A stretch of DNA of 64,000 nucleotides from Acidihalobacter yilgarnensis (GTDB lineage: Bacteria; Pseudomonadota; Gammaproteobacteria; DSM-5130; Acidihalobacteraceae), in assembly GCF_001753245.1 (NCBI RefSeq), contig NZ_CP017415.1:3280040-3344039 (forward strand), read 5' to 3'. Within the stretch, counting starts at the first letter, position 1, and every line of letters starts with the position of its first letter. A model generated the notes under the pieces. That model did not search any database, was not told where the DNA came from, and worked only from the letters and a program-made list of their open reading frames with translations. Both the position numbers and the translations under genes were made by a program. This document shows, piece after piece, positions 1 through 64,000 of the stretch.

Positions 1-1127
1 ACGTAATGCACTTTTTTGCCGGCTTTGAGCAGCATAGAAGCCTTCTTGAAGCCATCGACGCCGGCATAGATAGGCGTGCCGCCCATACCCGTCACCTTGC
101 GGATGTTGTCACGAATGGTCGGCGCCTTGTCACTCTTGCCGGATTCCATGGCCAATGCGGCAATCATGACGGCGTCATAGGCATTGGTCATGTAAGCCTG
201 GGTCGGGTAGCTGCCGTGCTTCTTCTTGAAGTTTTCCTTAAAGGTTGCCAGCGAAGGCGTCTTCTCGGAACCCGCAGCGGTGCCGTAGACCGTCTTGAGG
301 TACTGCGGACCCACGTCGTCGACAAACTTCTGCGACTCCAGGCCATCCGGTAGCAGGAAGGTCATCGGGCCGCCGGCGGATATCCATTCGCGCGCCACGG
401 TGGTGCCGTCGCCCGGATAACCGACCAGGAACAGGGCCTGCGGTTTACCTGACAGGGCCTGATTGACCTCGGAACGATAGGAAGGCTGTTTGTCGTTGTA
501 AGGCACCTCGGCAGTCACCGTGCCACCCATCTTCTTGAAATAGTTCGCAAACTTGCCGGCCAGACCAGTACCGTAAGGGTTGTTGATGTACATCACCGCC
601 ACGCTCTTGAGGCCGTGCTGATGCGCCAGCATGGCCATCGCCGTACCCTGCAGGGCATCGGAAGGCACGGTACGGAACCAGTAACCGCCAGTGCGGCCTT
701 CCTGGGCGAGCTGGGTGAAGGTCGGCGAGGTCGACGCGGGCGAAATCTGCACCACATGCGCGGAGCTGGTCACCGAAGTCAGAATGGCCATGCTGACGCC
801 GCTGGACAGTGCGCCGATGATGACCGGTACGCGATTGATGTCCACCAATTTCTTGGCCGCATCTACGCCCACGGCGGGATTGGTCTGATCGTCGTAAAGG
901 TCGAATTTCAACTTGCAACCATTCACACCGCCGGCCGCATTGATATCGCTGACCGCGAGCTGAGCACCCTCGCCGATCTGCTGACCTAACGCACCCAGCG
1001 AACCGGTCAAGGCCATCACGCCACCGATGGTGGTCGTGCACTCGGCATGCGCATTGATCGCGGCCATTGACAGTACGCCGGCCGCCACGCCCGCGAACAT
1101 CGACTTTGTCAGTTTTTTAGACACCAT
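1..1127 (-). CDS. Branched-chain amino acid ABC transporter substrate-binding protein (3' end cut by window edge)
   Basis: Periplasmic type-I ligand-binding protein of the LivJ family. It captures a small substrate, classically Leu/Ile/Val but in this family also amides or urea, and delivers it to the LivHM permease. The reading frame is open from an ATG at 1127 to the left edge, about 375 residues, so only a short C-terminal piece is missing. It starts with a signal peptide (MVSKKLTKSMFAGVAAGVL, then a cleavage site near AHA-EC) and continues with the typical GGVMALTGSLGALGQQ start of the ligand fold. It lies 154 bp downstream of livM in the same direction, so it is the last gene of the livGF-H-M operon. 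It is clearly related to the binding protein at 30422-31702. The substrate cannot be told from sequence. Confidence 0.93.
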   Translation of the reverse strand, partial: MVSKKLTKSMFAGVAAGVLSMAAINAHAECTTTIGGVMALTGSLGALGQQIGEGAQLAVSDINAAGGVNGCKLKFDLYDDQTNPAVGVDAAKKLVDINRVPVIIGALSSGVSMAILTSVTSSAHVVQISPASTSPTFTQLAQEGRTGGYWFRTVPSDALQGTAMAMLAHQHGLKSVAVMYINNPYGTGLAGKFANYFKKMGGTVTAEVPYNDKQPSYRSEVNQALSGKPQALFLVGYPGDGTTVAREWISAGGPMTFLLPDGLESQKFVDDVGPQYLKTVYGTAAGSEKTPSLATFKENFKKKHGSYPTQAYMTNAYDAVMIAALAMESGKSDKAPTIRDNIRKVTGMGGTPIYAGVDGFKKASMLLKAGKKVHY

Positions 1128-1281
1128 GTAATTACCCCTCATCAAGGTCCATTGGTGGACACATTATTAACAACAGATTGAATGCCTTACCCGTTATCCC
1201 ACCCAGTCTTTAAATCATTGTCCTTATTATCTGCCTGCTGCGGGCGCGTGCCGCCCGGCACGCACCCGCAATTTCTTCTTC

Positions 1282-2235
1282 TCAAGGCGCCTGTTTGGCC
1301 CTGGGAATGATCGCTCTCCGGTTACCCAGGATTCCTCTGGGCTTGAAGATCAACGTCAGCATCAGCACCAAGCCGATCAAGATGATCTGGAAGGCGCCAC
1401 CCTTAACCTGCAGACTCGCCGGCAGAATCGCCTGGACCAGCGTGCCGCTGCCGCTCCACAGCATCCAAACCAGCAGCGCACCCAGTACCGCACCGCGATT
1501 GTTGCCGCTACCGCCGATGATCAGCATCGCCCAGATCTGGAAGGTCAGCACCGGCTGGAAATCCTGCGGACTGATGTATTTGATGAAACAGGCGTACAGC
1601 GCGCCACCCAATCCCATGATCATGGAACCGATCACGAATGACTGCAGGCGGTAACTGAACGCGTTCTTGCCGACCGAGCTGGCCGCGGTTTCATCCTCGC
1701 GTATCGCCATCAATACCCGGCCCCAGGGCGAATGCACCATGCGCTCCAGCGCGATGTACACCACGAACAGGATGAGCAAGACCATCGCCAGGAAGAACAC
1801 GTTGTACTCGAAGTTCGACTTGAAGACGTTCGCCAGCGGCTGCGGGATGTTATAGATGCCCTGCGTACCGCCTGTGAGCCACTGGGTGTTCATCGCCACC
1901 AGCTGGATGCTGAAGGCAATGCCGATGGTGGCGATGGCTAGGTAATCGTCACGCAGCCGCAGTGTCGGAAACCCAATGACCAGCGCCGCCACACCAGTGA
2001 CCAACATCGCCGCAACCATGCTCAGCGGGATGGGCACGTTGAAACCGCCCAGATGCCCAGAGGTCACCGGGCTGGCGAGGATCGCGTAGGTATATGCGCC
2101 CACCGCGAAAAAACCGGCGACGCCAATATTGAACAGACCCGTGTAACCCCACTGCAGGTTCAGCCCCAGTGAGACAACGCCATAAATGGCGGCGAGGATC
2201 AGGAAAAATACGAGATAGGAAACCAGGCCGCTCAT
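1282..2235 (-). CDS. livM: Branched-chain amino acid ABC transporter permease LivM
   Basis: Inner-membrane permease subunit of 317 residues that forms the translocation path with LivH. It is highly hydrophobic, with about 8-10 predicted membrane segments. It has the family signature of an early GLNLQWGYTGLFNIG stretch and a late region with FQIWAMLIIGGSGNNRGAVLG, where the ATPase coupling helix lies. Length is normal for LivM. The start overlaps the end of livH by 4 bp (ATGA), which points to translational coupling. The C-terminus ends with the charged tail common in this family. Confidence 0.95.
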   Translation of the reverse strand: MSGLVSYLVFFLILAAIYGVVSLGLNLQWGYTGLFNIGVAGFFAVGAYTYAILASPVTSGHLGGFNVPIPLSMVAAMLVTGVAALVIGFPTLRLRDDYLAIATIGIAFSIQLVAMNTQWLTGGTQGIYNIPQPLANVFKSNFEYNVFFLAMVLLILFVVYIALERMVHSPWGRVLMAIREDETAASSVGKNAFSYRLQSFVIGSMIMGLGGALYACFIKYISPQDFQPVLTFQIWAMLIIGGSGNNRGAVLGALLVWMLWSGSGTLVQAILPASLQVKGGAFQIILIGLVLMLTLIFKPRGILGNRRAIIPRAKQAP

Positions 2236-3131
2236 TTCTTTTCTCCGAGAATGCCGGTCGGACGTACGAGCAGGACCACAATCATGATCACGAAGGCTAC
2301 CGCCGGCTTGTAGGCCGGGGAAATGAACATGACCGACACGTCCTGTGCGATGCCGATGACGAGGCCACCCAGTACCGCGCCGTAAACGCTACCGATGCCG
2401 CCCAGAATCGCCGCCGCGAATAAGGGCAAGACCAGGTTGAAGCCCATTTCAGGCAGAACCTGGACCGTGAGACCGAAGAACATACCGGCCACCGCAGCCA
2501 ATGAGGCGCCGACCACCCAGGTCCAGCGCACAACGCCCTGCACGTTGATCCCGGTAACTTGTGCCAGCGCAAGATTGTCGGCGGTCGCGCGCATGGCCTT
2601 GCCCAGCTTGGTGCGCGTCAGGAACAAATGCAGCACCACCACCAGCACCGCGGCCAGGACGACCACGAAAATCTGATCCGCGGTCATGCGCACACCGGGC
2701 AGAATCTCCTTGGCCATCTGGATGGAATTGCTGTAATAGCGCGGCTCCGGGCCGAAGAACACGACGATGAAGTTGCGCAACAACAGCGAAGCACCGAAAG
2801 AGGCGAACACCAGCGCCACCTGAATATTGCTGCGTCGCAGTGGACGGAACACCAACCAGTCGACCAACAAGGCCAACCCAGAGGTCAGCACCGCAGCACC
2901 GATCAGCGCGACGATGAAGGGCCAGCCGAAGGACAGAGACCCGAAGGTCCCACCCTGCACGCCGGAAAAGGCCATCACGAACACCAAGCCGAAATAGGCG
3001 CCCCAGGACAGCAGGGAGCCATGCGCGAAATTGGCGAAGTTAAGAATGTTGTAGGTCAGCGTCAAACCGATCGCGCCGAGCGCAATCGTCGAGCCGAGAA
3101 CGATACCGTCCGCGAGATATTGGCCGATCAT
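2232..3131 (-). CDS. livH: Branched-chain amino acid ABC transporter permease LivH
   Basis: Inner-membrane permease of 299 residues and partner of LivM. The N-terminus (GIVLGSTIALGAIGLTLTYN then ILNFANFAHGSLL) is the canonical LivH start, and the C-terminal segment has GGIGSVYGAVLGGLVIGIAQ, the usual coupling and membrane region. It is joined by 4-bp overlaps to the fused ATPase upstream (3128-4609) and to livM downstream, so all are made from one message. The C-terminal GILGEKK end is typical. Confidence 0.95.
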   Translation of the reverse strand: MIGQYLADGIVLGSTIALGAIGLTLTYNILNFANFAHGSLLSWGAYFGLVFVMAFSGVQGGTFGSLSFGWPFIVALIGAAVLTSGLALLVDWLVFRPLRRSNIQVALVFASFGASLLLRNFIVVFFGPEPRYYSNSIQMAKEILPGVRMTADQIFVVVLAAVLVVVLHLFLTRTKLGKAMRATADNLALAQVTGINVQGVVRWTWVVGASLAAVAGMFFGLTVQVLPEMGFNLVLPLFAAAILGGIGSVYGAVLGGLVIGIAQDVSVMFISPAYKPAVAFVIMIVVLLVRPTGILGEKK

Positions 3132-4609
3132 AGCAATCCCCCCTTGGAGCCCAGATACAGCTCGCCGATCTCGGGGTTGCGCAATAGCGCATCCGCCTTG
3201 TCCATGATTTGCTCCTTGCCTTCCGCCAGGACATAGCCGCGATCGGAGATCATCAGCCCGGCCTTGGCATTTTGTTCCACCATCAGGATGGTGACGCCGG
3301 TATCGCGTACCTCCTGCACGTTCTTGAAGACCATGCCCACCAGTTTCGGCGACAGGCCCGCAGAGGGTTCGTCCAGCATCAATAATTTGGGGCTGACCAT
3401 CAGTGCTCGACCGAAGGCAACCATCTGCCGCTGTCCGCCCGAGAGCTTACCCGCCGGGTGATGCCGCAGCCGTGCGAGATCCGGAAACAGCGCATAGGTC
3501 TCTTGCAGACGCTGTTCGAGGCCTTCCTTGCGCGTGTAGGCCCCCATTTCCAGGTTTTCCTGCACGCTCAGACGGGCAAACACGTTGTTGTTCTGGGGGA
3601 CGTAGGCCAAGCCCTGTTGCACCATCGTGTGCGGTGCCAGGGCGGTGATATCGCGGCCCTCCAAGGTGACTTTGCCGGAGAAGACCGGCACCAGTCCGGC
3701 GATGGACTTGATCAATGTGGACTTGCCCGCGCCGTTGGGGCCCAGCACGGTGACGATCTCGCCTGGCATCACCTCAATGGTCGCGCCACGGAGGATCGGC
3801 ACACCCGGATTGTAACCAGCCATGAGATTATCGACCTTGAGCATCGCTTCACTCATCGGGGCTGCCTCCCAGGTAGGCGTCAAGCACGCGCGATCGGTGC
3901 GCACTGTTTGCGCATCGCCCTCCATCAACAGTTTCCCGTTGGCCATCACCAAGATGGGGTCGCAGAGATTCATGACCATGTCCATGTTGTGTTCGATGAG
4001 CAGGAAGGTGATGCCCTTATCGTGCAGCTCACGTATGCGCTCGATGATTTCGGCGAGCAGCGAGGGATTCACGCCCGCACCCGGCTCGTCGAGCAGGATC
4101 AGCTGCGGATCTGCCATCAGCGCGCGACCGATCTCCACCAGCTTCTGCTGTCCACCGGACAGATTCTTGGCCTGCTCGTGAGTCACGCGTTCCAGATTCA
4201 GGAACTTGAGCGTCTCACGGGCCTTCTCGTGTATCTCCTGTTCCTGCTGGCGGACTCGGCCACGGCGGAACCAGTTGTTCCAGAACTGTTCCCCATACTG
4301 ACGCGGAGGCACCACCATGAGGTTCTCAAGCACGCTCATGTCGGGGAAGGGTCTGGGAATCTGGAAGGTACGCACCAGGCCCTTGTGAAAAATCCGGTGT
4401 GGCGAAAGCCCATCGATGGCCTCGCCATTGAAGGTAATGCTGCCGCGAGTCGGTTTGTAGACGCCGGCGATGGTATTGAAGAGGGTGGTCTTGCCCGCCC
4501 CGTTCGGACCGATCAACCCGGTAATGGTATTTTTCTGCAAGGTGAAGGAAACGTTGTCTATGGCCTGTAGGCCGCCGAAATCCTTACCCAGCTCGGTGAC
4601 CTCTAGCAT
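3128..4609 (-). CDS. livG-livF: Fused LivG-LivF ATPase (two ABC domains in one frame, probably by a one-base loss)
   Basis: 493-residue protein with two complete ABC ATPase domains. The first (about 1-235) is LivG-like, with Walker A GPNGAGKTT, signature LSGGQQ and Walker B LILLDEPGAG. The second (about 252-493) is LivF-like, with Walker A GPNGAGKST, signature LSGGQRQ and LLMLDEPSAG. In this family the two are normally separate genes. Around 3891 the frame reads VRTDRACLTPTWEAAP, which does not look like protein. Adding one C restores a LivG ending VLDAYLGGSPDE-stop at 3849, overlapping a LivF ATG at 3856 (ATGAGTGA). The fusion therefore looks like a single-base deletion (expected GATCCGCGCG, seen GATCGCGCG) or a base-calling error. 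Both ATPases keep all their motifs, so a fused product could still work. Confidence 0.9.
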   Translation of the reverse strand: MLEVTELGKDFGGLQAIDNVSFTLQKNTITGLIGPNGAGKTTLFNTIAGVYKPTRGSITFNGEAIDGLSPHRIFHKGLVRTFQIPRPFPDMSVLENLMVVPPRQYGEQFWNNWFRRGRVRQQEQEIHEKARETLKFLNLERVTHEQAKNLSGGQQKLVEIGRALMADPQLILLDEPGAGVNPSLLAEIIERIRELHDKGITFLLIEHNMDMVMNLCDPILVMANGKLLMEGDAQTVRTDRACLTPTWEAAPMSEAMLKVDNLMAGYNPGVPILRGATIEVMPGEIVTVLGPNGAGKSTLIKSIAGLVPVFSGKVTLEGRDITALAPHTMVQQGLAYVPQNNNVFARLSVQENLEMGAYTRKEGLEQRLQETYALFPDLARLRHHPAGKLSGGQRQMVAFGRALMVSPKLLMLDEPSAGLSPKLVGMVFKNVQEVRDTGVTILMVEQNAKAGLMISDRGYVLAEGKEQIMDKADALLRNPEIGELYLGSKGGLL

Positions 4610-4841
4610 CTCGTGTCCTCATATTCTGGGCGACGCCACGCCGCCGCAAACCGGGTCGCTCGGACACGCCGAATTATGTTGGTATCCATGGTTTTTTGAA
4701 GATGGCTGCTCGGTAGTACGTTCAATTGAAACACCCCGGTTCATGCCACCGGCACGACCAGGCCCAAGTGCTCTCCGTCGACAAGATAATCGCGCCGCGG
4801 AGACAGTAACGAGGCATTTATACACCAGCCCCAGAAACAAA

Positions 4842-4867
4842 ACCGGGCACCCCTAGGGGCACCCGGT
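4842..4867 (-). terminator. Rho-independent terminator after the porin gene
   Basis: Near-palindrome with arms ACCGGG/CCCGGT and an inner CCCC-TA-GGGG stem separated by a CA/CA mismatch. On the minus strand it is followed directly by TTTTGTTT. It sits 24 bp past the porin stop codon. It would end porin transcription before the Liv operon. Confidence 0.75.
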
Positions 4868-4891
4868 ATTTTCACATCAAGCTTGAACGCC

Positions 4892-6022
4892 TTAGAAGCT
4901 GTAGTAACCGCCGATTGCCAGCTGACCGTTGGCGCGGGTACCGGAATTGACGCCATCCAGACCGCTGACAGCGGCATCCTTGCCGTAGTACTGGTACTCG
5001 GCGAACAGGGCGACCGCGTCCACTGGAGCGTAGGCTACGCTGAAGGTCGTGATCGTACCCTTCTTGCCTTTATAGTTCGTGTTGGCAATGCTCATATCGC
5101 TCTGACTCGTCGAGGATATATCCCCCATCAGCGTCCACTTCGGCGCGACCATGTAGCTCGCCCAGAGGCTGACGGTATTGATGGCGTTGTCGTTCTGCGC
5201 CGTCGTCGTGCCGTTGTAGATTTTGCTGGTCGGCTTGTAGGAGAACAGGCCCAGGTTCACGGACAGCGGACCTTCGTTATAGCTGGCGCGGGCTGCGACC
5301 TTGCTCTTGAGCAGCTCGCCGGCATAGGTATTGATCGCCGTGCCCCAGACGGTGGTCGAAGCGGACTGGCTGTACTCGTGAGTACCGTCGCCGTACTTCG
5401 AGAAACCAACATAACCAGCAGCGAAGCTCAGCGGGCCGGCCGTGTAGGTGCCGGTCAGCGTGACGTTGGTCTCGTCCTTGGAGCCGCTGGTCGAACCCTT
5501 GCTCATGTTGGACAGCGAGGCCGACATGTTGAAGCCACCCATGGTCGGGGTGGTGTAGACGATCGCCTTATCCATCTGCTTGACGTCGACGTTGGTCGTG
5601 TAGAACCACCAGAAGGGGTTGAACACGGACACGATGTCGGTATAGAACGGCGTGAACGGACGGCCGACCATCACGGTGCCCCAGCCACCCTTGGCGCCCA
5701 GGAAGGCGGTATAGGTGGTTGGCGAAGAGCTGGAACCCGACTGCACCGGATTCACGTTCATCATGTACTCGTACATGAAGGTGGTATCACCGGTTTTGCC
5801 CAGGTCACCCTTGATGCCGATACGGCTGCCGTCGCTGGAGATATCGTAGGCAGAACTACCGCCCGGATTGGCAGTCGGAGTGTTGTAGTAACCGGCGATG
5901 CCCAGGCCACCGAAAATCGTAGCGGTCGGCGCAGCATGCGCGGCGGCGCCGGCAAAGGCCAGACTCATGGCAGCGGCAAGTGCGGCGGCCTTCGGCGTAA
6001 ACACGTTCTTCACATTCATCAC
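4892..6022 (-). CDS. Gram-negative general porin (trimeric beta-barrel)
   Basis: 376-residue outer-membrane porin. It has a clear signal peptide ending AHA-APTATIFGG. The mature part is rich in Gly/Tyr/Ser with alternating hydrophobic strands, contains the loop-3-like stretch GRPFTPFYTDIV, and ends in an aromatic F (GGYYSF), the barrel-assembly signal. A purine-rich ribosome-binding site (AGGGGGAA) precedes the ATG. Porins beside Liv-type transporters often bring the same solute across the outer membrane, so a role with the downstream operon is a reasonable inference, but a terminator lies between them. The AT-rich leader upstream suggests strong, separately controlled expression. Confidence 0.92.
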   Translation of the reverse strand: MMNVKNVFTPKAAALAAAMSLAFAGAAAHAAPTATIFGGLGIAGYYNTPTANPGGSSAYDISSDGSRIGIKGDLGKTGDTTFMYEYMMNVNPVQSGSSSSPTTYTAFLGAKGGWGTVMVGRPFTPFYTDIVSVFNPFWWFYTTNVDVKQMDKAIVYTTPTMGGFNMSASLSNMSKGSTSGSKDETNVTLTGTYTAGPLSFAAGYVGFSKYGDGTHEYSQSASTTVWGTAINTYAGELLKSKVAARASYNEGPLSVNLGLFSYKPTSKIYNGTTTAQNDNAINTVSLWASYMVAPKWTLMGDISSTSQSDMSIANTNYKGKKGTITTFSVAYAPVDAVALFAEYQYYGKDAAVSGLDGVNSGTRANGQLAIGGYYSF

Positions 6023-6472
6023 GTATGATTCCCCCTAGCAAGTTTACTGAACAATTAACAACAAAACGCTTTATACAAGCCATTCACAGCTATCGAATGC
6101 GCGTCGAGCGCATGGCGCAGAGAAAAGCACAACTCGTGCCATGTCGCTCAAAACCGGCAATTCAGTCGGTTGGATACATTCCCGATGCCCATTGGGACAA
6201 CTTATGCACCAAGATGGTACGCAAAAACCCCGTACGCACCATTTCGATGTCTGTGTGGCGAGATTTTGATACCCATTCGTTGTGTGATGCAACCATTTTA
6301 GGCCTCACTCGTGCGCTGAAGCGTATCATCCTGGTGCGCATCACCTGCTTTTCGCCCCACATTGTCTCCTTTTGGTCTCAATTCTCGTCTTCTCTCGTCT
6401 TCGTTTGCCAAGCCCTTATCCAGCGGCGTATGTTCGCTGCAAAATCGACTCGCCTAGGGCACCTGCACCAAT
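6023..6472 (+). other. Intergenic region, porin promoter side
   Basis: 450 bp between the divergent porin and MarC-family genes. It is lower in GC than its flanks. I see no convincing gene: open frames here lack homology-like features and codon bias. It must hold the porin promoter (leftward) and the promoter of the gene at 6473, but no operator could be assigned. Confidence 0.5.
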
Positions 6473-7111
6473 ATGTCACCCGATCACCTAACCGACGCAC
6501 TCCGCGCACTCGTCGCCCTGCTCGCGATCGTGAACCCCGTCGGAGCCGTTCCCATCTTCGTCGCCGTGACCGGCGATCAAACCGCTGGAGACCGGCTGCG
6601 CACCTCGCGCACCACCGCCATCGCGGTCGGCGTCACACTGCTCGCCGCCGCGCTCGCCGGGCAGTACATCCTGCAGCTCTTCGGCATCGACCTCGACGCC
6701 TTCCGTGTTGGCGGCGGCCTGCTGATCCTGCTCATGGCCATTCACATGCTGCAGGGCAGCCCCAACCGCGCGCGCAATACTCCGGAAGAAACTCAGGAAG
6801 GCGTGGCCAAGGACGACGTTGCCGTAGTCCCGCTCGCCATCCCGCTGCTCGCAGGGCCCGGTAGCATCTCCACCGTCATCATCACCGCACAGAACGCACG
6901 AGGTTGGCTCGGCTATCTCGCACTGCTACTCAATATTCTCATCGTCGCCGGCGTCGTCTACGCCACCCTGCGCGTAGCCGTGCCGCTGTCCGCCAAGCTT
7001 GGGGAGACCGGCATTCGCATCGCCACCCGCGTCCTCGGCCTGCTGCTCGCCGCCATCGCCGTCCAGTTCATGGCCCTGGGAATTCGCGGCCTGCTGCCAG
7101 GCCTCGCCTGA
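6473..7111 (+). CDS. MarC-family integral membrane protein
   Basis: 212-residue inner-membrane protein of the MarC/UPF0056 family, with about six membrane helices. Family hallmarks are the N-terminal ALLAIVNPVGAVPIFVAVT stretch and the conserved PLAIPLLAGPGSISTVI segment in the fourth helix region, where NPxG and PGxIS are the most conserved motifs. Between them is a cytoplasmic loop with the acidic EETQEGVAKDD sequence. The biochemical role of MarC proteins is unsettled. The old link to antibiotic resistance was withdrawn for E. coli MarC, so no function is claimed. The gene stands alone; tRNA-Arg follows 54 bp later. Confidence 0.9.
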   Translation: MSPDHLTDALRALVALLAIVNPVGAVPIFVAVTGDQTAGDRLRTSRTTAIAVGVTLLAAALAGQYILQLFGIDLDAFRVGGGLLILLMAIHMLQGSPNRARNTPEETQEGVAKDDVAVVPLAIPLLAGPGSISTVIITAQNARGWLGYLALLLNILIVAGVVYATLRVAVPLSAKLGETGIRIATRVLGLLLAAIAVQFMALGIRGLLPGLA

Positions 7112-7165
7112 CCCCCGTCACCGCAATGGACGCGCCTGCGTCAACACAGTATGCTTTGTCCCCCC

Positions 7166-7242
<77 letters not shown>

Positions 7243-7409
7243 TCATTCTTACTCCCCCTAAGCCCCTGCCCCGCCCCTACAGGGTGGATAGGCGCAGCGC
7301 CTGCGCCAACTACCCTCATAGCCCCCAACCCCGAATGCCCGCCGGAACCGGCTATGCTCGTGCGGGGCGGACACCGAGGTCCGGTCATTGGCTTAAAGGG
7401 GGAATGATC

Positions 7410-9179
7410 ATGCGCAGCGTCACCTTGCTGATTGCGGTCGGTCTGGCATTGATCGCCACGAATGTGCTGGCGGGCGCTGGCGATGCCAAGCCCGGCATCT
7501 CTGCTCAGGCGTTGGACTACGGCAGAAACATCTCCCCGCTCGAAAGCCTCGCAGGCCTTCGGCCGGTCGAGGCGAAGCACGCGATGGTGGTCACCGCGCA
7601 GCATCTGGCAACGCGCGTGGGCGTGCGCATCCTGCGCGAAGGCGGCAACGCCATCGATGCGGCGGTGGCCATCGGCTATGCGCTTGCGGTGGTGCATCCC
7701 TGCTGCGGCAACATCGGCGGTGGCGGATTCATGGTGATCCACCTCGCCAACGGCGAGAACCGCTTTCTCGACTTCCGCGAGAAAGCGCCGCTCAAGGCCT
7801 ATCCCAAACTGTTCCAGAACGCACAAGGCGAGGTCGTACCCGGCCTGAGCACGCACAGCTACCTCGGCGTCGGCGTGCCTGGCACGGTGATGGGCCTCAA
7901 TGCCGCGCTGACCCAATACGGCACCCTGCCGCTGAAGACCGTCATGGCACCGGCCATCGCGCTCGCGCGTAAGGGCTACATCCTCGATCCCGGCGACGCA
8001 CACATCCTCGACGGCCGCGCCGACGACTTCCGCAAATACCCCAACGTCGACGCCATCTTCCTCAACCACGGTCAGCCCTGGCGCGCGGGCGAGCGCCTGC
8101 GCCAGCCGCAGCTCGCACGCACCCTCGAACGCATCGCCGAAGGCGGCACCCACGCCTTCTATCGCGGCCGCATCGCCAAGGCCATCGTCGCGGCCAGCGC
8201 GCAGCATCGAGGCATCCTCAGCCTGCAGGATTTCGCGGACTACACCGTTCGATGGGCCAAGCCGGTCGAATGCGACTACCGCGGCTACACCATCGTCTCC
8301 GACCCGCCGCCCAGCTCGGGCGGCACCACGATCTGCGAGATCCTACAGATCGTCAAACCCTATCCGCTTGGCGAGTGGGGCTACGCCTCGGTCAAGACCC
8401 TGCACTACCTCATCGAAGCCGAGCGCCACGCCTTCGCCGATCGCAACACCTATCTCGGCGACCCCGCCTTCGTACACAACCCCATCCGCGAACTGCTATC
8501 GCCCGCGCATGCCGCCAAAATCCGCGCGCAAATCCGACCTGATGCCGCCACGCCCTCCAGCGAGGTCAAGGGCAGTCTCGGGCCGGCCGAAGGCACCAAC
8601 ACCACCCAGTTTTCCGTAGTCGATGCGCACGGCAATGCCGTCAGCGTGACCTACACCATCAACTACCTCTTCGGCCTCGGGCAGATCGCCGGCGACACCG
8701 GCTTTTTTCTCAACAATGAAATGGACGACTTCACCTCCAAACCCGGCGTCCCGAACAGCTTCGGGCTCGTGCAGGGGCGCGTGAACCAGATCGAGCCGGG
8801 CAAACGCCCACTCAGCTCCATGTCGCCAACCATCGTGCTGCGCCACGGCAAGCTGTTCATGGTCACCGGCAGCCCCGGCGGCTCCACCATAATCTCGACC
8901 ACACTCGAAACCATCCTCAACGTGATCGACTTCGGCATGAACATGCAGCAGGCCGTCGACGCCCCGCGCTTCCATGAACAATGGCAGCCGCCCACCGTCA
9001 TGATCGAGCCCGGTCTACTCACCCCGGCGACACAGCGGACCCTGGAAAAAATGGGTTACCGCTTCACCTACGGCAACGCCTGGGGTGCCGCCATGGCCAT
9101 CCTGGCAAATCCCAAAACCGGCCTCTATGAAGGCGCTGCCGACCGGCGCAGACCCTCGGCGCTGGCAGCGGGCTATTGA
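7410..9179 (+). CDS. ggt: Gamma-glutamyltransferase (glutathione hydrolase) precursor
   Basis: 589-residue periplasmic Ntn-hydrolase that cleaves the gamma-glutamyl bond of glutathione and transfers or hydrolyses the glutamyl group. The precursor is expected to self-cleave before the catalytic Thr of NTTQFSVVD (about residue 398), giving large and small subunits. Other family motifs are present: GGGGFMVI early, EAERHAFADR before the cleavage site, and RPLSSMSPTIV and GSPGGS in the small subunit. The start at 7410 is chosen because AAAGGGGG (7395-7402) lies 7 nt upstream and a signal peptide (MRSVTLLIAVGLALIA) follows. An ATG at 7404 is also in frame. The gene is monocistronic, with a role in glutathione turnover and cysteine or glutamate salvage. 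Confidence 0.95.
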   Translation: MRSVTLLIAVGLALIATNVLAGAGDAKPGISAQALDYGRNISPLESLAGLRPVEAKHAMVVTAQHLATRVGVRILREGGNAIDAAVAIGYALAVVHPCCGNIGGGGFMVIHLANGENRFLDFREKAPLKAYPKLFQNAQGEVVPGLSTHSYLGVGVPGTVMGLNAALTQYGTLPLKTVMAPAIALARKGYILDPGDAHILDGRADDFRKYPNVDAIFLNHGQPWRAGERLRQPQLARTLERIAEGGTHAFYRGRIAKAIVAASAQHRGILSLQDFADYTVRWAKPVECDYRGYTIVSDPPPSSGGTTICEILQIVKPYPLGEWGYASVKTLHYLIEAERHAFADRNTYLGDPAFVHNPIRELLSPAHAAKIRAQIRPDAATPSSEVKGSLGPAEGTNTTQFSVVDAHGNAVSVTYTINYLFGLGQIAGDTGFFLNNEMDDFTSKPGVPNSFGLVQGRVNQIEPGKRPLSSMSPTIVLRHGKLFMVTGSPGGSTIISTTLETILNVIDFGMNMQQAVDAPRFHEQWQPPTVMIEPGLLTPATQRTLEKMGYRFTYGNAWGAAMAILANPKTGLYEGAADRRRPSALAAGY

Positions 9180-9732
9180 GCGCGATCAGAAACGTCGGCG
9201 GATGAACCAAGCGGGCCGAAATGTCTATCTAAAGGAGGCGATTTTAGAGGCGGGCATCGCCACACACGCGCACCGCAATGCTTGAACAGATGCTGAGCCT
9301 GTATGTCTTAAATCCGCAGCCAATAACGGTCCCTTTAGCCACTACATTTGGATGACTGCTATAGTGGACCCTGATTTTCAGACAATAAATCAAGGTCCAC
9401 TATAGTGATATGGAAAGATCGTGATCGGCCGGTGGTGGCCGTCTTTTGCCTCTTACTCCGTCTCTTCACGGCCACATCCGGCCGTTCATGCCCCTTCCAA
9501 ATCAAGCCGTTGGATGGCCGGGTTGCAGCGAGAACCAGTCATTAACCTTGCGCTTGATTGGAAGCAGTATCGTGTCCCGGTTTTCATATGTGCATATAGA
9601 GACAGAAGAATGATAAAGTAATTAATAATCAGTTTGTTAATGTCTTATTTTGCGGGGCTCTATATTAAAAAATGTCCGGACCCATCGGTCTCTATATTTA
9701 CTGTTAGCTTTCACAACGGGGGGTTCCGCGAT
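9180..9732. other. Non-coding stretch at the edge of the first accessory segment
   Basis: 553 bp between ggt and the SieB-like gene. GC content drops sharply after about 9300. Apart from the hairpin at 9359-9405, I see no gene with a believable start or composition. Confidence 0.5.
9359..9405. repeat. 47-nt hairpin-forming inverted repeat
   Basis: Perfect 12-bp arms CTATAGTGGACC (9359-9370) and GGTCCACTATAG (9394-9405). The stem continues inward with TGATTT/AAATCA (9372-9377 and 9387-9392) after one mismatch, leaving a 9-nt loop. There is no T-tract, so it is not an obvious terminator. It marks the composition boundary where the accessory DNA begins and could be a relic of a mobile element end or a REP-like unit. 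Confidence 0.5.
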
Positions 9733-10278
9733 ATGGACAAGCTTACCGCCTTAGCGGAGTACTTCAGAAAGGTGCCAGCGGCATTTTTGATTGCAGTTCT
9801 TACTGTACTCGGCCTTGTGCTTTTCCTACCTGATCACTATGCCAAGATCCTGGCTATTGATGCGTTTCGTAGCCAGTATCGTGTCTTTATTGGGCCGACA
9901 TTCCTACTGGTTTTCGCTTTTAGCATAGCTCGCTTGTTTACCTATTTAGCAAGGACCTACACGGCCAGGAAGCTTCTCAAGGAGCGAAAAGAGTTACTGC
10001 ACAAGCTGACACCAGAAGAAAAGGGCTACCTGGTTCCGTATATTCTCAACCAGCAAAACAGTGTGTACGTTGGCATGGATGATGGAATCATGGCTGGGTT
10101 GCGTAAGAAGGGCATCACTTACTTGGCTGCAAATATGGGAGACTTACGCAATGGCTTTGCTTTCAACTTGCAACCTTGGGCACGCGAGTACCTTCAAGGC
10201 AATCCACAATTACTTGATAGCTATGCAGGTCACCCAATGACACCTGGCCAGAAGCTACATTCAAGGTGGTATAGCTAA
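9733..10278 (+). CDS. SieB-like superinfection-exclusion membrane protein
   Basis: 181-residue protein resembling the SieB family. An N-terminal amphipathic segment is followed by two hydrophobic helices (about residues 15-35 and 52-75, with LIAVLTVLGLVLFLPDHYA and FIGPTFLLVFAFSIARL) and a soluble domain that starts with a KERKELLHKLTPEEKGYL helix. SieB of lambdoid phages aborts superinfection, and bacterial homologues occur in accessory regions. The start at 9733 follows a G-rich site (ACGGGGGG); an earlier in-frame ATG near 9634 lacks one. The TAA stop is embedded in an attC-like sequence (10273-10330), so this was probably a gene cassette. GC content is lower than the core genome. The antiphage role is inferred from the family only. 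Confidence 0.7.
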   Translation: MDKLTALAEYFRKVPAAFLIAVLTVLGLVLFLPDHYAKILAIDAFRSQYRVFIGPTFLLVFAFSIARLFTYLARTYTARKLLKERKELLHKLTPEEKGYLVPYILNQQNSVYVGMDDGIMAGLRKKGITYLAANMGDLRNGFAFNLQPWAREYLQGNPQLLDSYAGHPMTPGQKLHSRWYS

Positions 10279-10330
10279 CAACTCGTTCAAGACGCCGCCC
10301 ACTGGCTACGCCAGCGGACGGCGTCTTAAC
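10273..10330 (+). repeat. Decayed integron attC site (right end missing)
   Basis: Starts AGCTAAC overlapping the stop codon of the SieB-like gene, then AACTCGTTCAAG, then arms GACGCCG/CGGCGTC around a GC-rich hairpin, and CTTAAC. This is the layout of a standard attC up to the L' box. The expected closing GTTRRRY core site is absent. It marks the upstream gene as a former integron cassette that can probably no longer be excised. Confidence 0.65.
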
Positions 10331-10426
10331 ACCACTCCAATTCGACAGTCGCTTTCGATCTTTAACTAATCGTCGCTGAGCCAGCCATCGTGCTAGTAAT
10401 CCATCAATCAATGGAAATTCAATCTA

Positions 10427-11455
10427 ATGTTAAAGCACGTTTCCGAAGTGTTAGAAGCAGTTGGCCCAGAGGCTATAACGATCCTCGATGCAATATTTGA
10501 GGCCGCCCAGTTTCCAGAAGGTGTTCCAGCTCAAAGGTTTCGGGCTGATCATCCGCAATGGTTTGGTGCGATTGACAAACTCGAAAGCAACGCACTTTTT
10601 CTGGAACGAGGCAGAAATGACTCGGCTTGCTATCGCATTAAAGTATTTGCTCTACCTCTTATTTCCTCTGATACAGCAAATAGCTTGGTGCGGGGGTTCG
10701 ACGAAATATGGCCGACGCTTCAGTTGCTGTATAAAGAACACTTGAGCGAGCCCCTCTCGGTACAACAAATTGCTAAGGAATCGCAGAGTGAGGAGAACTG
10801 GTTAAAGCAGCTGTTCACATACATGAAGGATGCATCGGGTTGGTGGTCTGGGTTGAGCCTCGATTTCCCGTTTAAGGAAGATTCAACCGTGTGCCTTTCA
10901 GAGGGACTTCTAAAACACAAGGCGTTCTCGGATCTTATTACACAGGCTTATGAGTGGAATTACGTAAACGCGCGGAATCACGCTCCCGCATGGAACGATT
11001 TTTCCCAGCGCGTCATTGAGAGTGATGGTTCTGGCGGATTTTTTTCATCGGCCGATGTGGCAGGTCGTCCTGAATGGTACGACGACCTGGATCCTACTAT
11101 GAAGTCAGTGATCGATGAGGTAGATCGGGCGCTTAGGCAGGGGTTACTTTCGCTACCGACTATGGGGCTACGTACCTTGATTGACATGACGATGGCGGAT
11201 AAAGGGCGTGCAACAGGATCATTCGCCCAACGTATACAACAGTTTGTGGATGACGGATGGGTAACGCGGCAACATAAGGAGCTGCTCGAGATTGTTTTGG
11301 ACGCAGGCAATGCATCGGCACATCGGGCGTATTTTCCCGATATGGAGGATTTACAGACGTGCGTGGATGTTGTGAAACATCTGCTGCAGGGTATTTATGT
11401 GCTTCGCCCGAAGGCCGAACGACTAAAAGCGCACACTCCCGAAAGGAAAAAATAG
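10427..11455 (+). CDS. Uncharacterised protein with a DUF4145-like C-terminal domain
   Basis: 342-residue soluble protein with no signal peptide or membrane segment. The C-terminal 120 residues (GLRTLIDMTMADKG..., then VLDAGNASAHRAYFP and a long helix) resemble DUF4145, an all-helical HEPN-like domain often found in phage-defence and restriction genes. The GNxxxH motif is characteristic. The N-terminal 200 residues are not recognised. They carry a winged-helix-like region and a WW-rich patch (DASGWWSGLS). The gene sits between a former cassette and a disrupted binding-protein gene and has lower GC than the core. A defence role is possible from context only. No clear ribosome-binding site precedes the ATG. 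Confidence 0.6.
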   Translation: MLKHVSEVLEAVGPEAITILDAIFEAAQFPEGVPAQRFRADHPQWFGAIDKLESNALFLERGRNDSACYRIKVFALPLISSDTANSLVRGFDEIWPTLQLLYKEHLSEPLSVQQIAKESQSEENWLKQLFTYMKDASGWWSGLSLDFPFKEDSTVCLSEGLLKHKAFSDLITQAYEWNYVNARNHAPAWNDFSQRVIESDGSGGFFSSADVAGRPEWYDDLDPTMKSVIDEVDRALRQGLLSLPTMGLRTLIDMTMADKGRATGSFAQRIQQFVDDGWVTRQHKELLEIVLDAGNASAHRAYFPDMEDLQTCVDVVKHLLQGIYVLRPKAERLKAHTPERKK

Positions 11456-11668
11456 AATCAGCGGTTCAGTGGACACCCAGAAGAGTGTAGAAGGGCTCTA
11501 CTTCATTAAGTGACTGCCTTGAGAGTGGTAGCCGACTCTCATTGAAGAGCGAAAAGACTGTCCGGAGTGGGTCGAGGGCACCCATTCAACCAAGCAAGAA
11601 GCGGCCATTCATAAAGCCCAGATACGTACTCTGAGCCATGCCAGCTCCAACGATATATTTTGGCCATC
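11456..11668. other. Gene-free stretch
   Basis: About 210 bp with no gene. It includes TTCAGTGGACACCC near 11464, which recalls IS3-type element ends, but no partner end was found. Confidence 0.35.
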
Positions 11669-11694
11669 AAAAAAAAGGGCGGCTGACCGCCCTT
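11669..11694 (-). terminator. Rho-independent terminator of the binding-protein gene
   Basis: On the minus strand GGGCGG-TCAG-CCGCCC is followed by eight T residues. It lies 18 bp past the stop codon of the disrupted binding-protein gene. Confidence 0.85.
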
Positions 11695-12156
11695 CAGGGT
11701 AAATTTATTTATTACGGCGCCATAAAACCATATCGCTTATAGAGATTTTGTGCCGTAGAACCCACCATGAATTTCATGAAGTCCTTTGCCGCCTCTGGAT
11801 TGGGCGCATTGCGCATTAATCCAGCCGTATAGGCCACAACTTTATTGTCTTTTGCGGGCACGCTGACAATCGAGATGGGGTGATGGGCGATTTTGTCGTG
11901 GAAGTAGGCTTCGGTGTACCAGACGACACCCGCCGAACACTTGCGCTCCATTATTCGCACGGGCGTCTGCCGATGATGAATGTGCGTCAGGAAGGTCGTG
12001 CCATTTTTGACCTTTTCTTTATAGACGATGTTAACCAGAGATTCGCCACCGGTTTTTTTGAGCGCGGGGATGATTGCATGCTTGGCAATACCTTCCCACT
12101 CGGGATTGGGCATGCAAAGTCGAAGTTTTGGCCTAGCCAGGCTCTTCATGCCGTTA

Positions 12157-12744
12157 CTCAGGAGTCAGGAATATAGGCAACAGTTGGATGCTTGAAGAAA
12201 GATCGAATCAAGGATCGCCGGATAGGTTTCCCGTTGCCAGCGCTCGATCGCGTCAGGGTCCCTCTGATACGCACGCTGGAGTGGCTTTTGCGCAGTCAAG
12301 CCGACCCGCGCCAGCAACGCGCCCACTGAGGCCAAGCTCAGCGAAACGCCCAATCGCTGTGCGATCAGTTCGCGCACGATCTGGCGTGTCCATAAACCGA
12401 AGTCGAAGCCATACTGCCGCGGGTTCTTGCCGTTGACCCACCGGAACACTTGCCGTCCTTGGGCATCGGTCAACTTCCGGCGCCGCCCGGGTGCCCGCCG
12501 CAACTGTAGGGCCCGCTTGCCTTGGCCGCGCCCGCGCACCTTCAGCCGTACCTTGTACGCCCAAGTCCGGTGCATCCCGAACGACGCCGAGACCGCTGCC
12601 GGCGATTCGCCTTCCGCCATCCGCTCCAGCGCCATGAAGCGCATCGCTTCCAGCGTCTCGCGGGTCAATGTCCGTCCATCGTTCTTCATACCCAATTATG
12701 ACCGAAGTCGACGCCATTTGTTCCCTAATCTACTGACTTATGAG
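12157..12744 (-). mobile_element. IS630-family deletion derivative (588 bp)
   Basis: Flanked by TA at 12155-12156 and 12745-12746, the usual IS630/mariner target duplication. The left end (CTCATAAGTCAGTAGATTAGGG on the minus strand, 12744 inward) and the first 500 bp or so are nearly identical to the intact copy at 28503-29593. About 500 bp of the 3' transposase region is missing. The right-end segment of about 50 bp differs from the intact copy at several bases, so it came from a slightly diverged relative. Confidence 0.9.
12165..12689 (-). pseudogene. Truncated IS630 transposase
   Basis: 174 residues. These comprise the N-terminal helix-turn-helix half of the transposase (RTLTRETLEAMRFMALERM... 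SFGMHRTWAYKVRL, then the second HTH region to YQRDPDAIERWQRETYPAI) and a 16-residue tail from the right end. The DDE catalytic core seen in the full copy (28558-29592) is absent, so it cannot catalyse transposition. It could still bind element ends and interfere with the intact transposase. Confidence 0.9.
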
Positions 12745-13327
12745 TAACGTGTTGAGGGTTACCCTTGTAAACCATGATGGCGAGCTTGTTTTTCGCATAA
12801 ACCTCCGTTTTTGAAAACCAATGCATCTTGTCCTGCAGATGCAGAATGCTGCCATGGCCTGCGGTCAGAATATCCGGTTTTAAGTTGACGTGCATATTGC
12901 CGATCAATATGCCGTCGCCGCGCTTGATGGCTGTAATCAATCTTCCTGGCGGCATGGTGAAGGCAACCACACGCTTGTATCGTGGGTAAGCCTTCATGAA
13001 ATCCTTCATCAGATGATTGACCAGCATGTACTGGTTGCCGGCAAAAAACACCACGAGCTGAGGGTCGTTCACGTCGCCATGAATATCGGGGACGTTTTGC
13101 AGGCCAGGGACGGTCAACTCGGTGCCATTGTAGATCGGTTTGTTCCATGGCGGCTGGACTTTCAATAACGATGCGGGAAAATCCCGCATGTATCGCGAAT
13201 TTTCGTAAGCCGAATTTCGATCTGCCGATGCGGCATGATCCATCTGCTGTGCCTGCACGATTCCCGATGTACTCAACAGCACGGCTGCGGCGCAGCCCGA
13301 GAAGATCAAGGTGCGTACCTTATTCAT

Positions 13328-13775
13328 GCCAATTCCTCCTGCTGGTGTATTGATTTTATTATAAGAAATACCGATTAAATCGTAATCGCGGACGAGCATC
13401 GACGCATTCGCAATGCCGCGTTCACGGAATGATACTGGCATAAGCGTTAATTCGAGGCCAGGCTTCGTTGCGAACAGAAATGATTGCCACGCGATTCTCT
13501 TTCGCGAATCATCTCCGTAGGCCCAGATGCCGCAGCAATCGCCATTGCGCGCACAGATTGGCTCGGGATGTTTTACTGCGAGATAACCGCCGTTGAACCC
13601 ATGCGACCCTAAGTGGCCGGGGCGGGTTCAACGGCGCTGCAACGAGAGCCTAAAGTCGCTGTTCGGCCAGGAGCTGCTATTGTTCGCCTGACACTGGGCA
13701 GACTCGTTCATTGCGCCTCAGGCACCGATTCGAATTATTTTCACTGGCAACCTGACCAACGATGAGGGCTATTGA
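13328..13775. other. Intergenic region, promoter side of two divergent genes
   Basis: 448 bp. The first 20 bp hold the ribosome-binding site of the disrupted binding-protein gene. The rest shows no gene with credible composition. A promoter for the small LapA-like gene must lie near its 3' end but was not assigned. Confidence 0.4.
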
Positions 13776-13985
13776 ATGAACTACAAATTGATATCGTTGC
13801 TACTGCTAGCAGGCCTTGTCGTTCTTTTCATAATACAAAATGTCGCTGTCGTAGAGATCCAGTTCCTATTCTGGTCCATCAAGATGTCCCGGTCTCTGCT
13901 TATGTTTTTCTTGCTTACCATCGGCATCATCATCGGTTGGTTTTTACATGGCTTCCTCAAACATCAAAAGCGCAAATCGCTATAA
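13776..13985 (+). CDS. LapA-domain small membrane protein
   Basis: 69-residue inner-membrane protein of the LapA/DUF1049 family. There are two hydrophobic helices (about 3-22 and 40-62) separated by the family signature QNVAVVEIQFLFW (FxxQNxxxVxxxFLFW type), and the second helix contains the conserved GIIIGW. E. coli LapA works with LapB in controlling LPS synthesis through LpxC turnover, but many short homologues are unassigned. No lapB is adjacent, so only the family is claimed. Confidence 0.85.
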   Translation: MNYKLISLLLLAGLVVLFIIQNVAVVEIQFLFWSIKMSRSLLMFFLLTIGIIIGWFLHGFLKHQKRKSL

Positions 13986-14537
13986 ACGATGCTGCTTTAG
14001 TCAGAACACGGGCTCGCACGAAGGCGATGAACTGACCTGCGCAAGCTGGGTCTAGTCTCGATCAGAGGCATTCCTCAGCAAGCCGGCGGCTATCCAGCTT
14101 TGTTTGCCGCAACAGACCTATCGCACCTTCATCGCACCCATGCCATCAACTTTTACACATAAACATCCACAAACCAGACGCAACGAAAAACTGCGCCGCG
14201 ACATGCAATTCGTTGGCAGAATATCCAGCAGGCCTATCAGTCAGGTAACCATCGGGAAAGGCTTTTAGCTGGGGTGTTAGATCAACAAGCCTATGTCTGG
14301 CGGGGTCGCAAACGACGTTTTTAACTGCGCGCCGGCCGTTACGCTAGCGGACCTTGCTGCCCTAAACCATTCCACGAAACGGCAGGCTCGCCGGGCGATG
14401 CGGGCCAGAATTACGCATCAATGCGCTCGGGGTGGATAATGTCGAGCCTTAACATCAACCCAAGCACTTGACCCGGCCCTGATGAAGCCTCGACAAAGCA
14501 CACATCGTCTCCGTACCGCCCTGCGCGGACTATCCGC
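13986..14537. other. Gene-free stretch
   Basis: About 550 bp without a credible gene. Short open frames exist on both strands but have no recognisable motifs or ribosome-binding sites. It may contain decayed coding sequence. Confidence 0.4.
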
Positions 14538-15227
14538 GTGAAGGGATCCCTGCTGAACGATGCGTTGATCCTCGAATCCTGGCGCGAAAATGCTGCGCCG
14601 TGGATCGATATCGTGCGCGCGGGCGGGATTGCGAGCCGGCAACAGGTGACCGATGACGCCATCGTCGAGGCGGTGTGCGGCCTGTCGCCACGCGACGTGC
14701 TCGACATCGGCTGCGGCGAGGGCTGGCTTGCGCGGGCGCTGGATGCGCGAGGCATACGCGTCGTCGGCGTGGATGCCGTGCCTGAGCTGATCGAGGCCGC
14801 CCGCGGTGCCAGCGCCGGGGATTTCCGCACGCTCGCCTACGAGGAGATCACGGCCGAATCGTTTGGTCTTGCGTTCGACGCGGCCGTCTGCAATTTCTCG
14901 CTACTCGGTGGCAGCGTCGTCGACGACCTATTGCGTGCCGTGCCGTCGCTGCTCAATGAGGGCGGCGCCCTGGTTGTACAGACGCTTCATCCGGTCACGG
15001 CCTGCGGCGAGCGCCCTTACCGCGACGGCTGGCGCGCGGGTTCGTGGAGGGGCTTCGGCCCGCAATTTTCAAACCCGCCACCCTGGTATTTCCGCACGCT
15101 TGCGCGCTGGCTTCAGCTGCTGCGCGACTGTGGATTCGGGCATGTGACGCTGCGCGAACCGCTGGACCCCATTAGCAATTTACCGATTTCGGCCATCTTC
15201 ATCGCGCGACGGTCACCCCTGGATTAA
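14538..15227 (+). CDS. Class I SAM-dependent methyltransferase
   Basis: 229-residue cytoplasmic methyltransferase with a Rossmann fold. Motif I is VLDIGCGEGWLARAL (about 56-70), the acidic motif II residue is in VVGVDAVPELIEAAR, and the post-II strand is FDAAVCNFSLL. The C-terminal half carries HPVTACGERPYRDGW and ends with a small beta region. It resembles UbiG/Tam-like small-molecule methyltransferases, but the substrate cannot be named. The start is a GTG (14538). An alternative start slightly downstream would not affect the domain. The gene stands alone upstream of the Liv operon. Confidence 0.85.
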   Translation: MKGSLLNDALILESWRENAAPWIDIVRAGGIASRQQVTDDAIVEAVCGLSPRDVLDIGCGEGWLARALDARGIRVVGVDAVPELIEAARGASAGDFRTLAYEEITAESFGLAFDAAVCNFSLLGGSVVDDLLRAVPSLLNEGGALVVQTLHPVTACGERPYRDGWRAGSWRGFGPQFSNPPPWYFRTLARWLQLLRDCGFGHVTLREPLDPISNLPISAIFIARRSPLD

Positions 15228-15303
15228 TGCCTTGCGCGGGGGCGGGCATTGACATCATGTCCGCGGGTGTTAAGTTTCGCTGATTCCACAGGAGGGATAG
15301 ACA

Positions 15304-16548
15304 ATGTTTATACATACATCAATAAAGAAAACCATCCTGACCGCTGCCTGCGCATTGGGCCTTGCCGCTGGCACCGCCGCTGCGGCCGAGGCGCCCCACG
15401 AGATCAAGATCGGCACGCTTTACGCTGGCTCCGGGCCGTTTGCCAGCTCCTCGCAGCCGCAATACGCCGGGCTTGAATACTGGGTGAAGGAAATGAACGC
15501 CCAAGGCGGTGTGTACGTGAAGGCTTTTCACAAGCGCATCCCGGTCAAGCTGATCGCCTACGACGACCAGAGTCAGACGGGATTGGCCGGCACGCTCTAC
15601 AACCAGCTGCTCACCCGCGACCATGTCAACCTGTTGGTCGCCGACTTCGGCTCGGTGCTGACCTCGGTGGCGGTGCCGCTGGCGCGCGTCCACCGCACGC
15701 TGCTGTTCGATGTCACCGGCACCTCAGCCAAGTTCTTCACGCCCGGAAATCCGTACATCGTGCTCACCAGCCTGCCGACCTCCGGCGTGTGGCCGACAAC
15801 GCTGGCCGAGGATCTGATCCACAATCATCCGGGCCGCGTAGCCGTGCTCTACTCGACCAACGACTTCGACCAGTCGCAGGCCGAAACGCTCAAGCAAAAA
15901 CTCGACGCGGCCGGCCAGAAGCCCGTGTTCTTCCGCGGCGTGCCGAGCAACACGAGTAGCTACGGTGCCCTGCTGCACTCGATCGCGGCCACCAAGCCCG
16001 ACACGGTGGTGGAGTTCGGCTACCCGAACAACGACATCGCCTTCCTGCAGGACATCAAGGCAGGCGGCATGCACTTCAATCGCGTGTTTACCGTATTCCC
16101 CGGTCAGTTGCTGTCGCTGATGGAGAAAAACGTCGGCGTCGACGGGCTGGCCTGGACCTACACCTACCCCACGCCGCCACTGCTGCGCTACAACCAAGTC
16201 AACTACGGCCCCGGCATCGACGCCTTCTCCAAGGCCTACGGCAAGGCGACCGGGCATGAGGTCAACTTCCTGACCGTAGCCGGCTACAACGCGGGCCTGG
16301 TGATCCAGAAGACCCTCGATGAGGCCCAGAGCCTCAAGCAGGCCGATCTGCGCAAGGCGGTTACGGGCTTCTCCGGCAAGCTCGACACTCTGGACGGGCA
16401 CTTCAAGATCAATGACATGGGCGCGCAAATCGGCGAGACGCTGCCGGTTGGCCAGCTGCAGCCACACGGCGGCAAGATCGAAATGAAGGTGGTGTACCCG
16501 CATGCGATGGCAACCGGCAAGGCGGTCTATCCCGCGCCACACGGCTGA
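15304..16548 (+). CDS. Liv-type ABC transporter substrate-binding protein 1
   Basis: 414-residue periplasmic type-I binding protein. A strong ribosome-binding site (AGGAGGGATAG) precedes the ATG and a signal peptide ends near AAA-AEAPHEIKIG. The fold starts with IKIGTLYAGSGPFASSS, and conserved elements include YDDQSQTG and the hinge region VAGYNAGLVI. It is the first gene of the operon that continues with a paralogous binding protein and livH-M-G-F. The two binding proteins share most of their motifs but differ in pocket-side segments. They may recognise different ligands for one permease. The ligand is unknown; the family covers branched-chain amino acids, amides and urea. Confidence 0.93.
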   Translation: MFIHTSIKKTILTAACALGLAAGTAAAAEAPHEIKIGTLYAGSGPFASSSQPQYAGLEYWVKEMNAQGGVYVKAFHKRIPVKLIAYDDQSQTGLAGTLYNQLLTRDHVNLLVADFGSVLTSVAVPLARVHRTLLFDVTGTSAKFFTPGNPYIVLTSLPTSGVWPTTLAEDLIHNHPGRVAVLYSTNDFDQSQAETLKQKLDAAGQKPVFFRGVPSNTSSYGALLHSIAATKPDTVVEFGYPNNDIAFLQDIKAGGMHFNRVFTVFPGQLLSLMEKNVGVDGLAWTYTYPTPPLLRYNQVNYGPGIDAFSKAYGKATGHEVNFLTVAGYNAGLVIQKTLDEAQSLKQADLRKAVTGFSGKLDTLDGHFKINDMGAQIGETLPVGQLQPHGGKIEMKVVYPHAMATGKAVYPAPHG

Positions 16549-16585
16549 TCCGTACGCATACGCAACCCGATCCCGGAGAATTCAG

Positions 16586-17830
16586 ATGAAGCGACTCCTG
16601 CAACCCGCCGCGCTCGCCGCGGCCCTGGCCCTCGGTGCCGCCGGCACCGCACAAGCCACACCGTCCGTCCTCAAGGTGGGCACGCTCTACGCGAGCAGCG
16701 GCAACTTCGCCAGCTCCTCGCTGCCCGAATACAAAGGTCTGGCCTTCTGGGCCGATCAGGTCAACGCCCACGGTGGCATCTACGTGAAGGCCTACGGCAA
16801 GCGCGTACCCGTCAAGCTGGTGGCCTACGACGACCAGAGCAGCACCGGCACCGCCGGCGCACTCTACAACCAGCTGCTCACCCGTGACGGGGTGCCGGTG
16901 TTGGTGTCCGACTTCGGCTCGGTGCTGACCTCGGTGGCCGCGCCGCTGGCCCAGGAGCACCACGTGCTGCTGCTCGACCCGACCGGCACCTCGGCGAAGT
17001 TTTTCACCGGCGGCTATCCCAACCTGGTGCTCACCGGCCTGCCCGGTTCTGCGATCTGGCCCGAGGTGCTCGGGCATTTCCTGATCGAAAAAGGCGTCAA
17101 GCGCGTGGCGGTGGTCTACGGCGCCAACGACTTCACCGGCTCGCAGCGCGAAACGCTGGTGCGCGTGCTCAAGGCCGGTGGCGTGAAGCTGGTCTACGAC
17201 CGCGCAGTGCCGACCAACACCAGCAGCTACGCGATGATCCTGCACCAGGCCAAGGCACAGGGCGCGCAGGCCATGGTCGAGCTGGGTTACGACAACAACG
17301 ACGTCGCCTTCCTACAGGATCTCGCCTCCAGCGGACTGCACTTCAAGCTGGCTTTTGCGATCAATCCCGGCCTGCGCGTGGGGCTGTTCCGCAAGACCGT
17401 CGGTGATCCGGCGCTGGATTACACCTACAGCTACGTGACCCCGCCGGCACTGGCGTACAACAAGGTCAACTACGGGCTTAACCTGACCGACTTCAGCAAG
17501 CAGTTCGGTGCCTGGAACCACCAACACGGCAACGTGCCGCTAGGGCTGTCGGTCGTGGCCGGCTACAACACCGGGCTGGTGATCGAAAAAGCGGTGGCAG
17601 CGTCGCCAAGCCTCAAAGCCACTGCGTTGCGCAAAACCATCCAGGACTTCTCCGGCAAGCTGTTCACGGTCGACGGCCTGTTCAAGATCAACGCCCACGG
17701 CGAACAGATCGGCGAGTCGATTCCACTCGGGCAATTTATCCCGAAGGCAGGCAAGGCGGAGCTGAAGATCGTGTATCCGCAGAAACTCGCGCAGATCGCG
17801 GCACGCTACCCGGCCCCGGCCGCGCCCTGA
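16586..17830 (+). CDS. Liv-type ABC transporter substrate-binding protein 2 (tandem paralogue)
   Basis: 414-residue paralogue of the preceding gene, 37 bp downstream. The ATG at 16586 follows GGAGAATTC. A signal peptide (MKRLLQPAALAAALALGAAG... AQA-TP) leads into VLKVGTLYASSGNFASSS. Matching blocks such as NQLLTRD, DFGSVLTSVA, TGTSAKFF, SNTSSYG/TNTSSYA and FSGKL show a gene duplication. A stable hairpin follows, which could reduce read-through into the permease genes and so favour binding protein over permease. Confidence 0.93.
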   Translation: MKRLLQPAALAAALALGAAGTAQATPSVLKVGTLYASSGNFASSSLPEYKGLAFWADQVNAHGGIYVKAYGKRVPVKLVAYDDQSSTGTAGALYNQLLTRDGVPVLVSDFGSVLTSVAAPLAQEHHVLLLDPTGTSAKFFTGGYPNLVLTGLPGSAIWPEVLGHFLIEKGVKRVAVVYGANDFTGSQRETLVRVLKAGGVKLVYDRAVPTNTSSYAMILHQAKAQGAQAMVELGYDNNDVAFLQDLASSGLHFKLAFAINPGLRVGLFRKTVGDPALDYTYSYVTPPALAYNKVNYGLNLTDFSKQFGAWNHQHGNVPLGLSVVAGYNTGLVIEKAVAASPSLKATALRKTIQDFSGKLFTVDGLFKINAHGEQIGESIPLGQFIPKAGKAELKIVYPQKLAQIAARYPAPAAP

Positions 17831-17836
17831 GGTCCG

Positions 17837-17866
17837 CGGGCGCTTGGCAGGCGCCCGTATTTTGCT
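17837..17866 (+). terminator. Intra-operon attenuating hairpin
   Basis: CGGGCGC (17837-17843) and GCGCCCG (17851-17857) with a 7-nt loop, followed by TATTTT. It lies between the second binding-protein gene and livH. Such partial terminators commonly raise binding-protein levels over permease. Confidence 0.65.
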
Positions 17867-17878
17867 AACATCCGCCAA

Positions 17879-17901
17879 CCGGCCCGCTCATCGCGGGCCG
17901 G
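17879..17901 (+). other. Second intercistronic hairpin
   Basis: Perfect 9-bp stem CCGGCCCGC / GCGGGCCGG with a 5-nt loop and no T-tract. It could protect the upstream message from 3' exonucleases. Confidence 0.5.
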
Positions 17902-17961
17902 CGTGATCTTCCCGGCCGCAACCCGCAGCGGCCACACCGGTCATCCCGAGGAGAACAACAC

Positions 17962-18843
17962 GTGGGTCTGCTTGAATACGCGCTCCTGGCAGGGCTGCTC
18001 TATGGCCTGTACTTCGCCCTGGTGGCCGCCGGACTGAACCTGATTTTCGGCGTCATGCGCATCATCAATCTCGCGCACGGCGACTTCCTGATGCTCGGCG
18101 CCTATGGTGCCTTCTACCTGTATCACCTGATGGGCTGGAGCCCGCTGTGGGCGATTCCGCTCGAATTCGTCGTATTCCTCGCGCTCGGCCTGCCGCTGTA
18201 CTACCTGCTGGTGCCCCGGCTGCAGCGCTCGGGCGACCCGGAAATGCGCTCCTTTATCCTGTTTTTCGGCCTGTCGCAGATCATCGAGGCACTCGCCGTA
18301 TTCGCCTTTGGCAACGATCAACGCTCGATCCCGTCGAACGTCTTCGGTGGCCATCCGGTAGACCTGCTCGGGCAGACCTTCCCGCTCGCCTGGGTGCTCA
18401 GCGCCGTGTTCGGCCTGCTCGGCATTGCGGCGCTCTATGTCTACCTCTACGGCTCCTCGCTGGGACGCGCCACCCGCGCGATCATGGCCAACCCGGACGA
18501 GGCCGCGATCACCGGCATCTCCGTACAGCGCATCTCGGCCCTGACCTTCGGCATCGGCATCGCACTAGCCGCCTTGGCCGGTATCTTCAGCCCCTTCATG
18601 GTCGGTGCGATCCAGCCGGATCTCGGCGTGGGCATTACGCTGATCTCCTTCGCCATCGTCGTCATCGGCTCGCTCGGGCATCCGCTCGGCACGTTGGTCG
18701 GCGGCATCGTCTATGGAGTTTCGCTCATGCTGATGCAGACCTATCTGCCCTCGTGGTCGCAGATGCTGCCCTTCGTGCTGCTGATCGCGATCCTGCTGGT
18801 CCGCCCCGGCGGGTTGCTCGGCAAGGGGGTGCGACGTGCTTAA
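17962..18843 (+). CDS. livH: Branched-chain amino acid ABC transporter permease LivH
   Basis: 293-residue inner-membrane permease. The N-terminus (GLLYGLYFALVAAGLNLIFG then MRIINLAHGDFLMLGAYG) and C-terminal GGLLGKGVRR are typical. About eight membrane segments are predicted. The end overlaps the livM GTG start by 8 bp. It pairs with livM, livG and livF of this operon. It is only distantly similar to the LivH at 2232-3131, so the two systems are not recent duplicates. Confidence 0.95.
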   Translation: MGLLEYALLAGLLYGLYFALVAAGLNLIFGVMRIINLAHGDFLMLGAYGAFYLYHLMGWSPLWAIPLEFVVFLALGLPLYYLLVPRLQRSGDPEMRSFILFFGLSQIIEALAVFAFGNDQRSIPSNVFGGHPVDLLGQTFPLAWVLSAVFGLLGIAALYVYLYGSSLGRATRAIMANPDEAAITGISVQRISALTFGIGIALAALAGIFSPFMVGAIQPDLGVGITLISFAIVVIGSLGHPLGTLVGGIVYGVSLMLMQTYLPSWSQMLPFVLLIAILLVRPGGLLGKGVRRA

Positions 18844-19759
18844 ACGCTGGCTGCCCTCGCTTGCGATCCTCGCCGTCACCGGCATCGGCTTCGCACTGGT
18901 GCCGCTGGCCTACAGCAACCAGTTTCTGCTGTTCAACATGATGATGTACATGGCGCTCGCCCAAGGCCTCAACATCATCTACGGCTACACCGGCTACCTG
19001 CCCTTCGGCTATGTCGGCTTCTTCGGCGCCGGTGCCTACGGCGCGGCCATGGCGATCAGCTTCTGGCACTGGCCGGTGCTGCTGGCGGTGCTCGGCGGCG
19101 GGCTGGTGGCGGTGCTCTTCGGGCTGCTGCTGACGCCGCTGTTCCGGCTCTCGGGCGCGTATTTCTCGATCGCCAACCTGGCTGCCGCCGAGGCGCTGTT
19201 CTATCTGGTCGCCAACCCGCACATGACCGCGCTGACCCAGGGCCCCTACGGCATCAACCTGCCGCAGGTCTACGATCCCAACTTCGCCTACGGCACCATG
19301 CTCGCGATTCTGCTGTTCGCCGTGGCCGCGTCGGCCTATCTGCGTCGCTCGCGCTTCGGTCTCGCGCTCGCCGCCATCCGCGAAGACACCGTCAGCGCCA
19401 GCATGGCCGGCATCGACGTGGTCCGCGCGCGCGCCGTCGCCTGGCTGCTTTCGGCGTTTATCGCCGGACTGGCCGGCGCCACCTACGGCTGGTACATCTC
19501 CGTGTTCTATCCCGAAACCGTGTTCGCGCTGTCGATCACCGTGTTCACCATCGTCTTCGTACTGTTCGGCGGCCAGGGCACCGTGCTCGGCCCGCTGATC
19601 GGCACGCTGCTGCTCTACGGCGCCTACAACGTGATCGGCATCTCCAACCCGCAGTATTTCCAGCTCGCCTACGGCATCCTGATCGTCGTGCTGGTACTGT
19701 TCCTGCCTGCGGGACTCGCCTCACTGCTGCGCCGCAGGAGGGCTACCGATGAGCGCTGA
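18836..19759 (+). CDS. livM: Branched-chain amino acid ABC transporter permease LivM
   Basis: 307-residue permease starting with GTG inside the end of livH. It contains the LivM signature ALAQGLNIIYGYTGYLPFGY and FGGQGTVLGPLIGTLLLYG near the C-terminus, and ends with an arginine-rich tail (LLRRRRATDER). It overlaps the livG start by 11 bp, a sign of tight translational coupling. Confidence 0.94.
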   Translation: MLKRWLPSLAILAVTGIGFALVPLAYSNQFLLFNMMMYMALAQGLNIIYGYTGYLPFGYVGFFGAGAYGAAMAISFWHWPVLLAVLGGGLVAVLFGLLLTPLFRLSGAYFSIANLAAAEALFYLVANPHMTALTQGPYGINLPQVYDPNFAYGTMLAILLFAVAASAYLRRSRFGLALAAIREDTVSASMAGIDVVRARAVAWLLSAFIAGLAGATYGWYISVFYPETVFALSITVFTIVFVLFGGQGTVLGPLIGTLLLYGAYNVIGISNPQYFQLAYGILIVVLVLFLPAGLASLLRRRRATDER

Positions 19760-20462
19760 ACCGCTGATTGAGGTCGCCGGCGTGCACAAGGCCTTCGGCG
19801 GCCTCAAGGCCCTCAACGGCATCTCCTTCACGCTCGCGCCCGGCGAGGTGCTAGGTCTTGCCGGCCCCAACGGCTCCGGCAAGACCACCACCATCAACGC
19901 CATTTCCGGAATGTTCCACCTCGACGGCGGCGAGATTCGGCTGGCAGGACGTCCCCTCGGCCGTCTACCGCCCCACCGACGCGCGCGCATGGGCATCAAC
20001 CGCACCTTCCAGGTACCCAAGCCTTTTTCCGGGCTCACCACCCGCCAAAACGTGGAAGTCGCCGCGCACTTCGGGGGTGGCGGCAACGCCGACATCGACG
20101 GTTTGCTCGCGCGCCTCAATCTAGCCGATGCCGCCGAGCGCCCCGCCGGCACCCTCAACAGCGGCCAGCAGAAGCGATTGGACCTGGCCCGCGCACTGGC
20201 CACCGGCCCGCGCGTACTACTGGTCGACGAGATCGGTGCCGGGCTCAATCCGGAGGAATTGCACGCCATGGCCAGCCTGCTGCGCGAGCTGGCAGCCGAA
20301 GGCCTGGGGCTGGTCGTGGTCGAACACCTGATGGACTTCCTCGGCCAAGTCACCGACCGTGTGGTGGTGATGAACGCCGGGCTCGAAATCTTCGGCGGCA
20401 CCCTGCGCGAAGCCGCCGAGGATCCGCAGGTAATCGAGGTCTTTCTGGGGAAAAGCGCATGA
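19749..20462 (+). CDS. livG: Branched-chain amino acid ABC transporter ATPase LivG
   Basis: 237-residue ABC ATPase. Walker A is GPNGSGKTT, the Q-loop region is NRTFQVPKPFSGLT, the signature is LNSGQQKRLDLARAL (a mild variant of LSGGQ, with N-S-G-Q-Q), Walker B is VLLVDEIGAGL, and the switch His is in VVEHLMD. The N-S replacement and the I after the Walker B Glu are unusual but conservative. It overlaps livF by 4 bp. Confidence 0.93.
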   Translation: MSAEPLIEVAGVHKAFGGLKALNGISFTLAPGEVLGLAGPNGSGKTTTINAISGMFHLDGGEIRLAGRPLGRLPPHRRARMGINRTFQVPKPFSGLTTRQNVEVAAHFGGGGNADIDGLLARLNLADAAERPAGTLNSGQQKRLDLARALATGPRVLLVDEIGAGLNPEELHAMASLLRELAAEGLGLVVVEHLMDFLGQVTDRVVVMNAGLEIFGGTLREAAEDPQVIEVFLGKSA

Positions 20463-21178
20463 GCGCATTGCTTGAAATGCAGGGCATCGACACCGGGCAC
20501 GACCGCCTGCAAGTACTCTGGAAGACCGATCTTCGCGTCGACGAAGGCGAAGCGGTGGTGCTGCTGGGTGCCAATGGCGCGGGCAAAACCACACTGCTGC
20601 GCACCCTGGTCGGCCTCCACCCCCTGTGGGGCGGCTCGATCCACTTCGCCGGCGAAGACATCGCCCGCCTGCCCAGCGCGCGACGCATCCGCGCCGGCAT
20701 CGCCTATATGTCCGAACTCGGCGTGTTCCCGGACTTGAGCATCGCCGACAACCTGGCGCTGGGCGGCTACTTCCTGTCCGCCGCCGAACGCCGCACGCAG
20801 CGCCGCCAGATGTTCGAGCGCTTCCCCGACCTCGCCCGCCGACCGCGCGCCGCGGCCCGCTCGCTCAGCGGTGGCCAGCGCAAGATGCTCGGCGTCGCCA
20901 AAGCGCTGATGGGACGCCCCAGGCTGCTGGTGATGGACGAGCCCTCGGCGGGACTCTCGCCCAAATTCGTCAACGAAGTCATCGACATCCTGCGTCACGC
21001 AGGCGGCGACGGGCTGGCCATGCTCATCGCCGAACAGAACGTGCGCTTCCTCGACCTCGCCGACCGCGGCGTGGTGCTCGACGGCGGTCGCGTGGCGGCC
21101 GAAGGACCGGTCGCAGCGCTCAAACAAGACGACGCGGTACGCCGCGCCTATTTCGGCATGCTCGCCGCCGAAGGCTGA
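20459..21178 (+). CDS. livF: Branched-chain amino acid ABC transporter ATPase LivF
   Basis: 239-residue ABC ATPase. Walker A is GANGAGKTT, the signature is LSGGQRKMLGVAKAL, Walker B is LLVMDEPSAGL, and AEQNVRF is the switch region. It completes a canonical two-ATPase, two-permease, binding-protein set; compare the fused LivG-LivF at 3128-4609. Confidence 0.94.
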   Translation: MSALLEMQGIDTGHDRLQVLWKTDLRVDEGEAVVLLGANGAGKTTLLRTLVGLHPLWGGSIHFAGEDIARLPSARRIRAGIAYMSELGVFPDLSIADNLALGGYFLSAAERRTQRRQMFERFPDLARRPRAAARSLSGGQRKMLGVAKALMGRPRLLVMDEPSAGLSPKFVNEVIDILRHAGGDGLAMLIAEQNVRFLDLADRGVVLDGGRVAAEGPVAALKQDDAVRRAYFGMLAAEG

Positions 21179-21203
21179 GCACCAATATCCCGAGGAAACC
21201 GAT

Positions 21204-21683
21204 ATGATCGAAATCATCGAGGCCGACTTCGCCTCACCCGCACACGCCGAAGCCCTGATGGCGCTGCTAGCGCGCTACGCCGAAGATCCCATGGGCGGCG
21301 GCCAACCGTTACCGCAGCCCACGCGAGAAGGTTTGATCCCCGCCCTACGCACACGGCCCAACGCACACGCCTTGCTCGCCTATGTGGACAATATCCCTGC
21401 CGGCCTGCTGATCGCCTTCGAGGGCTTTTCCACCTTCCAGTGCCGACCGCTACTCAATATTCACGACGTGGCGGTGGACGCGCCCTTTCGTGGCCGTGGC
21501 CTGTCTACGCGGCTGCTCGCAGAAGCCGAAGCGCTCGCCCGTCGCCTGGGCTGCTGCAAACTCACTCTTGAAGTACTGGAAGGCAACGCACCGGCCAAGG
21601 CCAGCTACCGCAAATCCGGTTTCGACGGCTACCAGCTCGACCCCGCCATGGGCCGCGCGCAATTTTGGGAGAAAAAACTCTAA
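21204..21683 (+). CDS. GNAT-family N-acetyltransferase
   Basis: 159-residue acetyl-CoA-dependent N-acetyltransferase. The acetyl-CoA loop is DVAVDAPFRGRGLSTRLLAEAE (R/Q-x-x-G-x-G/A type), and the C-terminal strand and helix include LTLEVLEGNAPAKASYRKSGF, a motif common in amino-acid or ribosomal-protein acetyltransferases. It starts 25 bp after livF in the same direction, so it is probably co-transcribed. An amino-acid derivative that enters through the transporter could be its substrate, but this is inference. Confidence 0.85.
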   Translation: MIEIIEADFASPAHAEALMALLARYAEDPMGGGQPLPQPTREGLIPALRTRPNAHALLAYVDNIPAGLLIAFEGFSTFQCRPLLNIHDVAVDAPFRGRGLSTRLLAEAEALARRLGCCKLTLEVLEGNAPAKASYRKSGFDGYQLDPAMGRAQFWEKKL

Positions 21684-22265
21684 GCAGCCAGATTTGCTCG
21701 ATTTTTAACCAGACACTATTGGCATCACGTTGACCGAAGGCAACGTGATAGCGGCGGCAAAGCACGCCAAACGCAAGCGGACTGAGTCCTATAAGCTGTT
21801 GAATAGACAATATATTGATTCTGCGCTTTCAACGCGCATGAGACTGTCGCCAGCAGGCGACAAGTAAATGTCTTTTTTTTCAATGCGTTAACTCAATCGT
21901 CATGTCTGGCGTCGCTCCAGCCAGACAAGTTGCGCGCGCATGATCTCGACCTCTTTTCATAACCAATTGAAATTAAGAAATAAAATAAATTTGGCACGAT
22001 TGTTGTTGGGGAACGTCGATGTGTGATCTGCCAGGCGCGCAACATCCGTGAGGAAGGGTTTTTCTTTTGCCGTTTTAAACGTGCTGATGACTGACCCGGT
22101 GTTCACAATGCGGGGATCACTGGCGCCCCATGCGCGACACCTTCAAGAGATTGCTCGCCCAGCTAAAACAAGTCCGCTGGGGCGATAGTGGGCTCATCCA
22201 ATTTGCGTGTTGCCGATGATTTATTGTCACCGGAGCCATTACAAAATATTCAAAGAGGGACCGTA
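21684..22265. other. Gene-free stretch before the second accessory segment
   Basis: About 580 bp. The part from 21700 to 22020 is AT-rich and lacks a credible gene. The last 60 bp carry the promoter side of the small lipoprotein, with AAAGAGGGACCG as its ribosome-binding site. No RNA gene was recognised. Confidence 0.45.
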
Positions 22266-22496
22266 ATGCACAAGCATCACCTGAATGTAGCCGCGATTGT
22301 CGTCGTACTCGGTGTTGCCCTATTAGCGGGTTGCGGGAAGAAGGAATCGAGCGCGCCAGCTGACTCGGATTCAACCGAGTCGACACCCACCACCACGATG
22401 CCCCCTGCCGCGACGTCGGCACCGGCGCCACCGGCAGCATCGATGCCTGAATCAGGCACCCACTCGCCCGCCGCGCTCAGCGCCCCAGCTTCCTGA
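22266..22496 (+). CDS. Small predicted lipoprotein
   Basis: 76 residues. The N-terminal signal MHKHHLNVAAIVVVLGVALL is followed by a lipobox LLAGC, so Cys should be lipidated after cleavage. The mature part is a short low-complexity Ser/Thr/Pro/Ala linker with no folded domain. GAGGG lies 8 nt before the ATG. Short Pro/Ala-rich lipoproteins like this are common and mostly uncharacterised; no function is proposed. Confidence 0.75.
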   Translation: MHKHHLNVAAIVVVLGVALLAGCGKKESSAPADSDSTESTPTTTMPPAATSAPAPPAASMPESGTHSPAALSAPAS

Positions 22497-22713
22497 TCAG
22501 TGGCTATTTGCCAAATCATCGCCTGCCGTATCCCTTGCAGCGGGCAACGTTGTCGCTCCTTCCGGCGGTACGTCACAACACATTCTCCCTCGGATGGTTG
22601 TGACGGCATCGCCGGCTATTTAATCCTAGCCGTTTCTGCTTTTGGGTTCAGGGCTCAACTGGCGCTTTCGGATGAAGTTGTGCCACTGCCGTAACGTCGG
22701 CAAGGAGGGCGGA

Positions 22714-23448
22714 GTGTCCGTCTCAGATATGTTTGATTATTTTGCCCTGAGTGTTGCGACAAGCCTGGAGGAGGTGGACGCCCTACAGCACTTGCGTTGG
22801 TCTGTGTACTGCGATGAGTTGGGCTATGAGCATCCCAAGAACTGCCCTGGACAGCGGGAAGGTGACGAGTACGACGAAATGTCGGTTCACTTGTATATCA
22901 CGCATCGGGAAAGCGGGGCTATCGCGGGATGCGTCCGCGTCATCGCCGCCGAAAGCTTACCGGAGGGCATCGCGTTACCACTTGAGGTTGCTTATCAATT
23001 ATCACTAGAACAGCCTGACCTCGCGGGTATTCCAAGGCAGAATCTGTTTGAGATTTCGCGTCTGGCTATTGCGACGACATTTCGTCGCCGCCGCTCAGAT
23101 GACGCGTTATCGCAAGAATACGGGTTGTTAAGTGATGTAGCACAGGCCAGGACAAACTTTTCTTATTTGGCGGTGCTGTTGTACTCGGCGGTTATTGCCC
23201 TGGGAGAGTCCTATGGATTTGCCCACGCCTGCGCGATGATGCAGCCGCGGCTCGTGCGATTGCTGTCAAGGTCCGGGCTTTTGTTTCGACAGCTAGCTCC
23301 GCTGATCGAGCATCACGGACAACGGGCGGCCTACTTCAGCAGCCTTTCAGACGCTACTACCGGAATGAATGGCGACATGCGGCAATTGGTGGGTCGAATT
23401 ACGCGACAGCTGGGGTCGCAACAGATGCGGTCTGGTCTCGTATTGTAG
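22714..23448 (+). CDS. FeeM/PEP-CTERM-type N-acyl amino acid synthase-like acyltransferase
   Basis: 244-residue protein of the autoinducer-synthase-like GNAT superfamily, resembling the PEP-CTERM/exosortase-associated acyltransferase and FeeM. Typical features are the LRWSVYCDELGYE entry (compare LuxI RxxVFxxE), EGDEYDEMSVHLYI, the GCVRVI strand with a conserved Arg, and LFEISRLAIATTFRRRR. It would move a fatty acyl chain from acyl-ACP to an amino acid or similar acceptor. The GTG start at 22714 has AAGGAGG 5 nt upstream; ATGs at 22672 and 22729 are alternatives. The last eight codons (QMRSGLVL) come from the dispersed repeat that begins at 23419, so the natural C-terminus was replaced. No exosortase gene is in the window. 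Confidence 0.75.
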   Translation: MSVSDMFDYFALSVATSLEEVDALQHLRWSVYCDELGYEHPKNCPGQREGDEYDEMSVHLYITHRESGAIAGCVRVIAAESLPEGIALPLEVAYQLSLEQPDLAGIPRQNLFEISRLAIATTFRRRRSDDALSQEYGLLSDVAQARTNFSYLAVLLYSAVIALGESYGFAHACAMMQPRLVRLLSRSGLLFRQLAPLIEHHGQRAAYFSSLSDATTGMNGDMRQLVGRITRQLGSQQMRSGLVL

Positions 23449-23627
23449 CATCCATCATCATTCGCTATGACGCCCGCTACGCCGCGTATCTCACGCATTA
23501 AATTTTCACGAATGCAACATAGAGAGGCCTGACCCTGATTTTACTGATCCGGTGCTACAAAACAGGACCTGACCCCGTTTTGTTCCTGATCCGATGCTAC
23601 AAAACGGGACCTGACCCCGTTTTCTTC
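23419..23627. repeat. GGGGTCAG-type dispersed repeat, copy A (longest)
   Basis: The unit begins CAACAGATGCGGTCTGG, runs through TAGCATCCATCATC and ACGAATGCAACATAGAGAG, and ends with two tandem copies of a palindromic module, GCTACAAAAC(A/G)GGACCTGACCCCGTTTT. Nearly the same 150 bp recurs at 26394, with shorter pieces at 24007, 27764 and 30077. The palindromic core (AAAACGGG-ACCTGA-CCCCGTTTT) is the uninterrupted form of the site used by the IS110 element. GGGGTCAG-type units of this kind are often linked to REP-associated tyrosine transposases; none is seen here. Confidence 0.85.
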
Positions 23628-23940
23628 CGTTTTCATTTTTGAGGTCGGGCGGCAGGACGCCGCCCGAGCAGGCTTCGCCCGGATGGCGAATGCCTGCGTG
23701 CCCCTCGGCGGCGTGTACGGGCGAGGCCTGCCCGCAGGGACAAGACGTTTCGGGCGCATTTCTTTCCCCGATTTCTTTGGGCGAGCAAAAAAAATCGTCA
23801 GGAACGACAATCGCGTTAGCCCCGCAGGGTTGAGACGCAGGGATGCGTCGAACAAATCGGGTCGGGCGCGTCGCCATGCGAGATCAATCGCGGCGAATTA
23901 GATTCACGTCCGAAACCGTGTGCTGCCGTTTAAGGATCAT
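23628..23940. other. Palindrome-rich non-coding stretch
   Basis: No credible gene. Short perfect hairpins include GGGCGGC-AGGAC-GCCGCCC near 23646 and GACGC-AGGGAT-GCGTC near 23831. The run TTTCTTTGGGCGAGCAAAAAAA lies between them. It looks like REP/IS-associated filler rather than protein-coding DNA. Confidence 0.45.
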
Positions 23941-23955
23941 GGTTGAGATGATGTC

Positions 23956-24384
23956 TTATGTCGATGAGAAGCAGATGTTGGATTGCGAGGCCTTAGCCTG
24001 CGCCCCGCGCTGATTCGATGCTACAAAACTGGACCTGACCCCGTTTTCTTCGCATGACCCCGTTTTCTTCGCATTCTCCCGTTCATCAACTAGCTGTAGC
24101 TTTGAAGGGAAAGAGCCTGGAAACCCTACCTGAGTAGTAACGCGCTCTTTGCGCGCCTTGGCGACGAGCTTCTCTTCACCCTCAACGTCGCACCACGATT
24201 CATGAGGTTTGGATGGAAGCTCTTTGAAATGAGGACGTACTTTGTGATGAGCCTCAAAGGAAACTGGGTTAACCATAACTCCACATCCTCGGCAGATGTA
24301 ACCCTCCTTATCAACCGGGTCGATATACCAAAGTTGCTCACCATCAACGATTTGTCCTGTATAGCGGTCTACAGCTGAATCCAT
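23956..24384 (-). pseudogene. Truncated cassette gene, putative zinc-binding protein
   Basis: The reading frame starts right after an attC site. The first 105 residues or so look like a real protein, with YICRGCGVMVNPVSFEAHHKVRPHF and SWCDVEGEE, a Cys-Cys-His-His/Cys zinc-ribbon arrangement similar to the N-terminus of CoiA-like or HNH-associated proteins. From about 24074 onward the sequence is the dispersed GGGGTCAG repeat (translated CEENGVRSSFVASNQ), so the genuine C-terminus is lost. It belongs to the integron cassette cluster. Function unknown. Confidence 0.6.
24007..24074. repeat. GGGGTCAG-type repeat, copy E
   Basis: Contains TGATTCGATGCTACAAAACT, GGACCTGACCCCGTTTTCTTC and an extra ATGACCCCGTTTTCTTCGC. 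It matches the palindromic module at 23548-23627 and truncates the cassette gene above. Confidence 0.8.
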
Positions 24385-24402
24385 AGGGGAGCCCTTAGAA
24401 AT

Positions 24403-24472
24403 GGCTAACGTTTGAGTTCACCCGAGAGGAGTCGCGTAGCTGTGACGAATCGGGTGGAACGATTTGTTAAGC
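24403..24472 (-). repeat. Integron attC recombination site
   Basis: Read on the minus strand it runs GCTTAAC-AAATCGTTCCACCCGATTCG... to ...CGGGTGAACTCAAA-CGTTAGCC. The outer core sites (GYTTAAC and GTTAGCC), the CCACCCGA/TCGGGTG arms and the extra unpaired base are the standard attC layout. The stop codon of the TIR gene lies inside the first core site. Orientation matches the minus-strand cassette genes. Confidence 0.85.
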
Positions 24473-25276
24473 ACTGATCACTCGTTTAATTGCATTTGCG
24501 ACTTCAGGTAACCCTGCACCATTTTTCCACGATATATATTTATATGCTTTCATCATTGAGTGCATATTTTCTGGCGAAACTCCTGCGTTAAGCATAAGGA
24601 CCTTTTTATTATTTTTCATTAATTCCATAAAAAATGTGGAAAATTCTGTCATAGGCCAACCGCTTGCACTGTCAAAAAAGTGGTCTGTAAGAATAAAAAG
24701 ACCAACATCAGAATTTTCAATTCCTTCATTTACTTTTAAGTAGATATTGTCGCCATAGTCAATTTCATAACTATCCAGCCAAGTAGCTATGTCATTAGCC
24801 TGAAGGTATGCATTTAACGGATTTACGATCAATTCTTTATCTTTCGAAGAATGACTTATAAATACTTTAGATTCATTTCTTTTCATACACTCATACTGTG
24901 GATTTGCTTTTTCAAATGCATTTTTTTCTGGGAAAATGAAAAGACGATTCCCACCTTCCTCTGTCAAAACTAGATCAACCATGAAATCATCAATGAACGT
25001 CTGAACATTGTAATTAAAAGTGTCTTTTAGAAAGATGTTATGGCGTTTGACCTTATCTGGATATTTTTCCCTCAGCCAAGACTCGAATTTTACGGGGTCA
25101 CCCTGCAAATTTACCGCGATACTAAATGATAAGCAGTAGGGATTATTATTTACTACTGCACCAATCATTGTTGCATAGTCCTTATCAAATTCTTTCAACA
25201 AGTCTTTGATAAAAGAGCGTTCTTTTACACGAGAGCCATAATCACATTCAAAAACATACATATAATCGTGAGTCAC
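24467..25276 (-). CDS. TIR-domain protein on an integron cassette (candidate antiphage effector)
   Basis: 269 residues. The C-terminal half (about 136-265) is a TIR domain: KVFISHSSKDKELIVNPLNAYL, then ATWLDSYEIDYGDNI, SDVGLFILTDHFF, and GWPMTEFSTFF, where the Glu is at the position of the catalytic residue in NAD-cleaving TIRs. KVLMLNAGVSPENM follows. The N-terminal 135 residues are not recognised; they may be a sensor domain. Bacterial TIR proteins commonly deplete NAD+ or make cyclic ADP-ribose signals during phage infection. Codon use is AT-rich, unlike the core genome. attC sites on both sides show it is a mobile cassette. Antiphage activity is an inference. Confidence 0.85.
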   Translation of the reverse strand: MTHDYMYVFECDYGSRVKERSFIKDLLKEFDKDYATMIGAVVNNNPYCLSFSIAVNLQGDPVKFESWLREKYPDKVKRHNIFLKDTFNYNVQTFIDDFMVDLVLTEEGGNRLFIFPEKNAFEKANPQYECMKRNESKVFISHSSKDKELIVNPLNAYLQANDIATWLDSYEIDYGDNIYLKVNEGIENSDVGLFILTDHFFDSASGWPMTEFSTFFMELMKNNKKVLMLNAGVSPENMHSMMKAYKYISWKNGAGLPEVANAIKRVISA

Positions 25277-25289
25277 ATCTATTCCTTGT

Positions 25290-25357
25290 GCTTAACGTTT
25301 GAATTCACCGGCCTTGCGCGGCTTTATGCGCAAGGCCGGTGGAATGATGGGTTAGCT
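25290..25357 (-). repeat. Integron attC recombination site
   Basis: On the minus strand it runs from GCTAAC (25356) through ATTCCACCGG to GAATTCAAACGTTAAGC (25290). The central hairpin has perfect 13-bp arms ACCGGCCTTGCGC/GCGCAAGGCCGGT. It overlaps the stop codon of the nuclease gene, as expected for a cassette. Confidence 0.9.
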
Positions 25358-26329
25358 ATTGGTGTCATGGCGATGGAAGTCGGTAACTCGTTCGACGCCT
25401 GTCAACGAGCAGACTTCGGCAATACAGTTGTCTAGGTTGTGGTAGATCTCAGTTCCAGTAAAACGCAGTACATGCCAGCCTTGGCCAAAAAGCCAACGGT
25501 CTCGCTGAGCGTCATGGGTTCGCTGATATTTCGTCTTGTGATATTCGTGTCCATCGAGTTCGATAGCAATCTTCTTATCGGGAATGGCGAAGTCAAGCCG
25601 ATATTTCCCGACCTTGTGCTGCGGGTAAATATGAAGATCAAAAAACGCCAATTCGTAAAATATCTGCTCCAGCGGTGAGTCAAATATGTTTGGAGTGAAC
25701 TCATGACGAATTGCAGGGTCTCGATTGAGGAGTTTGGATATGATTTCTTCATCTTCAAATATCGGTAGAACTAGCTCCCCGTCTTTGGTCGCTCTTGCCT
25801 TGGTTCGATCTATCGCTGGCACGACTTTGTCCGGAGACGCCGCGTAGTACATATCAACGATGCGGCAACCAACGCAGGGGCAGTTACCAGACTTGCAACC
25901 TTTCGCTATCACACGTTGCTCGACTGTTGGCGAAATGTATGAGTGAGTGAACGTCCCATCCGGCTCAGTTCTAACAATTAGCAGAGCGTCGGGGGTTCGA
26001 AATATTTCATCAAGCTTCGGCTTTGTGACTGTTCCGTTATAGCGCTTGTATTTCTCGTGCTTCAGGCCAAGCAAGAAGATTCCGCCTTCTTCGGTAAACG
26101 GGTAAGCCATCAGGGTCGCATCAAGCTCTTCTCCCCGTTCGATATCAAGTATCGGGTACTGTTCTTCGTTGTTCCCCACGGTTGCCTGAAGCAACACGCA
26201 GCCGATGCAGCCACAGCCGTCGCCCTTGCACTCCTTGGTAAGCACGAAGTTGCCAAAAGCCTCGGAGATGACTACGAAAATCCTCCTTATATGGTCGGTA
26301 TAGACGACGGTGTAATGGTCAGGCGTCAC
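25352..26329 (-). CDS. Cassette-borne PD-(D/E)XK (DUF559-type) nuclease with duplicated Cys4 motif
   Basis: 325 residues. The C-terminal region (about 215-315) is a DUF559/Vsr-like endonuclease: SPLEQIFYELAF, then YRLDFAIPDKKIAIELDGHEYH, with D246, E257 and D259 as the probable metal-binding residues, and GWHVLRFTGTEI. The N-terminal 210 residues contain two related halves, each with C-x4-C-x-C-x2-C (C34/39/41/44 and C145/150/152/155), an ATxG/AASP loop and a PILDI or PAIDR strand. I know no family with this duplicated motif; it may bind zinc or an iron-sulphur cluster. The gene is followed by attC and is AT-richer than the core. A restriction or defence role is plausible but unproven. Confidence 0.8.
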   Translation of the reverse strand: MTPDHYTVVYTDHIRRIFVVISEAFGNFVLTKECKGDGCGCIGCVLLQATVGNNEEQYPILDIERGEELDATLMAYPFTEEGGIFLLGLKHEKYKRYNGTVTKPKLDEIFRTPDALLIVRTEPDGTFTHSYISPTVEQRVIAKGCKSGNCPCVGCRIVDMYYAASPDKVVPAIDRTKARATKDGELVLPIFEDEEIISKLLNRDPAIRHEFTPNIFDSPLEQIFYELAFFDLHIYPQHKVGKYRLDFAIPDKKIAIELDGHEYHKTKYQRTHDAQRDRWLFGQGWHVLRFTGTEIYHNLDNCIAEVCSLTGVERVTDFHRHDTNS

Positions 26330-26345
26330 GTCGCAATCTCAAAAT

Positions 26346-26393
26346 GGCTAACGCCACACATCACCGGCGGCAAAAAGCAGCGCTTTTGGGTCT
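26346..26393 (-). repeat. Partial attC site interrupted by the dispersed repeat
   Basis: On the minus strand this is a right-half attC, GCCGCCGGTGATGTGTGG-CGTTAGCC, directly upstream of the nuclease gene start. Its other half is replaced at 26394 by a GGGGTCAG-type repeat. It shows that another cassette once lay upstream in the array. Confidence 0.65.
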
Positions 26394-26545
26394 CAACAGA
26401 TGGGGTCTGGTCTCGTATTGTAGCATCCATCATTATTCGCTATGACGCCCGCTACGCCGCGTATCCCACGCATTAAATTTCCACGAATGCAACATAGAGA
26501 GGCCTGACCCTGATTTTACTGATCCGATGCTACAAAACGGGACCT
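26394..26545. repeat. GGGGTCAG-type dispersed repeat, copy B (split by IS110)
   Basis: Nearly identical to copy A at 23419 over about 150 bp. It is cut at GGGACCT by the IS110 element and resumes as GACCCCGTTTTCTTC at 27741-27755. Together they give the uninterrupted palindrome AAAACGGGACCTGACCCCG. Confidence 0.9.
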
Positions 26546-27740
26546 CGTATCTTGAATGTGCCGCTGTAAATCGAGAAGCTGTAGAGGATGAAGCGGCCGG
26601 GCCGGCAGAGGCTGGAGAGACATTAGGCGATAGAGCCTGTGGGTCAGATAAGTCCGCCGGCCCGTTGACTCGTTCATCGATTCCGAAGGGTAACTTAGGC
26701 CATGTTGTAGAGACAGAGCCTGGATACGAGGATGGATAAAATGAACGAGCATGCCGTCGGCATTGATGTTTCGAAAAAGAAACTCGACATCTGTGTGATC
26801 AGCAGCGAGAAGTACAAGACCAAGGTATTGAGCAACACGGCTGCCGGCCACGCCGAGCTGCTTCGGTGGCTGGCGGGTAGGCAGTTGCCGGTGGCTACGC
26901 CGATCGTACTGGAAGCCACCGGTCCCTATAGCGAAGCGGTGGCGATCGCCTTAGCCGATGCAGGCTGGGCGGTGAGCGTGGTCAATCCGGCGCGTGTCAC
27001 GGGCTTTGCCCAAAGCGAATTGAGCCGCAACAAGACCGATCAAGCCGATGCCAAGCTACTGGCCAAGTTTGCGCAGCGGGCAGCGCTCGCCATCTGGAAG
27101 CCACCGAGCCGCGAGGTGCGCGAGCTGCGGGCGTTAGTCGATCGGCTGCAGGCACTGATCGACATGCGCCAGCAAGAACTCAATCGGCTCGAAGCGTTGG
27201 CGCAGGGGCTGCCCTCGAACGTCACGGATATGGTCCATGAGCACGTAGCCTGGCTCGATGAACAGATCCGCAAGCTTCAGGACGCGATTGACGATCACAT
27301 CGACGGCAACCCGGCGCTCAGGGAAGACGCCCAACTGATGCAGTCCATCCCCGGCATTGGGAAACGGAGTACAGCGCAATTTCTGGCCTACATCGGCGAT
27401 ACGCGCCGCTTCAAGAGCGCCAAGGCGTTGGCCGCCTTCATTGGCCTGAGCCCGAAACAGAAACAATCGGGTGCGTCGGTCAGGGGACGCACGACGATCT
27501 CAAGAGCCGGCCATGCGGCCGCCCGCCGGGCACTGTACATGCCCGGTTTGGTGGCCAAGCGGCATAACCCGGTCATCATCGCTTTAGCCAAACGCCTGGA
27601 AAGCAAAGGCTTGGCACCGAAGGCCATTATCGGCGCCAGCATGCGCAAGCTCGTGCATTTGATCTATGGCGTGATTAAATCGGGGCGACCGTTCCAGGCT
27701 GGAATCCCCTTGCGCGGACTTGAAATCCAAGAGGGTATCT
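26546..27740 (+). mobile_element. IS110-family insertion sequence (about 1195 bp)
   Basis: Carries a DEDD transposase and a long 5' leader. A CT dinucleotide occurs at both junctions (26544-26545 and 27739-27740) and only once in the empty repeat (GGGACCTGACCCC). The element therefore inserted at a CT core with no longer target duplication and no terminal inverted repeats, as in IS110 elements such as IS621. Its target is the palindromic centre of a dispersed repeat. Confidence 0.92.
26590..26731 (+). ncRNA. Predicted bridge RNA of the IS110 element
   Basis: The 5' leader matches both DNA substrates of the element. A 9-bp stem (CGGGCCGGC 26598-26606 with GCCGGCCCG 26656-26664) encloses a target loop. 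GGGTCAG (26641-26647) is the exact complement of the right target CTGACCC. A weaker left guide may be GAGACAT (26617-26623; 5 of 7 with GGGACCT). Then AGGGTAACT (26687-26695) matches 8 of 9 bases of the left donor AGGGTATCT (27732-27740). GATACGAG (26723-26730) is the perfect complement of the right donor CTCGTATC (26544-26551). The order target loop then donor loop, and the strand sense of each guide, are as described for IS621. Exact RNA ends are unknown. Confidence 0.8.
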
Positions 27741-27742
27741 GA
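26741..27742 (+). CDS. IS110-family transposase (bridge recombinase)
   Basis: 333 residues. The N-terminal RuvC-like DEDD domain carries the acidic residues in VGIDVSKKKLDICV, VLEATGPYSE and NKTDQADAK. A coiled-coil linker follows (about 125-195). The C-terminal Transposase_20 domain has LMQSIPGIGKRSTAQFLAYI, FIGLSPKQKQSG and GRTTISRAGHAAARRALYM, where the nucleophilic Ser of IS110 enzymes lies. The ATG at 26741 has GAGGA 8 nt upstream; an ATG at 26732 is too close to it. The final TGA is made of the last base of the element plus GA from the flanking repeat. The gene appears intact and probably active. Confidence 0.92.
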   Translation: MNEHAVGIDVSKKKLDICVISSEKYKTKVLSNTAAGHAELLRWLAGRQLPVATPIVLEATGPYSEAVAIALADAGWAVSVVNPARVTGFAQSELSRNKTDQADAKLLAKFAQRAALAIWKPPSREVRELRALVDRLQALIDMRQQELNRLEALAQGLPSNVTDMVHEHVAWLDEQIRKLQDAIDDHIDGNPALREDAQLMQSIPGIGKRSTAQFLAYIGDTRRFKSAKALAAFIGLSPKQKQSGASVRGRTTISRAGHAAARRALYMPGLVAKRHNPVIIALAKRLESKGLAPKAIIGASMRKLVHLIYGVIKSGRPFQAGIPLRGLEIQEGI

Positions 27743-27763
27743 CCCCGTTTTCTTCTTTGCGCG

Positions 27764-27835
27764 CAACAGATGGGGTCTGGTCTCGTATTGTATGCGCTGA
27801 TTCTATGCTACAAAACTGGACCTGACCCCGTTTTT
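27764..27835. repeat. GGGGTCAG-type dispersed repeat, copy C (internally deleted)
   Basis: Begins CAACAGATGGGGTCTGGTCT as in copies A and B, runs to ATTGTA, then jumps to the palindromic module CTATGCTACAAAACTGGACC followed by TGACCCCG. The middle 110 bp of the unit is missing. Confidence 0.85.
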
Positions 27836-28502
27836 CGTTTTCACGCTCTAAAAATTAGCAGGCTTAATTCACTGGTCAAGTTTATTCTGAAGTTTTTTCT
27901 TGGCTTGAGTTAAAAATCGAACAAAATCTTTTGCGTCTGAAAAATAATTCTTAAAAGCCATCCTTATTTCTTCACTTGTATCTGCCTTCACCAAAACAAT
28001 ATCAAGATCCGGATTTTCTTTCTCACGCCTAAATAGGTCGTCAAGTGCCTCAGTTGAATCCCTATAAGAGAAGACCTCCAGATCACCATTGGGCTTGAAC
28101 ACCAGAATAGTATTTCGATTTTGGGTAGCTTCAGCCTCCGCTGTATTAAGTCCCGTCAAAGTTCTAATGAGATTCAATTCATTATCCAAATAATCGAATT
28201 CATGCAGCAGATCACCATCAGACAAATCTGAACAAGCGCCCTTACTATTTTCGTAAACTCTCGCTAAAATCTCATTCGCAAGTGCCATGCAATCTATATA
28301 GCGGCGATCACCTTGTTGAAACTTTGGCTGATTTTCCGTAACAAACCCAATAACTTCAACTGCTGTTGCCCAAGCGTGCTGAACCAGTGTTCTGTATTGA
28401 ATCTCAATAAGCAAACCTTTATATGTATCCCCGTGTTTAGATCTCACATCATAAGTATAAACATCATGAATTCCTCTATATCCAGTCTTTTTTGGATACT
28501 TA

Positions 28503-29593
28503 CTCATAAGTCAGTAGATTAGGGAACAAATGGCGTCGACTTTGGTCATAATTGGGTATGAAGAACGATGGACGGACATTGACCCGCGAGACGCTGGAAG
28601 CGATGCGCTTCATGGCGCTGGAGCGGATGGTGGAAGGCGAATCGCCGGCAGCGGTCTCGGCGTCGTTCGGGATGCACCGGACTTGGGCGTACAAGGTACG
28701 GCTGAAGGCGCGCGGGCGCGGCCAAGGCAAGCGGGCCCTGCAGTTGCGGCGGGCCCCCGGGCGGCGCCGGAAGTTGACCGATGCCCAAGGACGGCAAGTG
28801 TTCCGGTGGGTCAACGGCAAGAACCCGCGGCAGTATGGCTTCGACTTCGGTTTATGGACACGCCAGATCGTGCGCGAACTGATCGCACAGCGATTGGGCG
28901 TTTCGCTGAGCTTGGCCTCAGTGGGCGCGTTGCTGGCGCGGGTCGGCTTGACTGCGCAAAAGCCACTCCAGCGTGCGTATCAGAGGGACCCTGACGCGAT
29001 CGAGCGCTGGCAACGGGAAACCTATCCGGCGATTGCTCGCCAAGCCAAGCGGGACAAGGCCGATATCTATTTTTGGGACGAGTCAGGTTTTCGTGCCGAC
29101 TCGGTGCACGGCAAGACCTGGGGCGCCAAAGGACACACGCCGGTCGTCTCGGTGCCCGGACAACGGCAAGGGATCAGTGCCGCCTCGGCGGTCAGTGCCA
29201 AGGGGGCGTTCTGGTTCGCGACTTACAAAGGCGGCTTGAACGGCGACCTGTTCGTGACCTTCCTGCAGCGCCTGATGCGCGGCCGACGCAAGCCGCTGCA
29301 TCTGATCCTCGATAATCTGCCTGCGCACAAGACCCGCGCCGTCAAAACGTATGTCGCCAAGTCAAAGGGCAAGTTGACGTTGCACTTCCTGCCCGGCTAT
29401 GCCCCCGAACTCAATCCCGACGAGCTGGTCTGGAGCCACGCCAAGCGCACGGGCAATGCCCGCCGGCCGTTGCGGGCCGGAGAACGTCTGGAAGATCGCA
29501 TCCAGTTTCAACTCGCCAACATGGCCGCGCAGCCGAATCTGATCCGCTCGTTCTTCAGGCATCCAAGTGTTGCCTATATTACTGACTGCTGAG
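28503..29593 (+). mobile_element. Intact IS630-family element (1091 bp)
   Basis: Flanked by TA at 28501-28502 and 29594-29595. Terminal inverted repeats of about 22 bp: the left end CTCATAAGTCAGTAGATTAG aligns with the right end (minus strand) CTCAGCAGTCAGTAATATAG. It carries one complete transposase. It is the probable parent or helper for the 588-bp derivative at 12157-12744. Confidence 0.93.
28558..29592 (+). CDS. IS630-family transposase
   Basis: 344 residues. The N-terminal half has two helix-turn-helix units (through MHRTWAYKVRL and VSLSLASVGALLARVGL). The DDE core is complete: IYFWDESGFRADS (first Asp), LHLILDNLPAHKT (second Asp) and GYAPELNPDELVWSHAKR (Glu). The ATG at 28558 was taken as start; a TTG two codons earlier is possible. 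The stop codon lies inside the right inverted repeat, normal for compact IS630 elements. Confidence 0.93.
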   Translation: MKNDGRTLTRETLEAMRFMALERMVEGESPAAVSASFGMHRTWAYKVRLKARGRGQGKRALQLRRAPGRRRKLTDAQGRQVFRWVNGKNPRQYGFDFGLWTRQIVRELIAQRLGVSLSLASVGALLARVGLTAQKPLQRAYQRDPDAIERWQRETYPAIARQAKRDKADIYFWDESGFRADSVHGKTWGAKGHTPVVSVPGQRQGISAASAVSAKGAFWFATYKGGLNGDLFVTFLQRLMRGRRKPLHLILDNLPAHKTRAVKTYVAKSKGKLTLHFLPGYAPELNPDELVWSHAKRTGNARRPLRAGERLEDRIQFQLANMAAQPNLIRSFFRHPSVAYITDC

Positions 29594-29978
29594 TAATATA
29601 GTCATACTTATCAATTTCATTCTTGCGCTTATGCTTAAATTTCGCCTTGTGAAATTGCTTTCGGAAACGATAAAGATCATCAAGCGACTCAAAAATAAGC
29701 CTGCATCCAGCAATATCGTCCATCCTCGATAATTCCATTTTTGGGAGGCGCCGGAGCTTGTTAAATATAGTATTTCTGCGCTTGTGCCTTTGTGCAACAA
29801 CAATGGACTGATCCCGAGTCCTCGCTCGAAGACTTGCTTGGAACGTATTCAATACAGCGCGGTGAGCTGCCCGCCACTCCTCAATAGAGCGCAGATCATC
29901 TGGGGTTTCCACTCCCGCTCGAACGTTTGCCCCCGCTCTATTTACGCGGCTTTTAGAGCCTCCCGGAAACTCAGACAT

Positions 29979-30366
29979 ATTAATTTTTCCTATTTCAAGA
30001 TTACTAAATCCAATTTTCGTTTAACGCAAAGCGGGCTGTTGCTGCGAGATTTTTACCGCGAAGAATACACACAGGGCAGGTCTCGTATTGTAACATCCAT
30101 CATTATTCGCCATTTTACTCTCTGTGACGAACATCCTACAGCAGCGCGTATCTGGATCATGTCTCGCCTTGTTACATTTCGATCTCGGAAAAACCCAATA
30201 CGAAAGACGTGCGCCATAGATGTTGAATTCAAAGGCTGGACGCTATTGGCCGCGCGAGCCTCTTCCACATCGAATAGTTGAACCGCCTTAACAAGCCGCG
30301 AGCCATCAACGGTTCGAACTTAAACTCGATCTCATGCACCGGCAAGTGCCCCACTGGATTCCGGAC
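29979..30366. other. Gene-free stretch with repeat copy D
   Basis: About 390 bp with no credible gene. It contains the promoter side of the RelA/SpoT-domain gene (AT-rich, around 29985-30050) and the short repeat at 30077-30110. It ends where the core-like, GC-rich region resumes near 30300. Confidence 0.5.
30077..30110. repeat. GGGGTCAG-type repeat, fragment D
   Basis: The string GGTCTCGTATTGTAACATCC and the following ATCATTATTCGC match copies A and B with one base change. Both flanks differ, so only about 34 bp remain. Confidence 0.7.
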
Positions 30367-30368
30367 AC

Positions 30369-30404
30369 AAAAAAACGCCGGACGGCGCTGGGCCATCCGG
30401 CGTT
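30369..30404 (-). terminator. Rho-independent terminator of the binding-protein gene
   Basis: On the minus strand AACGCCGGA and TCCGGCGTT form a 9-bp stem with a 13-nt loop, followed by five further T residues. It is 18 bp past the stop codon. Confidence 0.85.
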
Positions 30405-30421
30405 CGGTACTGCGGCCCAGA

Positions 30422-31702
30422 TTAAAGCTTGTGCATCTTCACGATGCTGTCTACCTCGGAAACGCCCAGGGTCTTGTAGTAATTCAGCTTACCGCCCTTG
30501 ATCCGGCCGATCACGACCGGGTTGCTCACGTCGCCGTATGCGTTGATGCTCAACGCACCCGTCACCCCCACATATTGGATTTTCTTGCCTGCGGCGATGG
30601 CCGCGAACGCCTGCTTGAAACCTGCGGGCGTCGGATGTACCACCATGCCGCCCGGTGCGGTGATTGCGCGTGCGGCGGCGAAAATCTTGTGCGCATCAGT
30701 CGAGTGCGCCTGATCCATCGCCAGCAAGGTGATCGCCATGGCGTCGTAGGCGTTGGTGTCGTAAGGAATGTGTGGCGTGCGCTTGTAAGCCGCCTCGAAG
30801 TTCTTGCGATACAGCGCGTACCACGGCGTTTTCACCGCCGCATCCTTGACCGTCCAACCGCCGTCTAGCAGCTTGCCACCGGATTTTTCGACGAAGTGCT
30901 CCGTGGCCACCGAGTCGGCCAGTAACACGTGCTGTGGGCCGCCCGACTGCAGCCAGTCGCGCAAAATGGCTTGGCCGCCCTTGGGGTGCGCGAGCAGAAC
31001 CAGCGCCTCGGGTTTGTCGCTGAGCGCGTCGGTGACGATGGACTGATAGTCCGGCTGATCGCTGTTGTAGGGGATCAGGCGCGCCTTGCCGCCCATGGCC
31101 TCGAAGGCCTTGAGGGTCTCCTTGGCGTAGGTCACGCCGAAGGCGTTGTTCACGTAAACGATGGAGACGTGCTTCCAGCCGGCCATGTGACGCGCCACAT
31201 AGGCGACCACCGGGCCTTCGCCACCGACCGACATGACGCCGCGGTAGAACATGCCCTGGGTCAGGCCCTTCTTGGCCAGCGCGGTGAACGAGGTCGAGGC
31301 GGCGCTGGGGGACACCAGCAGCACCTTGGAAGGGGCGGTGACGCTGCGCAACTCGGCGATGGTGGTGCCGCTCGAATTCGAGCCGAAGATGACATGCACA
31401 CCGCGCAGGTCGATCAGCGACTTGGCCTGATTGACCGCCACGGAGGGCTCGGTTTCGGTGTCGGCGACGATGGGCTTGACGGTACAGCCGCCCACTCCGC
31501 CGGCTGCATTGATGTCCTTGACCGCGAGCTGCGCCGAACGCAAGTTATCCTGACCGATCTCGGCCATCGATCCGGTCAACGCCAGCAGTACGCCGATGTT
31601 CACGGTGCAAGCTGCCTGGCTCGCGCCAGCATTCAACAGCAGGGCAAGACCGCCGGCCAGGGCCACCCGCTTTGCCAGACGTCCTTGTGGGTACTTCTTC
31701 AT
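30422..31702 (-). CDS. Liv-type ABC transporter substrate-binding protein (stand-alone)
   Basis: 426-residue periplasmic type-I binding protein. The signal peptide MKKYPQGRLAKRVALAGGLALLL is cleaved near SQA-AC. The ligand fold starts VNIGVLLALTGSMAEIGQDN and continues with ADTETEPSVAVNQAKSLID. It is related to the binding protein at 1-1127: both begin with a Cys after cleavage (AACTVNIG, AECTTTIG) and share DINAAGGV-GGC. It has its own ribosome-binding site (AGGAGGAATAAAGC) and terminator, and no adjacent permease. It may therefore feed one of the two LivHMGF systems in this window. Ligand unknown. Confidence 0.92.
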   Translation of the reverse strand: MKKYPQGRLAKRVALAGGLALLLNAGASQAACTVNIGVLLALTGSMAEIGQDNLRSAQLAVKDINAAGGVGGCTVKPIVADTETEPSVAVNQAKSLIDLRGVHVIFGSNSSGTTIAELRSVTAPSKVLLVSPSAASTSFTALAKKGLTQGMFYRGVMSVGGEGPVVAYVARHMAGWKHVSIVYVNNAFGVTYAKETLKAFEAMGGKARLIPYNSDQPDYQSIVTDALSDKPEALVLLAHPKGGQAILRDWLQSGGPQHVLLADSVATEHFVEKSGGKLLDGGWTVKDAAVKTPWYALYRKNFEAAYKRTPHIPYDTNAYDAMAITLLAMDQAHSTDAHKIFAAARAITAPGGMVVHPTPAGFKQAFAAIAAGKKIQYVGVTGALSINAYGDVSNPVVIGRIKGGKLNYYKTLGVSEVDSIVKMHKL

Positions 31703-32042
31703 GCTTTATTCCTCCTGAGTGAACCGGCGCCAAACCCTGCGCCGGCATTTCAGCGCATGGAAAAGCAAGGTATGGGCCAACATTGCCGCAGCGCCTTGTG
31801 GCGCGCGCGCGGGCCGCCCCACTCCCGACGCCGGGCCTCCCTGCCCCTATTCGGTGCATGCGCGCGCGCCTCGCCCAGGCAGGGCGCATGCAGACGGACA
31901 GGGCCACGCTCGGCCCACCGCGCGGCGCCTTCATAAGCCAGTCAAAATAAGTTTTTCTGGCGCGGCAATATGTCACTGTCGGCACCCTGCGATTTCTGCG
32001 AGTTTGATCCCCCCATTAACCAACCCCGGGATCACGTGCATC
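31703..32042. other. Divergent intergenic region
   Basis: 340 bp between the divergent binding-protein and porin genes. It must hold both promoters. No operator was recognised. Open frames running through it lack a ribosome-binding site and match no protein pattern. Confidence 0.5.
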
Positions 32043-33218
32043 ATGTCGAGTTCGATTTCACGCGCCAAAACGACCCCTCCGCGAGCCACCCGCGCCCCCG
32101 CCCTCCTACTCGCCCTCATGGGTCTCACACTGTCCGGCAGCGGGCTTGCCAGCCCCGTGCCTGGGCACGTGTCCTCCAGCTCGATCCTCGCCGGCACCTA
32201 TCAACACGCCGCCGGCACGCGCGACTCGTACAACACTCAGCTCGACATCCTCGGCTACTTCAACGCCGGTCCCGGACAGCTTCAATACGAACTCAAGGCG
32301 GGCAGCACGCCGCTTTCGAACGGCGTCACCGCAAACTATCCCGAGGCCAACGCATTGGCCGGTGAAACCATGGGGCCGAACGGCCACGGGCGTCTCGCCA
32401 TCACCCAGCTGTACTACGACATCGGCGTGGCGCATGGCGAACTGAACGCGGGCTTGATCTTCCCCGCCAGCTACATCGACACCAACCCGGTGGCGGACGA
32501 CGAATACCATCAGTTCATGGGGCTGACCTTCATCAACGACCCCACCATCCAGATGCCGATCTACGTGCTCGGCGGCACCTACAGCCACCCGCTCAACGAC
32601 ACTTTCAGCGTGCTCGCGATGCTTGCCAGCACCCGAGATCTTTACGGCCACAACTATCCAAACCTGCTCGATTCAGGTGCGAGCGACCGGGGCACTTTCG
32701 GTGATCTGGAGCTGGACTGGCAGCAGGGCAACCTGCAAGGCAACCTAGGCGTCTGGGACAACACCGCGCATAACATCACCGCGCCGCCCGTCGCGGCCAG
32801 CGGTACGCCATTGCCCGGTCAGACCTTCACCCGGCATCACGCTTACGGCCTCTACGGCAACTTCGGCGGCAGCGTGCCCGGTACCGGCGTGCAATGGGAC
32901 ATCCGCGCCGGCTGGGCCAATCCGAAGGCTTCGCTGGCCAGTAACTTCGTCTCCGTGCAGGCCGACGACACCTTCCCGACCGCACTGCTGCCCGGTGGAC
33001 GTAAGCTGACCGTGGCCGCCGGCATCTCGCGCACCGGCGCCTCGCCCGACGCCATCGGACCGACCGCGCCCCTGATCCAGGCCGAGGCCTACGTGCGTAC
33101 GCGACTGGTGCAGTCGCTGTACATCAGCCCGGACGTGCAGTGGATACGCCATACCCAGTTCCTACCCAACCAACGCGGCGAATGGGTCGAAGGCGTGCGC
33201 CTGGGTCTGGAATTCTGA
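32043..33218 (+). CDS. OprB-like outer-membrane porin
   Basis: 391 residues. After a long positively charged n-region the signal segment is ALLLALMGLTLSGSGLA-SP. The mature part shows repeated amphipathic strands ending in the aromatic F of LGLEF, the beta-barrel signature. Stretches such as GELNAGLIFPASYIDTN and PIYVLGGTYSHPLND resemble carbohydrate-selective OprB-type porins. The ATG at 32043 gives the signal peptide; no earlier in-frame start has a ribosome site. It is 91 bp upstream of the cupredoxin gene in the same direction, so the two are likely co-transcribed. Confidence 0.75.
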   Translation: MSSSISRAKTTPPRATRAPALLLALMGLTLSGSGLASPVPGHVSSSSILAGTYQHAAGTRDSYNTQLDILGYFNAGPGQLQYELKAGSTPLSNGVTANYPEANALAGETMGPNGHGRLAITQLYYDIGVAHGELNAGLIFPASYIDTNPVADDEYHQFMGLTFINDPTIQMPIYVLGGTYSHPLNDTFSVLAMLASTRDLYGHNYPNLLDSGASDRGTFGDLELDWQQGNLQGNLGVWDNTAHNITAPPVAASGTPLPGQTFTRHHAYGLYGNFGGSVPGTGVQWDIRAGWANPKASLASNFVSVQADDTFPTALLPGGRKLTVAAGISRTGASPDAIGPTAPLIQAEAYVRTRLVQSLYISPDVQWIRHTQFLPNQRGEWVEGVRLGLEF

Positions 33219-33309
33219 TCGGGGCCGCGACGATCGCCCCGGCGATCCCGCCCGAATGCCCGCGTGCGGACAGCGCATCGCGGTTACACCTCACTTCAAG
33301 GAAACGGCA

Positions 33310-34224
33310 ATGAGCGACACTCTGAAATCCAGTCACTCGAAACAAGGCAACGGCCCCTGGCCGCTGATTACCCTGATCGTGCTCGTCCTCGCCGGCATCG
33401 CCGTCGCCTGGACCTACTTCTCGCTCGCCGGTCGTCAACCGCCACTGCCGGGACAATCCTTCTGGACCGGGCGTAAGGGCCCCGAATGGAGCGGTGCCAT
33501 CCGCTTCGAGAAGACCGGCTTCAGCGAGATGAACGTGCAACTGGTGCTGGGCAGTACCCTGCACTTTTCCAACCCGACGAGCCAGCCGCTGGATCTGGAC
33601 ATCGTCAGCTGGCAGGGCCAGCCGGCGGCAACCCTGAAGATTCCGGCCGGCACCACGGCCGACTGGAAGCCGACCACCGACGGTATCTACGAATATTACG
33701 ATGCCAAGACCACGCAATTCGGCACCGCCCATGTGCCCGGTTCGGGCAACGCCAAGGTTCAGCAGGTGGTGGCCGCCAAGGGCTCGCCGCACTTCCCGGC
33801 ACCGGCCTATGGCGTGGTGGCGGTCACCGACGCGGCCGGTGGCGGCGTGATGCCAAGCAGCAACCCCGAAATGACCGTGCCCGGCGGCACCATGACCTAT
33901 GTACCCTTCGTGCTGGTGGTCAAGGCAGGGCAGGTCATCCATCTGACCGACAACGACGGCATGGATCACTCCTTCTACCCCGGCAACTACCCGGTGATGT
34001 TCGACGACCGAGGACAGGTCCGCTTCTATCACGACAGCTTCCGTGGTTTCACCATGCACAAGAACGGCGGCAAGGCGCAGATGGTGTTCTACCGTCCCGG
34101 CCTGCACCACATCCTGTGCACGATCCACTCCTACCCCTGGCACCACACCTATCGTTCGCATCATTTCTATGGTGGCTTTCCCTACGTGATGGATGCCGTG
34201 GTGCTGGTCGAGCCTGCGTCATGA
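33310..34224 (+). CDS. Membrane-anchored cupredoxin-domain protein
   Basis: 304 residues. One N-terminal membrane anchor (WPLITLIVLVLAGIAVAWTY, about 17-36) puts the rest in the periplasm. There are two beta-rich domains. The first (about 60-115) lacks copper ligands. The second (about 185-304) looks like a type-1 copper site: MDHSFYPGNYP supplies a His, GLHHILCTIHSYPW a Cys and His, and PYVM a possible Met. Additional His-rich stretches (HHTYRSHHF) are present. AAGGAAACGG precedes the ATG. The stop overlaps the start of the cytochrome b561-like gene (ATGA), so the two are translated together. An electron-transfer pair is likely; partner unknown. Confidence 0.7.
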   Translation: MSDTLKSSHSKQGNGPWPLITLIVLVLAGIAVAWTYFSLAGRQPPLPGQSFWTGRKGPEWSGAIRFEKTGFSEMNVQLVLGSTLHFSNPTSQPLDLDIVSWQGQPAATLKIPAGTTADWKPTTDGIYEYYDAKTTQFGTAHVPGSGNAKVQQVVAAKGSPHFPAPAYGVVAVTDAAGGGVMPSSNPEMTVPGGTMTYVPFVLVVKAGQVIHLTDNDGMDHSFYPGNYPVMFDDRGQVRFYHDSFRGFTMHKNGGKAQMVFYRPGLHHILCTIHSYPWHHTYRSHHFYGGFPYVMDAVVLVEPAS

Positions 34225-34781
34225 ACACGCCGCGCCCAAGGTCCGTGGCCTACCGCGGGCTGCATTGGGCGTTGGCTGCGCTGGTCGTCGCCCAGTGGGG
34301 TGACGGCTGGCTGTTCGTGCACGACGAGGACGTACTCGGCCCCAAACCCATAGCCATCGCCATACACGCCAGCCTGGGTGCCCTCACTCTGGCCTGCGCG
34401 CTCATGCTGGGGGTCTGGTGGGTGGCAAGGCGCGGCTGGCGCACGACGCTGGCGCGCGACATGGAGCCCGACACGGGGCGCTGGCGTGGGCCGGCGGCGG
34501 TCGCCGTGCATGCGACGATGCTGGGTTTGATCGTGGCCGAGGCAGCGTTGGGGCTGTTTGGGCTGGAACTGGTCGGCACGCCGGTACGGTTATTCGGTGC
34601 CGTGGTGCCGTCACTCGCCGGCACGCACATCGACCTCGGACTGGCACTGCTCGCCTGGGAACGGCATCTTGGCGTGCTGCTCGCCCTGCTGGTGCTGCTA
34701 CACGTGGCCGCGGCGCTCGACCACCACCTGCGGCTGCGCGACGACGTGCTGCGACGGATGAGCCTGTTGCGCGGAGGCTAA
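34221..34781 (+). CDS. Cytochrome b561-like membrane protein
   Basis: 186 residues with four membrane helices. Candidate haem-ligand His residues lie in YRGLHWALA, AIAIHASLGAL and LLVLLHVAAALDHH, plus AVAVHATMLG, as in the b561/NiFe-hydrogenase cytochrome b superfamily. Proteins of this type move electrons between quinones and periplasmic carriers, which fits its coupling with the cupredoxin gene upstream. Its 3' end overlaps the convergent phosphodiesterase gene by 4 bp. Confidence 0.82.
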   Translation: MNTPRPRSVAYRGLHWALAALVVAQWGDGWLFVHDEDVLGPKPIAIAIHASLGALTLACALMLGVWWVARRGWRTTLARDMEPDTGRWRGPAAVAVHATMLGLIVAEAALGLFGLELVGTPVRLFGAVVPSLAGTHIDLGLALLAWERHLGVLLALLVLLHVAAALDHHLRLRDDVLRRMSLLRGG

Positions 34782-35569
34782 CCCCCGCGTACCGGCACTT
34801 GGCGGCTGCGATCCAGATAGTCGTGAAAGTGTACGGTGACCTGTTCTTCGTCCAGCAGGATCACCGCGTAGGCCGGCGGCTCGTGACTGAAGAACACCTC
34901 TTCCTCGGTCTCGAAGTCGAGCAGCGTCTGGTGCACGGTCGCGCGCAGCGTGGTGAACGAGACGCCGCGCCAGCCGCCGGAGATCGGGCGGTGTACATGA
35001 CCGAAGAAGATGTGTCGCAGATCACCGGCCGCGCGCAGTGCCGCGCGCGCCTCGGCGGCGTTGTCGATGCCAAGCACGTCGCACGAGGGCAGGCCGACAT
35101 CAAACGGCGGGTGATGCATGAAGGCAAAGGCCGGGCGGTCGCCTGCGCCGGCCAACACCTCGCGCAGCCAGTCCTGACGTGCTTCGCAGTAATGGCCGAC
35201 ATGGCGGCCGTCGGCCACCGTGTCGAGGAACAGCAAACGGCCGACCTCGGTGTCGCGGTACGACTGCACGAAGCCGGCGCCGTCCACCGGCGTCTCCGGA
35301 AATGCCTCTCGAAAGCGCGCACGATGATCGTGATTGCCGATCACCAGCTGCAAGGGGATGTCGAGCGCCGCGAGCGACTCGCGCAGGGCGTGGTAAGCCT
35401 CGGTCTCGCCGCGATGCACGAGATCGCCGGTGATCACACACAACGCGGCATCGCGATGATGTGCGTTGATGTCGGCAATACACGCATCGAGGCGCGCACG
35501 CGGGTCGAGTTCGTAGAGACTTTGCCCGGCGGGGACAAAGTGGGTATCGGTAATCTGGATCAGCTTCAT
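34778..35569 (-). CDS. Calcineurin-like metallophosphoesterase (class III cyclic nucleotide phosphodiesterase type)
   Basis: 263 residues with the complete metal-site motif set: ITDTHF, ITGDLVHRG, LVIGNHDHR, MHHPPFDVG and FFGHVHRP (D-x-H, GDxxH-like, GNHD, H, GHxH). The order and the GNHDHRxxFR stretch resemble CpdA/Rv0805-type enzymes that can hydrolyse cAMP, but many such proteins prefer other phosphodiesters. It is cytoplasmic, with no signal peptide. It begins 22 bp after the ABC ATPase operon ends, so it may be the last gene of that transcript. Confidence 0.85.
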   Translation of the reverse strand: MKLIQITDTHFVPAGQSLYELDPRARLDACIADINAHHRDAALCVITGDLVHRGETEAYHALRESLAALDIPLQLVIGNHDHRARFREAFPETPVDGAGFVQSYRDTEVGRLLFLDTVADGRHVGHYCEARQDWLREVLAGAGDRPAFAFMHHPPFDVGLPSCDVLGIDNAAEARAALRAAGDLRHIFFGHVHRPISGGWRGVSFTTLRATVHQTLLDFETEEEVFFSHEPPAYAVILLDEEQVTVHFHDYLDRSRQVPVRGG

Positions 35570-35591
35570 GATGGGAGTGCGGTCGCGGGGT

Positions 35592-36653
35592 TCAGGCGTC
35601 GAGCACGTGCGGCGCCTCGGGCGCCCAGGATACCCGCACGCGCGTGCCCACCGGGAAGCGCTCTGCCAGCGCGCCTTGCACGTCGGCGAGCAAGGTCACC
35701 GCTTCATGCACGGCGACCTGCACGCGCGTGATCGCACCGAGGAAGGTGTGTTCGAGTACGTGGCCTTCCAGCCCGATCTCCGAATCCGCGGGCTGCAGCT
35801 CCACCGCCTCCGGGCGGACGAAGACCGATACCGCGCGCTGTGCGGGCAAGCCGCGCGCCTTGGCTGCGGGCATGCGCACACCCAGGATATCGACCCAGCC
35901 CGCCTCGGGATCGGCGACCGCCCCCTCGAAGCGGGTGGAAGTGCCGATGAAACCGGCCACGAAGGCGTCCGCCGGGCACTGATAGATCGACGCCGGGCTA
36001 TCGAACTGGACCAGACGCCCACCCTGCATCACCGCGACCCGATCGGAAACGGACAAAGCCTCCTCCTGATCGTGGGTGACGAACAGTGTGGTCACACCGG
36101 TTTCTCGCTGGATACGGCGGATTTCCTCGCGCAGCTGCACGCGCACCTTGGCATCCAGTGCCGAAAGCGGTTCATCGAGCAGCAGCAAGCTCGGCTGGAT
36201 GGCCAGTGCGCGGGCCAGCGCGATGCGCTGCTGCTGACCACCGGAAAGCTGGTGCGGATAGCGGTCGGCATGCGCTTCCAGGCCGATCAGCGACAGCAGA
36301 TCGGCCACGATGGCGTGCTGACGCGATTTGGGCAACTTGCGTAGGCGCAGGCCAAAGCGGATGTTTTCTGCTGCGGTGAGATTGGGAAACAGGCTGTAGG
36401 CCTGGAACACCATGCCCATGTTACGGCGCTCGGCCGGCATGTTCGTGAGATCGCGTCCGTCGACGCGCACGCGCCCGCTGTCGGGGCGCTCGAATCCCGC
36501 CACGATGCGCAGCAAGGTGGTCTTGCCGCAACCGCTCGGCCCCAGCAACGAAACAAATTCCCCTGCCGAAACCGACAACGAAATCGATTGCAGCACCTGC
36601 GTGCCGCCGAACGACTTACCGACGCCGTCGACGTGCAAACCTCCGGTTTTCAA
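35592..36653 (-). CDS. ABC transporter ATPase (PotA/FbpC/phosphonate-type)
   Basis: 353 residues. The ATPase domain has Walker A GPSGCGKTT, signature LSGGQQQRIALARAL, Walker B LLLLDEPLSALD and switch FVTHDQ. The C-terminal 110 residues form the regulatory TOBE-type domain (VFVRPEAVELQP). The start is a TTG at 36653, which overlaps the TGA of the upstream permease; no ATG precedes the domain in frame without running into the permease. It is the ATPase for the two permeases and Tat-exported binding protein upstream. The substrate could be a polyamine, ferric iron or 2-aminoethylphosphonate. Confidence 0.9.
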   Translation of the reverse strand: MKTGGLHVDGVGKSFGGTQVLQSISLSVSAGEFVSLLGPSGCGKTTLLRIVAGFERPDSGRVRVDGRDLTNMPAERRNMGMVFQAYSLFPNLTAAENIRFGLRLRKLPKSRQHAIVADLLSLIGLEAHADRYPHQLSGGQQQRIALARALAIQPSLLLLDEPLSALDAKVRVQLREEIRRIQRETGVTTLFVTHDQEEALSVSDRVAVMQGGRLVQFDSPASIYQCPADAFVAGFIGTSTRFEGAVADPEAGWVDILGVRMPAAKARGLPAQRAVSVFVRPEAVELQPADSEIGLEGHVLEHTFLGAITRVQVAVHEAVTLLADVQGALAERFPVGTRVRVSWAPEAPHVLDA

Positions 36654-37435
36654 CGTGCGCCCCCTAGTTGTACCTGCCCACGCCGGCCGGTGATCAGGAT
36701 TCCGGCCATGGCGAGCCATGTCATGACGAAACTCAGCAGGGACAGTGCCGCGGCCTCGGTGCCGGAGTTCTGTCCCACGTAATTGATATACACCGCGAAG
36801 GTGTTGAACAGCAGCACGTTGGCGAAGGTGAATTCGCCCATCACGATGGCCAGGGTCAGCAGCGTGGCGCCGACCAGGGTGCCGATCAGATTGGGCAGAA
36901 TGGCGCGCACCATCAACGTCGGCCAGTTCGCGCCCAGGCTTTGCGCAGCCTCGCTCAACGTGCGGATATCCAGACTGCGCATGCCCACGTCGAGCGCGCG
37001 GTAGGTATAGGGCAACGCCAGGATGACGTACGCCACCACCAGAAAATCGGGCGTGCCGATCAACCACTGAGGCCCGGTATACAGGCTGCCCAGCCCCTCG
37101 ACCAGGGCGATGGGCGGCACCACGAAGGGCAGCACTGCGAGAAATTCCATCAACGGCCGTAAGCGCGGCGCGCGCAGTTGCACCCAATAAACCGTCGGCA
37201 CCAACAGCACGAGACTGATCACGATGGTGAGCACCGCGAGGCGTACCGACAGCCCCAGAGAATCCCAGAAATCCGACGATTCGAGCAATGCCGCATAGGC
37301 GGAGAAGTTGTAGCGGTCACCGCCGGCCCACAGGCTGAAGCCGCCAGTCGCAAGCAACGGCACCATGAAGTAGAGGCCGACCAGGCCGAGCACCCAGGCA
37401 CGCCAACCCGGTAGCCAGCGCTTGATCGCGGTCAT
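36650..37435 (-). CDS. ABC transporter permease 2 (PotC/type-I MetI fold)
   Basis: 261 residues with six membrane helices. The coupling motif region EAAQSLGANWPTLMVRAILPN (EAA-x3-G-x9-I-x-LP) is canonical for binding-protein-dependent permeases. The ATG at 37435 overlaps the stop of permease 1 (ATGA). It ends GRRGQVQLGGAR at a TGA overlapping the ATPase start. Confidence 0.93.
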   Translation of the reverse strand: MTAIKRWLPGWRAWVLGLVGLYFMVPLLATGGFSLWAGGDRYNFSAYAALLESSDFWDSLGLSVRLAVLTIVISLVLLVPTVYWVQLRAPRLRPLMEFLAVLPFVVPPIALVEGLGSLYTGPQWLIGTPDFLVVAYVILALPYTYRALDVGMRSLDIRTLSEAAQSLGANWPTLMVRAILPNLIGTLVGATLLTLAIVMGEFTFANVLLFNTFAVYINYVGQNSGTEAAALSLLSFVMTWLAMAGILITGRRGQVQLGGAR

Positions 37436-38376
37436 CGCTGCCACCGCGAGATTCGACGCTGAAGGAACGCGTAGGCGACCATTGCCAGCGCCATCACCAC
37501 GATCATGCCCAAGGCGAGCGCCTGCCCCAGATGCGGCGAGGACATGACATTGCCGGAGAGCACGTTGCCGATTTCGATCGGCACCAGGGCAATGTTGCCG
37601 GAGGTCAGCGCATACGGCGTGGCGTAGGCCGCGAAGGCGTTGCCGAAGAGCAGGAGCATCGCAGCCAAAGTAGGCGGCATCAGGATCGGCAATCCAACGT
37701 AGCGCCAGTATTGCCACGGGCTCGCACCGAGATTGCGCGCGGCCTCGCGCCACTCCTGACGCAGGCCCTGCACGGCCGGGCTGATGATGATCACCATCAA
37801 CGGAATCTGGAAATAAAGATAAGTCACGATCAAACCGGAAAAGGAAAACAGGCTGAAACCGGTGCCGTAGAGGTCGAAGCCCAGGCGCTTGAGCCAGAGT
37901 GTCAGCAACCCCATGGTGCCCAAGGTCGAGACGAAGGCGAAGGCCAGCGGCACGCCCGCGAAATTGGCCGCCACGCCGCTGAACGAGGTCACGGCGGTGC
38001 GCAGCCAATAGGGGCTGCGCGGGGATATGGCGAGATAGGCGACCACTAGGCCGCACACCCCACCGATCAACGCGGTCACCAGGCTGAGTTCGATGCTGTT
38101 GGTAAAGGCGGCGACATAACGCGGTTCAAACAATTCGCGTACATAGCGCAGGGTCGGGCCCTGCGCGTCACGAAAGGCACCGATCAACACCGCCGCCGAA
38201 GGCAGCAGCAGGAAGGCAACGATGTAGGCGAAGAACGCCGTTACCAGCAGCCCCTGCACCACCCGCGCGATACGATCGGTCAACCACGAACCCGTCGGGG
38301 GCGCCAGGCCGCCGGCGGGCGTCGCGGTGGGTGCCGCATCCGTGCCCGCCGCATCGGTCCGACGCACCGACGACAT
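37432..38376 (-). CDS. ABC transporter permease 1 (PotB/type-I MetI fold)
   Basis: 314 residues. A polar N-terminal extension rich in Ala/Thr/Pro (about 1-35) precedes six membrane helices. The EAA loop is EAARNLGASPWQYWRYVGLP. It starts at an ATG overlapping the binding-protein stop (TGATG), so the four genes form one tight transcription and translation unit. Confidence 0.93.
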   Translation of the reverse strand: MSSVRRTDAAGTDAAPTATPAGGLAPPTGSWLTDRIARVVQGLLVTAFFAYIVAFLLLPSAAVLIGAFRDAQGPTLRYVRELFEPRYVAAFTNSIELSLVTALIGGVCGLVVAYLAISPRSPYWLRTAVTSFSGVAANFAGVPLAFAFVSTLGTMGLLTLWLKRLGFDLYGTGFSLFSFSGLIVTYLYFQIPLMVIIISPAVQGLRQEWREAARNLGASPWQYWRYVGLPILMPPTLAAMLLLFGNAFAAYATPYALTSGNIALVPIEIGNVLSGNVMSSPHLGQALALGMIVVMALAMVAYAFLQRRISRWQR

Positions 38377-39500
38377 CAGGTCCGCACCAGTTTCTGCCAC
38401 AGCTTGCCGACGGTGTCCTGAGCCTTCTTGGTCTGCTCGGCGTTGGGGAAGCGGACGTTCTTGTAAGGCTCGCTCGGCGGCAGCTCGGCCATCAGCGACT
38501 CGGGGATCACGCCACGCGCGACCATGTCGTTGAAACGCGCCGGGTGGGCGTAACCCTTGAGGTAGAGCAGCTGACCGGCATCGGAATAGATGAAGTCCTC
38601 CCACAGGCGCGCGGCGCTGGGGTTCGGCGCGTGGCGGCTGATCGCCTGGCAGTAATAGTTGCCGAATACGCCCGTCTCGGGGATGCGCACGTCGATGGCG
38701 ACGCGGCCCTTGAATTGCTTGCGGTAGGCGAGGTTCAGGTAATCCCAGTCCACCGTGATCGGGGTCTGACCGCTCTCCAGCGTGGCCGGCCGTGCCGCGA
38801 TCGGGATGTAGTTGCCACGCTTGGCAAGATCGGCGAAGTATTCGACGCCGGGGGTGATATCGTCCAGCGAACCGCCGTTGCCCAGCGCCGCCGCCCACAC
38901 CGCGCCGAAGGCCGCACCGGCGCGCAGCGGGTTGCCGTTGAGCGCGATCTGCCCCTTGTACTCGGGACGCTTGAGATCGGCCCAGTCACGCGGAATATGC
39001 TTGACCACGCTGGTGTTGACGCCAAAGGAGATGACGCCGAAATAATCGCCGTACCAATGACCTTCAGGGTCCTTCATGCCTTCGGGGATGCTGTCCCAGG
39101 TCGGCACCTTGTAGGGGGCGAAGAGGCCTTCCTTCTGACCGATGAGGGCGAAGGAGGGACCGACGTCGACCACGTCGGGCGCGCGCGACTGGCCCTTGAG
39201 CGTACGCACCGCCTGCAGCTCCTCGGCAGAGCTGGCATTGGGCGACGCGCTGGTCACGCGCAGGCCGTACTTGTGGTGGAATGCCGGAATGATTTCGCCG
39301 TAATTGGCCCAGTTCGGCGGCAGCGCGATCACGTTCAGGCGCCCTTCACGCTTGGCCGCCTCGATCAACGCCTCACCGGTCCCCGCCGCCATCGCACGGG
39401 AACCCAAACCGGGCAGCAGCCCGCCCAGCGCACCGGCGCCCAGCGAATACACACCCATTTTCAGAAACGCACGACGCCCGCGCTGCTCGTTCTGCGACAT
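38376..39500 (-). CDS. ABC transporter substrate-binding protein with Tat-type signal (PotD/AfuA-like)
   Basis: 374 residues. The N-terminus GRRAFLKMGVYSLGAGALGG is a twin-arginine signal (RRxFLK), suggesting folded or cofactor-bound export. The mature protein is a type-II binding fold: LNVIALPPNWANYGEIIPAF, PDVVDVGPSF, and a hinge and closing helix AARLWEDFIYSDAGQLLYL. It resembles spermidine/putrescine, ferric-iron or phosphonate binding proteins. No clear Tyr pair for ferric iron could be fixed, so the ligand is open. First gene of the four-gene operon. Confidence 0.9.
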   Translation of the reverse strand: MSQNEQRGRRAFLKMGVYSLGAGALGGLLPGLGSRAMAAGTGEALIEAAKREGRLNVIALPPNWANYGEIIPAFHHKYGLRVTSASPNASSAEELQAVRTLKGQSRAPDVVDVGPSFALIGQKEGLFAPYKVPTWDSIPEGMKDPEGHWYGDYFGVISFGVNTSVVKHIPRDWADLKRPEYKGQIALNGNPLRAGAAFGAVWAAALGNGGSLDDITPGVEYFADLAKRGNYIPIAARPATLESGQTPITVDWDYLNLAYRKQFKGRVAIDVRIPETGVFGNYYCQAISRHAPNPSAARLWEDFIYSDAGQLLYLKGYAHPARFNDMVARGVIPESLMAELPPSEPYKNVRFPNAEQTKKAQDTVGKLWQKLVRT

Positions 39501-39729
39501 TGTGTAGCCCCCTATTTTTATATGGTCTAGCGATGGAAGAGATCGCGCAGCCTACCCACCCCCCATGAAGATTCAATGAAGCGCCGATGATGCGCGTATC
39601 GCGTGCCTGCCTGCGCGCGAAGCGCCTGGATCGCGCAATGACTCGGCAGGATCGATGCCATACCTAGGCCCTCAGTGCAGACGACCGCCGACGTGCCTCC
39701 TGGAGCAAGAGGCAGCACCGGCATGCGCC
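39501..39729. other. Short intergenic region
   Basis: 229 bp upstream of the binding-protein operon and downstream of the small membrane protein. It should contain the operon promoter. No hairpin with a T-tract was found. Confidence 0.4.
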
Positions 39730-39897
39730 TCAATGGCGCGCGAGCCAAGCCGCGCCGGCCAGCAGGCACAACGGCAGTGCATAGCCGGCCTCGGCAGCCC
39801 AGTTGCTTTGCAACAACGGCCAGATCACGGCCAGGCTCGCGCCGACCACTGTGAGCGTGCGCCAGTCACCGAATAAGGTCTTGAACAAGGCCTTCAT
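39730..39897 (-). CDS. Small two-helix membrane protein, function unknown
   Basis: 55 residues with two hydrophobic segments (TLTVVGASLAVIWPLLQ and GYALPLCLLAGAAWLA). Its ATG overlaps the stop codon of the COG4280-like gene (ATGA). The coupling suggests a small partner subunit of that membrane protein. I do not recognise a family. Confidence 0.65.
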   Translation of the reverse strand: MKALFKTLFGDWRTLTVVGASLAVIWPLLQSNWAAEAGYALPLCLLAGAAWLARH

Positions 39898-40622
39898 GCG
39901 GCACCTCCCACGGTGGCGTCGGCGTCGCGACGCATCACCCGCGTGAGCAGCCACCCACCGGCCAGATAGAAGCCCACCAGCAACGGCAGGCTGGCATCGC
40001 CCAGCGGCCAGTGATAACCCAGGGATTCCAGAGTCCAGAAGCTGCCGAAGGCGGTGATCATCGCGCCGACCACAAACTTCATGGTGTTTTCGGGTACCCG
40101 CCGCAGCGGCTGATGCAACACCAGACCCAGTGCCGCCACGCACAGCAGCGCGACCAGGGCAGCGCCCGCGGCAATCAAGGTCCGATGCGTCGGCGTGCCC
40201 AGCGCGACCACGATCAGCCAGACCTCCAGCCCTTCCAGCAGCACGCCCTTGAAGGCCACCAGCCAGGCACCGCGCGCACCATCCCCGGCCAGCTTGCTCT
40301 GCGTCTTGGCGAAGGCCTTGTCTTCGTCGTGCAGCGCCTTGAGGCCGGCACCCCGGGCGATGGCCTTACCCAGCCAGCGAATCCCGAACAGCAGCAAAAA
40401 AACCCCGATCACGCCCTGTAACCAGGGCAGCGCGAGACCAGCATGCAGCGCGCCGCCCGTGACCACGGTGAGCACCGTGAGCAGGCCCAACGCGGCAGCG
40501 GCGGCACCCAGCGCGGCGCGCCAGCCGATGCTCAGCGCCACCGCCAGCACCACGGTGAAGGCCTCCACCCACTCGACCGCGGCGGCCAGCCAAGTGGCGA
40601 TTACGACTCCCCAGAACGACAT
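39894..40622 (-). CDS. COG4280-like integral membrane protein with acidic helix motifs
   Basis: 242 residues with about seven membrane helices in two similar halves. Each half carries acidic residues inside or next to a helix: AAAVEWVEAFTVVLAVALS near the N-terminus and KGVLLEGLEVWLIVVALG in the middle. This E-x-x-E pattern recalls FTR1 (REGLE) and other cation transporters. The surroundings (iron-type ABC transporters, TonB system) make metal transport or tolerance a sensible guess, not a demonstrated role. It is 27 bp downstream of the FbpC-like ATPase gene in the same direction. Confidence 0.7.
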   Translation of the reverse strand: MSFWGVVIATWLAAAVEWVEAFTVVLAVALSIGWRAALGAAAAALGLLTVLTVVTGGALHAGLALPWLQGVIGVFLLLFGIRWLGKAIARGAGLKALHDEDKAFAKTQSKLAGDGARGAWLVAFKGVLLEGLEVWLIVVALGTPTHRTLIAAGAALVALLCVAALGLVLHQPLRRVPENTMKFVVGAMITAFGSFWTLESLGYHWPLGDASLPLLVGFYLAGGWLLTRVMRRDADATVGGAA

Positions 40623-40649
40623 GTGCTCTCCTTGTGCAATCAGCTTGAG

Positions 40650-41711
40650 TTAGTGGGTTTTTGTGGATGCAAAGATAAAGGCCTGCTCCGGCGCGATGCG
40701 CAGATGAGCCTGTGCCGGCGGTGGTGCATCCTCAAGGCTGACCAACGGCCGTTCGATGCCGGGTACGCGCCAGTAGGCGCGATAACGCCCCGCCTCGAAA
40801 ACCGCATGCAAACGCTCGGCCGGCAAACCGCTGCCGGCGCCGTCGGCGCGCACACCCTCGGGGCGCACGTATAGCGCACCGTGGCCATTGAGGCCCGCCT
40901 GGCGGTGTTGCGCGATCACATCGACACCGGCGAGGACAATGCCTTCCCCACTCAGCACGCCCTCGAAGCCGCCCTGTGCCCCGGTGAAGCGCGCAACGCC
41001 GGGCGTCGCGGGCCGGCGGTACAGCACCTCCGGCGTGTCGAACTGCACCAGTTGCCCGCCCTCCAGCACCGCCACGCGGTCGGCCAGACGCCAAGCATCA
41101 TCAGGATCGTGGCTGACGAACAGCGCGGCAACACCGGCCTCACGTACGACCCGTCGAATTTCCAGGCGTAGCTGGTCGCGTACCTCCACGTCGAGGCTGG
41201 ATAACGGCTCGTCGAGCAACAGCAATCGGGGACGCACTGCCAACGCACGCGCCACACCCACCCGCTGCTGCTGCCCGCCCGAGAGCTGATGCGGCCGCTT
41301 GGTGGCGAGATGGCCGACGCCCACGCTGTCGAGCAGCGCGGCCGCGCGCGTCTTGCGCTCGGGCTCACCGCGCGGCAGGGCGGCGAGGATGTTCTCGATG
41401 CAACTCAAATGCGGCCACAGGGCGTATTCCTGAAACACCATGCCCAGGCCGCGACGCTCGGGCGCCACGAATCGATGCTCGGCCGGCGCATCGACGCACG
41501 CGCCGTCGATCTCGATGCGTCCGGCATCGGCCTGTTCCAGCCCGCCGAGCAATCGCAGCAGCGTCGTTTTGCCGGAGCCGGAGGCACCGATCAGGACCAC
41601 GAATTCGCCGGCCTCCATGTCCAGGTGAACATCACGGAGTACGGGGTGACCACCCAGCGATTTGGACAGCCCCGCAATCCTGACCGATGAGTTTCTGACC
41701 TGCAGGTTCAT
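40650..41711 (-). CDS. Ferric-iron-type ABC transporter ATPase (FbpC/FutC-like)
   Basis: 353 residues. Walker A is GASGSGKTT, signature LSGGQQQRVGVARAL, Walker B LLLLDEPLSSLD, and switch FVSHDPDDAW, with a C-terminal TOBE-like regulatory part (ALYVRPEGVRADG). The FVSHDPDDA variant is common in iron-type ATPases. The ATG overlaps the permease stop by 4 bp. It serves the permease and binding protein directly upstream. Confidence 0.9.
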   Translation of the reverse strand: MNLQVRNSSVRIAGLSKSLGGHPVLRDVHLDMEAGEFVVLIGASGSGKTTLLRLLGGLEQADAGRIEIDGACVDAPAEHRFVAPERRGLGMVFQEYALWPHLSCIENILAALPRGEPERKTRAAALLDSVGVGHLATKRPHQLSGGQQQRVGVARALAVRPRLLLLDEPLSSLDVEVRDQLRLEIRRVVREAGVAALFVSHDPDDAWRLADRVAVLEGGQLVQFDTPEVLYRRPATPGVARFTGAQGGFEGVLSGEGIVLAGVDVIAQHRQAGLNGHGALYVRPEGVRADGAGSGLPAERLHAVFEAGRYRAYWRVPGIERPLVSLEDAPPPAQAHLRIAPEQAFIFASTKTH

Positions 41712-43321
41712 GCGTGAGACCTCCGTGCGCCGATAGGCAGCAACAGATATGTGACGACACCGGCCAGCGCGACCACTGCCGTGGTCAACGCCAGCCCGCT
41801 CAGCGCGAGACGGGCGGCGGCGTGAAACTCCAGCGTCTGATTCAGACGCACGATGGCCACACCCAGCGGCGTGCGCCCAGGCGGATAGAGCAGCTCCGAG
41901 ACCGGCAACTCGAACAGCACGAAACCGAAGGCCAGCAGCCAGCCGCGCACCAGCGGGGCAGCCAGCAGCACGGCCTCGATATCGATCACGCGCGCGGCCC
42001 AGGACAGGCCATGCAGACGCGCGGCTTCGCCGAGTCGGCGGTCGATCTGCGCCACCGGCGACTGTAACAGCCGGGTGAGCATCGGTGTATAGCCGGCCGT
42101 GTAACCGAGGATCAGCAGCACCGAGGTGCCGTAGAGCGGCAACCAGGCATTGTTGAAGGCCATCAGATAGGCCGCGCCGAGCACCAGCCCCGGAATCGCC
42201 ATATTGCTCAGGGTGAACAGCTCGATGCCTATGGCCAGGCGGTTGCCGGGACGATTGGCCGAACGCGCCAGGGTCAGCGCGAGCATCAGGCTGGCACTGG
42301 CCGCAAGCACGGCAAAACCGGTCGAGTTGATCAGGCTGCGATAATCGCCTGCCCAGTCGCCCCCGTGAGCGGCCGAGACCACTAGCGCGGCACCGGGCAC
42401 CAGCAAGCCGAGAACCCAGAGCAGACCCGCGGCGGCAAGCATCAGACCGCGGGTGCCGTGGGTCGGCGCGGGCGGCGCGGCGCGGCGCGCGCGGCCATGC
42501 ACCAACACGGCGCTATGACGGTGATGCAGGCCAAGATGCAGCAGCGCACCGCCTGCCGCGAGGGCAACCAACACCCAGCTCAGCCGGGCGGCACCGGCAA
42601 AGTCCAGCGGCGAGGTACTCAGTCGTTCGTAAATCGCGTAGGTCAGGATCGGCAGACGCAGATGCGCGCCGAGGGTGGCGGGAATGCCGAATTCCTGCAC
42701 GCTTTCGATGAAGGCAATCACGAAACCAGCGGCAATGGCCGGCAGCGCCAGACGTGCGGTGAGCCACAGACGACGCGGCGCCGACAACGCATGCACGCGC
42801 ATGGCCTCCTCCAGCTCGCGACCCATGCCCGCCCAGGTCGGGCGCACCACGAACACGGCGAACGGCAAGGCCTTGAAGGCCAGCAAGGCCACGATGCCGA
42901 GCGGGCTGTAGAACAGCGATGCAGCCAATCCATGACGCAACCAGGGCTCGCGGAAGACGATCTGCCAACCGGTCGTGAGCAAATAGCTCGGCGCAAGGAA
43001 GATCAGCCACAGGGCCGCGCCAATGGCGTGATTGAGCATCGAGCCACGGCGCTCCAGCAGCCAAGCCAGCCCCGCGCCCAGCGGCGCCACCAGAACGGCC
43101 GCCGCCAGCGCGAGCAACACGGTATTGCGCACCGCCACCAACAGGCCGTTCAGCCAGGATTCGCCACCCGACGCCACGAGTGGTGTCGACCAGAACGGCA
43201 AGCCGAGAAAGCGCAGCAGTGGATAGGCAAAGAACAACAGCAACAGCGCAAACAACAGCATGCCGCCCAGCCGACGGGACAAACGCGCACTCACTGGCCG
43301 AGTACTGTCCGCGTGAACCAT
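41708..43321 (-). CDS. Ferric-iron-type ABC transporter permease (FbpB/FutB-like, two fused permease domains)
   Basis: 537 residues with about twelve membrane helices forming two MetI-type domains in one chain, the arrangement of FbpB/SfuB/ThiP. Coupling loops are EEAMRVHALSAPRRLWLTARL in the first half and GEAARLHGLSWAARVIDIEAV in the second. Length is right for the family. The start overlaps the 3' end of the binding-protein gene by 31 bp; an ATG is used here, but a slightly later start is possible. Confidence 0.92.
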   Translation of the reverse strand: MVHADSTRPVSARLSRRLGGMLLFALLLLFFAYPLLRFLGLPFWSTPLVASGGESWLNGLLVAVRNTVLLALAAAVLVAPLGAGLAWLLERRGSMLNHAIGAALWLIFLAPSYLLTTGWQIVFREPWLRHGLAASLFYSPLGIVALLAFKALPFAVFVVRPTWAGMGRELEEAMRVHALSAPRRLWLTARLALPAIAAGFVIAFIESVQEFGIPATLGAHLRLPILTYAIYERLSTSPLDFAGAARLSWVLVALAAGGALLHLGLHHRHSAVLVHGRARRAAPPAPTHGTRGLMLAAAGLLWVLGLLVPGAALVVSAAHGGDWAGDYRSLINSTGFAVLAASASLMLALTLARSANRPGNRLAIGIELFTLSNMAIPGLVLGAAYLMAFNNAWLPLYGTSVLLILGYTAGYTPMLTRLLQSPVAQIDRRLGEAARLHGLSWAARVIDIEAVLLAAPLVRGWLLAFGFVLFELPVSELLYPPGRTPLGVAIVRLNQTLEFHAAARLALSGLALTTAVVALAGVVTYLLLPIGARRSHA

Positions 43322-44310
43322 TGATTGATCTCGGATTCCAGCGGGCCCCAGCGCGTGGGGTCAACCGTTTGCAGGTGCAAGGTCGCCGGATCGGGGATGC
43401 GTTGGTCGGCCGGCGCGTCGGTGGTCACTGGCCAGTACAGGCCATCGGCCCCCTGATCCTGCATCGCCACTGCTTGTCCCTTGGCGCTCATCGCGAAGCG
43501 GATGAAGGCTGCGGCTTCGCGTTGGGCCCTGGCCGACAGATGCGGCGCTTCCACCAGCACGCGCGGCAGCACAAAGGCCGGGTCGGGCACGCTCACGGCA
43601 ATGTCCGACCCAGGCTTGTGCGCGAGGTCATAGGCCGCCGACGACTGCACCAGTGCGATTTTGATTTCGCCACTCTGCAGAGCGGCGAGGGTCGTGCTGT
43701 TGGTACGGAAGACCTGCAGGCCGTTCTGCTTGAGGGCGAGGACGAACTTCTGACCCGCAGGCCATCCCCCGGCGTTCTGCAGCAGGCCGGCCAGCAGCGG
43801 ATAGGTGGGCCCCGAAATCGCCGGGTTGTTCATACCCAGTGCGCCACGATAGGCCGGGGTCAACAGCCCTTGCCACGATGCGGGCGGCTTGAGCCCACCC
43901 CGGCGATAGGCGAAGACGCCGGACAGGGTAAATCCGGTGGGTATATAGGCATCGTCGGCCGGCAGCAGGCTGCGGCCCTCGGCGGTCCACGCCAGCTGCG
44001 GTGCCACGTCGTGTGCGAGCAAGCCGGCCTTGTCCAGACCGGCGGCGGCAGTCGCGCCGTCGAACCAGGCGAGCGTCCAACCGGGCCGACCGGCTTCCGC
44101 CGACACGCGTGCGATCAGCGGGCCGGTGGAGGTAGTCACCACGGTGACCGGAATGCCGGTTTGCTGGGTGAAGGCCTTCGCGACGGCCGGACCGTAGTCG
44201 ACAGCGTTGTAGAGCACGAGGGTCTGCCGCGATTGCGGCCACAGCGCCCAGATGGCAGCGGCCACCACGGCCACCACGGCCACCACGATGATCAGCAGTA
44301 ACTTGCGCAT
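43291..44310 (-). CDS. Ferric-iron-type ABC transporter substrate-binding protein (FbpA/FutA-like)
   Basis: 339 residues. A single N-terminal hydrophobic segment (LLLIIVVAVVAVVAAAIWAL) serves as signal or anchor. The fold begins QTLVLYNAVDYGPAVAKAF, includes GPLIARVSAEAG, and closes with FIRFAMSAKGQAVAMQDQ, as in FbpA/FutA proteins (SBP_bac type II). No lipobox is seen. The gene lies 25 bp downstream of tonB in the same direction, joining outer-membrane energisation with inner-membrane import. Confidence 0.85.
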   Translation of the reverse strand: MRKLLLIIVVAVVAVVAAAIWALWPQSRQTLVLYNAVDYGPAVAKAFTQQTGIPVTVVTTSTGPLIARVSAEAGRPGWTLAWFDGATAAAGLDKAGLLAHDVAPQLAWTAEGRSLLPADDAYIPTGFTLSGVFAYRRGGLKPPASWQGLLTPAYRGALGMNNPAISGPTYPLLAGLLQNAGGWPAGQKFVLALKQNGLQVFRTNSTTLAALQSGEIKIALVQSSAAYDLAHKPGSDIAVSVPDPAFVLPRVLVEAPHLSARAQREAAAFIRFAMSAKGQAVAMQDQGADGLYWPVTTDAPADQRIPDPATLHLQTVDPTRWGPLESEINQWFTRTVLGQ

Positions 44311-44335
44311 GTCTTGCTCCTGTTAATTGCGTTAC

Positions 44336-45061
44336 CTAGTCCGACGATTGGGCGCGGAAGCGCACCCAGATCGTCAGCGCCTGTGTCTTGTCTGCAAGCG
44401 AGGGCGGCGGCGGCGGATAATGCGCATCGCGTACCGCCGCCAACGCGGCCCGATCGAGCGACGCATAACCGCTCCCGGTCAGCAGGTGTACGTGGCTGAC
44501 CCGACCGTCGTGATAATCGAATCCCACGCGCGTCCTGCCCTGCAGGCCCAGATCCTTCGCTGCCAGCGGATAGATCAACACCGCCTGCACCGCCGCGTGG
44601 ACCTGCGCCGCGAAGATCATCAGCAAGCTGCTGGTGGCTGGCCGTGGCGGCGGTGCCGCGTGCACCACCGGCACCGGAGGCGGTGGATCGGCCACGGGCT
44701 TGGGCTTCGGCGGCACGGGTTTGGGTACCGGCGCGACGTGATGCACGACCCGATGCGGTTTCGGCTTGGGCTTGGGCACCGGCTTGGGCACCGGCTTAGG
44801 CTTTGGCGGCGGCGGTTTGGGCAGCGGCTTCGGCTTCGGCGGTGGGGGTTTGGGCTTCGGCGGCGGCGTATGCACCACCGGCTTGGGAGCCGGGGGCTTG
44901 GGTGGGCTCACCAGAGCGACGCGCACGCGCCCCGCCTTCTGCGCGGCCGGCACGTCCTTGGCATGATGCATCAACCACCAGCCTCCCCCCAGCAGCAGGG
45001 CGGCCTCCAGCAGCAGCGCACCGAGCAGCGCACCGGAACGATCCCGGTATCTATGTCGCAT
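44336..45061 (-). CDS. tonB: TonB energy-transducing protein
   Basis: 241 residues. One N-terminal membrane anchor (GALLLEAALLLGGGWWLM) is followed by a long periplasmic Pro-Lys rod (about 50-130, repeats of KPxPKP) and a C-terminal TonB domain (AVQAVLIYPLAAKDLGLQGRT, then VGFDYHDGRV and LDRAALAAVRDAHYPPPP). The Pro/Lys repeat is GC-rich and repetitive, so its length may vary between strains. It transmits proton-motive force from ExbB-ExbD to outer-membrane receptors. The start MRHRYRDRSG is preferred over longer frames because those run into exbD. Confidence 0.9.
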   Translation of the reverse strand: MRHRYRDRSGALLGALLLEAALLLGGGWWLMHHAKDVPAAQKAGRVRVALVSPPKPPAPKPVVHTPPPKPKPPPPKPKPLPKPPPPKPKPVPKPVPKPKPKPHRVVHHVAPVPKPVPPKPKPVADPPPPVPVVHAAPPPRPATSSLLMIFAAQVHAAVQAVLIYPLAAKDLGLQGRTRVGFDYHDGRVSHVHLLTGSGYASLDRAALAAVRDAHYPPPPPSLADKTQALTIWVRFRAQSSD

Positions 45062-45083
45062 CACGGCTGACAAGGGCGGCGTC

Positions 45084-45482
45084 TCAACCGCCACCGGCCG
45101 GCTTGGCGGCCAGCCCGATGTCGCTGACCCCAGCCTTGCGGCAGGCATCCATCACCGCGAGCAGGTGCTGCAACGAGACGCCGGCAGCACCTGCGATGGT
45201 GACCTGGGTGTGTGCAGGGTCGTGCGCGGCCAGCTTCGCGGTCAAGGCGGCCAACGTCAGCGGCGCCTGCCCCACCCGCAATTCGCCATTGGCGAGCAGA
45301 TTGATGACAACCTGCGGGTGCGGCAGGGTCTGCGCGGTGGTGCTGGTCGGCAGCTGCGAGGAGATGCCGCTGTCGGGGATCATGCTGAGGGTGATCATGA
45401 TGAAGAACACCAGCAGGAAAAACATGATGTCGATCATCGGAATGATCTCGATGCGCGGCTTGCGCCCCTCGAAGTAGCGCAT
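45084..45482 (-). CDS. exbD: ExbD proton-channel subunit
   Basis: 132 residues. A short cytoplasmic N-terminus (EIIPMIDIMFFLLVFFIM) contains the membrane-embedded Asp essential in ExbD/TolR proteins. The periplasmic domain ends in VSLQHLLAVMDACRKAGVSD. It works with ExbB and TonB. It begins 1 bp after exbB. Confidence 0.93.
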   Translation of the reverse strand: MRYFEGRKPRIEIIPMIDIMFFLLVFFIMITLSMIPDSGISSQLPTSTTAQTLPHPQVVINLLANGELRVGQAPLTLAALTAKLAAHDPAHTQVTIAGAAGVSLQHLLAVMDACRKAGVSDIGLAAKPAGGG

Positions 45483-45483
45483 C

Positions 45484-46176
45484 TCAGGCCTCCCCGGCCG
45501 CCGGCTGCATACCGACGCGCGTGGCCTCGTTAACGTTCGCACCCTGCGCACTGCGACGACGCGGCGCATGGGCGCGGTTGCTCAAGGCTCGGCTGATGGT
45601 CTCAAGCTGGTGCACCACCTCGCGTACTCGTTGATTCAAGGTATTGAAGGACACCACGCCGAGAATGGCGATGAACAGGCCGGAAGCCGTGGCGATCAAG
45701 GCCTCGGCCACGCCACCGGTGACATGCGAGGGGGCTGTGCCGGGGTGCCCGAGCACCTGGAAAGCGTTGAACATGCCGATGATGGTGCCGAGCAGGCCGA
45801 GCAGCGGCGCCAGCGTGATGATGGTGTCGACCACCCACAGATTGCGATCGACGTGAGGAATTTCGATCATGATCGCCTCCTCCATCAGCTCGCCGAGGCG
45901 TTGGGGGTCGCGGATTTCAGGGTGGTGCAGGGGGATTTGCAGCAATGCTTCGTGCGGCAGGCCCTCGGCCTGGACACACAGCTCGCGCAGGGCTACCGGG
46001 CCCAGATCGGCCAATGCGGTCGTGGCGCGCGTAATGCGATCGCCGCGTTTCTGCAGTCGCGCAAGGCTGCGGCTGCGCTCGATGATGACGGTCAGGACGA
46101 CGAACAGCATGATCGCCATCAAGTAAAGAATGCCACCAGACTGGCTGGCAATATGCGTCAGATTTTGCAGGTTCAT
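45484..46176 (-). CDS. exbB: ExbB/TolQ-family proton-channel subunit
   Basis: 230 residues with three membrane helices. The family core is MIEIPHVDRNLWVVDTIITL, then APLLGLLGTIIGMFNAF, and the third helix has GGVAEALIATASGLFIAILG, with the conserved Thr and Glu/Ala pattern of the ExbB channel. First gene of exbB-exbD-tonB and the following ABC genes. Confidence 0.93.
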   Translation of the reverse strand: MNLQNLTHIASQSGGILYLMAIMLFVVLTVIIERSRSLARLQKRGDRITRATTALADLGPVALRELCVQAEGLPHEALLQIPLHHPEIRDPQRLGELMEEAIMIEIPHVDRNLWVVDTIITLAPLLGLLGTIIGMFNAFQVLGHPGTAPSHVTGGVAEALIATASGLFIAILGVVSFNTLNQRVREVVHQLETISRALSNRAHAPRRRSAQGANVNEATRVGMQPAAGEA

Positions 46177-46190
46177 GGATCACGTCTCCC

Positions 46191-46218
46191 AAAAAGGCGG
46201 GGCACATCCCTGTGCCCC
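46191..46218 (-). terminator. Terminator between TonB-dependent receptor and exbB
   Basis: GGGGCACA/TGTGCCCC 8-bp stem with a 4-nt loop. On the minus strand it is followed by GCCTTTTT. It separates receptor 1 from exbB-exbD-tonB, so read-through would be partial. Confidence 0.75.
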
Positions 46219-46242
46219 GTAACGGTCAGATCCCGGAGGAGA

Positions 46243-48423
46243 TCAGAACTTGGTGGACACGCTCAGATCGAAGCTACGCGAAGGCAGGGTCCAGTACAGC
46301 GGGGTATTGGCGCCCCCGGTATAGCCCGCCAGGGCGTAGATCGCCTTCTTGTCGAGCAGGTTGTCGATCTTCAGGCGGACATCGACCGGATGCGGCATGC
46401 CGGCATCGAGCTTGTAACCCAGTGACAAACTGGCCACCGAATAGGCAGCAAGCGATTGGGTTTGGCCGCTGTCGCCGTAGCGCGAACCGACGTATTTGTC
46501 GAGCAACGCGCCGTATACCGGCCCCTGGTTGTAGATCACGCCCAGCGCGGCGGTGGCCTTGGGCGCGTTGGCGATCCACTGATGGGTGGTCTTTTCCTTG
46601 GCGCTATTGATGCTGCCGTTGACGTAGCCGCTGAAGCCGCCGCCGACATACATCGTGGCGCTGCCTTCGACGCCGTCATAGATCACGCCGCCCTGGTTGT
46701 AGAACAGGGTGTTGCCGGCAACCGTGCGGCTGCCCACCTTGTTGTTGAAGTCGATGTAATACACATCGCCGGACAGGGTCAGGCGATCGGTCTGATAGGC
46801 CGTGCCCGCCTGGTAGTTGGTGGTCGTCTCCGGCTTGACCGTGCTGGCCGCCGGGTTCGGTGCATAAAAGGTGTTCAGATTCGGCGCAAGGAAGCCCTTG
46901 GCCACCTGGCCGTAGGCGGTCCAGTCAGACGCGATCTTGTAGTGCAACGCAATCGAGGGGACAGCATCGGAGTAGGTCTTGGAGTAGACCAACGGCGCGG
47001 TGCTGCTGCCCTGGTTGACCGGGGCATTCAGAGAACGCTTGAACCATACGTACTTCACGCCGGGGGTCAGAGTCAGTCGCGAAGTCAGATGCCAGTCGAG
47101 CTGCAGATAGGGCTGGGCCGAATCCAGGGTGTCGTACATCAGACGATCAGTCGCGCCATAAGGCCCGGCCTTACCGGCGTTTTGATTGAGCGCACCGCCC
47201 AGGGTCCAGTCGATTTCGTACTGGCTACGCGTGTTCCACTGGTGGTCAAACCAGATGCCGTACTTGAGGTCGCCGATGGCGATGGGTTGCACCAGGCGCA
47301 GCAGGTCGCCGACGCTCTGGTAGATCATGCTCATGCGCTGACCCGGCACATTGTTGGCGCCATAGTAGGTGCCGTTGGGCTGCTCGCCGTTCGGATCCGC
47401 ACCATTGAAGCCGTAGTGGGTATAGCCGTAGGTATAGAGCTTGTTGTCGAGCTGAGTGCCGTTGGCGAAGATGGTCTTGAGGCCAAGATCGACGAAATAG
47501 GTCGAAATCTTGTCGTAGTTGTACCCGTAGTAGTTCTGCTTGGTGGGATCGCTGCTCAGGCCGTAATTCCAGCCATGCTGGGAGATCTCGGCCTTGGTGG
47601 CGCCAATCGGCACGTTCTGGTGGATCTGGTCGTGCATCGCCACGAAGCTCAACACGGTGTTGTCGCCGATCGGACGCAGGATCTTGAAGAAGTAGTTCTG
47701 GCGCTTCTGGCCGCTGTTGGTCAGGTAGCCCTTGCTCGACAGGGTTTCGATGTCGAGGAAGGCGCGGGCATCGTGGTAGTGCTTCATGGTGCCGGTGTCG
47801 AACTGCACACCTTCAATCTGCGTATTGAAGCTACCGGCCGACAGGAAGGGCACGATGCCTGGAGTCTTGCTCGGATCCTTGGAATGAATCGCAATGGTGC
47901 CGCCGAAGGTGGCATCGCCGATGGTGCTGGCCGAACCCGGACCGCGGTTGACGTTGATCGCGCCGATATCGTTGGCCATGAAATAGCTGGTGGAGTGATG
48001 CGTGAAGTCGTTGGAATCACCCCACGGAATGCCGTCGAAGGTGACATTGAACTGACCGTCCTGCAGGCCGCGAATGGTCAGCCCCTGGTTCTCCATCAGA
48101 CCAGGACCGTTGGGGTCCACTACCGATACGCTGGGCGACACGGCGGCGATGGAACCGTAGTTGGCGCTCAGCGGCACGTTGTTCTGGATATAGTGACGCG
48201 AGATCACGGCCGTCGGCTGGGTCGCCTTGAGCGGGGTCTTGGTCGGCGCCTGGTGCGGTGCGGACTTCTGCGACGGCGCCGTGCTACCGGTGCCGCTGTT
48301 CGCGCTCACGGTGCCGAGACTCATGGCATCGGCATGGGCAACGCTGATACCGCCGGAAAGGCACAAGCCTCCCACGGCGGCCAGGTGAATCATTCGGGCC
48401 AGATACTTACGGCGAAACTCCAT
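46243..48423 (-). CDS. TonB-dependent outer-membrane receptor 1
   Basis: 726 residues. The signal peptide is MIHLAAVGGLCLSGGISVAHA-DA. The plug domain (about 70-190) contains GLTIRGLQDGQFNVTFDGIPW and INVNRGPGSASTIGDATFGG. The C-terminal 22-strand barrel ends with RSFDLSVSTKF (terminal aromatic F). No recognisable TonB box was fixed. AGGAG lies 8 nt before the ATG at 48423; longer in-frame upstream ATGs have no ribosome site. The neighbours (TonB-ExbBD, iron-type ABC) suggest a metal complex as ligand. It is divergent from the regulator at 48616. Confidence 0.92.
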   Translation of the reverse strand: MEFRRKYLARMIHLAAVGGLCLSGGISVAHADAMSLGTVSANSGTGSTAPSQKSAPHQAPTKTPLKATQPTAVISRHYIQNNVPLSANYGSIAAVSPSVSVVDPNGPGLMENQGLTIRGLQDGQFNVTFDGIPWGDSNDFTHHSTSYFMANDIGAINVNRGPGSASTIGDATFGGTIAIHSKDPSKTPGIVPFLSAGSFNTQIEGVQFDTGTMKHYHDARAFLDIETLSSKGYLTNSGQKRQNYFFKILRPIGDNTVLSFVAMHDQIHQNVPIGATKAEISQHGWNYGLSSDPTKQNYYGYNYDKISTYFVDLGLKTIFANGTQLDNKLYTYGYTHYGFNGADPNGEQPNGTYYGANNVPGQRMSMIYQSVGDLLRLVQPIAIGDLKYGIWFDHQWNTRSQYEIDWTLGGALNQNAGKAGPYGATDRLMYDTLDSAQPYLQLDWHLTSRLTLTPGVKYVWFKRSLNAPVNQGSSTAPLVYSKTYSDAVPSIALHYKIASDWTAYGQVAKGFLAPNLNTFYAPNPAASTVKPETTTNYQAGTAYQTDRLTLSGDVYYIDFNNKVGSRTVAGNTLFYNQGGVIYDGVEGSATMYVGGGFSGYVNGSINSAKEKTTHQWIANAPKATAALGVIYNQGPVYGALLDKYVGSRYGDSGQTQSLAAYSVASLSLGYKLDAGMPHPVDVRLKIDNLLDKKAIYALAGYTGGANTPLYWTLPSRSFDLSVSTKF

Positions 48424-48615
48424 GACAAACGCTCCTGTTATCAATTCGGGGGTGAGTTGACGGGTGCGCAAGTCTCGGGGATCGCCACTGCGGCAAACCT
48501 GACAGGAACCTTTCCAATAATTAACTTGTCTTAATTCGGTCTTTACATTCATCGGCTTGCGCGTTTGTTTCGCGCGGATGAAATTTTTGTGCCGCTTTGG
48601 TTTCAGGAACTCAGA

Positions 48616-49332
48616 ATGCGCTGGATTTTGGTGGCGGGTAACGGGCCTCGGATCGATGCCTTCGCGAAGCATTTGCGCCATGAAGGCTTCCGCGTCAGCA
48701 CGGCCGAAGGCCTGACACATGCGGTTGAGGCCCTCGCCGCACGCACGCACAATTGCGCGATTTTCATCGGCTTGCCGGCGAAGGACGTGGTCGATATCGC
48801 CCATCAGGCCGGACGCATCTTTTCTGCACACCGCTGCGCGCCGCCGCCTTTTCTCGCCGTCGCCACGGAACCGCTGGATACCGCCGGCATGCTGGCGGGA
48901 CAAGCACTGTTCTGGCACGCGGACGCATCCGACGATGCCCTGCTCGCTCACCTGCGCGCGCTCGTGCGACGCGCCGATGGCTACCCCACTCACCATCGCT
49001 TCGGCGCGCTCGGACTCGATCCCCTGCGTGCCCGCGCCAGCCTGGATGGTCAGCCCATCGCGCTGCGCCCGATGGAGTTCAACTTGCTCAACCTGCTGAT
49101 CGAGGCACAGGGTCGCCCGGTGTCGCCGGTCACCCTGGCCAGTCGCCTGTGGCCAGATCGGCCGTATTGCCGCGAACGGCTGGCGGCGCAGTTGCATCAC
49201 TTACGCCGCCGCCTGGGCGGACGCACTGCGGCCGTTCGCGTGCAGCGCGTCAAATCCCTGGGTTATGCCCTGAGCATTCGATGGATCAAACCCGCGAGAG
49301 TCGATAATCATGCTGCTGCTTCTGCTCTCTGA
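48616..49332 (+). CDS. OmpR-family transcriptional regulator with degenerate receiver (A)
   Basis: 238 residues. The N-terminal receiver-like half (MRWILVAGNGPRIDAFAKHL) lacks the acidic pair and the phosphoryl-accepting Asp of response regulators; the expected site reads NCAIFIGLPAKD. The C-terminal winged helix has LRPMEFNLLNLLIEAQGRPV and VQRVKSLGYAL, the OmpR/PhoB DNA-binding fold. No histidine kinase gene is near. It is divergent from receptor 1 with 190 bp between. The 3' end overlaps the next regulator by 23 bp. It probably controls the receptor independently of phosphorylation. Confidence 0.8.
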   Translation: MRWILVAGNGPRIDAFAKHLRHEGFRVSTAEGLTHAVEALAARTHNCAIFIGLPAKDVVDIAHQAGRIFSAHRCAPPPFLAVATEPLDTAGMLAGQALFWHADASDDALLAHLRALVRRADGYPTHHRFGALGLDPLRARASLDGQPIALRPMEFNLLNLLIEAQGRPVSPVTLASRLWPDRPYCRERLAAQLHHLRRRLGGRTAAVRVQRVKSLGYALSIRWIKPARVDNHAAASAL

Positions 49333-49972
49333 ACCGGAATATCCGCCTCGACGCCTGCTCTCGGCCCTACGCACACGCTGTGAATCCATACATGAATTCG
49401 CCTGGCCGCTGATGCGTGATACCACCGAGTGGCCACCGGTCGAGGCGGTCGTCCTGCACGGGCGCGACGACCGCGTGGTCGAGTATGTGGCCACGACACG
49501 CACACGGGCCGGCAAGGCCGCGCTGCTGGTGGTGGCGCCACTGAGTCATGCCGGCCGCCTCGCCGCACTGGAACATGGCGCCGACGACTGCCTGCCCGGT
49601 GACGTGCCAGGCCAAATGCTGCACCAGCGACTGCTCGCCTTGCGCGCAGTCTCACCCGCCGCACTGAACGAGGGACACTGCATCATCGGCGACCTCCAGG
49701 TCGGCCTGTCCTCGGTGGACGTTTGGCGCGCCGGGCGCCACCTGCGGCTCGGCGTGCGCGAATATCAACTGCTGCGCCTGCTGGCACTCAACGCCGACCG
49801 CACCATCAGCCGCGGCGAATTGGTCGAGCGCGTCTGGGGCGTTGAGGCCGACCCCAACGACAATGTGCTCGATGTGTATGTTCATCGTTTACGTACCAAG
49901 GTCGACAAACCCTTCCCCAAACCCTTGATCCAGACCGTACGGGGTATCGGCTACCGCTTGGCCGACGATTGA
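49310..49972 (+). CDS. OmpR-family transcriptional regulator with degenerate receiver (B)
   Basis: 220 residues. The receiver-like half has SEPEYPPRRLLSAL in place of the acidic pocket and EAVVLHGRDDR at the phosphorylation position, so no normal acceptor Asp; GADDCLPGDV aligns with the usual GADDYL-KPF but lacks Lys. The DNA-binding half is canonical: LGVREYQLLRLLALNADRTI, then ERVWGVEADPNDNVLDVYVH and VRGIGYRL. It overlaps regulator A, so they are made together, and could form a heteromeric pair. Confidence 0.8.
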   Translation: MLLLLLSEPEYPPRRLLSALRTRCESIHEFAWPLMRDTTEWPPVEAVVLHGRDDRVVEYVATTRTRAGKAALLVVAPLSHAGRLAALEHGADDCLPGDVPGQMLHQRLLALRAVSPAALNEGHCIIGDLQVGLSSVDVWRAGRHLRLGVREYQLLRLLALNADRTISRGELVERVWGVEADPNDNVLDVYVHRLRTKVDKPFPKPLIQTVRGIGYRLADD

Positions 49973-49992
49973 TCGAACGACGCGGCAACAAG

Positions 49993-50021
49993 CACGGGCC
50001 GCACCTTGCGTGCGACCCGTG
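49993..50021. terminator. Hairpin between convergent regulator B and receptor relic
   Basis: CACGGG/CCCGTG outer arms with an inner CGCAC/GTGCG stem. It has no long T-tract, so termination strength is uncertain. Confidence 0.4.
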
Positions 50022-50047
50022 AATCCCCGTCTTCACGGAGTCATGAC

Positions 50048-50180
50048 CTAGAAGCCGTGGTTGGCCGACACGTACCACTCGCGCGGTGCCCCCGGATCCA
50101 CCAGAATCGCACCGGCGTTGTTGCCGCCGAAGTAACCGACATCATTACCGACATACGGCGTGTGATATTTCTGCTGGATC
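50048..50180 (-). pseudogene. Relic of a TonB-dependent receptor C-terminus
   Basis: The short minus-strand frame ends YVGNDVGYFGGNNAGAILVD followed by PGAPREWYVSANHGF-stop. It parallels the end of receptor 2 (VAGQLLAEPGAPRAYYASIEAKF) and IQQKYHTP matches its DKKYNA. Only the last strands of a third receptor remain, directly downstream of receptor 2, pointing to an old tandem duplication reduced by deletion. Confidence 0.65.
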
Positions 50181-50270
50181 CAGTAGCGAACAAATTGCGC
50201 ATGTGGCTCAGCATGCAGTGGCATCTGCCGCGAATTGGCGACAGATACCACGCTTGTGCGTCATAGACGC

Positions 50271-52676
50271 CTAGAACTTCGCTTCGATACTGGCATAGTA
50301 AGCACGCGGGGCACCGGGTTCCGCCAACAGCTGACCGGCAACGCCGTAATAACCGCCGCCGGAAATATACTCGTAGGCGTTGTACTTCTTATCCAGCAGA
50401 TTGGTCACATCGAGACTCACCGTCAGCCCCTTCATGCCTGCAAAACCGACCTGCCGTCCCAATGCGATCTTGAGACCCGCGTTCCACAAACCGAACGCCG
50501 GCAGTTTTTGCGTTGTCGGCGCGCCGGTGTTGTTGTTGTAGATGTATTGCGCCCCGGTGTAGTTCCACCACAGACGCGGCTTGTAGATGACACCATCCTT
50601 GTACATCTCGTCGAAGACGCCGGCGTTTATCGTGTGGTCAGGCACGTTAGAAATCGGTTTGCCGTCATACGAACCATGCGATGGGCTCACGTAATTCGAG
50701 TAAACCGCACGCTCGAAACTCAGATTCGCAAACAAATGCAGGCTATACACCGGATTGTCGACAAACGACAGATTGACGCCGCTGAAATTAGACGATCCCG
50801 AGGCGAACAGGCTGTAGGCATGGCTCACCACCGGGATCGGGATGATCTCGTTGGTGTCGTTAAGATGATAGTAATTCACACTCAGCAGGGCATTACGCAG
50901 ATAACCATCATCCGGCAGATAGGCCTTGGCGCCGATTTGGTATTGGGTCGAGACCTGGGGTTGCAGGGTCGAAGCCAGGAAGTGTGCGTAGGTGCCCGTC
51001 GCCCCCGCTGGCGACCGGTACCCAGTCGAATAATTAGCGTACAACGCAAGCTGCTTCGTCACCTTCCAGTTCGCGCCGATCGATGGCTCCAATTCGGTGA
51101 AACTGGTTTGCGAATTGGGCTGGGTGTCGCCGTTGTTACCGATCGAATACATCACGTTGGTTGGAAATGCAGCGGCCGCATTGTTCACAAAATTGCTCTT
51201 GAAATTGACCACGCGGAGTCCGGGGGTGATGCGAAAATTATCGGTTGCTTGAAAATCGTCCTGCACAAATGCAGCCAAATCGGTTTCGTACAAATATGAG
51301 CTATGAAAATGATGAGGCAGCGACAAACTATGATACAGCTGCTGACCGTTCACCGTGACGGGTATCGATGGATTATAGAAATCCAATAACGAATAATACT
51401 GGCTGTTGATGAAATAACCGCCTACCGATACTTCATTACGGTAGGGTAATGCAAGGTCAACATACATCTTGTCGCCATAGGTATTGCTGGTGGCGTTGTA
51501 ATACTGATCAAGAACGTTTGGCGACTGTCCCAGATTGTTGTAATGGAGATGGGTTCGATTGCCATAACGATAGAACAGCATATTATGAAAATGCATCCCG
51601 GTCGCGATTGCATCCTCGAATTTAGAGTAGATCAGTGTCGTGTTGACGAAGGCGCGCTTCCAGTACGTTGATTTCGGCAATGATGTGTAAAAACCAGTGG
51701 TCTGTTGGCTATAAACTGGCCCTGGTATGGGATTACCGGTATTCGGATTGACGCCGTAGATGGTGACGTTACTGTTCCCAGTTACCGGTATGGGTACTGG
51801 CCGGTAGGCGACGGCATGTGAGGTATAGGCACCAAAACTCAGATGCCCACCGGTGAACGTCTTTGTCGTCTTTGCATAGTAGGCATAATTATTCGCCGGG
51901 TTGTTGAATCCGTAGCCCTTTACGAAATTTCCGCTGCTGCTGACACCACCGGCGACCACGGTAGCCCAGCCATCGATGCTACCGGACTGAGCGCTGAAAT
52001 TCATACCTTGGGTATTGAAGCTGCCGCCGAAAACGCCAATCTTGAACCCAGGTTTGGCTTTCGGTTGCAGCGGCATGAAATTCACCGAACCACCAATATT
52101 GTCGTACCAACGATTAACCGGGTACCCCGGCCCGTAGGTTACCGAGATCCCCCGAAACATCGATATTTGCGGTACCTCCGAGGCCTGCCAGACGCCATAC
52201 GCCGGGTCGATCATAGGCACGCCATCGAAGGTCACCATCACCATACCATCGTTCGCATTACCGCCAATATTGCCCCAGCCGGTCTTCATGCCATTGATGC
52301 TGATACTCGCGCGAGGCGCCCCACTGGGGCCATCGTTGAGCACATTGACGCCCGGTGCCTGCTCCAGTGCCTGGCCCGCCCCCATCGCCGGGCCAACGGT
52401 ATCCAATTCCTTCTTGCCGATTACCTTGACCGACTGTGTCGACTCAAAGATGTGCTTCATGCTCGGCAGCTTACCCAAGGTGTCGAGCGGACTTAGCTCA
52501 TCACTCACAACACCGACATTAAAAACCGGAGAGACGCTGCTCACGGCTGGCGTTTTGGCATTTCCAGCATTCTGATTGTGCGCCTGTGCCAAGGCCGGCC
52601 TGACCATACCGACCATGACACCGGATGCCGCAAGCGCCAATAACAGCGGACTCATCCTGAATTTTTCAATACGCAT
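50271..52676 (-). CDS. TonB-dependent outer-membrane receptor 2
   Basis: 801 residues. The signal peptide is MSPLLLALAASGVMVGMVRPALA. The plug domain (about 75-215) has VKVIGKKELDTVGPAMGAGQ, DGMVMVTFDGVPM and ISMFRGISVTYGPGYPVNRW. The barrel ends APRAYYASIEAKF with terminal F. GC content and Asn/Tyr-rich loops differ from receptor 1, so it is not a recent copy. It is divergent from the frameshifted regulator at 53172. Ligand unknown; a ferric or other metal chelate is likely from context. Confidence 0.9.
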   Translation of the reverse strand: MRIEKFRMSPLLLALAASGVMVGMVRPALAQAHNQNAGNAKTPAVSSVSPVFNVGVVSDELSPLDTLGKLPSMKHIFESTQSVKVIGKKELDTVGPAMGAGQALEQAPGVNVLNDGPSGAPRASISINGMKTGWGNIGGNANDGMVMVTFDGVPMIDPAYGVWQASEVPQISMFRGISVTYGPGYPVNRWYDNIGGSVNFMPLQPKAKPGFKIGVFGGSFNTQGMNFSAQSGSIDGWATVVAGGVSSSGNFVKGYGFNNPANNYAYYAKTTKTFTGGHLSFGAYTSHAVAYRPVPIPVTGNSNVTIYGVNPNTGNPIPGPVYSQQTTGFYTSLPKSTYWKRAFVNTTLIYSKFEDAIATGMHFHNMLFYRYGNRTHLHYNNLGQSPNVLDQYYNATSNTYGDKMYVDLALPYRNEVSVGGYFINSQYYSLLDFYNPSIPVTVNGQQLYHSLSLPHHFHSSYLYETDLAAFVQDDFQATDNFRITPGLRVVNFKSNFVNNAAAAFPTNVMYSIGNNGDTQPNSQTSFTELEPSIGANWKVTKQLALYANYSTGYRSPAGATGTYAHFLASTLQPQVSTQYQIGAKAYLPDDGYLRNALLSVNYYHLNDTNEIIPIPVVSHAYSLFASGSSNFSGVNLSFVDNPVYSLHLFANLSFERAVYSNYVSPSHGSYDGKPISNVPDHTINAGVFDEMYKDGVIYKPRLWWNYTGAQYIYNNNTGAPTTQKLPAFGLWNAGLKIALGRQVGFAGMKGLTVSLDVTNLLDKKYNAYEYISGGGYYGVAGQLLAEPGAPRAYYASIEAKF

Positions 52677-53171
52677 TCCAAATTCCTCGAAGTGAGATTT
52701 TAATCAGTTATCCCCTCCTATCTATATTCGGGATAAATCCATCGCTGACATCAATGCCCCATAGCGCAACCTTCATTGCCCGGAATAGATTCCCGTCACC
52801 ATACTGATGATGACTGGGTATCAAAATATCCCGCCTCCAGATCCATAGGATCGGCAATCCACTTACGCATCACTGGGCATTTATCTCGCCTGCCATGTCT
52901 TGTCTGTCCCGATTTCTCAGCACCGTTTCTACACTCGCATCCCTGCCGACCATCAATCGTTTATATGAATGAATCGAAACGATTTTCCACGGCCCGTGTC
53001 ATAGCGACTCGTGACTGGTCGAAGGGAGTCTGATCAAGGAAACATCCAGAAGCCTTACATTCACCTTAAATCCGATTGCAATTTCATTTTATTTTTATTA
53101 ACAAACAACAAGTTATATGTTTTATTAAAAGCATATGAATATCACGTTAACCTTTTGTGAAGGCCAAAATC
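52677..53171. other. AT-rich divergent intergenic region
   Basis: About 495 bp between receptor 2 and the broken regulator. The last 90 bp are very AT-rich (TTTTATTTTTATTAACAAAC near 53090) and should hold promoters. I looked for a Fur-type 19-bp box and saw no convincing one. Confidence 0.45.
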
Positions 53172-53935
53172 ATGCATTGGATATTGCTATCTGGCGAAAC
53201 CGACCAAACGCATTCATTGCGTCGGATTCTGATCAGGGAGGGTTTTAAGGTTGCGCACCCGAGAACGCTAAAACAAACCAGCGACCAACTGATGGTCCGC
53301 TCTTTTTCAGCCATTCTGATGTCTGGATACAGCCATGATGAAATCAGGTCTTGGACGCAGACCATCGAACAGAACCTACTAGTTCGTACAAGTCGGTGCG
53401 CACCTATTTTTTGCTTCGAACAGACGATCACTGCAGATATCAGCAGATAAACGACTGGGCGCCGATATTTTGCGCGCATGAAAATATTTCCGAGGATGAA
53501 ATTCTGCTTAGAGTCCGCGCACTGCTCCGGCGGGCAGCGGGGTATCCGAATCATAGTTATATTGGGCCGCTCGGGCTCGATCCGTTAACCCACCGAGCCT
53601 ATCTGAATGGTTGGCCGATATCCCTGCGCATCAAGGAAATTGAACTGTTGCAGGCGCTCCACGACCACGGTTCTCGCGCAGCGTCTTACGAACAGCTCGA
53701 GGCATTGCTTTGGAACGGCAAGGCTGGCGTACGCGCACGCCTTGCCTCACAGATTAGAAATTTACGCGCCTCGCTCACCCGACAAGGTGTCCCGCTGTCG
53801 ATTCGCAATATCAAGGGTTACGGTTATCGTCTGGTGCTCGCTGGTGCCGCCCCGCGCCCTCACGAAATTTATCGTCCACGACCGGCTACCCGCAGACGCA
53901 GCAACCCCTCTGGCGAGGTGCACAACATGCCCTGA
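53172..53935 (+). pseudogene. Frameshifted OmpR-family regulator with degenerate receiver (C)
   Basis: Homologue of regulator A. The first frame gives MHWILLSGETDQTHSLRRIL (compare MRWILVAG) to TADIS and then stops at 53450. The sequence resumes in another frame at about 53442 with NDWAPIFCAHENISEDEILL, then LLRRAAGYPNHSYIGPLGLD and the winged-helix half ending IKGYGYRLVL. One extra base near 53445 would restore a protein of about 255 residues. It is divergent from receptor 2 as regulator A is from receptor 1. Either the gene is dead or there is a base-calling error. Confidence 0.75.
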
Positions 53936-53950
53936 GACGGGCATGCATTC

Positions 53951-56659
53951 TCAGCCGGCGTCCGCGTGGGCGCCGCCGTTCGCGATGTGTCGCACCAGCG
54001 TGATCAAGGCATCGTCCAGTGCCTGCGCGGAACGCTCGAAATCCACAATGCCCCGTTGCACGATCTTGTCGTCACCCGCTTGCCAGGCCAACGTGGCTTC
54101 CAAGGCGCGTGCGTGCAAGTCGCTGTGACAGCGCTGTAACTCGGCAAACCCAGGGAGCCGCCCATGCCGACGCCCAGCACCCACCAACCAAGCACCCAGT
54201 GCGCAGGCGTGTTCGTCTACACAATCGTGGAGGGGCAGTAACGGGTACTCGTCACACCGGGGAAGCGCCAACGCTTCGAGCTGTTGCGCGACGCCATGGC
54301 GGTGCGCGGTCCGCGCCATCAGTAGCGGCAAATCATCATAGGTGAACCACACGCTTTTCTCGTCGCCCATCCATTCCGCTGGCGGTTGCCAGCCGGCGGC
54401 CCACGCTGCCAACGCCTCGGCCGGCAATGGGTGGCTGATCAGGTAACCCTGAGCGATCTGACAACCTAGCTGCAGCAGTAACTCGCCTTGCTCCACGGAT
54501 TCGACGCCTTCGGCCACCACGTCAAGATTCAACAGGCGCGCGGAGGTCAGGGTCCCGGCGATAATCGCCAGCGCGCGCGGCTCTCTGAGCAGACGGCCGA
54601 CGAAACGCTGGTCGAGTTTGATCTGATTGGCCGGCAGCTCCTGCAGGTAGGTCAGCGAAGCATGCCCGGTGCCGTAGTCGTCCAGCGCCACCGCGAGTCC
54701 ACGTTCGCGGCAGGCGGTCAGCGCCCGTCGCGTAGTCACCAGATCACGCAACGCAGCTTGCTCGGTGACCTCAATTTGCAACCATGGCGTTGCCGTCGGG
54801 TGACGCCGCAGGACATCGTCCACATCATCGATGAAGGCTGGATCGAGCAGATGTTGCGCGCCGATGTTCACCGAGACATACCATTCGTAACCCGCTGCCA
54901 GCCAGTGGTCAATCTGCATTGCTGCGGCCTCGAGTACATAACGCCCGAGCTGGCGAACCAGTTGCGCGCGCAGCTCGACGGCCTCGATAAAACTCGACGG
55001 CATGCGCAGCTCGCCATCGCGTCTCCAACGGATCAATGCCTCCATTCCCCAAATCGAGCCATTGGACATATCGACCTTTGGTTGGTAGTGCAGCACCAAC
55101 TCACCCTGCTCCAGCGCATCGAGGAATTCACGCTGCAACAGATCGATGCGATGTAAATGATCTTCGCGGTCGCGCTCGAACAGCCGATGTACGCCACGAC
55201 CGGCATCCTTTGCCTGGTAAAGCGCAATGTCGGCGTGCCGAATCAGATCCTGCGCATCCACATCGTCGAGCGGATACAGCGTCAGGCCCAGGCTGGCGCC
55301 CACGTGTACCTGCTCGCCTTGGATATGGAAAACCGGCTCGAATGCGCGCTGCACACGGTCGAGTACCAGCTCGGCCTCCGCCAGGGTGCGCAAATTGGGT
55401 AGCAACAAACCAAACTCGTCGCCGCCAAAGCGTGCCACCGTATCGCCCTGTCGCAAGGCCGCCTGTATGCGCGTGGCGACCTCGCGCAGCAGGGCATCGC
55501 CACTCGGGTGCCCCATACGGTCGTTGACCGACTTGAATCCGTCCAGATCGATCATACCCACGCCGAGTATGCGATCCCGGCGCAGGCTCTGAACCATTGC
55601 CTGGCGCAAGCGATCCATGAACAAACCCCGGTTGGGCAGTCCAGTGAGCGGGTCGCGCAGATGGCTTTCCTTGAGCCCGAGCAGCACTTGCCCCAGGCGG
55701 GCGAAAGCCCCGAAAGGGGTTAAATCAATGTGATCGAAGTACCAGCTACGATCGGAATAGACCACGCCCACACCGCGCAGCCCGCCAACCCGACCGAAGG
55801 GGAAAATCGCGACCGCCTCGATGCCTTGATGCGATGAGCACCAATCCGGCAGATTCGCATCCTGACAGGTCAGCACCTTCAAATGGTTATCGTCCAGCGC
55901 CTGCCACAGGGGATCGGCAGGATCGTAGGACACGTCCACCGTCTCCCAGAGTCGCCCGCGACCGGCACCCGCGTGGGCGGTGATCGGTGTATGGCTATCC
56001 TCGATCAGCCCGAACCAAACCGCCGGCAAGTGGCGCGAACGGGTCACGAGCTCATTGCAAATGCTGGCCAGCACATCCTCCGGCGCCGAAAGATCGGCCA
56101 GCTTGAGCGTGGTTTCGATTAGGGCCTGCGAGATCGTGGCCCGCTCGGCCATGGTTTCGTTGTGAATCGCCTCGAAACCGGCGAACTGCAGCATGATATC
56201 TGCCAGCAGCACTCGGAACACCGCCGAGCGCAGCGCGGGGCGCTCGGCCTCGGACAGCTCGCGGATGCGCGCCTCCAGATGATCGAGATACAGGCTATAG
56301 CCCCCCGCCACCCAGACCGGGGAGACATCGTGCGCGTAATGCGCCCGTGCAATATGGCCGACGGAGCGGCTCGCGGTTTCCGGCCAGTCGCTGATCAGAC
56401 CCCGGAAGTGGGCGGCCTGAATGGCCGTCAATTCGCGCAAGCGCTCTATGCCCAGTCGTTCGAACTGGGCGGCAGTCTCGGGGTAGGACAGTAGATAGTC
56501 ATAGAAACGTAGCGCGAGTTGATCGGCTCCCGCGGTCAGATGTGCGGCATGACGGGTCAGCAGTGCCAGCGTGTCGTCGTCCAGCCGGATGAAGCGTCGC
56601 ACACGCGAGAGCAGGTCACGCCAACGTATGTCTTCAGAGGAATCGCGCTTGCCGCTCAT
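53951..56659 (-). CDS. Globin-GAF-GGDEF-EAL-CZB cyclic-di-GMP signalling protein
   Basis: 902 residues, cytoplasmic. The N-terminal sensor globin (about 15-165) has a candidate proximal His in GHIARAHYAHDVSPVW. A GAF-like domain (about 190-330) follows. The GGDEF domain (about 340-510) has intact FGGDEFGLLL at about 408, so cyclase activity is possible. In the EAL domain (about 520-770) the signature reads MEALIRWR and later residues ALDDYGTGHASL and VAEGVES are present, so phosphodiesterase activity is also possible. The C-terminal domain (about 800-890) carries DEHACALGAWLVGAG and CHSDLHARA, the CZB zinc-binding pattern. It may respond to oxygen or redox through haem and to zinc or hypochlorous-acid-type signals through CZB. 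Confidence 0.88.
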   Translation of the reverse strand: MSGKRDSSEDIRWRDLLSRVRRFIRLDDDTLALLTRHAAHLTAGADQLALRFYDYLLSYPETAAQFERLGIERLRELTAIQAAHFRGLISDWPETASRSVGHIARAHYAHDVSPVWVAGGYSLYLDHLEARIRELSEAERPALRSAVFRVLLADIMLQFAGFEAIHNETMAERATISQALIETTLKLADLSAPEDVLASICNELVTRSRHLPAVWFGLIEDSHTPITAHAGAGRGRLWETVDVSYDPADPLWQALDDNHLKVLTCQDANLPDWCSSHQGIEAVAIFPFGRVGGLRGVGVVYSDRSWYFDHIDLTPFGAFARLGQVLLGLKESHLRDPLTGLPNRGLFMDRLRQAMVQSLRRDRILGVGMIDLDGFKSVNDRMGHPSGDALLREVATRIQAALRQGDTVARFGGDEFGLLLPNLRTLAEAELVLDRVQRAFEPVFHIQGEQVHVGASLGLTLYPLDDVDAQDLIRHADIALYQAKDAGRGVHRLFERDREDHLHRIDLLQREFLDALEQGELVLHYQPKVDMSNGSIWGMEALIRWRRDGELRMPSSFIEAVELRAQLVRQLGRYVLEAAAMQIDHWLAAGYEWYVSVNIGAQHLLDPAFIDDVDDVLRRHPTATPWLQIEVTEQAALRDLVTTRRALTACRERGLAVALDDYGTGHASLTYLQELPANQIKLDQRFVGRLLREPRALAIIAGTLTSARLLNLDVVAEGVESVEQGELLLQLGCQIAQGYLISHPLPAEALAAWAAGWQPPAEWMGDEKSVWFTYDDLPLLMARTAHRHGVAQQLEALALPRCDEYPLLPLHDCVDEHACALGAWLVGAGRRHGRLPGFAELQRCHSDLHARALEATLAWQAGDDKIVQRGIVDFERSAQALDDALITLVRHIANGGAHADAG

Positions 56660-56721
56660 GAACCTACCTACCGCGCCGAATGAATCGACTCATGATGATA
56701 TACACCGGGGATCGCTGACGC

Positions 56722-58170
56722 TCATCCGCCGCCTGCAGGCAGATGCATCAGGTCGGCGTTCAGCCACAGATGCACCAAAATACTGGCCGCATACCCCAGC
56801 GCCACGGCCCAGGTCCAGCGCAAATGGCTGGAAAAGGTATAAATTCCTCGCGCCTGACCCATCAGGCCAACACCCGCCGCGGAACCGATGGACAACAGCG
56901 AACCGCCCACGCCCGCGGTCAGCGTGACCAGCAACCACTGACCGTGCGACATGTCCGGTTGCATGGTCAGCACCGCATACATCACGGGAATGTTGTCCAC
57001 CAACGCGGACAGCAGACCGACGATGACATTGGCCGGCGTCGCGCCGAGTCCGCTGTACAGCGCCTCGGAGACCAGCGCGAGATAACCCAACGCGGCCAGA
57101 CCGCCGACACACAGAATCACGCCGTAGAAAAACATCAGTGTGTCCCACTCGGCGCGCTGGAGTTGTGCAAATACATCGAATACGGGAGGTTCCTGTCCGC
57201 CTAGACCCTCCATGCCTGCCAACGCACGCCGTTCACGCATCTTGATGCGATAACCATAAAGCTTGAGCAGGCCGAGTCCTGCCATCATGCCCAGCATCGG
57301 CGGCATGTGCAGAAACTGGTGGAAGGCCACCGCACTGGCGATGGTGATGAAAAACAAGACAATCACCATCGCGCCACCCGGCCTGAGTACCACCCGCTCG
57401 TTCATCGGTCGCGGCCGGCCGTGCGGCACCGCGAAGGACATGATCGCCGCCGGCACCAGCCAGTTCACCACGGCCGGCAGAAACAGATCGAAGAATTGTG
57501 TGAAGGTCACCATGTGCCGCTGCCAGACCATCAGCGTGGTGATGTCGCCGAAGGGACTGAAGGCGCCACCGGCATTCGCCGCCACCACGATGTTGATGCA
57601 AGCAAGCACCACGAAGCGCGGATTGTCGCGCGCCACCGCCATCACCACCGCGGCCATCAGCAAGGCCGTGGTCAGATTATCGGCCACTGGCGAGATAAAA
57701 AAGGCCAGCAAACCCGTGATCCAGAAGATGGTGCGCAACGAAAATCCGCGCGACACCAGCCAGCCGCGCAGCACGTCGAACACGCCGCGCTCCTGCATCG
57801 TGTTGATGTAGGTCATCGCCGCCAACAAGAACAGCATCAGCTCGACGTACTCCAGCAGATTCTCGCGGATCGCCACCTGCGGCAAGGTGGTATTGCCATG
57901 CGCCGCATAGGCCAGCGGCACCATCACCCAGATCACCGCTGCGGCAATCATCACCGGTTTCGACTTGCGCAAATGTAGCGCTTCTTCAGCAACCACCAGA
58001 AGATAGGCGAGCACGAATACAAGCAGGGCAACCATGCCGTACCAGCTTCCAGTGAGATTCCAGAAGACCGGCGGTCCACCCGCGCCCGCTTCAGCGGCCT
58101 GAGCCACCGTAGGCAGCAACAAAGCGAACAGCGCCACGAGAAAAAGGCGAAAGGCTGGCAACGATTTCAT
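56722..58170 (-). CDS. nhaD: NhaD-type Na+/H+ antiporter
   Basis: 482 residues. The signal-like N-terminus (FRLFLVALFALLLPTVAQA) is common in NhaD. About twelve membrane helices follow, with conserved VADNLTTALLMAAVVMAVA, NAGGAFSPFGDITTLMVW and SALVDNIPVMYAVL, the ion-transport superfamily motifs in NhaD. It exports Na+ (or Li+) in exchange for protons and helps pH and salt homeostasis. The start at 58170 is chosen because it gives the usual N-terminus; an in-frame ATG at 58239 is possible. Confidence 0.9.
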   Translation of the reverse strand: MKSLPAFRLFLVALFALLLPTVAQAAEAGAGGPPVFWNLTGSWYGMVALLVFVLAYLLVVAEEALHLRKSKPVMIAAAVIWVMVPLAYAAHGNTTLPQVAIRENLLEYVELMLFLLAAMTYINTMQERGVFDVLRGWLVSRGFSLRTIFWITGLLAFFISPVADNLTTALLMAAVVMAVARDNPRFVVLACINIVVAANAGGAFSPFGDITTLMVWQRHMVTFTQFFDLFLPAVVNWLVPAAIMSFAVPHGRPRPMNERVVLRPGGAMVIVLFFITIASAVAFHQFLHMPPMLGMMAGLGLLKLYGYRIKMRERRALAGMEGLGGQEPPVFDVFAQLQRAEWDTLMFFYGVILCVGGLAALGYLALVSEALYSGLGATPANVIVGLLSALVDNIPVMYAVLTMQPDMSHGQWLLVTLTAGVGGSLLSIGSAAGVGLMGQARGIYTFSSHLRWTWAVALGYAASILVHLWLNADLMHLPAGGG

Positions 58171-58324
58171 GGCTTGAGACCCGTGGTTGTATAACCCGCG
58201 CGGTAATACCGCGACCGGCAAATCGGCCGAGCCTAACATCCTCGCCCACCTGGCACATCCCTAGCGGGGCGTGCCAGGCGCGCGTGGGCTATGCTGGGGC
58301 ATCTGACCATCACCCGGGGGATGC

Positions 58325-60151
58325 ATGACCGAAGCAATGAGCCTGACGCCAACCATGATGGTGGTGCTCGGGTTGCTCGCCTTTACCGTCTTCCTGTTCG
58401 TCACCGAGATCGTCCGCGTGGACGTCGCCGCCGTTCTCGTCATGGTGCTCCTCGGCCTGCTCACGCTGGTGCCTGGGCTGGAGAAACTGACGGATGCCAA
58501 GCGCTTGTTCGAGGGCTTCGCGAGCAATGCGGTGATCTCCATCATCGCCGTGATGATCATCGGCGCCGGACTCGACAAGACCGGCATGATGGGCAGACTC
58601 GCGGGCATGATCCTGCGCGTGGGCGGGCGAACGGAACGCCGCCTCATCCCGCTGATTTCCGGCACCGTCGGCCTGATCTCGAGTTTCATGCAGAACGTCG
58701 GCGCCGCCGCCCTGTTCCTGCCCGTGGTGGCGCGCATCTCGGCGCGCAGCGGCTTACCCATGTCGCGCCTGCTGATGCCGATGGGCTATTGTGCGATTCT
58801 CGGCGGCACCGTCACCCTGGTCGGCTCCAGTCCGCTGATTCTGCTCAACGATCTGCTGCCACCTGGCATTCCCCGCTTCAAACTGTTCGAGGTCACCCCG
58901 ATCGGCCTTGCGCTGTTAGCCACCGGCATCCTCTATTTCGTCATCGCGGGGCGCTACGTGCTGCCCAGCAACAACACCCCCGGCGCTCGCGGTGCCGACG
59001 TGATGGGTTATTTCCGCCGGCTCTACGGTCTCGACCTCGCCGTGATCGAAGCCCGAGTGGCACCCGACAGCCGACTCGCCAGTCGTCTCGTCGGCGAGAT
59101 CGAGGAGGTCGACGGCGTACACGTCATCGCGGCGCTGGTCGACGGCACCCCGATCATCGCCCCACCGCGCGACGTCGCGGTCGAGGCAGGCACCCATCTC
59201 GTGATCATGGTTGAGCGCGCACGACAGGTCAGTTATCTGAACGAAAGCGGACTGACGCCCAAACCTGAACTCGACATATTCAACGATCTGCTCGCACCCA
59301 CCCGCGCCGGCGTCTGCGAGGTGGTCATCCCCACCCGCTCGCGACTGATCGGTCACAGCCTGCGCGAACTATGGATGCGCAAGACTTACGGACTCGCGGT
59401 GCTGGCTATCCACCGCGGACGCGAAACCCTGCGCGAGGGATTGCGGGATGTCGAGCTGCAGCCCGGCGACACGCTCGTGTGCCACAACACCTGGGAGACA
59501 CTCGCGCGCATCGATAGCGACCGCGACTTCGTGGTCGTCACCACCGAATACCCACACGAAGAAGAGCGCCCCCACAAACTGGCCTTCGCCCTGTTTTTCT
59601 TCGCATTGGCCATCGGCCTGGTGTTGTTCTCCCCCCTGCGCCTGTCACTGTCGCTGATGGTTGGCGCCATCGGCATGGTGCTCTCCGGCGTGCTGCATAT
59701 GGACGAGGCCTACAAGGCGGTGGACTGGAAGACCGTATTTCTACTTGCGGCCCTGATCCCGCTGGGCATGTCCATGGAACAGACGGGGACCGCCGCCTGG
59801 ATCGCTGCGCAGGCCCTGCATCTGCTCGACGGAGCGCCACTGTGGGCGATCGAGGCCGTGGTCGCGGTGCTCGCCACCGTATTCTCACTGGTGATGTCGA
59901 ACGTCGGCGCCACCGTACTGCTGGTGCCGCTGGCCATCAGCATGGCCGTGGAATCCGGCGGCGATCCGCGCCTGTTTGCACTGATCGTAGGGCTCGCCAC
60001 CTCCAATTCCTTCATCATCCCCACCCATCAGGTCAACGCACTGATCCTGGGTCCTGGCGGCTATCGGGTGAAGGACTTCCTGCGCGCCGGCGGCATCATG
60101 AGCGTGCTGTTTCTAGTCGTCATGCTACTCATGCTCAATCTGGTTTTCTGA
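58325..60151 (+). CDS. SLC13/DASS-type permease with two RCK-C domains
   Basis: 608 residues. Two membrane halves (about 1-215 and 420-608) flank a cytoplasmic part with two TrkA-C/RCK-C units (about 240-300 and 320-395; GTHLVIMVERA and PGDTLVCHN). Transport motifs include SSFMQNVGAAALFLPV, GGTVTLVGSSPLILL and VMSNVGATVLLVPLAISMAV, typical of the Na+:sulfate/dicarboxylate (CitMHS-like) family. The substrate is uncertain: sulfate, an organic acid or another anion. It is transcribed divergently from nhaD. Confidence 0.87.
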   Translation: MTEAMSLTPTMMVVLGLLAFTVFLFVTEIVRVDVAAVLVMVLLGLLTLVPGLEKLTDAKRLFEGFASNAVISIIAVMIIGAGLDKTGMMGRLAGMILRVGGRTERRLIPLISGTVGLISSFMQNVGAAALFLPVVARISARSGLPMSRLLMPMGYCAILGGTVTLVGSSPLILLNDLLPPGIPRFKLFEVTPIGLALLATGILYFVIAGRYVLPSNNTPGARGADVMGYFRRLYGLDLAVIEARVAPDSRLASRLVGEIEEVDGVHVIAALVDGTPIIAPPRDVAVEAGTHLVIMVERARQVSYLNESGLTPKPELDIFNDLLAPTRAGVCEVVIPTRSRLIGHSLRELWMRKTYGLAVLAIHRGRETLREGLRDVELQPGDTLVCHNTWETLARIDSDRDFVVVTTEYPHEEERPHKLAFALFFFALAIGLVLFSPLRLSLSLMVGAIGMVLSGVLHMDEAYKAVDWKTVFLLAALIPLGMSMEQTGTAAWIAAQALHLLDGAPLWAIEAVVAVLATVFSLVMSNVGATVLLVPLAISMAVESGGDPRLFALIVGLATSNSFIIPTHQVNALILGPGGYRVKDFLRAGGIMSVLFLVVMLLMLNLVF

Positions 60152-60294
60152 GCGGCCGTCTCGCACCGCGACCATATCCCCGCTAGAATGCGGTGATTTT
60201 GCGCGGCGACGCCGCGGCGTTGCGGCCTGCCTGGCCGCCGCCCGCAGGCGGTCCCGGCCGACGGATTTCCCATACGAGTAAAGGAGTCACCGAC

Positions 60295-61185
60295 ATGTCC
60301 AAGCGGCACCCCGTCATCGCGGTCACCGGTTCGTCCGGCGCCGGCACCTCTACCGTCAAACGCGCCTTCGAGCACATCTTCCATCGCGAATCGATCAAGC
60401 CCGTCATCATCGAGGGCGACAGCTACCACCGCTACAATCGCATCGAAATGAAGGCGGCCATGAAGAAGGCGGCCGAGGCGGGTAACAACCACTTCAGCCA
60501 CTTCGGTCCCGAGGCCAATCTCTTCGACAAGATCGAGGAAACCTTCCGCACCTACGGCGAATCCGGCACCGGCAAGAAGCGCTATTACCTGCACAGCGAC
60601 GAAGAGGCCGCCGAACACAACAGCCGCCTCGGCAATGCGCTCAAGGCCGGCGAATTCACCCCCTGGGAAGACATCCCCGAGGACACCGACCTGCTGTTCT
60701 ATGAGGGTCTGCACGGCGGCGTGCGCGATGGCGAGGTCGACGCAGGTGAGTTCGTCGACCTGCTGATCGGTGTGGTGCCCATCGTCAACCTCGAGTGGAT
60801 CCAGAAGATCCACCGCGATAAGGCCGAACGCGGCTACGCGCCCGAGGCCACAGTGGAAACCATGCTCCGCCGTATGCCCGACTACGTGCGCTACATCACC
60901 CCGCAGTTCTCGCACACGGACATCAACTTCCAGCGCGTGCCCCTGGTCGACACCTCCAACCCCTTCATCGCGCGCGACATCCCGACGCCAGACGAGAGCT
61001 TGGTGATCATCCGCTTCAAGGATCCACTGAAGTTCGAGATCGACTTCACCTACCTGCTGGCGATGTTGCAGGGCTCGTTCATGTCCCGCCGCAACGACCT
61101 CGTCGTACCTGGTGGCAAGATGGGCTTCGCCATGGAGATCATCCTCGGCCCCATCATCGACCGCATGCTCAAGGAACGCGGTTAG
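60295..61185 (+). CDS. prkB: Phosphoribulokinase
   Basis: 296 residues, normal for the proteobacterial octameric enzyme. It phosphorylates ribulose 5-phosphate with ATP to give ribulose 1,5-bisphosphate for Rubisco. The P-loop is TGSSGAGTST (11-20), with the substrate and metal region EGDSYHRYNRIEMK and FYEGLHGGVRDGEVD downstream. AAGGAG is 9 nt before the ATG at 60295. Rubisco genes are not in the window. Its presence supports an autotrophic lifestyle. A GC-rich hairpin (61195-61214) follows the stop. Confidence 0.97.
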   Translation: MSKRHPVIAVTGSSGAGTSTVKRAFEHIFHRESIKPVIIEGDSYHRYNRIEMKAAMKKAAEAGNNHFSHFGPEANLFDKIEETFRTYGESGTGKKRYYLHSDEEAAEHNSRLGNALKAGEFTPWEDIPEDTDLLFYEGLHGGVRDGEVDAGEFVDLLIGVVPIVNLEWIQKIHRDKAERGYAPEATVETMLRRMPDYVRYITPQFSHTDINFQRVPLVDTSNPFIARDIPTPDESLVIIRFKDPLKFEIDFTYLLAMLQGSFMSRRNDLVVPGGKMGFAMEIILGPIIDRMLKERG

Positions 61186-61194
61186 AGGTCACGA

Positions 61195-61214
61195 GGCGCC
61201 GCCAGCGGCGCCTC
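61195..61214 (+). terminator. GC-rich hairpin after phosphoribulokinase
   Basis: AGGCGCCGC-CA-GCGGCGCCT, a 9-bp perfect stem, 10 bp past the stop. No T-tract, so it may act as an mRNA stabiliser rather than a strong terminator. Confidence 0.5.
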
Positions 61215-61229
61215 GCGCAGGGCTGAGAT

Positions 61230-61267
61230 ACGTGACCTCGGGTGCTATGATTCCCCCGAGGTCACGT
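61230..61267 (+). promoter_or_regulatory. 13-bp inverted repeat around a probable -10 element
   Basis: Arms ACGTGACCTCGGG (61230-61242) and CCCGAGGTCACGT (61255-61267) are perfect. The spacer contains TGCTATGAT (61243-61251), an extended -10-like element 15 bp before the second arm ends. A -35-like CTGAGA lies 17 bp upstream. It precedes the ATG at 61282 by 14 bp. The layout fits an operator that blocks the promoter of the downstream genes when bound by a dimeric repressor. Confidence 0.55.
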
Positions 61268-61281
61268 CACACCCGGAGCCC

Positions 61282-61722
61282 ATGCCCTTAATATCCACCG
61301 CTTCACCCCTGGCACGATTCCGCGCGCGCTACCAAGGCCGCACGCTGATTGTCCACCGCGGCTTTGTGCCGAATTGGCTGACCGAGCTGCTCACGCAACC
61401 CGGCGGCGGCGGCCACTTCCGCATCGACGTCCGCCACTTCAGCGCAGATGATTCAACACCGGTCGAATGGCTGGTACGCCGGCATGTATTGCCCCTGGAG
61501 CTGCCGCTCCCACTGTTGATACAGGTGACCGACGAGGCGCTCTATCTGCGCCATCTGCTGCGTGGCGAGCAGCCGGTCCACCCCAGCGAGATTTTCTGGT
61601 TCCTGGAAGAAATCGCCGAACGCCACCACGCGTGCCTACGCCCGGACGGCGCTTCGCTTGAGGCCAAAACAGGCATGCCGTTGACCGACAACGAGGCACG
61701 CGCCATGCTCGACAGCCTGTAG
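61282..61722 (+). CDS. Hypothetical protein, possible PRK-linked small protein
   Basis: 146 residues, soluble, with no signal. The middle is LRRGEQ/HHAC-rich: LYLRHLLRGEQPVHPSEIFW and LEEIAERHHACLRP. I recognise no family. It starts 14 bp after the inverted-repeat promoter and precedes the FIST protein by 63 bp in the same direction, so the two are probably one transcript. Confidence 0.7.
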   Translation: MPLISTASPLARFRARYQGRTLIVHRGFVPNWLTELLTQPGGGGHFRIDVRHFSADDSTPVEWLVRRHVLPLELPLPLLIQVTDEALYLRHLLRGEQPVHPSEIFWFLEEIAERHHACLRPDGASLEAKTGMPLTDNEARAMLDSL

Positions 61723-61785
61723 CGCCCGGTCACGACTTGGCCGAACCGACCACTGCCACACACAGACGGACCGCATCGACGCCTC

Positions 61786-62904
61786 ATGGAACGCTTCGCA
61801 CTTGCCCACACCACCGGCATTGAGCCCGAACAACTGATTGCCGATTGCGCGCGCCAGCTCGGGCCGCTGCCAGAATCCGCCAGCCTCGGTATCCTTTATC
61901 TGACCGATGCTCTGGCCCCACGTCTGGACGAGCTGGTCGAGGGCCTGCGCGAAGTGACCGGCGTGCCCCATTGGGTCGGCACCGTCGGCGTGGCCATCAG
62001 CGTGACCGGGCACGAGTATTACGACGCGCCTGCGCTGTGCGTGCTCGTTGGCGACTTCCCGCCGCACAGCTTCCGCATGATGCCGCTGATCGACAGCGAT
62101 CCATCACATTACCTCGCGCTGCACCGCGACTGGCTGCAGCGCGAGGAGACCATGGTCGCGCTGGTGCACGGCGATCCCACCAACCCGCGCACCCCCCAGC
62201 TCATCGGCGCACTGGCCGAAGCCGTCCCCAACCTGTTCATGTTCGGTGGCATCACCTCCAGTCAAGGCGAACATCGCCAGGTCGCGGACCTGGTCGTCGG
62301 CGGCGGGTTATCGGGCGTCATATTTGGCCCAGAGGTCGGTCTGGTCACCGCTCACACGCAAGGCTGCACCCCCATCGGGCCGCGCCACCGCATCACCCGC
62401 AGCGACCGCAATCTTGTGGTCGATCTCGACCACGAACCGGCGCTCCAGGTCATGAAGGCCGACATCGGCGAGGTACTCGCGCGCGACCTCAACCGCGTTG
62501 GCGGCTACATCTTCGCCGGCCTGCCGGTGCCCGGCAGCGACGATGACGACTATCTGATCCGCAATCTCGTCGGTGTCGACCAGCCACGCCAGATCCTCGC
62601 CATCGGGGATTACGCCGAAGAAGGCGGCGAGCTGATGTTCTGCCGGCGCGACGGCAACACCGCGCGCGCCGATCTCCAGCGCATGCTCGGCGACCTTCAA
62701 GGACGAATGAACGGCACGCCGCGCGGCGCCGTCTACGTTTCCTGCGTCGGGCGCGGACGCTATCAGTTCGGTGACGACTCCGCCGAACTCAAGCTCATTC
62801 AAGAGGCGCTCGGCGACGTGCCGCTGGTGGGCTTCTTCGCCAACGGCGAGATCTTCCGCAACCGGCTCTACGGCTTCACCGGCGTCCTCACCCTATTCCT
62901 CTAA
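61786..62904 (+). CDS. FIST-domain protein
   Basis: 372 residues with FIST N and C domains. Marks include WVGTVGVAISVTG, LFMFGGITSSQGEH, GLVTAHTQGCTPIG and, near the C-terminus, AVYVSCVGRGRY followed by PLVGFFANGEIF. FIST domains are proposed sensors for small ligands such as amino acids, often linked to other signalling domains; here it stands alone. Exact role unknown. It ends 22 bp before the aldo/keto reductase gene. Confidence 0.85.
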   Translation: MERFALAHTTGIEPEQLIADCARQLGPLPESASLGILYLTDALAPRLDELVEGLREVTGVPHWVGTVGVAISVTGHEYYDAPALCVLVGDFPPHSFRMMPLIDSDPSHYLALHRDWLQREETMVALVHGDPTNPRTPQLIGALAEAVPNLFMFGGITSSQGEHRQVADLVVGGGLSGVIFGPEVGLVTAHTQGCTPIGPRHRITRSDRNLVVDLDHEPALQVMKADIGEVLARDLNRVGGYIFAGLPVPGSDDDDYLIRNLVGVDQPRQILAIGDYAEEGGELMFCRRDGNTARADLQRMLGDLQGRMNGTPRGAVYVSCVGRGRYQFGDDSAELKLIQEALGDVPLVGFFANGEIFRNRLYGFTGVLTLFL

Positions 62905-62926
62905 CCCCCGCTCACGGAGAACCCCC

Positions 62927-63964
62927 ATGCAATACCGTCCCCTGGGACATACCGACCTGTCGGTCAGTCTGATCTGCCTCGGCACCATGACCTTCGGCGA
63001 GCAGAATACCGAGGCCGAGGCACACAGCCAGCTCGACCGCGCGCTGGCTGCCGGCATCAACTTCGTCGATGCCGCCGAGATGTATCCCGTGCCGCCAAGG
63101 GCCGAGACCCAGGGGCGTACCGAGTCCCATATCGGCAGCTGGCTGAAGAAAACGGGGCGTCGCAACGACATCGTGCTCGCGAGCAAGGTCGCCGGACCCG
63201 GCAATGGTCTGGACTACCTGCGCGGCGGCCCACGCCTGACCACCGCACATATTAATCAGGCCGTTGAGGACAGCCTGCGCCGACTGAACACCGACGTCAT
63301 CGACCTCTATCAGGTGCACTGGCCAGATCGCAATACCAACTTCTTCGGTCAACTTGGCTACACCCACAACGCCGACGAGAACGCCACCCCGATCGAGGAA
63401 ACCCTCACCGCACTGGCCCGTCTGGTCGAACAGGGCAAGATTCGTCACATCGGCCTATCCAACGAGACACCCTGGGGCGCAATGCGCTACCTGCATCTCG
63501 CCGAAACGCTCGGCCTGCCAAAACCGATCAGCATCCAGAATCCATACAACCTGCTCAACCGCAGCTTCGAGGCCGGTCTCGCCGAGGTGGCGCACCGCGA
63601 GGGGCTGGGTCTGCTCGCCTATTCGCCGCTCGCCTTCGGCGTGCTCAGTGGCAAGTACCTCGGCGGCAAGCGTCCTGCGGGGGCTCGCGTCACCCTGTTC
63701 GAACGCTTCCAGCGATACAGCGCGCCCTACGTCGACGGCATCGTCGCACAATACGCACAGCTGGCCACCGACCACGACCTGAGCCTCACGCAGTTGGCAC
63801 TGGCCTACGTAAACAGCCGCAGTTTCCTGACCAGCAACATTATCGGCGCCACCACGTTGGAACAGCTCGACGAAGATATCGGCAGTGCAGACGTCACCCT
63901 CAGCGAAGAAGTACTCGCCGCCATCGAACAGATCCACGAGCGGCACCCCTACCCCTGCCCCTAA
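62927..63964 (+). CDS. Aldo/keto reductase (Tas-like)
   Basis: 345-residue NADPH-dependent oxidoreductase with a TIM barrel. Catalytic Asp and Tyr lie in GINFVDAAEMYP, Lys in VLASKVAGPG, and His in LYQVHWPDRNTNFFGQLGY. The nucleotide end has SNIIGATTLEQLDEDI. The protein resembles E. coli Tas. ACGGAG is 11 nt upstream of the ATG. Substrates may be small carbonyls or aldehydes. Confidence 0.92.
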   Translation: MQYRPLGHTDLSVSLICLGTMTFGEQNTEAEAHSQLDRALAAGINFVDAAEMYPVPPRAETQGRTESHIGSWLKKTGRRNDIVLASKVAGPGNGLDYLRGGPRLTTAHINQAVEDSLRRLNTDVIDLYQVHWPDRNTNFFGQLGYTHNADENATPIEETLTALARLVEQGKIRHIGLSNETPWGAMRYLHLAETLGLPKPISIQNPYNLLNRSFEAGLAEVAHREGLGLLAYSPLAFGVLSGKYLGGKRPAGARVTLFERFQRYSAPYVDGIVAQYAQLATDHDLSLTQLALAYVNSRSFLTSNIIGATTLEQLDEDIGSADVTLSEEVLAAIEQIHERHPYPCP

Positions 63965-64000
63965 GACGAAACCCCGCGCAGCCCAGCATCGGCATGCCGG

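What the first reader, a model, noticed from the sequence alone, without database searches (positions are those of the whole stretch)
26544..27742. IS110 element whose leader reads as a bridge RNA matching its own ends and target
The 5' leader holds guide-like segments in the IS621 order: GGGTCAG is complementary to the right target, AGGGTAACT is 8/9 identical to the left donor, and GATACGAG is perfectly complementary to the right donor. A 9-bp stem encloses the target loop. The left target guide is weaker (GAGACAT, 5/7 with GGGACCT). This allows a testable prediction of where the element will insert.
Basis: partly seen in the sequence, partly recalled or inferred. Interest (0 to 1): 0.78.

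Follow-up and report, generated by a model that had tools for sequence, protein, structure and literature searches.

The report
IS110 jumping gene with bridge RNA
A small bacterial jumping gene carries an RNA whose loops match both its own ends and the repeated DNA it lands in, as in the known bridge-RNA family, and in it and its closest relatives the landing site completes the stop signal of the jumping enzyme's gene.

Summary
Window 26544-27740 is an IS621-type IS110 element (CT cores at 26544-45 and 27739-40; DEDD recombinase, 46% tblastn identity to IS621). Its 188-nt leader encodes a predicted bridge RNA. The four guides, in IS621 order, score 28/31, reached by 0 of 2000 shuffles. Across ten leaders (this and nine relatives) 97.7% of pairs hold, 17 of 28 with changes on both sides. 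With ends set by donor motifs, left guides fit their own targets better than other elements' targets (0 of 20000 permutations, 34 elements); right guides likewise (28 elements). The weak part is this copy's left target guide: 4/7 in register, and 5/7 anywhere is at chance. The target is a REP-like repeat; three copies lie within 0.7 kb upstream of a RAYT-like gene. A TTGAAA-17-TATCTT promoter pair is split between the two ends and would form in the excised circle. This is a new member of a known kind. One twist I did not find described for IS110: the recombinase gene has no stop of its own; TGA is core T plus the guide-chosen target GA in 12 of 13 clade members, whereas 24 of 24 more distant ones stop before the element's end. 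Its functional meaning is untested.

The parts
26544..27740 (+). IS110/IS621-type element, core CT at both ends (26544-26545 and 27739-27740)
   Evidence: 96% identical uninterrupted paralogue 23413-23570 followed by TGACCCC; same ends in relatives
26732..27742 (+). IS110 recombinase (336 aa from 26732; most relatives start at the MNE-like position of 26741); DEDD = D12, E61, D103, D106, serine S246
   Evidence: Pfam PF01548 8e-29 and PF02371 1e-25; NCBIfam NF033542 7e-71; invariant columns of A2; PDB sequence match IS621 8wt6 1.7e-80, ISCro4 9t56 3.8e-78
26560..26735 (+). predicted bridge RNA (start inferred about 7 nt after the -10 box, end approximate)
   Evidence: CM R1 match 26596-26732, 145 bits (this leader is in the training set); fold z -3.0; covarying structure
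26598..26606 (+). 5' strand of the stem enclosing the target-binding loop
   Evidence: 11 of 13 pairs of the enclosing helix have changes on both sides
26656..26664 (+). 3' strand of the stem enclosing the target-binding loop
26615..26623 (+). left target guide (GAGAGAC plus core positions AT)
   Evidence: 7-mer starts 71 nt after the core C in 9 of 9 clade members with a left end; weak fit here, 4/7
26625..26638 (+). inner hairpin between the two target guides
   Evidence: helix 3, 4 of 4 pairs with changes on both sides
26641..26647 (+). right target guide GGGTCAG
   Evidence: 7/7 complement of CTGACCC
26648..26649 (+). presumed target-loop handshake guide AT, complementary to donor positions AT
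   Evidence: AT in 9 of 10 leaders (L016 has TT); role by position from IS621 (passages), inference
26687..26695 (+). left donor guide AGGGTAACT
   Evidence: 8/9 to right-end AGGGTATCT; AGGG/ACGG variants agree with own right end in relatives
26723..26730 (+). right donor guide GATACGAG (contiguous pairing, unlike IS621)
   Evidence: 8/8 complement of CTCGTATC; IS621 pairing from passages
26548..26553 (+). -10 box TATCTT of the circle-junction promoter
   Evidence: TTGnnn-17-TAT[C/A]TT in 9 of 9 elements with both ends found by the script
27720..27725 (+). -35 box TTGAAA of the circle-junction promoter, inside the recombinase CDS
27740..27742 (+). recombinase stop codon TGA = core T + target GA
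   Evidence: 12 of 13 clade members, this one included
26537..26543 (+). left target ACGGGAC
27741..27745 (+). right target GACCC
23413..23585 (+). paralogous uninterrupted target repeat (CT at 23569-23570)
27797..27838 (+). another copy of the target repeat downstream
   Evidence: family D1

Best explanation
An IS621-type IS110 insertion sequence that recombines through a bridge RNA. After excision as a circle, the right-end -35 box and left-end -10 box come together and transcribe the leader. The leader RNA folds into a target-binding and a donor-binding loop. The recombinase uses one loop to pair with (GAGAC)CTGACCC in a REP-like repeat and the other to pair with its own joined ends (AGGGTAT-CT-CGTATC), and exchanges strands at the CT core. 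Shown here: boundaries, target, guides, covarying structure, guide-target covariation in relatives, and the split promoter sequence. Inferred from IS621: excision, transcription, RNP formation and strand exchange. Also shown as sequence: in this clade the recombinase reading frame runs to the very end of the element, and the chosen target supplies its stop codon.
For: Domains and catalytic residues. Empty-site paralogue. Four guides in order 28/31, 0 of 2000 shuffles. LTG 71 nt from the core in 9 of 9. Structure covariation. CM finds the held-out L014 and, weakly, IS621 and L020. With ends set by donor motif: LTG own 5.97/7 against others 4.50/7, 13 of 34 perfect against 0.5% of off-pairs, 0 of 20000 permutations; RTG own 6.07 against 4.87, 0 of 20000 (28 elements); LDG own 6.59 against 5.71, 0 of 20000 (29 elements). 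Junction promoter pair 9 of 9, also in IS621. Two fragments elsewhere in the genome: L004 sits in the same repeat with both flanks (ACGAGACCT...CTGACCCCG); L002 keeps the right flank CTGACCCC.
Against: The window's own LTG is the worst fit of its clade (4/7), and its core-pairing base is A rather than C. The genome has one full copy only, so recent mobility is not shown. Permutations ignore relatedness, and the donor motifs used to set ends were written, which had used guides. RTG hardly varies within the clade, so its covariation rests on distant relatives. Six of the 28 structure pairs join guide to guide and are nearly invariant, so they are not independent evidence. No RNA data. Rfam: 0 matches up to E = 1.
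Confidence: 0.93

Rival explanations
1. The leader is an ordinary 5' untranslated region and the guide matches are chance.
For: LTG 5/7 is at chance (1876 of 2000 shuffles).
Against: Joint score 0 of 2000; compensatory changes; guide-target covariation in relatives; held-out model matches.
Confidence: 0.02
2. The element had a working bridge RNA but this copy is now immobile: its left guide has drifted, or the site was acquired by other recombination.
For: LTG 4/7 here; its GAGAC fits the GAGACC form of the repeat (seven GAGACCTGACCC copies) better than GGGACC; single full copy.
Against: ORF intact with all catalytic residues; RTG, LDG and RDG intact; four other clade members (L010, L012, L015, L018) also fit only 5/7 in register.
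Confidence: 0.3
3. The missing stop codon and the open frame through the leader are a neutral by-product of a frame change near the C terminus.
For: Of 24 more distant members, 11 stop 18 nt before the core, 10 of them with the TGA of a TTGA -35 box, which the clade reads in another frame; substitutions in the leader show no consistent third-position bias.
Against: Kept in 12 of 13 clade members, the aligned ones down to 51% identity; frame open at least 24 codons in 9 of 9 against 11 of 25 outgroup leaders.
Confidence: 0.8

Closest known systems
IS621 bridge-RNA recombination system (Durrant et al. 2024, PMC11208160; Hiraizumi et al. 2024, PMC11208158)
   Same: Recombinase 46% identical by tblastn, aligned catalytic residues, CT core, leader RNA with target loop then donor loop, LTG-RTG-LDG-RDG order, 17-bp-spaced promoter pair across the circle junction, REP-like target.
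   Different: LTG 71 nt from the core instead of 65; LTG core positions AT, TT, AC, AG or TG rather than CT in 9 of 9 clade leaders; right donor guide contiguous (IS621 discontiguous); no stop codon of its own (IS621 stops 108 nt before the core).
ISCro4 recombinase (PDB 9t56)
   Same: Homologous recombinase over 319 residues.
   Different: Its RNA and target were not compared here.
IS1111-type elements with seekRNA/bridge RNA (Siddiquee et al. 2024, PMC11187229; Durrant section 12)
   Same: DEDD recombinase with an RNA guiding target choice.
   Different: RNA in the right end there; here in the left end, with no right non-coding end.
IS481-family elements whose stop codon lies in the target (ISLxc2, ISLxx4; passage in PMC2516522)
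   Same: Transposase stop codon supplied by the insertion site.
   Different: Another transposase family, with a duplicated NCTAGN target; here a guide RNA pairs with the bases that make the stop.
IS110 elements that insert in REP sequences (Tobes and Pareja 2006, PMC1525189; passages)
   Same: REP sequences as specific targets.
   Different: Other elements and repeats; no guide RNA in the passages seen.

Membership tests
IS110 family, IS110 group (IS621-like, bridge RNA in the left end) | DEDD RuvC-like domain plus Transposase_20 domain with catalytic serine | tested here: met
IS110 family, IS110 group (IS621-like, bridge RNA in the left end) | insertion at a core dinucleotide without other target duplication | tested here: met
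   CT core against the empty paralogue
IS110 family, IS110 group (IS621-like, bridge RNA in the left end) | structured non-coding RNA with two loops in the left end | tested here: met
   predicted structure with covariation; that it is transcribed was not tested
IS110 family, IS110 group (IS621-like, bridge RNA in the left end) | guides complementary to target and donor, in the order LTG, RTG, LDG, RDG | tested here: met
   28/31, 0 of 2000 shuffles; LTG alone weak in this copy
IS110 family, IS110 group (IS621-like, bridge RNA in the left end) | guides covary with targets across relatives | tested here: met
   0 of 20000 permutations for LTG (34 elements) and RTG (28)
IS110 family, IS110 group (IS621-like, bridge RNA in the left end) | promoter formed at the circle junction | tested here: met
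   sequence only: 9 of 9 with TTGnnn-17-TAT; activity not tested
IS110 family, IS110 group (IS621-like, bridge RNA in the left end) | RNA-dependent recombination | not testable with these tools
   needs a bench assay
IS1111 group | bridge/seekRNA in a long right non-coding end | tested here: not met
   right non-coding end has zero length
IS1111 group | subterminal inverted repeats of 7-17 bp | not tested
   not searched for specifically
TIGR-Tas endonuclease | match above the curated cut-off of the family model | tested here: not met
   43.2 bits against a cut-off of 100
RAYT/REP system (as the target) | target repeat flanks a RAYT-type Y1 transposase gene | tested here: inconclusive
   three GAGACCTGACCC copies lie within 0.7 kb upstream of a 287-aa Y1_Tnp protein, but the other 8 Y1_Tnp matches have none in the locus held, and other copies lie elsewhere; RAYT type is my reading

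The most novel reading that the evidence does not exclude
A landing-dependent stop codon: in this clade the recombinase gene has no stop until the guide RNA places the element next to target GA. In the excised circle translation would then run through the junction into the bridge-RNA sequence and make a C-terminally extended recombinase (64 extra residues here, 67 in L009, 24-29 in seven others), which could differ in activity and so couple enzyme form to the circular or integrated state. The absence of an own stop is shown; the functional coupling is conjecture.
Probability: 0.12. Interest if true: 0.65.

Novelty: new member of a known kind. Interest (0 to 1): 0.4.

Why it matters
It adds a well-supported IS621-like bridge-RNA element and clade with a defined target and a contiguous right donor guide, useful for comparing guide rules such as tolerance of a non-C base opposite the core. 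The target-completed stop codon links RNA-guided target choice to the reading frame of the recombinase and can be tested directly.

Tried and rejected
Rfam, up to E = 1, gave no match over 26200-28000. Nucleotide searches of plasmids and phages with the leader found no homologue: one 25-nt match in a Leptospira plasmid and none in phages. Plasmids hold 98 records with a related protein, none at 60% identity or more. The order searched (4 other genomes, two of them of the genus) and 368 other genomes of the class hold no close copy at the thresholds used; 1 of 397 others in the phylum has a 48% relative. The consensus promoter scan of the integrated region finds none. The de novo end-and-guide caller found a different LTG for WIN and failed on L009, L010, L012 and L020, so it was not used for statistics; with donor-motif ends replaced it, though the motifs were written in view, and one of two left-end candidates of L209 and the last of two of L017 were chosen by me. 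In one search WIN's own best left match is 5/7 and at the wrong place. One search read aligned rows instead of loci for some elements and was redone. Coding selection on the leader frame was inconclusive: substitutions at codon positions 1/2/3 were 1/3/7 for L009-L010 but 7/6/7 for WIN-L014. The TTG-20-TA pattern was absent for a number of distant relatives. In one search the script could not place the stop of L191; one search shows it 18 nt before the core. In one search, L011, L013, L029, L002 and L004 gave no match up to E = 1. CM hits L221-L224 and L226-L228 have no detectable recombinase in the held stretch and were not pursued. L021 (26% identity) was not analysed. The host was not identified.

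Full report
What is there. The window holds a 1.2-kb IS110 element. Its recombinase (26732-27742) matches PF01548 and PF02371 and the NCBIfam model for RNA-guided IS110 transposases, is 46% identical to IS621 by tblastn (45% in the alignment), and keeps the residues aligned with D11, E60, D102, D105 and S241 of IS621 (D12, E61, D103, D106, S246). A 158-bp stretch ending at the left core (26388-26545) is repeated at 23413-23570 at 96% identity, and that copy runs straight on into TGACCCC. This gives the empty site and fixes the CT core at 26544-26545 and 27739-27740.

The leader. The best ordered placement of the four guides scores 28 of 31; of 2000 dinucleotide shuffles none reaches it (maximum 25). 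The left target guide alone is not significant (5/7 occurs in 1876 of 2000 shuffles) and in the register shared with relatives fits only 4/7.

Relatives. A pattern-filtered scan of 84,980 species genomes found 13 loci encoding a relative. Seven have the close-clade left end next to the gene (L009, L010, L012, L015-L018); L020, a more distant relative, has both ends; L014 has its leader separated from the gene; L011, L013 and L019 lack a recognisable left end; L021 was not analysed. L131 came from a viral contig. The two other genomes of the genus and two of the family that are held have no close copy. In WIN, L009, L010, L012 and L014-L018 the left-guide 7-mer starts exactly 71 nt after the core C (9 of 9); it is 65 in IS621 and 66 in L020. 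Among eight of these, with guides read by me in that register, own-target matches exceed permuted ones (44 against a mean of 37.5, P = 0.008 over all 8! permutations; six leave-out variants P 0.0016-0.048).

Structure. On ten leaders (A3: this one and nine relatives) RNAalifold gives 28 pairs; 97.7% of 265 cells pair, 17 pairs have changes on both sides, and no shuffle of 500 reaches any of five measures. The enclosing stem alone has 11 of 13 such pairs and the inner hairpin 4 of 4. Six pairs (helices 2 and 4) join guide to guide and are nearly invariant, so they say little. A covariance model of these ten finds the held-out L014 leader (E 2.4e-34) and, weakly, L020 (0.004) and IS621 (0.007) at the right places.

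Guide-target covariation. I took 42 elements (31 loci; WIN, seven close relatives and L020; L014; IS621), dropped one duplicate (L218), and set the ends by donor motif; 34 had a left end (7 had none). Best match of the own left target in the leader window: mean 5.97 of 7, against 4.50 for other elements' targets; 13 of 34 perfect against 0.5% of off-pairs; 0 of 20000 permutations. Right target (28 elements): 6.07 against 4.87, 0 of 20000; left donor (29): 6.59 against 5.71, 0 of 20000. Distant members plus WIN (and L017 in the left test) gave 0 of 20000 as well (27 and 22 elements). Permutations do not correct for relatedness, and the motifs were written in view. In a distant relative, G250, four copies whose first 240 nt are identical sit at four places with the same core, CCCGAC|CT|ACAG; a fifth copy (L236) was cut in the stretch I fetched.

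Target. The pattern GCTACAANACGRGACC has 39 matches at up to 2 mismatches in this genome, against 20 for the reversed control; the 19 best (0-1 mismatch) look like one family, many followed by TGACCCC. GGACCTGACCCC has 6 exact copies (control 1) and GAGACCTGACCC 7 (control 1). Three of the seven lie within about 0.7 kb upstream of a 287-aa Y1 transposase that I read as RAYT-like, but the other 8 Y1_Tnp matches have none nearby, so 'REP-like' is firmer than 'RAYT-associated'. REP targeting by IS110 elements is known (passages of PMC1525189 and PMC11208160). Fragments of the element at two other places keep the same right target (L002, L004), and L004 also a left one.

Circle. Joining right end, CT and left end creates TTGAAA-17-TATCTT; all 9 elements with both ends found show TTGnnn-17-TAT[C/A]TT, and IS621 shows TTGCAG-17-TATTAT. 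The consensus scan of the integrated region finds no promoter.

Stop codon. The recombinase frame runs to the last base of the element; TGA is core T plus target GA in 12 of 13 clade members (WIN, L009, L011-L019, L131). The exception, L010, has CTCGTATATCC where the target should be. Of 24 more distant members with a right end, all stop 18-305 nt before the core: 11 at 18, of which 10 are the TGA of a TTGA -35 box. L191, which shares this clade's right target and left-end sequence, is one of these. In the circle the clade's frame would continue through the leader: fully open in WIN (64 codons) and L009 (67), 24-29 codons in the seven others; 9 of 9 have at least 24, against 11 of 25 outgroup leaders in that frame. 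Shuffles leave the whole WIN leader open in 1.5% and L009's in 4.8%. These counts are post hoc and the sequences related; codon-position counts are inconclusive. 'Stop codon' has 0 occurrences in the main texts of PMC11208160, PMC11187229 and PMC11208158; 'termination codon' has 0 in the first and 1 in the second, a figure label. A search for IS110 with 'termination codon' listed 10 papers, of which I looked at passages in two; two wider searches were seen as listings only. Stops inside the target are described for IS481-family elements (PMC2516522). I claim only that I did not find it described for IS110 in these searches.

Mechanism. By homology with IS621 (sections 6, 7, 8 and 12 of PMC11208160 read; passages of PMC11208158) the RNA bridges target and donor, and serine-RuvC composite sites exchange strands at CT. 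The AT after the right target guide and the G after the right donor guide also fit the handshake-guide rule described there (inference). Differences from IS621 in this clade: the left guide does not carry CT at the core positions (AT, TT, AC, AG or TG in 9 of 9); the left donor guide mismatches the base before CT in 9 of 11 leaders (not L016, L018; read); the right donor guide pairs contiguously in this element.

Verdict. The part not already expected from IS621 is the target-completed stop codon of the clade.

Noticed in passing
window 24404-24470 and 25292-25355: Two attC-like sites ((T/C)TAACGTTTGA(A/G)TTCACC ... GGTGGAA(T/C)GAT) flank a TIR-domain protein gene (24467-25276, -), as in an integron cassette; a DUF559/REase_MTES_1575 gene (25352-26329, -) follows. 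attC identity judged by eye.
   Followed up: partly
window 27869-29978: A RelA/SpoT-type gene matching the PADLOC candidate PDC-S33 in two halves (profile 5-134 and 134-343 of 349) is split by an IS630-like DDE_3 transposase gene at 28552-29592.
   Followed up: partly
window 23413-23570 and 26388-26545: 158-bp direct duplication (96%), copies 2975 bp apart, carrying the target repeat in both.
   Followed up: no
L010:3999-4010: The right end of this relative is followed by CTCGTATATCC, like a left end, instead of a target; a tandem or donor-donor event is possible.
   Followed up: no
L004:1493-1533: About 40-bp remnant between two CT cores: a few left-end bases and about 25 bp of right end, with left flank ACGAGAC and right flank GACCCCG: a miniature derivative in the same target.
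   Followed up: no
[quoted passage not shown] of the 34 left ends only the clade and L191 have CTCGTAT instead of CTTGTAT-like ends.
   Followed up: no
L014:1656-3000: In this relative the leader and the recombinase gene lie about 1.2 kb apart, apparently separated by another inserted sequence.
   Followed up: no
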